Shown here: positions 1 to 38,688 of the stretch, piece by piece
Layout of the letters: each line of letters starts with the position of its first letter
How positions within the stretch are numbered: position 1 is the stretch's first letter
NCBI GenBank assembly: GCA_018713305.1
Contig: DVFI01000012.1
Coordinates: 1 to 38,688, forward strand
Origin: Candidatus Avichristensenella intestinipullorum
Lineage (GTDB): Bacteria; Bacillota; Clostridia; Christensenellales; Aristaeellaceae
Reading direction: 5' to 3'
DNA length: 38,688 nt
Notes under the pieces: generated by a model
The model's input: the letters and a program-made list of their open reading frames with translations, nothing else
What the model was told of the DNA's origin: nothing
The model's database searches: none
Position numbers and translations under genes: made by a program

Positions 1-38
1 GTGTACGCCGCGAGGAGCGCCTGCAAGCCGCTTCCGCT

Positions 39-143
39 ATCATGTTCCGGCCGTGCGCTTCGCGCACAGGAACATGATGTTCCCTTCGCTGCAAGGCTGA
101 GAAACAGCCTTGCAGCGAAAGACCGTCGACATGTCGACGGTCT
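39..143. repeat. Cluster of three abutting inverted repeats
   Basis: Three strong inverted repeats are tiled almost end to end. The first pairs ATCATGTTCC (39-48) with GGAACATGAT (69-78) and has an inner GTGCGC/GCGCAC stem (53-58, 62-67). The second is a perfect 15-bp stem, TTCGCTGCAAGGCTG (85-99) with its complement (105-119), closed by an AGAAA loop. The third is a perfect 24-bp palindrome (120-143, half-site AGACCGTCGACA). ATGTTCC or its complement occurs three times (42-48, 69-75, 77-83). No convincing gene lies in 1-188. These could be the 3' end of a plus-strand transcript, a dispersed palindromic element, or a structured RNA; the sequence alone does not decide. Confidence 0.8.
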
Positions 144-172
144 GAGGCGCGCCCACGGGCGCGCCTCTTGTT
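144..172 (+). terminator. Possible intrinsic terminator (possibly bidirectional)
   Basis: A perfect 10-bp stem, GAGGCGCGCC (144-153) and GGCGCGCCTC (158-167) with a CACG loop, is followed by TTGTT. This suits an intrinsic terminator for a plus-strand gene lying left of the window. It also sits just past the minus-strand rsmC stop, but that side has no T tract, so its use there is uncertain. Confidence 0.55.
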
Positions 173-188
173 CATAAAATTTCCGCTC

Positions 189-785
189 TCAGCCGGCCGG
201 GGCGCTCGCGCGAAGCACCCAGTACCCGCCGCCGCGCGCCACTACCTGCGTGTCCGCGAGCGTGCGGAGGTATTTCAGCGCCGATTCCGCGCCCTGCTGC
301 CTGCGGATGACCAGATACAGCGCGCCGTCCGCCTCCAGACGCGCGATGGCCTGCGCAAAGAGCGGGTACAGCACCGCCTTGCCCGCGCGGATGGGCGGAT
401 TGGTGGCAATCAGGTGGAAACGCCCCGGCACGTTTTGCAGGCCGTCGCCGCAGTACACGCAGCCGCGCAGGCCGTTGGCGGCCATGTTTTTCCGGCTCAG
501 CGCCACGGCGCGCTCGTTGATGTCCGTCAGCGCCACCTGGGCTTCGGGCCAGCAGGAGGCCATGCACACGCCCACCGCTCCCCAGCCGCAGCCCAAATCC
601 AGCGCGCGCCCGCAAAAGCGCTCCGGCAGCGCGGCGAGCAGCAGCCCGGTGCCCTTGTCCACATGCTGGCGCGAAAACACGCCCGCGTCCGTTTCAAAGC
701 GCAGCGTCCTGCCCCGGAACAGATAGGAAACCGTTCGCGCGTCATGCGCGGACGTCGGGTTTGGGCTGTAATAATGCTCCCCCAT
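189..785 (-). CDS. RsmC-like class I SAM-dependent methyltransferase
   Basis: The 198-residue product is a Rossmann-fold methyltransferase of the RsmC/YbxB type. Known members of this group methylate guanine in small-subunit rRNA in the cytoplasm. Visible motifs are an N-terminal YYSPNPTS segment, SAM motif I (DLGCGWGAVG, residues 63-72), an acidic residue after strand 2 (TDIN, 87-90) and the catalytic TNPP motif (128-131), which marks base-amino methyltransferases. At about 200 residues it is the short single-domain form, not the two-domain E. coli RsmC. The start at 785 has GGAGGG nine bases upstream. It overlaps the end of the pseudouridine synthase by 44 bp and is last in a four-gene minus-strand operon. 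The exact target base cannot be read from sequence. Confidence 0.88.
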   Translation of the reverse strand: MGEHYYSPNPTSAHDARTVSYLFRGRTLRFETDAGVFSRQHVDKGTGLLLAALPERFCGRALDLGCGWGAVGVCMASCWPEAQVALTDINERAVALSRKNMAANGLRGCVYCGDGLQNVPGRFHLIATNPPIRAGKAVLYPLFAQAIARLEADGALYLVIRRQQGAESALKYLRTLADTQVVARGGGYWVLRASAPAG

Positions 786-1503
786 TCTGCTTTCCCTCCG
801 CCGCCGCGTACAGCGCGGCCGCCTCTTCGTCCGTCAGATCCCGCCAAGCGCCCGGCGCCAGGCGCTCGTCCAGCGCCAGACCGCCAAAGGACAGCCGCTT
901 GAGATACAGCACCTGCCTGCCCCGCGCCTGAAACATCCGCTTTACCTGATGAAACTTTCCTTCGCACACGGCAACGCGCGCGGCGCATTGCCCGGGCAGC
1001 GGCTCCAGGCGCGCCGGCAGCGCCGTAAAATCGCCCAGCGCCAGGCCCGCGGCAAAGGCCGCGCAGTCCGCCTCGTCCACCGGGCCGTCCAGTTGGGCGA
1101 AATATACCTTCTCCACATGGCGGCGCGGCGCGAGCAATCGATGCGCCAGCTGCCCGTCCGTCGTCAGCAGAAGCAGGCCCTCGGTATCCATGTCCAGCCT
1201 GCCTACCGGCATGCACCCGCGCGCGACATAGGCAGGAGGCAGCAAATCCGCTACCGTGCGCCGCCGGGCGTCCCGCGCGGCCGTCAGAATGCCGGCGGGC
1301 TTGTACAGCATGACATGCAGCGCCCGGCGGTATTGCGCGCGCTCGCCGTCCACCCACGCGCAGACCGTCTGCTCGTCCACCGCCTGCGCCGGATTGCGCG
1401 CCGGTTCCCCGCCGATACGAACACGCCCCGCGCGCAGCAGCGCGCGCGCCTGCGCGCGCGTGCCAAAGCCGCACAGGGTCAGGTATTTGTCAAGCCTCAT
1501 CAT
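742..1503 (-). CDS. rsuA: RsuA-family pseudouridine synthase
   Basis: The 253-residue product converts a specific uridine in rRNA to pseudouridine. It has an N-terminal S4 RNA-binding domain (MRLDKYLTLCGFGTR, residues 2-16) and a catalytic domain with the GRLDMDTEGLL motif, where Asp104 is the expected nucleophile. A further conserved segment, GKFHQVKRMF, lies near residue 180. Length and domain order match RsuA (16S) enzymes; the RluB/E/F subgroup is close, so the exact rRNA site is inferred. The gene starts inside the end of the upstream DUF975 gene (14-bp overlap). Two consecutive ATG codons (1503, 1500) are possible starts and neither has a strong ribosome site, which suggests translational coupling. 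The 3' end overlaps the rsmC-like gene by 44 bp. Confidence 0.9.
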   Translation of the reverse strand: MMRLDKYLTLCGFGTRAQARALLRAGRVRIGGEPARNPAQAVDEQTVCAWVDGERAQYRRALHVMLYKPAGILTAARDARRRTVADLLPPAYVARGCMPVGRLDMDTEGLLLLTTDGQLAHRLLAPRRHVEKVYFAQLDGPVDEADCAAFAAGLALGDFTALPARLEPLPGQCAARVAVCEGKFHQVKRMFQARGRQVLYLKRLSFGGLALDERLAPGAWRDLTDEEAAALYAAAEGKQNGGALLQPKPDVRA

Positions 1504-2323
1504 GCTGTTTGTACAGCGGCTCGGGGGCGGGCCGCCAGGCGGTAAAGGCCAGATAGTATCCGGCGGTCACGGCCGAATAGTACGGCAGGACATAAACCGC
1601 CGCAATGCCCGATGTCACGGCCACCGCCATCAGCCAGCCGAAAAAGGAAAACTGCAGCACCGCCAGCTCCAGCACCCGTCCGCGCGTCATCGTCAGGGAG
1701 CGCTTGAGCACTTCGCGCACGCCGACCCCGCTGTTTTCCGCCATGATATAGGGCACCATCAGCAGGCGCAGCGCGCCGTAAAAGCCGACAAGCGCGATGA
1801 CGAGCGGCACAATGGCCGGCATATGCAGGCGCAGCATCTGCACATCCGAGGCGTCCACCGGTTCGGCCATGCCGGGGATGACGACGGCCAGCAGCATCGG
1901 CAGGTATTGAATGAGCAACAGAATGAGCGTCGAGGGCAGCGTCGCCGCCACCAGACGCCAGTACCCCGGGCCGAAACAGTCACATACGGAAAGGGGCGAA
2001 GGGACATGCTCCGCATCGCGGTTGAGCTGCAGAAAGTATCCCGCCTGCCGCACCGTCATGGGCCCTGCCACCAGCGCGTTGAGCAGCAGCGACAGGCACG
2101 TCAGCGTGGGCGAGAGGGTCAGCGCAAGCACCATCCCGCTGGCGGCGTCCTCCAGCACAATGAAATACAGGGCGTCCGGCATGCGGGGGAAAAACATCAT
2201 GAGCAGCGACGGCAGCATCGGAATCAGACAGACCACGAAGCTGCGCAGCATCCGGCCGCGCAGACACTCCCGCGCGGCGGCCTTGATATCCGTTCTGTTT
2301 TGGGGCATCCGTCGTTTATTCAT
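1490..2323 (-). CDS. DUF975-type integral membrane protein (second of pair)
   Basis: A polytopic membrane protein of about 277 residues with the N-terminal pattern of DUF975 proteins: a basic amphipathic stretch (RTDIKAAARECLRG) followed by a long hydrophobic segment. About five to six membrane spans are visible. No enzymatic motif is seen and the family has no established function. The frame is open to 2407, but the start is placed at ATG 2323, which overlaps the stop codon of the upstream DUF975 gene; ATG 2308 is also possible. There is no clear Shine-Dalgarno site, so coupling to the upstream gene is likely. The 3' end overlaps rsuA by 14 bp. Confidence 0.75.
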   Translation of the reverse strand: MNKRRMPQNRTDIKAAARECLRGRMLRSFVVCLIPMLPSLLMMFFPRMPDALYFIVLEDAASGMVLALTLSPTLTCLSLLLNALVAGPMTVRQAGYFLQLNRDAEHVPSPLSVCDCFGPGYWRLVAATLPSTLILLLIQYLPMLLAVVIPGMAEPVDASDVQMLRLHMPAIVPLVIALVGFYGALRLLMVPYIMAENSGVGVREVLKRSLTMTRGRVLELAVLQFSFFGWLMAVAVTSGIAAVYVLPYYSAVTAGYYLAFTAWRPAPEPLYKQHDEA

Positions 2324-3341
2324 GCGCATGTTTGACAAAGTCGTCCGGCGTGACCTCTTCGTCCATGAGCGCTTCGCGCTTGCGCTCGATATAGAAGGCA
2401 TGGACACAGGCGGTCATGTAGGGAGCCACATAGACCAGCACTACCTGGTTGACGGCCATGACGATAAGCAGGAACAGCCGCAAACCGGACTGGAAAAACT
2501 CGCTCAGCCCGAGCAGCGGGGCCACCATGGGCAGCACGGCCCAAAGCACGAAGGCGATGAGGGCGGGCAGATAATACGTCAAAAAGCTAAGCACCAGCAG
2601 CACCAGCCGCCACTTGCTCCCGCGCATGAGCTTTCGGCTCAGCCGCACCGCGCGGTAGGCGGGCAGCCGCGGCTGCGCGGCCAGGCAGATGGGCGTCAGC
2701 GCGTAGGCCAGCATGCGGTTGATGAAGACAAGGGTAAAGATGACATAGGCCAGCAGGCAGAGGATGAGCTCGACTGCAAAGGCAATCATGCTGACGTTCA
2801 GCGTGGTGCTCGCGGTCAGCCAGGCGTTCAGCCTTTCCCCGCCCATGTACAGCGCCGCCGGCACGGCGATGGTCAGAAGCCCCCAGAGCAGCAGCCACAG
2901 CAGCATATACAGCATGCCGCCAAGCGCCCGGGGATACTTGGCGGAAAAGACGCTGTACGCATCCCGGACCCTGGGGTTCTTCCCGCGCAGAAAGGAAAGA
3001 AAATACCCGGACAGCGAAACCTGCAGCGGCAGAAAAATGAACAGCCATACGCCGGCCAGCACCGCCAGGCCCGGCAGGCCCGCAATGATGCCGGTATAGT
3101 CCAGCGAATCCAGGCTATACAGAAGGCTGGCTACCTGTACGGCCCAGCCGGCCACTCCCTGCGCGTTGGCGAACCGTTCGGCCAGTTGCCCCTGCATCGT
3201 CGGCAGCCCCAGCAGCCAGACGACCAGCGCGCCGACGACCGCCAGCGGCAGCGCGACCACCACCAGCGCCAGCAGCGGCCCATGCCACTTGCGGTGCAAA
3301 AGCCCGCGCACGCGGCGCTTCATCGCGGAACGTTCCGTCAT
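2316..3341 (-). CDS. DUF975-type integral membrane protein (first of pair)
   Basis: A polytopic membrane protein of about 341 residues. It has a short basic N-terminus (MTERSAMKRRVRGLLHRKW), about six hydrophobic segments, and the DUF975-like signature of a hydrophobic LPLQVSLSGYFLSFLRG stretch followed by a cytosolic segment (DAYSVFSAKYPRALGG). Function is unknown for the family; a membrane homeostasis role would be speculation. The start at 3341 follows GGAAAGGG, and the longer open frame to 3440 runs through the promoter and is rejected. It is first in the operon with its paralogue, rsuA and the rsmC-like gene, and is transcribed divergently from the cobalamin riboswitch unit. Confidence 0.78.
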   Translation of the reverse strand: MTERSAMKRRVRGLLHRKWHGPLLALVVVALPLAVVGALVVWLLGLPTMQGQLAERFANAQGVAGWAVQVASLLYSLDSLDYTGIIAGLPGLAVLAGVWLFIFLPLQVSLSGYFLSFLRGKNPRVRDAYSVFSAKYPRALGGMLYMLLWLLLWGLLTIAVPAALYMGGERLNAWLTASTTLNVSMIAFAVELILCLLAYVIFTLVFINRMLAYALTPICLAAQPRLPAYRAVRLSRKLMRGSKWRLVLLVLSFLTYYLPALIAFVLWAVLPMVAPLLGLSEFFQSGLRLFLLIVMAVNQVVLVYVAPYMTACVHAFYIERKREALMDEEVTPDDFVKHAHE

Positions 3342-3410
3342 GGGACACACACCCTTTCCGCATCGCGTTGTTTGATTTCTCGTCCGGTGCATCTCCGCGT
3401 CTTTGTGGCT

Positions 3411-3440
3411 ATTATACCCCATTCCCGCCAAGTTGCGCAA
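3411..3440 (-). promoter_or_regulatory. Sigma-A-type promoter for the DUF975-rsuA-rsmC operon
   Basis: On the minus strand TTGCGC (3440-3435) is followed by an 18-bp spacer and a consensus TATAAT (3416-3411). It lies about 70 bases upstream of the first DUF975 start. Confidence 0.65.
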
Positions 3441-3470
3441 GGGGAGTGCATATATTGCCGGTTTGCGCGC

Positions 3471-3499
3471 TTGACGCGGCGCCCTGGACGTGCTATCCT
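3471..3499 (+). promoter_or_regulatory. Promoter of the cobalamin riboswitch transcript
   Basis: TTGACG (3471-3476), a 17-bp spacer and TATCCT (3494-3499), with a TGC extended -10 element in front. The predicted transcript start, near 3506, is about 20 bases before the riboswitch aptamer. Confidence 0.65.
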
Positions 3500-3524
3500 A
3501 AACGCGGAATAACCGCATACCGCT

Positions 3525-3672
3525 GAACGGTGCGCGCCAAGGCGCGAGAATAGGGAATCGGGTGCAAAGCCCGAGCGGTCCTGCCGCCGTAAGGAGGAGC
3601 GTGCTTCATAGGCCACTGGGAAACCGGGAAGGCGAAGCACGCCGTGAATCCGAGCCGGAAGACCTGCCGTTT
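3525..3672 (+). promoter_or_regulatory. Cobalamin riboswitch
   Basis: The leader carries the conserved cobalamin aptamer elements in order: an AATAGGGAATCGGGTGCAAA core (3550-3569), a CCTGCCGCCGTAA segment (3580-3592), the B12 box GCCACTGGGAAACCGGGAAGG (in 3612-3632), and the 3' block GTGAATCCGAGCCGGAAGAC leading into CTGCC (3644-3668). The closing stem is visible as AACGG (3526-3530) with CCGTT (3667-3671). Known members bind adenosyl- or methylcobalamin and shut down downstream genes. The terminator at 3732-3763 indicates transcriptional control of the binding protein that follows. Confidence 0.93.
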
Positions 3673-3731
3673 GGGGGGCGTTGGCTTCACAGGATATGGA
3701 GCGCCGCCGTGCCGGAGGTTTTCACGTCCGC

Positions 3732-3763
3732 GCGCCTTTCTGTGAAGAAAGGCGCTTTTCTTT
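3732..3763 (+). terminator. Riboswitch-linked intrinsic terminator
   Basis: GCGCCTTTCT (3732-3741), loop GTGA, and the exact complement AGAAAGGCGC (3746-3755) are followed by TTTTCTTT. It lies between the aptamer and the start codon at 3791, so it is the likely expression platform: ligand binding would favour this hairpin. Confidence 0.88.
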
Positions 3764-3790
3764 GTGCGGAATAGAAAAGGAGGAACCACC

Positions 3791-4675
3791 ATGAAGAAAA
3801 CCGTGACGGCATGGATTCTGGCGCTGGTGCTGCTGTGCGTGGGCGCGTTTGCGCTGGCGGAGGAGCCCGTCGTACAGGACCGCGCGGGCAATCCAATCAC
3901 CCTGCCGGAAACCGTGGAGCGCGTCGTCTCCCTTGCGCCGTCCATCACGCAGGTCATCGCCGACCTGGGGCTGGGCGACACGCTCGTGGCCGTTGACCAG
4001 TATTCGCAGGGCATTGAAGGCGTGCCCGAGGACGTATTGACCTTTGATATCATGACCCCGGACGCCGAGCAGATCATCGCGCTGGACCCGGACTTGGTGC
4101 TGCTCAGCGGCATGACGCTCTCCGACGGCAGCGACCCGCTCGCGCAGCTGACGGAGCTGGGCATCTGCGTGGCGTATGTCCCCTCGTCCGAAAGCATTGA
4201 CGCCATCCTCGAGGATAACCTGTTCATCGGAGAAATCCTGGGCAACCCCGAGGGCGCGCAGGCGCTCAACGACAGATTGACCGAGGCCATCGAGGCGCTG
4301 CGCGTGGAAACGGAAACGCCCCGGCGCGTCTATTTTGAAATCAGCCCCGCGCCCTATCTGTATTCCTTTGGCACGGGCACGTTCCTCAACGAAATGATTG
4401 CGCTGCTGGGCGGCGTGAACATCTTTGCCGACCAGACCGGCTGGCTTTCCGTGTCCGAAGAGGCGGTCATCGCGGCCGACCCGGAGATTATCTTCACCAG
4501 CGCCGAATGGGCCGAGGACCCCGTCGGCGAGATTCTGGCGCGCGACGGCTGGGCGGACGTGACGGCGGTTCGGGAAGGCGCGGTGTATCTGATTGACGAG
4601 GATGCCGCCTCGCAGCCCAACCACCGCATCGTGCTGGCGCTGGAGGAAATGGCCGAAGCGTTTGCGGACCAGTAA
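3791..4675 (+). CDS. BtuF-like periplasmic-binding-fold protein (cobalamin ABC uptake, inferred)
   Basis: The 294-residue product is a class III substrate-binding protein of the BtuF/FepB fold, the extracellular part of an ABC importer. A signal peptide (residues 1-23, ending ALA before EEP) is clear, but there is no canonical lipobox; the nearest Cys (16) sits in VLLC. The mature domain shows VERVVSLAPSITQVIADLG, PDLVLLSG and a long linking helix. The cobalamin riboswitch just upstream makes a cobamide substrate most likely; haem or siderophore binding is the alternative. The start at 3791 has AGGAGG at 3777-3782. It stands alone: no permease or ATPase gene is near, and a strong terminator follows. 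Confidence 0.85.
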   Translation: MKKTVTAWILALVLLCVGAFALAEEPVVQDRAGNPITLPETVERVVSLAPSITQVIADLGLGDTLVAVDQYSQGIEGVPEDVLTFDIMTPDAEQIIALDPDLVLLSGMTLSDGSDPLAQLTELGICVAYVPSSESIDAILEDNLFIGEILGNPEGAQALNDRLTEAIEALRVETETPRRVYFEISPAPYLYSFGTGTFLNEMIALLGGVNIFADQTGWLSVSEEAVIAADPEIIFTSAEWAEDPVGEILARDGWADVTAVREGAVYLIDEDAASQPNHRIVLALEEMAEAFADQ

Positions 4676-4704
4676 GCGCAAAGGCAAACGGCGGCGGACA
4701 AGCA

Positions 4705-4739
4705 CGGCCCCGGCTTATCTGCCGGGGCCGCTTTTGTTG
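4705..4739 (+). terminator. Intrinsic terminator between btuF-like gene and purB
   Basis: CGGCCCCGGC (4705-4714), loop TTATCT, GCCGGGGCCG (4721-4730), then CTTTTGTTG. It ends the plus-strand binding-protein transcript. The hairpin may also serve the convergent purine operon, though the minus-strand side has only a weak T tract. Confidence 0.88.
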
Positions 4740-4760
4740 CACGCGCGCCGGCGCGGCAGG

Positions 4761-6200
4761 TTATACGGTGACCTCGGCGGCTTCTACCGCCAAATCGCCG
4801 TAGCGGCGCAGGCATTCGGCCACGTCGCCCTCCAGAAATGCCTTGGTCTGCAGCGCGGCGCATCCGATATAGGCCGACGGATTCAAGGCGGCCTCCAGCT
4901 CTTCCGCCGTCACGCCGCCAAAGGCGGGGTCCGCGGCAATGCGCTCCAGCAGACGGCCTTCCTGGCCTTCCACCTTGATGGCGTAGCCGGCGTCCATGGC
5001 ATGCACACGGATGCGCTCGTGCAGCGCCTGCCGGTCGCCGCCGCGCTTGACCGCGTCCATGAGCAGGTTTTCCGTCGCCATAAAGGGCAGCTCCGCGCGC
5101 AGGTGCTTTTCTATGACCTTGGGATAGACCACCAGGCCCGAAACGATGTTCTCATACAGGATAAGCAGGGCGTCTACGGCCAGGAACCCCTCCGCCACGG
5201 CGATGCGCTTGTTGGCGCTGTCGTCCAGCGTGCGCTCGAACCATTGCTCCGCCGCGGTCTGCGCGGCGTTTTGCGCATTGGCGATGACAAAGCGGCTGAG
5301 CGCGGCCATCCGCTCGGCGCGCATGGGGTTGCGCTTGTAGGCCATGGCGGAAGACCCGACCTGCGTTTTTTCAAAAGGCTCTTCCGCCTCCTTCAGATGG
5401 GCCAGCAGCCGCAAATCGTTGGAAAACTTATGGCAGCTCTGCGCGACGGAGGAAAGCGCGTAAAGCGCGCGGCTGTCCACCTTGCGCGAATACGTCTGGC
5501 CGGACACGGCCACGGCGCGCGCGAAGCCCATGCGCTCGGCGATGCGGGCGTCCAGCGCCCGTACCTTCTCATAGTCGCCCTCAAACAGCTCCAGAAAGCT
5601 GGCCTGCGTTCCTGTGGTGCCCTTGCACCCCAGGGGCTCCAGCGCGTCCAGCACGCCCTGTATTTCGTCCAGGTCCAGCATCAAATCGTGCATCCACAGC
5701 GTACACCGCTTGCCCACCGTGGTGGGCTGGGCGCTTTGAAAGTGCGTGAAGGCCAGCGTCGCAAGCGCGCTGTGTTCCTCTGCAAAGGCCGCAAGGCGCC
5801 GGAGCACGGAGACCATGCGCCCCTGCACCAGCTTCAGCGCATCCCGCAGGATGAGAATGTCCGTGTTATCGCCCACATAGCAGCTCGTCGCGCCCAGATG
5901 AATGATGGGCATGGCCAGCGGGCACTGCTCGCCGTAGGTATGCACATGCGCCATCACGTCATGGCGCAGCCGCTTTTCATGCCGTGCGGCCGCCTCGAAA
6001 TCGATGTCGTCCACATGGGCGCGCATCTGATCGATTTGCGCCTGCGTGATGGGCAGGCCCAGCTCCTTTTCGCTTTCGGCCAGGATGCACCAGAGCCTGC
6101 GCCAGGTGGAAAACTTATGCTGGGCGGAAAAAAGATACTGCATCCTCGCGCTGGCATAGCGCGTGGAAAAGGGGGATTGATAGCGCGTCGAATCGCTCAT
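4761..6200 (-). CDS. purB: Adenylosuccinate lyase PurB
   Basis: The 479-residue enzyme removes fumarate from SAICAR to give AICAR, and from adenylosuccinate to give AMP. The superfamily signature appears as GSSAMAYKRNP (residues 282-292), whose serine loop is catalytic, and a TFTHFQSAQPTT-like segment around 152-161 supplies a substrate-binding His. The N-terminal STRYASARMQYLFS pattern and the length match the longer, eukaryote-like ASL subgroup rather than the roughly 430-residue Bacillus form. The start at 6200 is set by GGAGGCG; the open frame to 6251 overlaps purL and is rejected. The purL stop codon sits inside the TGAGGAGG ribosome site, 11 bases before this start. It is the last gene of the purine operon. 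Confidence 0.95.
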   Translation of the reverse strand: MSDSTRYQSPFSTRYASARMQYLFSAQHKFSTWRRLWCILAESEKELGLPITQAQIDQMRAHVDDIDFEAAARHEKRLRHDVMAHVHTYGEQCPLAMPIIHLGATSCYVGDNTDILILRDALKLVQGRMVSVLRRLAAFAEEHSALATLAFTHFQSAQPTTVGKRCTLWMHDLMLDLDEIQGVLDALEPLGCKGTTGTQASFLELFEGDYEKVRALDARIAERMGFARAVAVSGQTYSRKVDSRALYALSSVAQSCHKFSNDLRLLAHLKEAEEPFEKTQVGSSAMAYKRNPMRAERMAALSRFVIANAQNAAQTAAEQWFERTLDDSANKRIAVAEGFLAVDALLILYENIVSGLVVYPKVIEKHLRAELPFMATENLLMDAVKRGGDRQALHERIRVHAMDAGYAIKVEGQEGRLLERIAADPAFGGVTAEELEAALNPSAYIGCAALQTKAFLEGDVAECLRRYGDLAVEAAEVTV

Positions 6201-6211
6201 GGGTCGCCTCC

Positions 6212-9200
6212 TCAGCGGAAATAGTCCACCGCGCCGCGGAACATCGGGCACACCGCGCCGACGGGCACGTTTCGGTACAAATCCTCTCCGGTTCGCTCGG
6301 CATGCGCCATCCGGCCAAACACGCGGCCGTCCGGGGAGGTGATGCCCTCCACGGCCTGGCAGGAGCCGTTGGGATTGAAAAGAATATCCATGGTGGCCAG
6401 CCCCGCGTCGTCCACATATTGCGTGGCGATTTGACCGTTTTCGGCCAGCTGGCGAAGCAGCGCGTCGCCGCAGACGAAACGCCCTTCGCCGTGCGAGATG
6501 GGCGCGACGTGCACGTCGCCCACCGCCGCATGCATCAGCCAGGGCGACCGGTTGGAACTGACGCGCAGGCGCACCAGCCGGGACTGGTGGCGGCCAATGC
6601 GGTTATAGGTCAGCGTGGGGGCGTCCGCCTCGGGTTCGCGGATATGGCCGTAGGGCACCAGGCCCAGCTTGATAAGCGCCTGGAACCCGTTGCAGATACC
6701 GCCGATTAACCCGTCGCGCACGCCGAGCAGGCGCTCGATTTCCTCGGCAATGCGCGGCGCGCGCAGAAAAGCGGCGATGAATTTTCCCGAACCGTTCGGT
6801 TCGTCGCCGCCGGAGAAGCCGCCGGGCAGGAAGAGTATCTGCGACTGGGCAAGCCGCTTGGCAAAGCGCTCGGCGGAGGCGACCACGTCGGAGGCAGTCA
6901 GGTTTTTGACCACGAAGACCTCGGGCTGGGCGCCGGCGGCTTCCAGCGCGCGGGCGGTGTCAAACTCGCAGTTGGTGCCGGGGAAAACGGGGATGAGCGC
7001 GCGCGGGCGCGCGGCCGGGACGCTCCCCCTGCGGCGCGGCGCGGGGGGAGCGCTGAAGGTTTCCGCCCGGCCCGACTGGCCGGCGGCCCGGGTGGGGAAC
7101 ACGTCTTCCAGCGCGTCGGCCCATTGCGCTTCCAGCTCCGCCATGTCCACGCGCTCTGCGCGCAGGCTCAGCGCATAGTCCGCCTGGGTATGGCCCAGCG
7201 TCTCGCCGACGGGCGCTTCGGTTTCCAGCAGGAACGCGCCGCCCCAATACGGCATGAACAGCGATGGCGCGTCCCAGGCGTCGTCAAAGGCAAAGCCCAG
7301 CCGGTTGCCAAGGGCCATCTTCAACACGCCTTCCGCGATGCCGTGCGCGCCCACGGCCCAGGCGGCGGTCACAAGTCCCTGCCCGATGAGGGAGGAAACC
7401 TGGTCAAACAGCGCGGGGAAATCGTCCCCTTCGGCCCGGAGCAGCGCGACGCGGCGGCCCGCCGCCTGAAACTCGGGGGAAAGGATGCGGCGCGCGTCCG
7501 CCATGGTCACGGCAAAGGAAACCAGCGTGGGCGGCACATGCAGCGTCTCGAACGTGCCGCTCATGGAATCCTTGCCGCCGATGGCGGGCAGCCCCAAATC
7601 CAGCTGCGCGGACAGCGCGCCCAGCAGCGCGGACAGCGGCGCGCCCCATTTTCCTTCGCCCATGCGCTCGAAATACTCCTGGAACGTCAGGCGCGCGCCG
7701 CGCCACGGCGCGCCGGACGCGACCAGGCGCGCCACGGACTCCACCACCGCCTGATACGCGCCCCGGTACGGATCGCGCTCGCTCAGGTACGGGTCAAAGC
7801 CGTAGGCCATCACCGAGCAGTCATGCGTCCGCCCCGTGAGCACGGGGAGTTTCGCCGCCATGGCCTGCGGGGGCGTCAGCTGCCGCCGGCCGCCGAAGGG
7901 CATGAGCACGGTGGCCGCGCCAATCGTGGCGTCGAAGCGCTCGCTCAACCCGCGGCGGGAACAGACGTTCAAATCGCCGGCCAGCGCGCGCAGCCCCCCG
8001 GCAAAGCCCGGCACGGACGGCGCCGGGATGTCGGCGGGCGCGGGGACGTGCGCCCGTGCGGCCTTGGGCGCGCCGTTGGAAGCAAGAAAATCGCGCGCAA
8101 TGTTCACGATTTCCCGGCCGTTCCATTCCATGACCAGCCGCTTTTCCTCCGTGACCACCGCCACGGGGGTAGCCTCCAGGTTTTCTTCCGCCGCCAGCGC
8201 AAGGAAGGCGGCTACGTCCCCGGGCGCGAGCAGCACGGCCATGCGCTCCTGGGACTCGGAGATGGCCAGCTCGGTGCCGTCCAGGCCCTCGTATTTCCTG
8301 GGCACGGCGTTGAGGTGGATGCGCAGTCCGTCGGCCAGCTCGCCGATGGCCACCGATACGCCGCCCGCGCCAAAGTCGTTGCAGCGCTTGATCAGGCGCG
8401 TGGCGCGCGCATCACGGAACAGCCGCTGCAGCTTGCGTTCCTCGGGCGCGTTGCCCTTTTGCACCTCCGCGCCGCACTGGGCCAGCGAGGACAGGGTATG
8501 CGACTTGGAAGAGCCCGTCGCGCCGCCGCAGCCGTCGCGCCCGGTACGCCCGCCCAGCAGCACCACGACGTCGCCGGGCACGGGGGCTTCGCGGCGCACA
8601 TGGCTTTGCGGAGCCGCGCCCACGACCACGCCGATTTCCATGCGCTTGGCGGCGTAGCCCTCGTGATAGATTTCGTCCACCAGCCCGGTGGCCAGGCCGA
8701 TTTGGTTGCCATAGCTGCTGTAGCCGGCCGCCGCGGTGGTGGTCAGCTTCCGCTGCGGGAGTTTGCCGGCAATGGTCTGCTCCACGGGCCGCCGCGGGTC
8801 TGCCGCGCCGGTGACGCGCATGGCCTGGTAAACGTAGGCGCGGCCGGAGAGGGGATCGCGGATGGCCCCGCCGATGCAGGTCGCGGCGCCGCCGAAGGGC
8901 TCGATTTCGGTGGGATGGTTGTGCGTTTCGTTTTTGAACAGCAGAAGCCAGGGCTCGGGCTTGCCGTCGACGGTGGCGGTAATCCGGATGGTGCAGGCGT
9001 TGATTTCTTCCGATTCGTCCAAATCGTCCAGCATGCCGCGGCTGCGCAGCGCCCTGGCGCCGATGGTGGCGATATCCATGAGCGTCACGGGCTTGCGGAC
9101 GTTCAGCTCGCGCCGCAGGGACAAATAGCGGTCGTAGGCCGCCTGGGCGGCGGGGTGGTCAAAGCTCGCTTCGGTGATGTGCGTCAGGAACGTGGTGTGG

Positions 9201-9859
9201 CGGCAGTGGTCGGACCAGTAAGTGTCCAGCATGCGCAGCTCGGTCAGCGTAGGATCGCGGCGTTCCCGTCGGAAATAGTCCTGGCAGAACGCCAGATCGT
9301 CCACATCCATCGCCAGCGCATACCGGGACAGCAGGCCGGACAGCTCCTCCCGGTTCAGGCGGAGAAAGCCTTCCAGCGTGGGCACGCTTTGGGGCCTGTC
9401 GTAGACCGTTTCCAGCGTCGCGGGAACTTCCAGCGACGCTTCGCGGCATTCGACGGGGTTGATGACATAGCGCTTGACCGCTTCCACGTCCCCGGGGCCG
9501 GCGCCCGCCAGCAGGTACACCTGCGCCGCGCGCACGATGGGCCGTTCGCCCTGCGCGAGCAGCTGCACGCACTGCGCGGCGGAATCGGCGCGCTGGTCAA
9601 ACTGCCCGGGCAGCGATTCGACGGCGAACACCGCCCCGTCCCAGGCCGGCAGCTCGCGCGCCACGCGGTCCAGCGGCGGTTCGGAGAAAACCGTCGGGAT
9701 GGCGCGCGCCAGCACCTCCGGGTCGATATGCTCCACGTCATAGCGCTGCAAAAGCCGCAGTCCGGTCAGGCTTTTGATGCCGACAAAGGCGCGCAAATCC
9801 TCCAGGAGCGTTGCGGCCTCCAGATTTTCCTTTTTTTCCACATAGATTCGGTATACCAT
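6212..9859 (-). CDS. purL: Phosphoribosylformylglycinamidine synthase, single-chain PurL with fused glutaminase
   Basis: A 1215-residue enzyme that turns FGAR, glutamine and ATP into FGAM, fourth step of purine synthesis. It is the large fused form: a PurS-like N-terminal part, two AIR-synthase-like halves (HNHPTEIEPFGGAATCIGG near residue 310; GGKDSMSGTF in the second half), and a C-terminal class I glutamine amidotransferase from about residue 955. That domain shows FPGTNCEFD, the nucleophile Cys in GGICNGFQ and a His in MAHAER. An Ala/Pro/Arg-rich linker precedes it. Because glutaminase and PurS parts are built in, no purQ or purS is needed and none is seen. ATG 9865 overlaps the purD stop but lies one base from AGGAGG; ATG 9859 has seven-base spacing and is preferred. 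Confidence 0.96.
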   Translation of the reverse strand: MVYRIYVEKKENLEAATLLEDLRAFVGIKSLTGLRLLQRYDVEHIDPEVLARAIPTVFSEPPLDRVARELPAWDGAVFAVESLPGQFDQRADSAAQCVQLLAQGERPIVRAAQVYLLAGAGPGDVEAVKRYVINPVECREASLEVPATLETVYDRPQSVPTLEGFLRLNREELSGLLSRYALAMDVDDLAFCQDYFRRERRDPTLTELRMLDTYWSDHCRHTTFLTHITEASFDHPAAQAAYDRYLSLRRELNVRKPVTLMDIATIGARALRSRGMLDDLDESEEINACTIRITATVDGKPEPWLLLFKNETHNHPTEIEPFGGAATCIGGAIRDPLSGRAYVYQAMRVTGAADPRRPVEQTIAGKLPQRKLTTTAAAGYSSYGNQIGLATGLVDEIYHEGYAAKRMEIGVVVGAAPQSHVRREAPVPGDVVVLLGGRTGRDGCGGATGSSKSHTLSSLAQCGAEVQKGNAPEERKLQRLFRDARATRLIKRCNDFGAGGVSVAIGELADGLRIHLNAVPRKYEGLDGTELAISESQERMAVLLAPGDVAAFLALAAEENLEATPVAVVTEEKRLVMEWNGREIVNIARDFLASNGAPKAARAHVPAPADIPAPSVPGFAGGLRALAGDLNVCSRRGLSERFDATIGAATVLMPFGGRRQLTPPQAMAAKLPVLTGRTHDCSVMAYGFDPYLSERDPYRGAYQAVVESVARLVASGAPWRGARLTFQEYFERMGEGKWGAPLSALLGALSAQLDLGLPAIGGKDSMSGTFETLHVPPTLVSFAVTMADARRILSPEFQAAGRRVALLRAEGDDFPALFDQVSSLIGQGLVTAAWAVGAHGIAEGVLKMALGNRLGFAFDDAWDAPSLFMPYWGGAFLLETEAPVGETLGHTQADYALSLRAERVDMAELEAQWADALEDVFPTRAAGQSGRAETFSAPPAPRRRGSVPAARPRALIPVFPGTNCEFDTARALEAAGAQPEVFVVKNLTASDVVASAERFAKRLAQSQILFLPGGFSGGDEPNGSGKFIAAFLRAPRIAEEIERLLGVRDGLIGGICNGFQALIKLGLVPYGHIREPEADAPTLTYNRIGRHQSRLVRLRVSSNRSPWLMHAAVGDVHVAPISHGEGRFVCGDALLRQLAENGQIATQYVDDAGLATMDILFNPNGSCQAVEGITSPDGRVFGRMAHAERTGEDLYRNVPVGAVCPMFRGAVDYFR

Positions 9860-9861
9860 CG

Positions 9862-11124
9862 TCATGCCTCCTGTGCGCGCCGTCCGATATCCCTGCGGTA
9901 AAACGCGCCGTCAAAGCGCACGCAGGGCGCGGCGTCATAGGCGCGGCGAACGGCCTGGGAAAGCGTGGGCGCCGTAGCCACCACGCCCAGCACGCGTCCG
10001 CCGGCGGTGACAAGCCCGCCGTCCTTTTCTGCCGTTCCGCTGTGCAGCAGGCAGACGTCCTCGGGCAGGGGATCGATATGAACGGGAACGCCCTTGGCGT
10101 AGGCGCCCGGATAGCCGCCGGACACAATCATGACGCAGCAGGATGCGTCCCGGGAAAAGCGCACCTCCGCTTCGGCCAGGCGCTCGTCCTCCACGGCCTC
10201 CAGGATGGTCAGCAGGTCGCTTTGCAGCAGGGCCAGCACCGCCTGCGCCTCCGGGTCGCCGAAGCGACAGTTGTATTCGATGACTTTCGGGCCGTCCGCC
10301 GTCAGCATCAGGCCAAAGTACAGGCAGCCCTTGAACGGGCAGCCCATCTCGCGCAGCGCGCGCACGGTGGGCTCGAAAATTTCGCGCATGCAGCGTTCGG
10401 CGATGTCCGGGGTATAAAACGGGTTGGGCGCGATAACGCCCATGCCGCCGGTGTTGGGCCCCCGGTCGCCGTCCAGCGCGCGCTTGTGATCCATGGAGGC
10501 CACCATCGGCCGCACGGTGTTGCCGTCCGTGAAGGCCAATACGCTGACCTCCGGCCCGGTCAGAAATTCTTCGACGACCACGCGCCGCCCGCTCCGGCCG
10601 AACGCGCCCTCGCGCATCATCGCGCGCAGCGCGTTTTCCGCCTCGCCAAGGTCCTGCGCAATGACGACGCCTTTGCCCAGCGCCAGACCGTCGGCCTTGA
10701 TGACCACCGGGAAACGGCCCGCGCGCACATGCGCCAGCGCGTCTTCCTCCCGGTCGAAGACCGCCCACGCGGCGGTGGGGATATGGTGGGCGCGCATCAG
10801 CGCTTTGGCAAAGGACTTGCTGCTTTCAATGCGCGCGGCGGCCTTCTCCGGGCCGAAGCAGCGGATGCCCGCCGCATGCAGCGCGTCCACCGCGCCCAGC
10901 GCCAGCGGGTCGTCCGGCGCGACCACGGCGAAATCTATCGCCTTCTCGCGCGCAAAGGCCACCATGGCGTCGATATCCGTCGCCGCAATGGGCACGCATA
11001 CGGCGTCCTGTGCGATGCCGCCGTTGCCGGGCAGCGCGTAGAGGGTGCGCACCCGGGGATTTTCTTTGATTTTGCGGATGAGCGCGTGCTCGCGTCCGCC
11101 GCCGCCTACGACCAATACGTCCAT
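9862..11124 (-). CDS. purD: Phosphoribosylamine-glycine ligase PurD
   Basis: The 420-residue cytoplasmic enzyme joins glycine to phosphoribosylamine using ATP, giving GAR. It has the N-terminal nucleotide-binding loop VLVVGGGGREHA (residues 3-14), an ATP-grasp domain with the signature DHKRALDGDRGPNTGGMG, and a metal-binding EYNCRFGDPEAQ segment. Length is typical for the family. A GGGAG site precedes the start at 11124, and 22 bases separate it from the AICAR transformylase gene. Its last codons contain the ribosome site of purL, and its stop overlaps an ATG of purL (ATGA), which suggests coupled translation. Confidence 0.96.
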   Translation of the reverse strand: MDVLVVGGGGREHALIRKIKENPRVRTLYALPGNGGIAQDAVCVPIAATDIDAMVAFAREKAIDFAVVAPDDPLALGAVDALHAAGIRCFGPEKAAARIESSKSFAKALMRAHHIPTAAWAVFDREEDALAHVRAGRFPVVIKADGLALGKGVVIAQDLGEAENALRAMMREGAFGRSGRRVVVEEFLTGPEVSVLAFTDGNTVRPMVASMDHKRALDGDRGPNTGGMGVIAPNPFYTPDIAERCMREIFEPTVRALREMGCPFKGCLYFGLMLTADGPKVIEYNCRFGDPEAQAVLALLQSDLLTILEAVEDERLAEAEVRFSRDASCCVMIVSGGYPGAYAKGVPVHIDPLPEDVCLLHSGTAEKDGGLVTAGGRVLGVVATAPTLSQAVRRAYDAAPCVRFDGAFYRRDIGRRAQEA

Positions 11125-11146
11125 GCTCTCTCCCGCCTTTGCCGTC

Positions 11147-12322
11147 TCAGTGGTGGAAAAGCCGCGCGCCGGTCAACGCCATGGCGATGCCGTGCCGGTC
11201 GCAGGCTTCGACGACCAAATCGTCGCGGATGGAACCGCCGGGCTGCGCGATGTATGCAACGCCGCTGCGCGCCGCGCGCTCGATGTTGTCGCCGAAGGGG
11301 AAGAACGCGTCGCTCCCCAGGCTGACGCCGTGCATCGTATCCAGCCACGCGCGCTTTTCCTGCGGGGAGAGCGGCTCGGGGCGCTCGGCGAAATAGCGGC
11401 TCCAGACCGCATCGCCCGTGACCTCTTCGGGCGCGTCGCCCAGAAAGACGTCGATGGCGTTGTCGCGGTCGGCGCGGCCCAGGCCCTGCGCGAAGCGAAG
11501 GGCCAACGTGCGCGGATGCTGGCGAAGATACCACATATCCGCCTTGCCGCCGGCCAGGCGCGTGCAGTGAATGCGGGACTGCTGGCCCGCGCCGATGCCG
11601 ATGGCCTGCCCGTCCAGCGCGTAGCAGACGGAATTGGACTGGGTGTATTTGAGGGTAATCAGGGAAAGCACCAAATCGCGGCGCGCGCTGTCCGGCAGCG
11701 CCTTTTGCCGGGTGACGACGTTTTGCAGGAGCGCGTCGTCAATGCGCAAATCGTTGCGGCCCTGCTCGAAGGTGATGCCGAAGCACATTTTGCGCTCCAG
11801 CGCTTCGGGCGCGTAGTCCGGGTCGACGCGCACGATGTTATAGCCGCCCCCGCGCTTGCCCTTGAGCACCTCCAGCGCTTCGGGCGTATAGCCCGGCGCG
11901 ATGACGCCGTCGGAGACCTCGCGCGCGATGAGCCGGGCGGTGGGCAGGTCGCACGGGTCGCTCAGGGACACCCAATCGCCAAATGAGGACATCCGGTCCG
12001 CGCCGCGCGCGCGCGCGTAGGCGCAGGCCAACGGGGACAGCTCGCCCGAGCCGGTGAAGTAGATGCGCCGCAGCGTGTCCGAAAGCGGCAGGCCAACGGC
12101 CGCGCCTGCGGGGCTGACATGCTTGAAGGATGCCGCCGCAGGCAGCCCCAGCGCAGCCTTCAGCTCGCGGACCAGCTGCCAGCCGTTGAGGGCGTCGAGA
12201 AAGTTGATGTAGCCGGGCCGCCCGTTGAGCACCTCGAGCGGCAGCTCGCCCTGCGCGACGAAGATGCGGGCGGGTTGTTGGTTGGGGTTGCATCCGTATT
12301 TGAGCGACAGCTCCCTTGCCAT
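11147..12322 (-). CDS. purH: Stand-alone AICAR transformylase (PurH C-terminal half only)
   Basis: The 391-residue product covers only the AICAR formyltransferase half of the usual bifunctional PurH; it transfers a formyl group from 10-formyl-THF to AICAR, giving FAICAR. Recognisable segments are KYGCNPNQ (residues 8-15), the catalytic Lys-His pair in SFKHVSPAGAA, GIGAGQQSRI, AYIAQPGGSIRD and the C-terminal TGARLFHH. The N-terminal IMP cyclohydrolase domain is not a truncation artefact: the protein starts cleanly with its own AGGAGG site, and the next gene upstream encodes a PurO-type cyclohydrolase that supplies the missing step. Confidence 0.93.
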   Translation of the reverse strand: MARELSLKYGCNPNQQPARIFVAQGELPLEVLNGRPGYINFLDALNGWQLVRELKAALGLPAAASFKHVSPAGAAVGLPLSDTLRRIYFTGSGELSPLACAYARARGADRMSSFGDWVSLSDPCDLPTARLIAREVSDGVIAPGYTPEALEVLKGKRGGGYNIVRVDPDYAPEALERKMCFGITFEQGRNDLRIDDALLQNVVTRQKALPDSARRDLVLSLITLKYTQSNSVCYALDGQAIGIGAGQQSRIHCTRLAGGKADMWYLRQHPRTLALRFAQGLGRADRDNAIDVFLGDAPEEVTGDAVWSRYFAERPEPLSPQEKRAWLDTMHGVSLGSDAFFPFGDNIERAARSGVAYIAQPGGSIRDDLVVEACDRHGIAMALTGARLFHH

Positions 12323-12337
12323 GTCGAACGCCTCCTG

Positions 12338-13045
12338 TCAGCCGTGTTTGTTGAAAAGGCGGGTCTGCGCCGCGCCGGTTTCCAGGTCGATGGCGCGCGC
12401 GAAGAGCGAGACGCGGTTGTCCGCGTCCAGATAGTCCCAGAGGGTTCTGGCGAACTGGTCCAGGTCATCGGGCATGGCGACCGTCTCCGGCTCTCCGGCG
12501 AAGGAGGGAAGCGGGCTGCCGTCGCCCTGATAGGTATGCAGAAAGTGGCCCACGCCGCAGGCCGGCGCGTCGTATTCGTAGAAAAAGCGGCAGCAGCACG
12601 AAGGATCGCCGTGCAGGCTTTTCAAAATCGACAGGCGATAGGAAAACCCGCCGTCGTGCCGCGTGAGCAGGGCGCTGATGCGCGGCGTGTAATGCGGCGC
12701 GTCGGGCTCGAAAGAGCGCGTGCGCAGGGCGGCTTCAAAGCTGTCGCCGCGGCGGAGAAACTCGTAGACGGTGTCGGTCTGGTCGCCGTTGGTGAGGATG
12801 GTATGCGGGCCCAGCACGCGCACGGGCGCATACAGGATGAGCGACGGATCGGACAGCAGCGACGGGTTGTATACCCGCGTGCGCAGGCCGTCGCCTTCGG
12901 CGGCAAACACGCGGTTGCGGCTGTTGACGCTTCGGCCCATGATGAAATACGCGCACAGCGCGCTCCGTCCGTTCGCGCTGCGGCCGACGAGGATGCCGCG
13001 CCCCGGATAGGCGCTTTGAGAAACGGCGGCGGATAGGGTCAGCAT
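12338..13045 (-). CDS. purO: PurO-type IMP cyclohydrolase
   Basis: The 235-residue product belongs to the IMP cyclohydrolase family first known from archaea (PurO), which closes FAICAR to IMP with a fold unrelated to PurH. Conserved-looking blocks are YPGRGILVGRSANGRSA, FIMGRSVNSRNRVF (with the MGRS.NSRNR pattern), NGDQTDTVYEFL and EPDAPHYTPRIS. Identification rests on these motifs and on position: it lies directly upstream of an AICAR transformylase that lacks a cyclohydrolase domain, so together they replace PurH. AGGAG stands before the start at 13045, and the start overlaps the purN stop by seven bases (ATGCTGA). Confidence 0.9.
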   Translation of the reverse strand: MLTLSAAVSQSAYPGRGILVGRSANGRSALCAYFIMGRSVNSRNRVFAAEGDGLRTRVYNPSLLSDPSLILYAPVRVLGPHTILTNGDQTDTVYEFLRRGDSFEAALRTRSFEPDAPHYTPRISALLTRHDGGFSYRLSILKSLHGDPSCCCRFFYEYDAPACGVGHFLHTYQGDGSPLPSFAGEPETVAMPDDLDQFARTLWDYLDADNRVSLFARAIDLETGAAQTRLFNKHG

Positions 13046-13653
13046 GGCGATGTCTCCTTTTCATGCGGGTCGGACAGGCGGACGATATCATGGCAGAGCG
13101 CCTCCACGGCCTCGGGCAGCAGCACCCACTCGGCCTGCTCCATGACGCGGCGCTGGAGGGTCTGCGGCGTGTCGTCCTCGCGCACCTCCACGGCCTTCTG
13201 CCGCAGGATGCGCCCTCCGTCGGGAACTTCGTTGACCAGGTGTACCGTCGCGCCCGTCACCTTGACCCCGTACGCCAGCGCGGCCTCATGCACGCGCAGG
13301 CCGTAATAGCCCTTGCCGCAGAAGGAGGGAATCAGCGAGGGATGCACGTTGACGACGCGCTCGGGAAAGCTGCGGAGAAAGTTTTCGCTCAGGATGGACA
13401 AAAATCCCGCCAGCACCACCGCGTCGATGCGGTAGCGCGAGAGCAGGGGAAGCGCTTCCCGCTCGAAGGCGGCGCGCCCGCGGGGCAGCGCGAAGGCGTC
13501 GACGCCCGCGGCCCGGGCGCGCTGGAGCGCATAGGCGTCCTCGCGGTTGGACAGCACCAGCACGATGTCGGCGTGGGGCATGTCCGCGTCCAGCAGCGCC
13601 TGCAGGTTGGTGCCGCCCCCCGAAACGAACACGGCGACGCGGGCTTTCAGCAT
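13039..13653 (-). CDS. purN: GAR transformylase PurN
   Basis: A 204-residue enzyme that formylates glycinamide ribonucleotide from 10-formyl-THF. It has the phosphate-binding loop SGGGTNLQ (residues 11-18) and the catalytic triad pattern of the family: Asn102 and His104 in VNVHPS and Asp145 in VPDGG. The loop [21 protein letters not shown] is characteristic. The start overlaps the end of purM (ATGCTGA) and the 3' end overlaps purO, so the three genes are probably translationally coupled. There is no purT in the window, so the folate route is the only visible one for this step. Confidence 0.96.
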
Positions 13654-14648
13654 AGCGCCACCCCGTCCTCGCCCGGCTCGACCCGGCCACAGACATAGGC
13701 GTCCTCGCCCGCGGCGCGCAGAAGGGAAAGGCTGGTTTCCACATCTTCGGGCGCTACGATGACCGTCATGCCCACGCCCATGTTGAAGGTGTTGAACATG
13801 TCGCGCTCGGGGATATCTCCCGCCGCCTGGATGACGCCGAAGATATCGGGAACGCGGAGCGAAGCGCGGTCAATGCGCGCCATGAGGCCCCGGGGCAGGC
13901 CGCGCGGGATGTTCTCATAAAACCCGCCGCCGGTGATATGGGCGACGGACTTGACCGAAACCTTCTCCAGCAGCGAAAGCACGGGCTTGACATAGATGCG
14001 CGTGGGCGCAAGCAGCGCCTCGCCGTGCTCGCGGAGCCTGTCGGCGAGCACCTTGCGAATCAGCGAAAAGCCGTTGGAATGCGGGCCGGAGGACGGCAGC
14101 GCCAGGATGGCGTCGCCCGCGCGGACGTTTCGCCCGTCCAGGAGATTTGCCCGGTCGACCAGCCCTACGGCAAAGCCCGCCAGGTCGTATTCGTCCTGGG
14201 GATAAAAGCCGGGCATTTCGGCGGTTTCTCCGCCGACGAGCGCGCAGCCCGCCTGCACGCAGCCCTCCGCGACGCCGGCCACAATGGCCTCCACGCGCGC
14301 CGGCACGCTTTTTCCCAGCGCGATATAATCCAGGAAAAACAGCGGCCGCGCGCCGGAGCAGACGATGTCGTTGACGCACATCGCCACGCAGTCGATGCCC
14401 ACCGTGTCGTGCTTGTCCAGCAGAAACGCCAGCTTGAGCTTGGTCCCCACGCCGTCCGTCCCGCTGACCAGCACCGGCTCGCGCATGCCCGCGACGTCCG
14501 GCGCAAACAGGGCGCCGAATCCCCCCAGGCCCGAAAGCACGCCCGGAATGTTCGTGCGCGCCACATGGCGCTTCATCCGTTCGACCGCCTCATATCCGGC
14601 CGTGATATCCACGCCCGCGGCTTTGTAGCTTTCGCTGTGGCTTTTCAT
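13647..14648 (-). CDS. purM: AIR synthetase PurM
   Basis: The 333-residue enzyme cyclises FGAM to AIR with ATP, acting after PurL. Visible family motifs are [14 protein letters not shown] near residue 85, [11 protein letters not shown] near 140 and FNMGVGM near 290. The length is standard for the homodimeric bacterial enzyme. AGGAGG precedes the start at 14648, and that ATG overlaps the purF stop (ATGA). PurM is related in fold to the PurL synthase halves, but the GTDGVGTK and GGETAEM motifs separate the two. Confidence 0.97.
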
Positions 14649-16075
14649 CGTTCATCCTCCTGGCGAATCTTGCGTTCGAATCGGGACTTGCCGGGGCAGC
14701 GCGGGGGATCGCACGGATAGCGGCCCGTAAAGCAGGCGGTGCAGAAGCCCGAGGAATTGTCGGCCAGCTTTTCCACGCTCTCCACGCTCAGATAGCCCAG
14801 GGAGTCCGCGCCGATAATCTGACAGATTTCGTCTATGCTGTGGCGGCAGGCGATGAGCTTGTCGCGCGAGTCGATGTCCGTGCCGAAATAGCACGGGTGC
14901 AGGAAGGGCGGCGCGGAGGAGCGCATGTGGACTTCGGACGCGCCCGCCTCGCGCAGCAGCCGCACGATGCGCGCGCTGGTGGTGCCGCGCACGATGGAGT
15001 CGTCGATAAGCACCACGCGCTTGCCGCGCACGGTGGCGGATACGGGGTTGAGCTTGATGCGCACCTTATCCTCCCGGTCGGCCTGGGTGGGCTGAATAAA
15101 GGTGCGGCCGATGTACTTGTTTTTGATAAAGCCGATGCCGTAGGGGATGCCCGACTGGCGCGCATAGCCGATGGCCGCGTCTATGCCGGAATCAGGAACG
15201 CCCACCACGATATCCGCCTGCACGGGGCGCTCCAGCGCCAGGAACGCGCCGGCGCGCTGGCGCGCGGTATGCACGGCGCTGCCGTCGATGACGGAATCGG
15301 GCCGGGCAAAATAGATGTACTCGAACACGCATGTGGACTTGGGCTGCGTGCCGCAGTGCGTTTCAATGGAGTGCATGCCCTGCTTGTCCACCACCACGAT
15401 TTCTCCGGGCGCCACGTCGCGCACGAAGACGGCGCCAATGGAGTCCAGCGCGCAGGATTCGGACGCAAAGACGATGCTTTCGCCGATTTTGCCGATGCAC
15501 AGGGGCCGGAAGCCGAACGGGTCGCGGCAGGCAATCAGCTTTTGCGGGGACATGATGACCAGAGAATAGGCGCCGGCCAGGCGCGGCATGGCGCGGCAGA
15601 CCGCCTCCTCAATGGAGCCGGCCCGCAGGCGTTCCTGGGTGATGATATAGGAAATGACCTCGGTATCGCTGGTGGTGTGGAAAATGGAGCCGGACAGCTC
15701 CAGCGCTTCGCGCAGCTCCGTCGCGTTGGTCAGCGCGCCGTTGTGCGCCAGGGCCATGGTGCCCTTGACATGGTTGACAATCAGCGGCTGGGTATTCAAG
15801 CGCCGGGACAGCCCCGTCGTTCCGTAGCGCACATGCCCCACGGCGATGTCCCCCTTGCCCAGGGAGGCCAGCACGTCGCGCGAAAACACGTCGTTTACCA
15901 GGCCGGCGTCCTTGTGGCCGTGAATCACGCCGCCGTCGTTTACGGCGATGCCGCAGCTTTCCTGGCCGCGGTGCTGCAGGGCGAAGAGCGCGTAATAGCA
16001 CGCGCTGACCACGTCCACCTCGCCCCGGTTGTAGACGCCAAAGACGCCGCACTCCTCATGAATGGTATCGAACAT
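14645..16075 (-). CDS. purF: Amidophosphoribosyltransferase PurF
   Basis: The 476-residue enzyme makes phosphoribosylamine from PRPP and glutamine, the committed step. The N-terminal nucleophile is Cys9 (after the propeptide MFDTIHEE), so processing is expected as in the Bacillus-type enzyme. The glutaminase domain contains the RYGTTG loop; the C-terminal phosphoribosyltransferase domain has the PRPP loop [13 protein letters not shown]. Cysteines matching the [4Fe-4S] ligands of the Bacillus type appear at STCVFEY, HPCYFG and the C-terminal FCTACFTG. Such clusters are oxygen-labile, consistent with an anaerobe. It begins seven bases after the purC stop and overlaps purM by four bases. Confidence 0.97.
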
Positions 16076-16081
16076 AGGCCC

Positions 16082-16792
16082 TCACTCGCCCAGCAGGCGT
16101 TTCATAATCTCCTGATACGCGTCCTCCACGCCGCCCAAATCGCGGCGGAAGCGGTCCTTGTCCAGCTTCTCGCCCGTGCGGCTGTCCCAGAAACGGCAGG
16201 TATCCGGAGAAATCTCGTCCGCCAGCACGAGCGTGCCGTCGGCCGTTTTGCCAAACTCCAGCTTGAAATCAATCAGCTCGATGTTGAGGTCTTTCAGATA
16301 GTCCGAAAGCACCTGATTGACCTTGAGGGCATAGGCGCGAATGCTGGCCAGCTCCTCCTCGTCCGCCCAGCCCATGGCCAGGATATGGTCGTCGTTGACC
16401 ATCGGGTCGCCCAGGGCATCGTCCTTATAGCAGTACTCCAGCACCGTGCGGCCGAGGCGGACGCCCTCTTCCAGCCCGAGGCGCTTGGCGAGGGAGCCGG
16501 CGGCAATGTTGCGCACGATGACTTCCAGCGGCACGATGGCAACCTTTTTGACCAGCGTCTGGCGCGGGGAAAGCTCCTCTACGAAATGCGTGGGCACGCC
16601 GTGGCGCTCCAGCAGGCGCATCAGGTGGTTCGTCACGCGGTTGTTGATGACGCCCTTGCCCGCAATCTGGCCTTTTTTCAGGCCGTTAAAGGCGGTGGCG
16701 TCGTCTTTGTAATCCACGATGCACAGCGTTTCGTCGTCGGTCGCATACACCTTTTTCGCCTTGCCTTCATAGAGCTGAACGGTCTTTTCCAT
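16082..16792 (-). CDS. purC: SAICAR synthetase PurC
   Basis: The 236-residue enzyme joins aspartate to CAIR with ATP. Motifs of the compact bacterial form are present: the N-terminal [13 protein letters not shown] (residues 8-20), [23 protein letters not shown] and [12 protein letters not shown], the last carrying the substrate- and metal-binding acids. Length is typical. A clear AGGAGG site precedes ATG 16792, in the short gap after purE. Together with purE it handles the carboxylation and aspartate-addition steps. Confidence 0.97.
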
Positions 16793-16807
16793 GGCGGTTT
16801 CCTCCTG

Positions 16808-17302
16808 TTATGATTCAAATTGGGCCTGTATTTTCGCGTCCTTCGCCAGCACCTGCGCGGTCATTTCCGCGCGCAGGCTTTCGAGGCGTTCGGAAAGAGC
16901 CGGTTCGGACAGGGAAAGTATCTGCGCGGCCAACAGCGCGGCGTTTTTGCCGCCGTCTATCGCCATGGTCGCCACGGGCATCCCCGGCGGCATCTGCACG
17001 GTGGACAGCAGCGCGTCCAGCCCGTCCAGCGCAGAGGACCGGACCGGGATGCCGATGACGGGCAGGGTCGTATGCGCGGCCAGCGCGCCCGCCAGGTGCG
17101 CGGCCTTGCCCGCTGCGGCGATAAGCGCGCCGAAGCCTTCTTCGCGGGCGGCGCAGGCGAAAGCGCGCGCCGCGTCGGGGGTGCGGTGCGCGGAGAGAAC
17201 GCGCACGCAGAAGGGAATATCCAGCGCGCGCAGCGTTTCGATGCAGGGCGTGACGACCGGCAAATCGCTGTCGCTGCCCATGATAACGGCAACTTTACGC
17301 AT
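16808..17302 (-). CDS. purE: PurE, class I-like AIR/N5-CAIR carboxylase component
   Basis: The 164-residue protein has the PurE fold and class I-like motifs: VIMGSDSD (residues 6-13), SAHRTP with catalytic His39, and an AGKAAHLAG loop (usually GGAAHLPG). Class I enzymes are N5-CAIR mutases and normally need PurK to make N5-CAIR; class II enzymes carboxylate AIR directly. No purK is present in the operon or window. The start at 17302 follows AAGGAGG; the longer open frame to 17422 lies antisense-free but inside ilvA and is rejected. The protein ends with an extra charged helix (residues 140-164). It is the first purine gene, 34 bases after ilvA. Confidence 0.93.
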   Translation of the reverse strand: MRKVAVIMGSDSDLPVVTPCIETLRALDIPFCVRVLSAHRTPDAARAFACAAREEGFGALIAAAGKAAHLAGALAAHTTLPVIGIPVRSSALDGLDALLSTVQMPPGMPVATMAIDGGKNAALLAAQILSLSEPALSERLESLRAEMTAQVLAKDAKIQAQFES

Positions 17303-17333
17303 GAGAACCTCCTTTTCTTCCATCGCGAAGGGA

Positions 17334-17350
17334 CCGTCAGTCGCTGACGG
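17334..17350 (-). promoter_or_regulatory. Hairpin at the ilvA-purE junction
   Basis: A perfect 7-bp stem (CCGTCAG, loop of three, CTGACGG) spans the ilvA stop codon. No T tract follows, so it is not a standard terminator. It could affect mRNA processing or the ilvA/purE expression ratio. Confidence 0.4.
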
Positions 17351-18557
17351 CCGTCGTAGGCACCAGGCGCGCTTCAAAGCCGCGCTCCCGCAGGGCGTTG
17401 AGGATGCGCTCCCGGTGCGCAAGGCCGAACGCCTCCAGCGTCACGCGCAGCTCCACCGCGCTCTGGCGGTTGATGCTGACGAACTGGTTGTGCTCGAGCT
17501 TGATGATGTTGCCCTGCTGCGCGCAGACCACCTCCGCCACGCCCAGCAGCTCGCCGGGCCGGTCGGGCAGGAGCACCGAGAAGGTGAACACGCGCCCGCG
17601 GTTGATCAGCCCGTGCTGCACGAGCGAGGCGATGGTAATCACGTCCATATTGCCGCCGGAGAGCACGGACACCACGTTTTTGTTCCGCACCTCCAGATGA
17701 TTCAGCGCCGCCACGGTCAAAAGGCCCGCGTTTTCCACGATGAGCTTGTGCCGCTCCATCATGTCCAGGAAGGCGTCCACCAGCTCGTCGTCCTCGATTT
17801 GAATGATGCCGTCCAGATTCTTTTGCAAATAGGGGAGCAGCTTATCCCCCGGCGTTTTGACCGCCACGCCGTCGGCGATGGTGACGGCCGCGTCCAGCGT
17901 CACCACATGGCCCGCCTCCAGGGACGCCGCCACACAGGCCGCGCCGCAGGGCTCCACGCCGTACACCTGAACGTGGGGATTGAGAAGCTTGGCGAGCGTC
18001 GACACGCCCGTGGCCAGCCCGCCGCCGCCCACCGGCACCAGAATGATGTCCACATCCGGCAGGTCCTTGAATATTTCGTAGGCGATGGTGCCCTGCCCCA
18101 GCGCCACGTCCAGGTCGTTGAAGGGATGCACCAGCGTCATCCCCTTGTCCTCGGCCAGCCGGAGCGCTTCGGAAAAGCTTTCGTCGTAGCATCCGCCGTG
18201 AAGCAGCACATGGGCGCCGTATTCCTTGGTGCTGTTGACCTTGACCAGCGGCGTGGTGGTGGGCATGACAATGGTCGCTTCCACGCCCGCCGTCCGGGCC
18301 GCGTAGGCCACGCCCTGCGCATGGTTGCCCGCCGAGGCCGTCACCAGCCCGCGCGCCTTTTCCTCCTCGCTGAGCATGCTTACCTTCGTAAAGGCGCCGC
18401 GCACCTTATACGCGCCGGTGACCTGCAGGTTTTCGGGCTTAAAGTACACCTGATTGCCGCACAGCTGCGAAAAATACTTGCTGTGAATCAGGCTGGTGTC
18501 CAGCAAAATGCCCTGCAGCGCCTCCCGCGCCCGCTTGAATCTTTCCACCGTCAACAT
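17337..18557 (-). CDS. ilvA: Threonine ammonia-lyase with C-terminal ACT domain
   Basis: The 406-residue PLP enzyme deaminates threonine to 2-oxobutyrate and ammonia. PLP lysine is Lys51 in GAYKVRGA; ASAGNHAQGVAYAA and the phosphate loop PVGGGGLATG follow. From about residue 325 a single ACT regulatory domain begins (VFTFSVLLPDRPGELLGVAEV). Length and one ACT domain match the biodegradative-like, Clostridia/Bacillus YkoD-type forms rather than the two-ACT E. coli IlvA; a feedback role in isoleucine synthesis is therefore uncertain. The start at 18557 suits an AAGGAAGG site and a promoter about 50 bases upstream; ATG 18593 would leave almost no leader. It heads the purine operon, 34 bases before purE, which is unusual. 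Confidence 0.93.
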   Translation of the reverse strand: MLTVERFKRAREALQGILLDTSLIHSKYFSQLCGNQVYFKPENLQVTGAYKVRGAFTKVSMLSEEEKARGLVTASAGNHAQGVAYAARTAGVEATIVMPTTTPLVKVNSTKEYGAHVLLHGGCYDESFSEALRLAEDKGMTLVHPFNDLDVALGQGTIAYEIFKDLPDVDIILVPVGGGGLATGVSTLAKLLNPHVQVYGVEPCGAACVAASLEAGHVVTLDAAVTIADGVAVKTPGDKLLPYLQKNLDGIIQIEDDELVDAFLDMMERHKLIVENAGLLTVAALNHLEVRNKNVVSVLSGGNMDVITIASLVQHGLINRGRVFTFSVLLPDRPGELLGVAEVVCAQQGNIIKLEHNQFVSINRQSAVELRVTLEAFGLAHRERILNALRERGFEARLVPTTAVSD

Positions 18558-18615
18558 GCGCGTCCGTTCCTTCCTTTTGCTCTTCTCCGCCATTAAAAAG
18601 CGGCAATGCGCGTCT

Positions 18616-18644
18616 ATTATACCGAATTACCCGAACAAAAACAA
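18616..18644 (-). promoter_or_regulatory. Promoter of the ilvA-purine operon with repeats in the spacer
   Basis: On the minus strand TTGTTT (18644-18639), 17-bp spacer, TATAAT (18621-18616). The spacer holds two direct TTCGG copies nine bases apart (plus strand CCGAAC at 18631 and CCGAAT at 18622), and two more TTCGGG copies lie just upstream (18662-18667 and 18681-18686). The core CCGAAC recalls the Bacillus PurR PurBox, but the inverted arrangement with standard spacing is not seen. No purine riboswitch or T-box fits in the roughly 50-base leader. Confidence 0.7.
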
Positions 18645-18710
18645 TCTTTTTGCAAAAAATATTCGGGCTTTTTGCGCACTTTCGGGCAACGCGGGCGGAA
18701 GGGCGCCGCC

Positions 18711-18739
18711 TTTTCGGTGCGTTGGTTTTATGGTATACT
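18711..18739 (+). promoter_or_regulatory. Extended -10 promoter of the maltose phosphorylase operon
   Basis: TATACT (18734-18739) preceded by TGG forms an extended -10 element, with a poor -35 (TTTTCG, 18711-18716) 17 bp upstream. It is about 43 bases before the gene start and faces away from the ilvA promoter. Confidence 0.55.
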
Positions 18740-18781
18740 GTCAGTATTCGGGCGAGAGTCGCCACAGGAGGGACACACGGG

Positions 18782-21082
18782 ATGAAGACGCTTTTTGATA
18801 TCCATCCGTGGAAGCTGATGGAAACCCGGCTGCACCGGGAGGACATGCGCCTGTCGGAATCGTTGACGTCCATGGGGAACGCGCATATGGGGATGCGCGG
18901 AAATTTTGAGGAGCAATACAGCGGCGACTGTCACCGCGGCACATACCTGGCGGGCGTATGGTTTCCGGACAAGACGCGCGTGGGATGGTGGAAAAACGGA
19001 TATCCGGACTACTTCGGCAAGGTCATCAACGCGGTGAACATGCTGGAAATCGGCGTGAGCGTGAACGGGGAGGAAATAGACCTGGCGCGCAGCGAGGTCG
19101 CCTCGTTCTATCGCGAGCTGGATATGGAGCACGGCCTGCTGCTGCGGCGCTATACCGTGCGGCTGGCCGGCGGGGAGGTGCGCGCGCAGGTGGAGCGCTT
19201 TTTGTCCATTGCGCGCAAGGAACTGCTGGCTATCCGCTACCGCGTCACCCCTTCCTTTGACGCGGAGGTCGTCTTTCGCCCGGCGCTGGACACCAACGTG
19301 AAAAACGAGGACAGCAATTACGACGAAGTATTCTGGGAAGCCCTGGGGCAGGGATGCGCGGACGGGGCGTCCTGGGTCAGGGCGCGTACCCGGGACAACC
19401 CGTTCGGCACGCCGCGCTTTACGGTCTTTGCCGCCATGGCCGAGCCGGAGGCGGCGCTGTCCGAAGGCCGGGCATGCGCGCGCCGGGCCTTCCGCGTGGC
19501 GGCGGGAGAGACGGCGGAGCTGGTGAAGCTGGTGTGCGTGGGCACGTCGCGCGACCACGGCGACGGCGAGGCGCTGGACAGCGCCGTGCTCGGCGCGCTG
19601 CAAAGCGCCGTGCAGACGGGCTACGACGGCCTGCGGGCGGAACAGTGCGACGCCTGGCGCGCGCGCTGGGACGGAATGGACGTGCGCATCGGGCACGACG
19701 AGGCCGGCCAGCAGGGCATCCGCTTTAACCTGTTCCAGATGCTGTGCACCTATGACGGGACGGACCCCCGGCTGAACATCGGGCCCAAGGGCTTTACGGG
19801 CGAGAAGTACGGCGGCGCGACGTATTGGGATACGGAGATGTTCTGCCTGCCGATGATTCTGTCCGTGCTGGGCGAGGACGCGGCGCGGAGCCTGCTGCAA
19901 TACCGCTACCTGCACCTGGACAAGGCCAGGGAAAACGCGCGAAAGCTCGGCTGTCAGGGCGCGCTGTACCCCATGGTCACCTTCAACGGCGAGGAATGCC
20001 ACAACGAATGGGAAATCACCTTCGAAGAGATTCACCGCAACGCAGCCATCTTTTACGCCATCTTCCTGACGTATGAGTACGGCGGGGACGAAAAAACGCT
20101 GCGCGAGTACGGCCTGCCGGTCATGCTGGAAATCTGCCGCTACTGGGTCAGCCGCGCCACCTGGAATCCGCGCAGGCGGCGCTATATGATTCTGGGCGTC
20201 ACCGGGCCCAACGAATACGAGAACAACGTCTGCAACAACTGGTACACCAACCGCATGGCCAAGTTCTGCCTGGAACAGACCGTGCGCTATGTCCGCAGCG
20301 TCATCGGGACGAAGGCGCTGCGCAAGGCGGGCGGTTCGGCGCGCGAGCTGTCCGAGTTTCAGCGCGTGGCGGAGAAGATGTACCTGCCCGAGGACAAGCG
20401 GCTGGGCGTATTCGTGCAGCATGACGGATTCCTGGACAAGGAGCTCAGGCCCGCCGACAGCCTGGACGCGGCGGAAAGGCCGCTCAACCAGCACTGGTCC
20501 TGGGACCGCATCCTGCGCTCCTGCTTCATCAAGCAGGCCGACGTGCTGCAGGGGCTATACTGCCTGCGCCACCTCTACGACCGCGACACCATTGACCGCA
20601 ACTTTGCTTTCTATGAGCCGATGACCGTGCATGAAAGCAGCCTGTCCCCCTGCGTGCATGCCATCCTCGCGGCGGACTGCGGGCGCTATGACAAGGCGGT
20701 GGAGATGTACCGCCGTACCGCGCGCCTGGACCTGGACAACGTCAACAACGACACCGAGGACGGACTGCATATCACTTCCATGTGCGGCAGCTGGATGGCC
20801 ATTGTCAAAGGCTTTGCGGGGGTGCGCACGGAGCGCGGCTGCCTGGAGCTGTGCCCGCATGTGCCGTGGGCGTTCCGTTCCTTCGCGTTCACCATGCAGA
20901 TTCAGGGCCGCCGCATCGACGTTGCGGTGGAGGACGGGACGCTTTCCCTGACGCTTCTGGACGGCGCGCCCCTCATGGTCAAGGTCTACGACCAGTGGCT
21001 GGCGCTGCAGCCCGGCGCGACGCAGCGCGCGGCGATTCTGGAAGCGCAGGCCGCGCCGGACACAGAGGAGGCGGGCGCATGA
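18782..21082 (+). CDS. Glycoside hydrolase family 65 phosphorylase, probably maltose phosphorylase
   Basis: The 766-residue cytoplasmic enzyme is a GH65 inverting phosphorylase; maltose phosphorylases split maltose with phosphate into glucose and beta-glucose 1-phosphate. Diagnostic segments are GATYWDTEMFCLP, HNEWEITFEEIHRNAAI and GVTGPNEYENNVCNNWYTN; Glu478 in TGPNEY is the expected general acid. These read like maltose rather than kojibiose or trehalose phosphorylases, but GH65 specificities are easily confused. The start at 18782 has AGGAGGG nine bases upstream; the frame open to 18650 crosses the promoter. A beta-phosphoglucomutase gene overlaps its stop, the expected partner for the product. 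No sugar transporter lies nearby. Confidence 0.9.
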   Translation: MKTLFDIHPWKLMETRLHREDMRLSESLTSMGNAHMGMRGNFEEQYSGDCHRGTYLAGVWFPDKTRVGWWKNGYPDYFGKVINAVNMLEIGVSVNGEEIDLARSEVASFYRELDMEHGLLLRRYTVRLAGGEVRAQVERFLSIARKELLAIRYRVTPSFDAEVVFRPALDTNVKNEDSNYDEVFWEALGQGCADGASWVRARTRDNPFGTPRFTVFAAMAEPEAALSEGRACARRAFRVAAGETAELVKLVCVGTSRDHGDGEALDSAVLGALQSAVQTGYDGLRAEQCDAWRARWDGMDVRIGHDEAGQQGIRFNLFQMLCTYDGTDPRLNIGPKGFTGEKYGGATYWDTEMFCLPMILSVLGEDAARSLLQYRYLHLDKARENARKLGCQGALYPMVTFNGEECHNEWEITFEEIHRNAAIFYAIFLTYEYGGDEKTLREYGLPVMLEICRYWVSRATWNPRRRRYMILGVTGPNEYENNVCNNWYTNRMAKFCLEQTVRYVRSVIGTKALRKAGGSARELSEFQRVAEKMYLPEDKRLGVFVQHDGFLDKELRPADSLDAAERPLNQHWSWDRILRSCFIKQADVLQGLYCLRHLYDRDTIDRNFAFYEPMTVHESSLSPCVHAILAADCGRYDKAVEMYRRTARLDLDNVNNDTEDGLHITSMCGSWMAIVKGFAGVRTERGCLELCPHVPWAFRSFAFTMQIQGRRIDVAVEDGTLSLTLLDGAPLMVKVYDQWLALQPGATQRAAILEAQAAPDTEEAGA

Positions 21083-21744
21083 TTCGCGGCATGATTTTCG
21101 ATTTGGACGGCGTGCTGGTGGACACGGCGCGCTTCCATTATCTGGCGTGGAAGCGCCTGGCGCGCGAATGGTTCGGGCTGGACTTTACCCCCGCCGACAA
21201 CGAGCGGTTCAAAGGCGTCAACCGCGAGGCCTGCATGCGGATTCTCTGCGAGATGGCGGGCAGGACGCTTTCGGAGGAGGACTTTGCGCGCGGCATGGCG
21301 CTGAAAAACGACTGGTATGTGCAGCGCGTGCGCGAAATGACGCCGGAGGACGTATTGCCCGGCGCGGCGGACTATGTGCGCGCGGCGCGCGCGCAGGGCG
21401 TGCGGTGCGCCATCGGCTCGGCGAGCAAAAACTGCCGGCTGGTGCTGGAACGCACGGGCATTGCCGGCCTGTTTGACGCGGTGGCGGACGGCACGGTCGT
21501 CACCCGCGCCAAGCCGGACCCGGAGGTTTTCCTCTGCGCGGCGCGGATGCTCGGCCTGCCGCCCGCGGATTGCGTGGTCTTTGAGGACGCGCAGGCCGGC
21601 CTGGACGCCGCGCGCGCCGGCGGCATGCGCTGCTGCGCGGTAGGCAGCCCCGCGGATTTGACGGGATACGATTGGATATGTTCGGGGCTGAACGCGCTGT
21701 CCGATACTCCGCTCGCGCCCGAACGCCTGCAAGACACGCCCTGA
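21079..21744 (+). CDS. pgmB: Beta-phosphoglucomutase
   Basis: The 221-residue HAD-superfamily enzyme interconverts beta-glucose 1-phosphate and glucose 6-phosphate. The nucleophile/acid pair is Asp8 and Asp10 in FDLDGVLVDT; further motifs are GSASKN (phosphate-binding Ser), AKPDPEVF (Lys) and VFEDAQAG (metal-binding acids). The FHYLAWK cap segment is typical of beta-PGM. The start overlaps the GH65 stop (ATGA) and has GAGGAGG upstream, so the two are translationally coupled. They form a short pathway from maltose and phosphate to glucose and glucose 6-phosphate. Confidence 0.93.
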   Translation: MIRGMIFDLDGVLVDTARFHYLAWKRLAREWFGLDFTPADNERFKGVNREACMRILCEMAGRTLSEEDFARGMALKNDWYVQRVREMTPEDVLPGAADYVRAARAQGVRCAIGSASKNCRLVLERTGIAGLFDAVADGTVVTRAKPDPEVFLCAARMLGLPPADCVVFEDAQAGLDAARAGGMRCCAVGSPADLTGYDWICSGLNALSDTPLAPERLQDTP

Positions 21745-21763
21745 GAGGCAAGGAGGCAATACC

Positions 21764-22333
21764 ATGGCCTGGATTCCCACCTACGACGAAGCGCTGACCC
21801 TTTTGCAAAGCTACAACCAGGAACCCTTCCATCTGGCGCACGCCAGGACCGTCTCCGGCGTGCTGCGCATCTTCGCGCGCGAGATGGACCCCGGAAGGGA
21901 GGACTATTGGGCCGTGGTAGGCCTTTTGCACGACCTGGACTTCGAACGGTTTCCCGACCGGCATTGCGTGGCCGTGCGGGAGATACTGGAGCCGCTGGAT
22001 ATAGAGCCCGCGATGCTGCGCGCCATCGTCAGCCACGGCTGGGGCATGACCGGCGCGGACGTTGAGCCGGAGCTGCCGATGGAAAAGGCGCTGTTCGCGG
22101 TGGACGAGCTGACCGGGCTCATCGGGGCGGCGGTGAAGATGCGCCCCTCCGGCAGCGTCATGGACCTGGAGGTCAAGTCCCTCAAGAAGAAATTCAAGTC
22201 CCCCTCCTTTGCCGCCGGCTGCTCGCGCGAGGTGATTGCCTCGGGCGCGGAGCGGCTTGGCTGGACGCTGGAGGAGCTCATGGAGAAGACGATTCTCGCC
22301 ATGCGGGAGATGGAAAGCCAGGGATGCTTCTGA
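21764..22333 (+). CDS. HD-domain protein (putative phosphohydrolase)
   Basis: The 189-residue protein has the HD metal-binding pattern: a His in FHLAHARTV (residues 22-30), His56-Asp57 in LLHDLDFE and Asp114 in AVDELTG. This matches small bacterial HD/HDIG proteins, often annotated as hydrolases of phosphorylated small molecules; the substrate is unknown. A conserved-looking lysine-rich segment, LKKKFKSPSFAAG, lies near residue 145. It follows pgmB by 19 bases with an AAGGAGG site and overlaps the next gene by ten bases. It has no obvious link to maltose use. Confidence 0.82.
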   Translation: MAWIPTYDEALTLLQSYNQEPFHLAHARTVSGVLRIFAREMDPGREDYWAVVGLLHDLDFERFPDRHCVAVREILEPLDIEPAMLRAIVSHGWGMTGADVEPELPMEKALFAVDELTGLIGAAVKMRPSGSVMDLEVKSLKKKFKSPSFAAGCSREVIASGAERLGWTLEELMEKTILAMREMESQGCF

Positions 22334-23235
22334 CGTCCTGCACCCTCTGTCCCCGCCGCTGCGCCGCACGGCGCGAGCCGACGCGCGGCTGGGGCCGCTG
22401 CGGCATGGGCATGCTGCCCGTGGTGGCGCGCGCCGCGCCGCACTTTGGCGAAGAACCGTGCATCAGCGGCACGCGCGGCAGCGGCACGGTTTTCTTTTGC
22501 GGCTGCGCGCTGGGCTGCGTGTTTTGCCAGAACGCGGACATCAGCCGCGCCGTCCCGCGGACGGCCAGAACCCTGGATGCCGGGGCGCTGGGCGCGCTGT
22601 TTGCCGAGCTGGCGGATAAAGGCGTGCACAACATCAACCTGGTCACCGCAAGCCATTTTGTCCCCGTGGTGGCCGAGGCGCTGCGCCGCTGTCCGCCCGG
22701 CATTCCGGTGGTATACAACTGCGGCGGCTATGAAAGCGTCCAAACCCTGCGCATGCTGGAGGGCCTGGTCGACGTGTACCTGCCGGACTATAAATTCGCC
22801 GACGCCGATACGGCGGCCGTCTGCGCGCAGGCGCCGGACTATCCGCAGACGGCGCTGGAGGCCATCGTCGAGATGCGCCGGCAGACGGGAGAAGCCGTCT
22901 TTTCGCCGGAGGGCATATTGCTGCGCGGCACGCTGGTGCGCCACCTGGTCCTGCCGGGCCTGACCGGCGCGTCCATGGCCGCGCTGACGCGCCTGCGGGA
23001 AGCGCTGCCGGCGGATGTGCGCGTAAGCCTGATGGGACAGTACACGCCCTTTGGCCCGGCCCGCGGCATCCGGGGACTCGACCGCCCGCTGCTCCGGCGC
23101 GAATACCGGCGCGTGGCGGCGCATATGCGCGCGTTGGGCTTTGACGGCTATCTTCAGACGCCGGAGGCGAGCGGAACGGACATGATTCCCGCGTGGGACG
23201 GCGAAGGGCTGAAAGGGAAGGGAAAGCCATGCTGA
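22324..23235 (+). CDS. Radical SAM protein, PflA-like
   Basis: The 303-residue protein carries the radical SAM cluster motif CALGCVFC (Cys61, Cys65, Cys68; CxxxCxxC) after an extra N-terminal cysteine cluster (Cys6, Cys9, Cys13, Cys26) that may hold zinc or a second cluster. Later segments (NINLVTASHF, VVYNCGGYES, YLPDYKF, LMGQYTPFG) fit the family of putative pyruvate formate-lyase activating enzymes of the AmmeMemoRadiSam-adjacent type, whose targets are not firmly known. No glycyl radical enzyme is encoded nearby, so activation of PFL should not be assumed. The start overlaps the HD gene, and the end overlaps addB by seven bases. Confidence 0.87.
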   Translation: MLLTSCTLCPRRCAARREPTRGWGRCGMGMLPVVARAAPHFGEEPCISGTRGSGTVFFCGCALGCVFCQNADISRAVPRTARTLDAGALGALFAELADKGVHNINLVTASHFVPVVAEALRRCPPGIPVVYNCGGYESVQTLRMLEGLVDVYLPDYKFADADTAAVCAQAPDYPQTALEAIVEMRRQTGEAVFSPEGILLRGTLVRHLVLPGLTGASMAALTRLREALPADVRVSLMGQYTPFGPARGIRGLDRPLLRREYRRVAAHMRALGFDGYLQTPEASGTDMIPAWDGEGLKGKGKPC

Positions 23236-26200
23236 CGGTGTTGACAGGCCGGGGCCGCACGCTGTGGCCCTGCGTGCTCGAGGAAATCGGCGCGGCCATG
23301 GCGGAAGGCTGCCGGAACATCCTGCTGCTGACGCCGGAACAGTATACCCTGCAGGCGGAGCTGGAGCTGGTGGAACGGCTGCGGCTGCCCGGCCTGCTGG
23401 GCCTGGAGGTGCTGTCCCCTTCCCGGCTGAGCCAGCGGGTGTTCGCGCTGGCGGGCAGTCCGCAGCGCGTGCGCGTGGACGCGCGGGGCAAGGCGATGAT
23501 GCTGACGGACGTGCTGCGCCTCTCCCGCCGCGAACTGGGCTATTATGGCGGCGCGGCGCAGCGCCGCGGTTTTGCGGACAAGCTCTCCGCCTGCATCGCC
23601 GATTTCAAGCGCGCGGGCCTGACGCCCCAGGCGGTGCGCGAGGCGGCGCAGACGCTGGACGAAGGCGAAGCGCTGCGCGGTAAGCTTACGGATATGGCGC
23701 TTTTGTATGCGCGCTATGAAGAGCGGCTGGCCGGCGCGTTTGTGGACGGCGAAGACGTTCAGGAAGCGCTGCTGGCGCGCTTGGAGGACAGCGGGCTTTT
23801 GCAGGGCGCGCGGGTATGGGTGTATGGCTTTGATTTGGTTTCCCCGCAGCTGCTGCGCCAGCTTGTGGCGATGACGAGGCTGGCCGACAGCGTGCGCCTG
23901 GCGCTGACGTGGGAGGACGCCGCTGCGCGCGATGCGGTGGCCTTTGCGCCCGCCCGCGCGACGCTGGCCCGCCTGGGCCGCCGGTTTGACGCGGAAGGGC
24001 TGCTCTGGGCGCAGCGGCGCGTCGGCGGCGCGGCGCACCCGGGCCGGGAAATCGCCTGGTTGGAGCGGGAGCTGTTTTCCGTGCCGGCCAGGCCTTTTTC
24101 GGGCGAGGTGCAGGCCGTAACGCTCTGGGCGGCGTCAAACCCCTACGACGAGGCCATGCGCGCCGCCGCGGCCATGCTGGCGTTTGCCCGCAAGGGCGTG
24201 CGCTTTGACCAGATGGCCGTGGCGCTGGGCGATGCGGAGGGCTATGCGGGCGCGCTGGAGACGGCTTTCACGCGCTGCGGCATCCCCTTCCATCTGAACC
24301 GCCGTCGCCCCGCGCTCGCGCATCCGCTGCTTCGCGCGCTGATGGCCGCGCTGCGCTGCGTGACGCGCTCCTGGCGCGCCGAGGATGCGCTGGGCTGGCT
24401 CAAAAGCGGGCTGTGCGGCCTGACGGTCGAGGAAGCGGAGCGGATGGAGAACTGCGCGCTGGAGCGCGGCCTTCGCGGCGCCAAATGGCGGCGTCCGCTG
24501 AGCGACCCTGTGCTGGAGGACGTTCGCCGGCGCTTTGTCGGGCCGCTGGAGGCGCTGCAAAGCGCGCTGCACGACGCGCGGGATGCCACCGATTCGCTTT
24601 CGGCGGTCTATGCGCTGCTGGAGGCAGTGGACGCCTATGGGACGCTGTGCGACTGGGAGGCGCGGCTGCGGGCGCAGGGCATGCCGGCCGAGGCGGCCGC
24701 CTGCGCCCAGGCATGGCGGCTGCTGCTGGAGACGCTGGACCAGATGCATGCGCTCATGCGCGGCGCGCGCGTGCCCATGGCGGGGCTGGCGCAGATGCTG
24801 GAGGCGGGGCTGGCGTCGGCGGAGCTGGGCGCGCTGCCCCCTTCGCCGGGCGTGACGCAGGTGGGCCAGATGGGCCATATGAAGCTGGGCGAGGGGCTCC
24901 GGGTGCTGTTTGTGCTGGGCATGCAGGACGGAGCGATGCGCCAGGCGGACGATGCGCTGCTGACCGACGCCGAGGCAAGCCGCGCCGAGGACGCGCTGGG
25001 CGAAGGCGCGCTGGGCCTGTACGGCGACGCGCTCAGCGCGCTGATGCAGATGCACCTGCTCGATACGCTCTGCGCGCCGTCCGACAGGCTGTTTGTCAGC
25101 TATGCGCTGACGGGGGCAGACGGCGGTCCGCAGCGCCCGGCCGCGTGGCTGAACGCGCTGCGCCGGGTGTTCCCCGAGATGCCGGAGCGCGGCGGCGCGG
25201 ACAGGGACATGTGGTTTGCGCCCGGCGCGGCGCTGGATGCGCTGGGGCCGACGCTGAGAAGGCAGGCACGGCGCGGGGTGCTGACTCTGGATACCGCCCG
25301 CGCGGCCGCGTGGCTGGCCCATGCGCCGCAGACGCGCGCGCAGGCGCAGGCCGTGCTGCGGGCGCTGGAAGCCCCGTCGGGCGAGCTGTGGCTGGAACCG
25401 TCGATGGCTCGCGCGCTGTACGCGCACACGCGCACCAGCGTTTCGCGCCTGGAGGATTTTGCCCGTTGCCCGTATCGTCATTTTATCGATTATGGGCTGC
25501 GGCCCGTGGAACGGCGGGAGTTTACCGTGGAGCGGCGGGATCTGGGCACCTTTTACCACCGCGCCATCGAGGGCTTTGCGCGCGAGGCGGCGGCCTGCCC
25601 CGATTGGCCGCATATCACGCGGGCGCAGAGCGACGAGATGATGGACCGCGTTCTTGCGCCGCTGCGGGCCGAGTGGGAAAACGCGCCTTTGGGGGACAAC
25701 GCCATGCTGCGCGCGGCGGGCGACGCTTTCTGCCGCGTGGCCCGGCGCGCCGCCTGGACGTATGCCGACCAGATGCGCCAGAGCGGCTTTCGCACCGGCG
25801 CGACGGAGGCGCGCTTCGGGCCGGGCGAAGCGCTGCCGCCCATTGCGCTCCGCCTGTCCGGGGAAGAGCGCTGCTGGGTGGAGGGACGCATCGACCGTAT
25901 CGACTTTTTCAGCGAAGGCGGCGAACGCTGGCTGCGCGTGGTGGATTACAAGTCGGGGAAAGCCTCGCTGGATCCGTCGCGCGTTTACGGGGGCCTGCAG
26001 TTGCAGCTGTTGCTGTATCTTTCCGCGGCGTTGGCGGCCTATCCGGACAGCCAGCCGGCCGGCGCGTTTTACGCGCGCTTTGACGACCCGCTGGTGGCGA
26101 CGGAGAGCCGCGACGCGGAGGAAGTGGAAAAGCAGATTTCCCGCGAGCTGCGGCTGAACGGCCTGGTCGTCCGCGACGCGCGCGTGATTCGCGCCATGGG

Positions 26201-26507
26201 CGGTATGGAAAGGTATCTGAAAAAGGACGGCGGCCTGTCCGGGCAGGCCGGCGCGGCCACCCGGGAGGAGATGGCGGGGCTGATGCGCCATGCCCGCAGG
26301 CTTTCCGAGCGCATGGCCCGCCGCATCGCGCAGGGCGATATCGGCATACGGCCGGCGCAGCTGAAACGCTGGCGCGCCTGCCAGTGGTGCGCCTATCAGG
26401 CGGTTTGCGGTTTTGACGCGTCCCGTCCCGAGTGCCGGCCGCGCCTGTTGGAGCCGCTTTCCAAGGAGGAGCTGCTGGAAAGAGCGCGCCAGACCCAGAA
26501 AGAATAG
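23229..26507 (+). CDS. addB: AddB-like helicase-nuclease subunit with Fe-S nuclease domain
   Basis: The 1092-residue protein resembles AddB (RexB), the partner of AddA in double-strand break resection before RecA loading. The C-terminal PD-(D/E)XK nuclease shows GRIDRID, VVDYKSGK (Asp906, Lys908) and a QLQLLLY helix. Four cysteines, Cys747 (ARCPYRHF), Cys1051, Cys1054 and Cys1060 (CQWCAYQAVC), fit the iron-sulfur staple. In the usual Walker A place, GRSGSGKT in Bacillus, the sequence is GRGRTLWP, without the lysine. The start at 23229 is set by a GGGAAGGGAAAG site; the frame to 23193 lies inside the radical SAM gene. No addA follows, unlike typical addB-addA pairs. Other AddB-like PD-(D/E)XK proteins are an alternative label. 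Confidence 0.87.
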   Translation: MLTVLTGRGRTLWPCVLEEIGAAMAEGCRNILLLTPEQYTLQAELELVERLRLPGLLGLEVLSPSRLSQRVFALAGSPQRVRVDARGKAMMLTDVLRLSRRELGYYGGAAQRRGFADKLSACIADFKRAGLTPQAVREAAQTLDEGEALRGKLTDMALLYARYEERLAGAFVDGEDVQEALLARLEDSGLLQGARVWVYGFDLVSPQLLRQLVAMTRLADSVRLALTWEDAAARDAVAFAPARATLARLGRRFDAEGLLWAQRRVGGAAHPGREIAWLERELFSVPARPFSGEVQAVTLWAASNPYDEAMRAAAAMLAFARKGVRFDQMAVALGDAEGYAGALETAFTRCGIPFHLNRRRPALAHPLLRALMAALRCVTRSWRAEDALGWLKSGLCGLTVEEAERMENCALERGLRGAKWRRPLSDPVLEDVRRRFVGPLEALQSALHDARDATDSLSAVYALLEAVDAYGTLCDWEARLRAQGMPAEAAACAQAWRLLLETLDQMHALMRGARVPMAGLAQMLEAGLASAELGALPPSPGVTQVGQMGHMKLGEGLRVLFVLGMQDGAMRQADDALLTDAEASRAEDALGEGALGLYGDALSALMQMHLLDTLCAPSDRLFVSYALTGADGGPQRPAAWLNALRRVFPEMPERGGADRDMWFAPGAALDALGPTLRRQARRGVLTLDTARAAAWLAHAPQTRAQAQAVLRALEAPSGELWLEPSMARALYAHTRTSVSRLEDFARCPYRHFIDYGLRPVERREFTVERRDLGTFYHRAIEGFAREAAACPDWPHITRAQSDEMMDRVLAPLRAEWENAPLGDNAMLRAAGDAFCRVARRAAWTYADQMRQSGFRTGATEARFGPGEALPPIALRLSGEERCWVEGRIDRIDFFSEGGERWLRVVDYKSGKASLDPSRVYGGLQLQLLLYLSAALAAYPDSQPAGAFYARFDDPLVATESRDAEEVEKQISRELRLNGLVVRDARVIRAMGGMERYLKKDGGLSGQAGAATREEMAGLMRHARRLSERMARRIAQGDIGIRPAQLKRWRACQWCAYQAVCGFDASRPECRPRLLEPLSKEELLERARQTQKE

Positions 26508-26568
26508 CGGCGCCTCTGCTCAGCGGCGGCCACCGCCGAGCGCCATTCGGGGAAATGAGATGCAATCT

Positions 26569-26603
26569 GCCGCGGGGGCTTTCTGCGAAAGCGGCTGATT
26601 TTT
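26569..26603 (+). terminator. Possible terminator after addB
   Basis: A 6-bp stem GCTTTC/GAAAGC (26578-26592) sits inside a GCCGC/GCGGC pairing (26569-26573, 26591-26595), followed by TGATTTTT. The two stems compete partly and the T tract is a few bases late, so this is a weak call. Confidence 0.35.
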
Positions 26604-26713
26604 CAATCAATCAGGATATTTTTATCAATATAACTGCAAAAGTCTTTTTCAACCAATTCATAACCGACCGACGATTGGAGTCGGCCGAGTTGATCTTTCC
26701 AGGAATCCATCAT
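26603..26713 (-). CDS. Possible small AT-rich ORF (36 codons)
   Basis: A 36-residue minus-strand frame begins MMDSWKDQLGRLQSSVG and ends YIDKNILID, covering the AT-rich island. The frame stays open upstream to ATG 26776, which lies within the secG terminator. There is no good ribosome site: AAAGG is about 13 bases upstream. The codon composition is unlike the surrounding genes. It may be a real small protein, a remnant of acquired DNA, or chance; no family is recognised. Confidence 0.18.
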   Translation of the reverse strand: MMDSWKDQLGRLQSSVGYELVEKDFCSYIDKNILID

Positions 26714-26752
26714 GGAATCAACGCGCAACCTTTGGCAAACACGCCCGCACAC

Positions 26753-26792
26753 AAAACAAGAGCCGCCCTGCAACATGGCAAAGCAGCTCTTG
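26753..26792 (-). terminator. Intrinsic terminator of secG
   Basis: Reading the minus strand, CAAGAGCTGC (26792-26783) pairs with GCGGCTCTTG (26766-26757) with one G-U pair, followed by TTTTGT. It lies about 100 bases past the secG stop. Confidence 0.75.
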
Positions 26793-26890
26793 CTCCTTGG
26801 TAATTCTGGCGAAGACTGTCCTGCGGGCGCCCGTCTGGCCCCCCCTGAACGGGCAGGGAGAGGCGCCGTGCCGGTGGCGCCGCAGGCCGG

Positions 26891-27127
26891 TCAGGAAATG
26901 GCCGTAATGACGATGGACAGCACGATGAACGCGCCGGCGCTAATCTTGGTGGCCAGCGCCAGCTTGCCCTCATAGGACTTGGCCTTGTTTTTGCCAAAGA
27001 ACGTTTCCGCGCCGCCGGCAATGGCGCCCAGCCCCTGGCGGGAACCCTGCTGCAAAAGCACGGACACAATTACGACCAGCGCGGAGATAAACAGAAAGAT
27101 GGCGCAGATAATGCGCAGAACAGCCAT
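26891..27127 (-). CDS. secG: Preprotein translocase subunit SecG
   Basis: The 78-residue protein has two hydrophobic segments (residues 4-25 and 57-77) around the conserved cytosolic loop VLLQQGSRQGLGAIAGGAETFFGKNKA. This is the standard SecG pattern; the protein assists SecYE-mediated export in the membrane. GAGGGGG precedes the start at 27127. It is transcribed alone, from its own promoter (27215-27243) to the terminator at 26753-26792. In many Firmicutes secG is followed by rnr, smpB and ssrA; none of these is present here. Confidence 0.96.
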   Translation of the reverse strand: MAVLRIICAIFLFISALVVIVSVLLQQGSRQGLGAIAGGAETFFGKNKAKSYEGKLALATKISAGAFIVLSIVITAIS

Positions 27128-27214
27128 GTCGAAACCCCCTCAAACCATTGCTGATATCCAAAGCCCGGCAAACGTTCCGTTTTTCGCCGGACAACGCCTA
27201 CCTATAGCAGACGA

Positions 27215-27243
27215 ATCATACCATAAACCGCCCGCAAATGCAA
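27215..27243 (-). promoter_or_regulatory. secG promoter (TTGCAT type)
   Basis: Minus strand TTGCAT (27243-27238), 17-bp spacer, TATGAT (27220-27215) with a TGG extended -10. A CCGGC/GCCGG hairpin (27164-27189) lies in the leader. Confidence 0.72.
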
Positions 27244-27307
27244 GCATAAAAGTTTCGGACCGCCGCCCGGATTTCAGGCTGCGGCCCGGCGTAAGCGCGG
27301 CCTGGGC

Positions 27308-28288
27308 TTACCAGGTATACTGGGCCGCCACGTTCACACAGTACTGATGGTCCGCGTCGACCTTATCGCTGCCGTGCGTCTTGCTGTTGAGGAAATGGAT
27401 GCAGAACTGGCCGTCGAAGTCGTTGTCATAGATGGCTTGCTCGCCGTGCGGCATGCCGTTCATGGAAGCGGCGATGACGCGGCTGCCGTATTTGACCAGC
27501 ACGGGCCGGCGGTCCCAGCTCCATACGCCGCCATAGACCTGCTTGAGCTTGGCGGTGTCTTCCTTGGTGGCCGGCTCCACGTCCAGGTGGTTGCTGCCGT
27601 AGAGCAGGCGCACGCGAATCACCGTGCCGGTGCGCACGTCCTTGATGTCGAAATACGTCCCCTTGGGGATAAGCGAAGAGCCGCCATCGAACCAGTCCAG
27701 CTTCTCGGTCTTGATGCCGCTGTTCCCGCTGCTGCTGTCCGCATCCGCCGCGTCCTCTCCGAAGATCAGCTTGATGGTGACCTTGCCGGCGATGCCGTCC
27801 TGGGACAGCCCGCGGGATTTCTGGAACGCCTTGACCGCCTCGAGCGTCTGCTCGCCGAAAATGCCGTCGCAGTTGCCCTTGAGGAAGCCGAGAATTTTCA
27901 GCGCCTGCTGGAGCTTTTTCACATCGTCGCCGCGGTCGCCTTCCCGGCTGGTCGCCGGCGCGTCGCCCAGGTCGGAAATGCGGTCGGGCAGGTCTTCGTC
28001 CGCCGAAGAAGAGGAAGAGGAACCCGACGGCGAGCTGGAGACGAAATCGCTGGCGACATAGCCGTATACCACGCCGTAGCGGACGTAATACCAGTCGCCT
28101 TCATCGCGAAGAATTTCCAGCTTTTCGCCCCGCTCCGCGCACCGCAGCGCTTTGGCGGAGGTGGAGGCCGACTCCCGGATGTACAGCCCCGTTGCGTCCA
28201 CGTATCCATAGGTCGCCGCCTGCGCGGTTCCCGTTATACTCAACAGCATCGCCAGAAACAGGGAAAACGAGATGGCTCTGCGTTTCAT
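27308..28288 (-). CDS. Secreted SH3 / peptidoglycan-binding protein with uncharacterised C-terminal domain
   Basis: The 326-residue product has a signal peptide (1-24, TAQA before ATYGY), a bacterial SH3 domain (27-83), a Ser-rich linker (84-96), a PG_binding_1 domain (about 118-176, with the VKKLQQALKILGFLKG and GIFGEQTLEAVKAFQ repeats) and a C-terminal domain (195-326). The C-terminal part contains ASMNGMPHG (His281) and GQFCIHF (Cys296, His298), loosely recalling the His/Cys arrangement of L,D-transpeptidases, but the YkuD SHGC motif is absent. Cell-wall binding is therefore supported; enzymatic activity is not. The start at 28288 has GGAGG; a TTG at 28303 is rejected. A strong promoter lies upstream, and a weak hairpin with TTTT (27246-27287) may end the transcript. 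Confidence 0.88.
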   Translation of the reverse strand: MKRRAISFSLFLAMLLSITGTAQAATYGYVDATGLYIRESASTSAKALRCAERGEKLEILRDEGDWYYVRYGVVYGYVASDFVSSSPSGSSSSSSADEDLPDRISDLGDAPATSREGDRGDDVKKLQQALKILGFLKGNCDGIFGEQTLEAVKAFQKSRGLSQDGIAGKVTIKLIFGEDAADADSSSGNSGIKTEKLDWFDGGSSLIPKGTYFDIKDVRTGTVIRVRLLYGSNHLDVEPATKEDTAKLKQVYGGVWSWDRRPVLVKYGSRVIAASMNGMPHGEQAIYDNDFDGQFCIHFLNSKTHGSDKVDADHQYCVNVAAQYTW

Positions 28289-28320
28289 GCGTGTATCCTC
28301 CAAGGCATAGTGGTACCCAT

Positions 28321-28349
28321 AATATATTACAAATCTGTTTCCTTGTCAA
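28321..28349 (-). promoter_or_regulatory. Strong sigma-A promoter of the SH3/peptidoglycan-binding gene
   Basis: Minus strand consensus TTGACA (28349-28344), 17-bp spacer, TATATT (28326-28321), in an AT-rich stretch about 33 bases before the start codon. This is the closest match to consensus in the window. Confidence 0.85.
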
Positions 28350-28390
28350 TGCCAAAAGTTAAAATTCAACCCAAACTTGACACGAAATGT

Positions 28391-28422
28391 AAAAACCGCG
28401 TCATGACTTTGCCATGGCGCGG
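28391..28422 (-). terminator. Intrinsic terminator after lepB
   Basis: Minus strand CCGCG-C-CATG pairs with CATG-A-CGCGG (one mismatch) around a GCAAAGT loop, followed by TTTTTACATTT. It ends the DUF951-lepB transcript. Confidence 0.85.
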
Positions 28423-28461
28423 AAACAAATAAGGCAGATAAAACGGGCAGGGAGCGCGGCG

Positions 28462-29067
28462 TTATTGGATGGTGCGTATGGCGTTGAAGGGATAGATGAC
28501 CAGTCGGACATGGCCCTTGATGTCTTCGCGCGGGATTTGGCCGACGGTGCTGACATGGCTGTCCTTGGAGGAAGCGCGGTTGTCGCCCAGGACGAAATAA
28601 TGCCCTTCTTCCACGACGGTTTCGGCCATTTCATAGTTGGCCGGGTAGTCGATATAGCTTTCCTCCACCGCCTCGCCGTTTACATAGAGAACGCCGTTGC
28701 GCATGGCGACGGTATCGCCTGGGATGCCGACGACGCGCTTGACGCGGTAGGTATGGTCGCCGCCGGGGTAATAGCAGACGACGACGTCGAAGCGTTCGGG
28801 GTCATCAAAGAGGTAATCGTATTTGGTGACCACCATAAACTCGTTGTGGTGCAGGGTGTTTATCATGGAAGAGCCGTCGACGCGCACGGGCTCAAAGACG
28901 AAAGTGCGGATGACCAGCGCCAGCGCGATGGCCACGGCGATGGTCAGCACCCATTCCAAGATTTCACGTCCCAACGTTTTTTTCTTTTTTTCCTTTTTTT
29001 TCGCAGCGTCCGTGGTCTGCGGCTGCGCCGAGTGCGTTTGCATGTCGTTTGGGCCCAAGTCGGTCAT
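28462..29067 (-). CDS. lepB: Signal peptidase I
   Basis: The 201-residue membrane protease removes signal peptides from exported proteins. A lysine-rich cytosolic tail (residues 23-30) precedes one membrane helix (about 36-58). The catalytic Ser67 lies in DGSSMINTL and the general base Lys110 in YRVKRVVGIPGD; the GDNRASSKDSH box closes the domain. Length suits single-span Gram-positive SipS-type enzymes. The lysine tail is coded by A8, A7 and A7 runs (28977-29001), unusual in this GC-rich genome. The start at 29067 overlaps the DUF951 stop (ATGA); the AAAGGAG site is rather far upstream, so coupling is likely. Confidence 0.96.
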   Translation of the reverse strand: MTDLGPNDMQTHSAQPQTTDAAKKKEKKKKTLGREILEWVLTIAVAIALALVIRTFVFEPVRVDGSSMINTLHHNEFMVVTKYDYLFDDPERFDVVVCYYPGGDHTYRVKRVVGIPGDTVAMRNGVLYVNGEAVEESYIDYPANYEMAETVVEEGHYFVLGDNRASSKDSHVSTVGQIPREDIKGHVRLVIYPFNAIRTIQ

Positions 29068-29288
29068 GACGGTTCAGATGCTCCTTTCAAAAGGCCTGGC
29101 GATTCCGGACGCTCGACAAGCCGTTTGCGCCGCTTGAGGAACGCCTCGCGATCCAGCATTACAATGCGTCCGCAGCCCGTGCAGCGGATTTTAATGTCCG
29201 CGCCGGTACGGATGATGACCCAAAGGTCGCTGCCGCAGGGATGGGGCTTGCGCATTTGCACCACGTCGCCCAGCAGGATTTCTTCCAT
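29064..29288 (-). CDS. DUF951 family protein
   Basis: The 74-residue protein has the DUF951 pattern: LGDVVQMRKPHPCGSDLWVI, then RTGADIKIRCTGCGRIVMLDR. A CTGC pair (CxxC) is visible and could bind metal or nucleic acid; the family function is unknown. In many Firmicutes a DUF951 gene lies near chromosome-partitioning or ribosomal genes. Here it precedes lepB, whose start overlaps its stop. GGAGGTG stands before ATG 29288, and a TTGCAT promoter lies 25 bases further up. Confidence 0.92.
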   Translation of the reverse strand: MEEILLGDVVQMRKPHPCGSDLWVIIRTGADIKIRCTGCGRIVMLDREAFLKRRKRLVERPESPGLLKGASEPS

Positions 29289-29312
29289 ACATACACCTCC
29301 GCAACAAACAGC

Positions 29313-29341
29313 AGTATACCACGCTGCCGCGCCGGATGCAA
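29313..29341 (-). promoter_or_regulatory. Promoter of DUF951-lepB (TTGCAT type)
   Basis: Minus strand TTGCAT (29341-29336), 17-bp spacer, TATACT (29318-29313) with a TGG extended -10, the same architecture as the secG promoter. Confidence 0.72.
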
Positions 29342-29361
29342 TGCATATCCCGCCGGAAAAC

Positions 29362-30366
29362 TCAGGCGCCTGTATGGGAAGAGAAGGTAATCAGCGCGGC
29401 TTCCGGCGTGTTGAACAGGCGGAAGGCCGGCAGCGGGCTGGCGGCGTTGACGCCCAGGCCGCCGGTGATGTACTGGGGCATGTTGGCGATATACGAAAGG
29501 CCCGTCACCTCTTCCTCCGGCAGCCAGTGTCCGTTGGCCCATACCGGGCCCAGACCGGGAAGTCTCCACTGACCGCCCGCCGTGCCGCCGGACAGCACCA
29601 AATCGACGGAGCGTATCTGGGCCTGCGCTTCTTCGCCGGCGGTGTCCAGCAGCGCCTGCAGGCTTTCCCGCCGCAGCGGCGGATGGGAAAGCGCCAGATG
29701 CAGGTCCTCCTCCCGCATCTGCTCCCGCGCCGCCTGGGTGCGCGCAATCACGTCCAGCCAGTAGGAAGCCACGCCCGTGCCGGCCGCCGCATAGGCGGCC
29801 GCCGCGCTGTCCAAATCCAGGTCGATTTGCGCCGCGTCCGAAAACCATACGGTCGCCTCCCCCACCTGGAGCGAGGCGGGCGCGTCCAGGTATACGGCGC
29901 CCCGCGTCTGCGCGCCGGCAATCCAGTCCGCAAGCACCGTATGGTAGCCCTCCGGCTGGCCGCCCACGGCGACGGGGTCGGAATCGCCGGCAATAAAATA
30001 GACCGGCTGGGTGCTGAGCGAGTGCAGCAATTCGTAGAAGGGGTAGGGGTCTGCGCCGGACCCGACCATATCGCCGGACACGCAGACGACGTCGTAGCGC
30101 TGGTTTTGCAGCAGGTTGATGAGATGCTCCTGCTCCGGGCCGAAGCGCTTGCCGTTCAGGTCGGACAGCAGCAGCACCGTAAAGCCCTCCAGCTCTTCCG
30201 GAAGATTCGACACCAGCACGCGCTGCGTGCGAATCACGACGCGTCCGTTATCATAAAACGTATACAGGGCGCATAACGCAACCGCCGCCAGAACCAGCGA
30301 GATCAGCCAACGCCCCCAATGCCTCCGCTTGCGTGTAAAGAGTACCGGTTCCCTGTCCATACGCAT
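29362..30366 (-). CDS. Metallophosphoesterase-fold protein with degenerate active site
   Basis: The 334-residue protein has an N-terminal membrane anchor (about 17-38) and a YkuE-like calcineurin-fold domain. The expected metal-site blocks are present in order but altered: SDLN (Asp69, Asn71 where His is usual), SGDMV (Asp99 kept), AGDSD (Asp128 and Ser129 where GNH is usual), SHPP (His228 kept), and SGGTAGGQ (259-266) where GHTHGGQ is usual, so both histidines are lost. The fold may be kept without normal catalysis, or may bind metal differently. The start at 30366 follows GGGAGGG with seven-base spacing. I see no convincing promoter. It is divergent from radA. Confidence 0.86.
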   Translation of the reverse strand: MRMDREPVLFTRKRRHWGRWLISLVLAAVALCALYTFYDNGRVVIRTQRVLVSNLPEELEGFTVLLLSDLNGKRFGPEQEHLINLLQNQRYDVVCVSGDMVGSGADPYPFYELLHSLSTQPVYFIAGDSDPVAVGGQPEGYHTVLADWIAGAQTRGAVYLDAPASLQVGEATVWFSDAAQIDLDLDSAAAAYAAAGTGVASYWLDVIARTQAAREQMREEDLHLALSHPPLRRESLQALLDTAGEEAQAQIRSVDLVLSGGTAGGQWRLPGLGPVWANGHWLPEEEVTGLSYIANMPQYITGGLGVNAASPLPAFRLFNTPEAALITFSSHTGA

Positions 30367-30516
30367 GCCGCCGCCCTCCCCGTGCATTCATATAACGAAA
30401 ACGACGGCCGTTTCATCGCATCGGCTCTGTATTTTCTTTGCGCAATTTGGTAAAATGGCAAAGAGGCTGTGGAACGATTCCCTGCGCGGCCGAGCCGATT
30501 CGACAGGGGTTTCGGT

Positions 30517-30544
30517 TTGCCGGGGGCGCGGGATATGCTATACT
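30517..30544 (+). promoter_or_regulatory. radA promoter
   Basis: TATACT (30539-30544) with a TGC extended -10 element and a partial -35, TTGCCG (30517-30522), at 16-bp spacing. It lies about 24 bases before the radA start. Confidence 0.55.
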
Positions 30545-30567
30545 GAAAGACGGTACGGGGGTTGCGT

Positions 30568-31941
<1,374 letters not shown>

Positions 31942-31969
31942 GCGGACGGGCGGAAAGGAACAGGCAAGC

Positions 31970-33076
31970 ATGAGAAAACCTGATTTTCATAGCGTGTTGC
32001 GGCCGGTGATTACGCTGTTCGGCGCGGCGGTCGGGGGCGGCCTGGCGGCGCTGGGCATCCAGCTGTATCTCGTGTTCGGCGGGCCGCGGGTGCTGTCCAG
32101 CGGCCAGGTGGTCTGGATATGCATCGCCGCGACGCTGCTGTTCGCGATTGTGACCTGGTTTGCCGCGCCGCGCCTGATACGTTTTGTGCAGCGCTGGTCG
32201 GGCGCGGTGGAAGGCTCGCTGAGCGAGACGCCTCTGGCGCAGGTCATCTGCGGCGCGCTGGGGCTGGTGCTGGGGCTGGTGATTGCCACGCTGGTGACCC
32301 AGCTGTTCCGCGTGGGGCTGCCCGAGCTGCTCTGGGCGGGGCTTTCCGCCATTCTGTATCTGATGCTGGGCTATCTGGGCGCGTCGCTGGGCTCCAAACG
32401 CTGGCGCGAAATGCCGCTGGTGCCCGGCGCGCGCCAGGCCCGCGCCGAGCGCCGCGCCGCGCAGGGCGCGCCCCTGCCGGCAAGCAAAATCCTGGACACC
32501 AGCGCGCTCATCGACGGGCGCATCTTCGACGTGTGCAAGACCGGCTTTGTCGAAGGCCCGCTGGTCATCCCGCAGTTCGTGCTCGAAGAGCTCCGTCACA
32601 TCGCCGACTCGGGCGACCCGCTGCGAAGAAACCGGGGCAGACGGGGCCTGGACGTGCTGGCCCGCCTGCAAAAGGAGCTGGACATCAGCGTGCAGATTAC
32701 GGACCTGGATTTCGCCGACGCGCAGGAGGTGGACGTCAAGCTCCTCAAGCTGGCGAGGGAAATGCGCGGCGTGGTGGTGACCAACGATTTTAACCTGAAC
32801 AAGGTCGCGGATGTGACGGGCGTCAAGGTGCTGAACATCAACGATTTGGCCGGCGCGCTGCGCCCGGTGCTGCTGCCGGGGGAGGAAATGCGCGTGCAGG
32901 TGCTGCGCGAGGGAAAGGAGCCGGGACAGGGCGTGGGCTATCTGGACGACGGCACCATGATTATCGTGGACAACGGAAAGCGCCATATCGGGGAGACCAT
33001 CGACGTGGTGGTCACCACGGTGCTGCAGACCAGCGCCGGCCGGATGATTTTCACGCGCGTCAAACAGGCGGCATAG
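31970..33076 (+). CDS. yacL: YacL-like membrane PIN-TRAM protein
   Basis: The 368-residue protein has four membrane helices (about 13-35, 45-66, 88-110 and 117-140), a cytosolic PIN domain starting KILDTSALIDGRIFDVC (acidic residues Asp176 and Asp182, with later acids in TDLDFADAQEVD and TNDFNLN) and a C-terminal TRAM domain (about 295-368). This is the YacL architecture; PIN domains are metal-dependent ribonucleases, but the substrate is not established. The radA-yacL order is common in Firmicutes. AAAGGAACAGG lies before the start, 28 bases after the radA stop. Confidence 0.94.
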   Translation: MRKPDFHSVLRPVITLFGAAVGGGLAALGIQLYLVFGGPRVLSSGQVVWICIAATLLFAIVTWFAAPRLIRFVQRWSGAVEGSLSETPLAQVICGALGLVLGLVIATLVTQLFRVGLPELLWAGLSAILYLMLGYLGASLGSKRWREMPLVPGARQARAERRAAQGAPLPASKILDTSALIDGRIFDVCKTGFVEGPLVIPQFVLEELRHIADSGDPLRRNRGRRGLDVLARLQKELDISVQITDLDFADAQEVDVKLLKLAREMRGVVVTNDFNLNKVADVTGVKVLNINDLAGALRPVLLPGEEMRVQVLREGKEPGQGVGYLDDGTMIIVDNGKRHIGETIDVVVTTVLQTSAGRMIFTRVKQAA

Positions 33077-33081
33077 CGCTC

Positions 33082-33110
33082 TTGCATTTGCGCCGCGCGG
33101 CATGTACAAT
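33082..33110 (+). promoter_or_regulatory. Promoter of dnaD-dnaI operon (TTGCAT type)
   Basis: TTGCAT (33082-33087), 17-bp spacer, TACAAT (33105-33110), starting just past the yacL stop. No terminator is evident in between, so read-through from radA-yacL is also possible. Confidence 0.65.
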
Positions 33111-33130
33111 GCTGCGTGGGGGGTGATGGC

Positions 33131-34333
33131 ATGCCGGTCTTCGGTTTTGCCGATAAGTACGCAATGTTCGACGCCACGCCGGTGGAAAACCTGTTCATCC
33201 AGGAATACATGGTGCGCGCGGACGGGGACTTTGTCAAGGTATACCTGTATGGGCTGATGCAGTGCTATCATCCGGTGCACAGCGCGTCGCTGTCCACGGT
33301 CGCGCGGGATCTGGGCATGGAGGTTTCCCGTGTGGAAAACGCGTTCGCCTACTGGGAGCGCATGGGCCTGGTGCAGCGGGTCAGCGACAACCCGCCCTCG
33401 TGGGCGTATCGCAACCTGAAACAGCTGGAGCTGATGCGCGCCCAGGACGACGACGGGCTGTACCGCTATGCCGATTTTAACAACAGCCTGCAGGCGCAGT
33501 TCGGCGCCGACCGCCTGCTCCATCCGCAGGACTTCGAGCGGGTGTACGACTGGATAGAAGGGCTGGGGCTCCCCGAAGAAGTGGTGCTGATGCTGGTTTC
33601 CGGCCAGATTAAGGCGCGGGGCAAGAAATTTCCCTTCAAATCGATTGATCCCATCGCGCGGGCCTGGGCGGAGGCCAACGTGCGCACCATCGCCGACGCG
33701 GAGGAAATGTCGCGCATGTATACCGAGCGCTACCAGGCGATTAAACAGGTATACAAAAAGCTGGGCAAGCGGCATCAGGTGTCCGAGCCGGACGAGGCGC
33801 TCTACGAGCGCTGGACGCGCGAGTGGGGGTTTGACCTGCCCGCCATCCTGGCCGCCTGCGATGAAACCAGCAAGGGCGTGCCCACCTTCGGCTATCTCAA
33901 CGGCATCCTGGAGCGCATGCACCAGCAGGGCCTGCATAGCGAGGAGGACCTGCGCGCCGACCTGGAAGCCGACAGGGACGTCAAGGCGCTGCTGCGCGAG
34001 CTGGGCATGCGCGCCGCTTCCCCTACGGACGACAGCCGCTCGATGCTGGAGGGCTTCCTGCGGGAGGGGTTTGCCCGCGAGACCATCGCGCTGGCCGCCA
34101 CCCGCGTGGCCCGCAAGGGCGGCAGGCTGGACGCGCTGGAGCGGACGCTGCGCATCTGGAAGGAGGCGGGCGCGCTTTCCTACGAATCCGCGACGGCCTA
34201 TTTGAAGCGCATGGACGCGCAGCGCAAGGCCCAGCCGGCGGCCACGCGCGCGCCCAAGACCGTGCCCGCTCAGCGCTATACGCAGCGCGAGTATACGCGG
34301 GAAGAACTCGACGCGCTCTTTGAGGTGATATAA
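33131..34333 (+). CDS. dnaD: DnaD-like replication initiation protein
   Basis: The 400-residue protein combines an N-terminal winged-helix region (about 20-100, with SLSTVARDLGMEVSRVENAFAYWERMGLV in its helices) and two DnaD/DnaB_2 (DDBH2) domains: one around 130-200, the other around 210-270 with WGFDLPAILAACDETSK. A third similar helical segment follows near 290-350. DnaD-type proteins bind DNA and help load the replicative helicase. The start at 33131 has GGGGGGTGAT, near the ideal site; GTG 33116 would place the site inside the gene. It pairs with the DnaI-like loader that starts three bases after its stop. Confidence 0.92.
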   Translation: MPVFGFADKYAMFDATPVENLFIQEYMVRADGDFVKVYLYGLMQCYHPVHSASLSTVARDLGMEVSRVENAFAYWERMGLVQRVSDNPPSWAYRNLKQLELMRAQDDDGLYRYADFNNSLQAQFGADRLLHPQDFERVYDWIEGLGLPEEVVLMLVSGQIKARGKKFPFKSIDPIARAWAEANVRTIADAEEMSRMYTERYQAIKQVYKKLGKRHQVSEPDEALYERWTREWGFDLPAILAACDETSKGVPTFGYLNGILERMHQQGLHSEEDLRADLEADRDVKALLRELGMRAASPTDDSRSMLEGFLREGFARETIALAATRVARKGGRLDALERTLRIWKEAGALSYESATAYLKRMDAQRKAQPAATRAPKTVPAQRYTQREYTREELDALFEVI

Positions 34334-34336
34334 GCT

Positions 34337-35341
34337 GTGATTACAAGAGAAGCCCTTCTGCAAGAGGTGGACGCGCAGTACAGGCAGCAGCGCGAGCTGA
34401 ACCAGGCGGAACAGGAACGGCGTCTGGCCGAGGCCGTGGCGCGGGACGCGCGCATCGGCGAGCTCTGGGAGGAGCGCAGGGCGATATTTCAGGACCGGGC
34501 GCGCCAGGCGTTTGCCAGCCCGCAGGATGCCCATGCCATCAGCGGGGTGCTGCGCGGGCAGCTGGAATCGCTGCACAACGCCCTGCGGGCGCGCCTGCGG
34601 GCGTGCGGACTGCCGGAGGCGTACCTGCAGCCGGTCTACCGCTGCCCCCTCTGCCGGGATACGGGCTACGTCGGCGAGCCGGTGCGGGAACGCTGCGCGT
34701 GCTTTACGCAGCGGATGCAGGCGCTGGTCAGCGCCCGCACGGGCGACGGGCTCAACGGCCGGGAAACCTTTGCCGCCTACGACGATTCCGTCTTTTCCGA
34801 CGAGCCGCTGTCGGTCGACACGCCCGAAACACAGCGCTCGTACATGCAGCGCCTGCGCCAGCGGTGCGAATCCTACGCCGAGCTGTTCCCGAACAACCCG
34901 CGCCGGAACCTGCTGATGGTGGGCATGTCGGGCCTGGGCAAGACGTTCCTGCTCAACTGCATCGGCAACCGCGTGCGCGAGCGGGGACATACGGTCGTCA
35001 AGCTCACCGCCTACCAGCTGACCGAGCGCATGCGCGCCAGCATCTTCGAGCATGACGTGGAGCCGTTTCGGACGCTGCTGACCGTGCCGCTGCTGCTGCT
35101 GGACGACCTGGGCGTGGAGCCGCTGCTGAGCAACATCACCATAGAGCAGCTCTTTACGCTCATCAACGAGCGCGATTTGGACGGGCTGCACACCGTCGTC
35201 AGCACCAACCTGATGCCCGAGGAGCTGCAGGAACGGTATACCGAGCGCATCTGCTCGCGCCTGTTCGACAAGCGCGCCGCAGCGATGCTTCGCTTTGTGG
35301 GCAAGGACGTTCGACTGGGTTCGACCGGGATAGTGAGATGA
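34337..35341 (+). CDS. dnaI: DnaI/DnaC-like helicase loader ATPase
   Basis: The 334-residue AAA+ protein is the likely loader of the replicative helicase. It has a long charged N-terminal helix, a cysteine cluster CPLCRDTGY...CACF (Cys103, 106, 120, 122) that resembles the zinc-binding region of DnaI, Walker A GMSGLGKT (196-203) and Walker B LLLLDDLG (252-259). A GTG start at 34337 is set by GAGGTGAT overlapping the dnaD stop. Its stop overlaps the next start (ATGA). Pairing with dnaD supports the loader role over other IstB-like ATPases; no transposase is near. Confidence 0.93.
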   Translation: MITREALLQEVDAQYRQQRELNQAEQERRLAEAVARDARIGELWEERRAIFQDRARQAFASPQDAHAISGVLRGQLESLHNALRARLRACGLPEAYLQPVYRCPLCRDTGYVGEPVRERCACFTQRMQALVSARTGDGLNGRETFAAYDDSVFSDEPLSVDTPETQRSYMQRLRQRCESYAELFPNNPRRNLLMVGMSGLGKTFLLNCIGNRVRERGHTVVKLTAYQLTERMRASIFEHDVEPFRTLLTVPLLLLDDLGVEPLLSNITIEQLFTLINERDLDGLHTVVSTNLMPEELQERYTERICSRLFDKRAAAMLRFVGKDVRLGSTGIVR

Positions 35342-36549
35342 GCAAAAAAAGAACCTGGATTTCGGATGCGCTGTGGCTGCTGGCGTGCCTGGGCCTGCTG
35401 ACCGCCACGGCGCTGTATGTTGCCGGCCGGACGGGCACGGATTTTTTCGCCCACGGCCCCTTTGACAGCTATACCCGGCAGGCGCTGGCCTGGCGCGACG
35501 GGCGGATGATGCTGGACGGGGAGTATCCCTGGCTGGAGCTGGCCATATTCGAAGGCGAATACTACGTCAGCTTTCCGCCGGTGCCCTCCGTGCCGATGTG
35601 GGTGCTGTCGTTCTTCTTCGGCCTGGAAACCCCGGATGCGCTGATGTGCCTGCTGTACTGGCTGGGCGGCGCGGCGGCGGCCTTTTTCCTGGCCCGGCGC
35701 TATCTGCCCGCGGCGCATGCGGCGGGGCTGGCGGCGTTTGCCGCCCTGGCGGGAAGCCTGCTGGATTTGGCGGTTTCCGACGCGCAGACGGCGGGCGGCG
35801 TATGGTACCAGGCGCAGCTGCTGGCGTTTTTGCTGACCATGCTGGCCTTTTGCCTGTGCACGGGCAGGCGCCGTGCCGGCTGGGCCGCGGGGCTTGTCTG
35901 CATCGCGCTGGCCGTGGGCTGCCGGCCGCTCAACGCGCTGTATGTGCCGCTGCTGCTGTGGATATTGTATACCCATGTGCGCGCGGACAGCCTGTGGCGC
36001 AGCGTGCGGGCGATGCTGCCGTATGTGGCGGCGCCGCTTGCGATTGCCTTTGCCTACGGCGCGTATAACTATGCGCGGTTTGGCAACCCCTTTGAGTTCG
36101 GCCACAGCTTTCTGCCCGAGTATACCGAGTCGGGCGACGCGGTGCTTGCGCTGTCGAACGTATGGAACAACTTTCTCAACATCCTGCGGCCGCCGCAGGT
36201 GGTCGACGGGGCGCTGACCTTTCCCACGCTGTGCGGCTTCGCCTTCTACCTGACCAACCCGCTCGTGGTGCTCTCGCCCGTGCGGGCGGCGGAGCGCGCC
36301 CTGAGGCGGCGCGGGGATGCGATAGACGGCATGCTGGCGGCGACGCTGCTTCTGCACGCGCTGCTGCTGCTGACGCACCGCACCTTCGGCGGCTGGCAGT
36401 ACGGGACGCGGTATCTGAGCGATATGGTGCCCGCGCTGGTTTTCCTTTGGGCGCGCGGCGGGGACAGGACGCGCCCATGGGAGGCTTTCCTCATGGGCGC
36501 GCTGTCCGCATTTTCTCTATACGGAACTATCGTATTCCACTTTTTATAG
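35338..36549 (+). CDS. Polytopic membrane protein, GT-C glycosyltransferase-like
   Basis: The 403-residue protein has about nine to ten membrane spans. After the first span a long outer loop with acidic residues (FDSYTRQALAWRDGRMML, then EYYVSFPPVP) resembles the first extracytoplasmic loop of GT-C polyprenyl-phosphate-dependent glycosyltransferases, and a large loop near 250-300 (YNYARFGNPFEFGHSF) fits that family too. No specific subfamily is recognised, so the function is inferred. Its start overlaps the dnaI-like stop. The stop overlaps the convergent lipase-like gene by six bases, and no terminator separates them. Confidence 0.75.
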   Translation: MSKKRTWISDALWLLACLGLLTATALYVAGRTGTDFFAHGPFDSYTRQALAWRDGRMMLDGEYPWLELAIFEGEYYVSFPPVPSVPMWVLSFFFGLETPDALMCLLYWLGGAAAAFFLARRYLPAAHAAGLAAFAALAGSLLDLAVSDAQTAGGVWYQAQLLAFLLTMLAFCLCTGRRRAGWAAGLVCIALAVGCRPLNALYVPLLLWILYTHVRADSLWRSVRAMLPYVAAPLAIAFAYGAYNYARFGNPFEFGHSFLPEYTESGDAVLALSNVWNNFLNILRPPQVVDGALTFPTLCGFAFYLTNPLVVLSPVRAAERALRRRGDAIDGMLAATLLLHALLLLTHRTFGGWQYGTRYLSDMVPALVFLWARGGDRTRPWEAFLMGALSAFSLYGTIVFHFL

Positions 36550-37647
36550 GTAGCTGTCCCAGTCCGTCTGCTCCAGCAGCGCAAGGTAAACGGCGGGCAT
36601 ATGCTGCGCAAGCAGCGAGGACATGCCGGCCTGCCACGACTCGCCGTCATGCAGGATAAGGCGGAAGAGGGGCGCCAGGTCGCTGTCCTCCTGTACCATG
36701 GCGGCCAGCTGGTTCATGTCCGCCTGCGCTTCCTGCGGCGCCGTTTCGTCCATCATGGACGCGCACAGCCCCTGCAGGCACGCAAAGACCGTCACGCCCT
36801 GTTCGCTCGTGCCCGGGGAGGTCAGGCTATGGAGGTCCTCATAGTATGAAGAGATGCTCGGGGACAGTTCCGCCAGCGTCGCGGTGAGCGCCTGGGTGCT
36901 TTGGATATCCTCGCTTTTGGCGGGCAGGACGATGTCCGTGCCCGGCCGCCGGTATCCCCACGCCTCCAGCGGCAGGCGTGTGGCCAGGTCGGCGGGATTG
37001 ACGATGTTGAAAATGTTGGGGTATTCCTGTTCGGCGCGCGCGCCGCGCATGGTGGTGGGCGTGGCAAAGGTATAAACATAGACGTTGCTCGCGTCATACG
37101 CCGTGTTCAGCAGCACGCCCAGCAGGTTGGCGCACGCCGCGCCGCGGCTGTAGCCGGTGACAAGCACCAGCGGGTTTTCCGCCGCGTCTATCTCGGCCTT
37201 CAAATCGGCATAGATAGCCTCCGCCGCGAAAAAGAAGTTTTCCGCCACCGCCGTATCGTCGCTGTGGGAAGGTGCAAAGTCAAAATTGGACATCCACTCG
37301 CCCGGGGTGCTCGTGCCGCGGACGGTGACCGCCAGCAGGACGCGCCTCTCCCCGTTCACCGAAAGCTCCTGACGGGCGATGGTATAGGCGCAGGTGTGGC
37401 TGTCGTCGTCTACCGCCTTATCGTAGCCCGACTGACGCACCACCGTGAAGCCCGCCGCCTCCAGGGCTTCGGCCGCAGCTTCGGCGGAGGAAGTCTGCGC
37501 GAAAGACAACGTGGTCTGCAGCAGCGCGGGCTGAAGCACGTCGCTTCCCGCGGCAAACAGCAGGCCGTCCAGACCCTCTTGCGTCGACGCGCCGGCAAAC
37601 GCGGGGGTCAACGCGAGAGCCAGCAGCAGACAAAGCAGTTTTCGCAC
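36544..37647 (-). CDS. Secreted class 3 lipase-like alpha/beta hydrolase
   Basis: The 367-residue protein has a signal peptide (1-20, MRKLLCLLLALALTPAFAGA) and a lipase class 3 fold, with the nucleophile Ser167 in TGYSRG preceded by RGTSTPGEWMSNF. After it come VYTFATPTT and NIVNPADLATRLP, where the catalytic Asp probably lies; a His near the C-terminal half (LHSL or LILHDGE) would complete the triad. The substrate is unknown. The start is taken as GTG 37647, where GAGGTGA is well spaced; GTG 37656 would overlap that site. The gene converges on and overlaps the GT-C-like gene by six bases. Confidence 0.88.
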   Translation of the reverse strand: MRKLLCLLLALALTPAFAGASTQEGLDGLLFAAGSDVLQPALLQTTLSFAQTSSAEAAAEALEAAGFTVVRQSGYDKAVDDDSHTCAYTIARQELSVNGERRVLLAVTVRGTSTPGEWMSNFDFAPSHSDDTAVAENFFFAAEAIYADLKAEIDAAENPLVLVTGYSRGAACANLLGVLLNTAYDASNVYVYTFATPTTMRGARAEQEYPNIFNIVNPADLATRLPLEAWGYRRPGTDIVLPAKSEDIQSTQALTATLAELSPSISSYYEDLHSLTSPGTSEQGVTVFACLQGLCASMMDETAPQEAQADMNQLAAMVQEDSDLAPLFRLILHDGESWQAGMSSLLAQHMPAVYLALLEQTDWDSYL

Positions 37648-37699
37648 CGTTTTCACCTCGAATTCTTATTGTATTGCCATGATAACAGGCATTTTCCTG

Positions 37700-37728
37700 G
37701 CTATACTATACCAGAAATAAATGAACAA
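37700..37728 (-). promoter_or_regulatory. Putative promoter of the lipase-like gene
   Basis: Minus strand TTGTTC (37728-37723), 17-bp spacer, TATAGC (37705-37700). An alternative -10, TATAGT (37710-37705), has worse spacing. Confidence 0.42.
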
Positions 37729-37765
37729 GGTGTGAATATTTGAAAACTGACGCTTTGTTCATATT

Positions 37766-37794
37766 GTGTCAATATTTGGTTTGTATGATATACT
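37766..37794 (+). promoter_or_regulatory. Promoter of the zinc-ribbon gene and possibly dnaK
   Basis: TATACT (37789-37794) with a TGA extended -10 and a poor -35 (GTGTCA, 37766-37771) at 17 bp. TGAACAA (37722-37728) and TTGTTCA (37755-37761) form an inverted repeat between this and the divergent lipase promoter. No CIRCE or CtsR-like operator is seen. Confidence 0.55.
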
Positions 37795-37825
37795 GTACGA
37801 AGACAGAGCATAAGGAGCGAATACG

Positions 37826-38688
<863 letters not shown>

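Follow-up and report, generated by a model that had tools for sequence, protein, structure and literature searches.

The window, that is, the whole stretch of 38,688 nucleotides that was analysed, carries on its minus strand (29362..30366) a gene for a putative pseudo-metallophosphoesterase of 334 amino acids, an open frame that matches the Pfam metallophosphoesterase (MPE) model PF00149 and has full-length orthologues in 231 of the 250 genomes of its bacterial family covered by a profile search. The stop codon of the frame lies at 29362, and an alternative in-frame ATG at 30387 would extend the product to 341 residues; the ATG at 30366 is the better choice of start because a Shine-Dalgarno-like sequence, GGGGAGGG, occurs just upstream of it. 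Residue numbers are given below for the 341-residue form; subtracting 7 gives the numbering of the 334-residue form used in an earlier note on this DNA.

The gene is flanked by radA (sms; 30562..31941, plus strand; NCBIfam TIGR00416, 616 bits), which is transcribed divergently and represents its most conserved linkage, the two genes being divergent neighbours in about 21 of 41 genus representatives. Directly downstream on the minus strand are a DUF951 gene (29064..29288; Pfam PF06107, 90.7 bits) and, overlapping it by 4 bases, the signal peptidase I gene lepB (28462..29067; NCBIfam TIGR02227, 160 bits); this downstream arrangement occurs in the window and in no other sampled genus. In seven of the 41 representatives (L097, L099, L102, L108, L112, L120, and L121) a polyphosphate kinase gene (ppk1), its identity confirmed by Pfam for one of the seven, lies directly downstream on the same strand, a linkage that is a possible functional hint. 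Direct searches of the neighbourhood found no consistent partner gene among the 41 genus representatives. Elsewhere in the window, a cobalamin riboswitch is located at 3511-3685 on the plus strand (Rfam RF00174, 105.3 bits).

By descent and fold the protein belongs to the calcineurin-like MPE superfamily. It matches PF00149 with 26.1 bits (cut-off 21.5), as do 29 of 30 orthologues at E≤0.01, and the AlphaFold2 model, computed from an input alignment of 94 sequences, is confident (pLDDT 92.2, pTM 0.89) and consists of a membrane helix followed by an MPE domain. The predicted domain is a two-layer beta-sandwich of the MPE type (Foldseek probability 1.00), and PptH, LpxH, Mre11, and purple acid phosphatase are among the MPEs that match it best in the PDB (E about 1e-6 to 1e-4); they share its overall fold but only 10–17% identity and differ in their substrates. 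The two-metal sites of these enzymes are intact. No PDB chain was matched by the single sequence or by the profile. The best NCBIfam match is YaeI (NF008460), with 33.9 bits over residues 33-334, compared with an equivalog cut-off of 188.

The general architecture is that of the membrane- or wall-associated MPEs of the YkuE/YaeI type, with an N-terminal membrane or export segment, the MPE domain and a C-terminal GLG...R..N.P block, whose R323, N326, and P328 are common to the window protein and its canonical paralogues and relatives. The N-terminal helix (residues 24-48; 30244..30318, minus strand) is hydrophobic and is modeled with a pLDDT of about 95, in keeping with the membrane anchoring proposed in the earlier note. 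A basic stretch, RKRR, precedes the helix and suggests a topology with the N-terminus inside and the domain outside. YkuE of Bacillus subtilis, a Mn/Zn-dependent phosphatase, leaves the cytoplasm by the Tat pathway (PMC10550928, PMC6708511); unlike it, the window protein has an N-terminus that looks like a simple membrane anchor. In one large branch of the family (L010, L012, L015, L017, L020, L025, L026, L032, and others) long Lys-rich extensions precede the membrane helix, in frames of 440–530 amino acids.

The five blocks that build the metal site in active dinuclear MPEs (DxH, GDxx, GNH[D/E], H, and GHxH) can all be aligned in the window protein, and the translation reproduces exactly the substitutions first noticed in them (DLN, GDS, and GGTAGGQ). 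Block I reads SDLNG in place of SDLHG (residues 75-79; 30151..30165, minus strand, as for all blocks), with Asp76 kept and the metal-ligand His replaced by Asn, and block II reads GDMVG (residues 105-109; 30061..30075), with the bridging Asp106 in place. Block III is GDSDP, in contrast to GNH[D/E] (residues 134-138; 29974..29988), so that the catalytic His is lost and the Asn has become Asp. Block IV, LSH, retains His235 (29683..29685), and block V is GGTAGGQ, in contrast to GHTHGGQ (residues 267-273; 29569..29589), both metal-ligand His being gone. An alignment error at this last position is ruled out, since GG(T/Y)(A/C)GGQ aligns gap-free between invariant Gly residues. The protein therefore lacks GNH, both His of GHxH, and the His of DxH, and differs in this from YkuE-like canonical relatives (DLH, GNHE, GHxHGG); what it retains is Asp76, Asp106, Asp135, Asp137, and His235, three of which had been listed before as Asp69, Asp99, and His228. 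These remaining side chains could conceivably still bind a metal weakly.

Substitutions of this kind are widespread among the orthologues, as shown by motif counts over 73 distinct aligned sequences of the family clade (72 from the bacterial family of the window and a single one from a different family of the order), nearly all of which have open full-length frames. Asp76 is present in 73 of 73 and the His of DxH in 36; Asp106 is found in 71, the exceptions being L004, a second species of the same genus (53% identity to the window protein), and L150, from another genus (46%), which carry Asn. His is absent from the GNH His position in every sequence (0/73), and 66 of 73 have Asp at the GNH Asn position. 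The reading of GDS for GNH was thus correct and can be refined: the Asp that follows (Asp137) is invariant (73/73), so the block is better described as GD-x-D, a conserved replacement motif of the whole family and not random noise. His235 occurs in 71 sequences and the first GHxH His (the position of His268) in 68, while the second is found in none, most sequences having Cys (35), Asn (19), or Ala (10) there instead; the commonest forms of block V are GHYCGGQ and GHYNGGQ. No aligned sequence contains an intact GNH or GHxH motif (0/73). GGTA is common to the window protein, L004, and L150, and orthologues with the same substitution, which the earlier note had asked for, therefore exist. Blocks II to IV of the latter two (GNM, GAGD, and LSR in L004; GNM, GRSD, and LSA in L150) indicate that they lack almost every ligand and have lost more than the window protein itself.

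The family is further distinguished by a helical insertion between blocks III and IV (residues 186-226; 29710..29832, minus strand), evident from the spacing of the two blocks, with a median of 118 residues in the family vs. 82 in canonical and intermediate relatives, and from the AlphaFold2 helices at 192-202 and 205-223. This insertion, of about 36 residues, has no equivalent in YaeI/YkuE. Asp137, Trp181, and Asp228 are conserved residues specific to the family, and together with the insertion they would fit a new constraint acting on the protein.

In the rest of the phylum, YkuE-like proteins are mostly canonical, and nine PF00149 matches occur in the genome of the window, namely the protein under study and eight others. 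One of the latter (L165) has fully canonical motifs, which shows that canonical MPEs persist beside the window protein. The two closest paralogues in the genome (L002 and L003), 29–32% identical to it over the matched stretches, carry GHTHGGQ or GHAHGGQ; their GNH block is altered (GSHE and GNND) and their GHTH or GHAH is kept, so that they may be altered enzymes too. Trees built without the motif columns group the window protein with L004 and L150 (support 100/97 in a tree of 94 rows) and recover a canonical group (100/98) and an intermediate group (100/99), the latter made up of sequences from other families and placed as sister of the family of the window. These intermediates (L066-L087, from other families of the class) resemble the window family in having GE-x-D or GD-x-D for GNH, several of them with GHTL for GHTH; they differ from it in that several keep GHTH and in that the helical insertion is missing. 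Two sequences of Niallia taxi were added to a further tree: L174, in which all His are present (DLH, GDH, GHYH), is sister of the family clade (98/86), and L173 joins the intermediates, whose form of the GNH block it shares. L173 is a degenerate MPE (DLQ, GDKD, GHTL) encoded on the Bacillaceae megaplasmid pMEGANia (1.44 Mb; match at 1501-2367), and its position among the intermediates means that the degenerate lineage extends beyond the family of the window.

On the simplest reading of these trees, the GNH Asn would have changed first and the GNH His would have been lost afterward, in two independent events, one in the intermediates and one in the family clade, provided that L174 is correctly placed. 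The second GHxH His would have followed, being lost at least twice, again in these two clades separately, and then the His of DxH, which disappeared repeatedly (the tree has 15 changes); the first GHxH His was lost in the window clade and independently in two other rows. The absence of GNH and of the second GHxH His is ancestral to the whole family, and only the change to GGTA belongs to the window clade. The claim that the protein lost most of its metal-binding histidines holds, with the refinement that most of these losses are family-wide and old.

The reading best supported by this evidence, and held here with fairly good confidence, is that the gene encodes a pseudo-MPE with a membrane helix and a complete fold, whose two-metal centre was taken apart step by step without loss of the fold, and which would no longer hydrolyse phosphoesters and would work by binding. 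Judged by its motifs, the window protein itself should have lost the hydrolysis of phosphoesters. Another reading, improbable though still to be reckoned with, is that of a re-engineered mononuclear enzyme in which Asp106, Asp135, His235, and His268 together with GD-x-D would support hydrolysis or other phosphoryl chemistry, the window clade being a divergent version of it. Four of the second-site ligand positions are kept in 90–97% of the family, with a change of Asn to Asp, also a metal ligand, at one of them; Asp137 is invariant, and the columns around the metal site are among the most conserved, all of which such an enzyme would account for. However, no member retains the second GHxH His or the GNH His, both of which canonical two-metal catalysis requires, and within the window clade His268 has become Gly in three of three sequences and, in two of three, Asp106 is Asn and His235 is Arg or Ala. 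Since the gene is retained there in spite of the loss of the one-metal site, metal chemistry cannot be its sole job in that clade. The choice offered in the earlier note between a pseudoenzyme and a changed metal site is therefore supported by the data, the former being the better description of the window clade and the latter, as a one-metal site, being possible for most of the family.

A pseudoenzyme is expected to be maintained, and the distribution of the gene agrees with this. Besides its presence in the 231 genomes mentioned above, an orthologue is found in 111 of 116 high-quality genomes and in 48 of 50 genera of the family, across which full-length orthologues occur at 34–53% identity to the window protein; among 391 genomes of the class full-strength matches were obtained only in the two genomes of the family contained in that sample, and one orthologue (L031, genome G057) belongs to a different family within the order. 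Nei-Gojobori estimates of dN/dS are 0.28 for the window protein and L004 and 0.36 for the window protein and L150, rough values given that synonymous sites are near-saturated (dS 1.4–1.5) and that the within-genus figure is one pair only, from the two genomes of the genus; other pairs give 0.10–0.25. At columns where at least 95% of the remaining family agree, the window clade departs from the consensus in 7 of 12 ligand cells vs. 1 of 54 cells of the framework (p = 7.5e-6 by a Fisher test that treats related cells as independent, the three clade members sharing ancestry); in its sister group of five, none of the 20 ligand cells is altered. The metal site is thus where change has been directed, with the framework held. 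The catalytic residues of active homologues are thus absent from a gene retained under selection (231/250; dN/dS 0.10–0.36).

Recent decay or a pseudogene is ruled out by this retention, by the dN/dS values, and by the motifs of relatives, none of the 73 aligned sequences being a close relative with GNH or GHxH intact. That the gene is not in random decay, as originally argued from its intact reading frame, stands as a conclusion; an intact frame alone is weak evidence, and the case rests instead on retention in nearly all genomes of the family, on dN/dS values well below 1, and on change specific to the ligands. A relaxed gene heading for loss, that is, a dispensable enzyme whose frame has stayed open by chance, would be in keeping with the faster evolution of the window clade (RadA is 80% identical to its counterpart in the L004 genome vs. 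53% for this protein), with its somewhat higher dN/dS (0.28–0.36), and with the progressive loss of ligands, but near-universal full-length frames, retention in 111 of 116 genomes, 53 of 54 framework cells unchanged, and a confidently predicted fold make it very improbable. Least credible of all is a migrated active site, in which catalytic residues from neighbouring loops would provide ordinary phosphoesterase activity with new ligands: residues newly conserved in the family do exist (Asp137, Trp181, and Asp228), but near the site the window clade shows no conserved His of its own, and the residues conserved specifically in that clade (Trp27, Cys39, Asp46, Arg53, Arg56, Trp283, and Glu329) lie mostly in or beside the membrane helix.

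The protein is therefore regarded here as an ancient and retained pseudo-MPE that probably serves as an extracytoplasmic binding or scaffold domain. In the mechanism proposed, an MPE domain displayed outside the membrane would bind without cleaving. In most family members a single metal ion could be held by Asp106, Asp135, His235, and His268 together with Asp137, and this half-site may bind a phosphorylated envelope molecule without cleavage or else help to maintain the fold. The window clade has lost the half-site wholly or in part, and metal binding there would be absent or only weak; for this reason the working surface is more likely to be one that contacts a protein, and the conserved helical insertion is a candidate for it. 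A more specific proposal, put forward tentatively and with somewhat less than even confidence, is that a YkuE-like enzyme gave rise, by ordered loss of its ligands, to a one-metal sensor and then, in the window clade, to a metal-free module, and that the product may be a non-catalytic surface receptor or scaffold essential to the lineage.

A precedent for such reuse of the fold is provided by the B subunits of eukaryotic DNA polymerases (e.g., Dpb2), in which an inactivated MPE fold is kept as a non-catalytic structural domain (PMC7308368). They act in nuclear replication, belong to an unrelated lineage, and lack a membrane anchor, and should be taken as an analogy and not as relatives. Literature searches found no description of a bacterial pseudo-metallophosphoesterase. 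To our knowledge, bacterial pseudoenzymes are little studied in general. The protein is carried by nearly all members of the family, whose genomes would by default be annotated with an additional metallophosphoesterase, a label that is probably wrong in its case. Living relatives appear to preserve every step of the transition, from L174 with all its His, through the intermediates and the one-metal half-sites, to the GGTA clade, and this graded series offers ready material for testing the conversion of an enzyme fold into a protein that binds.
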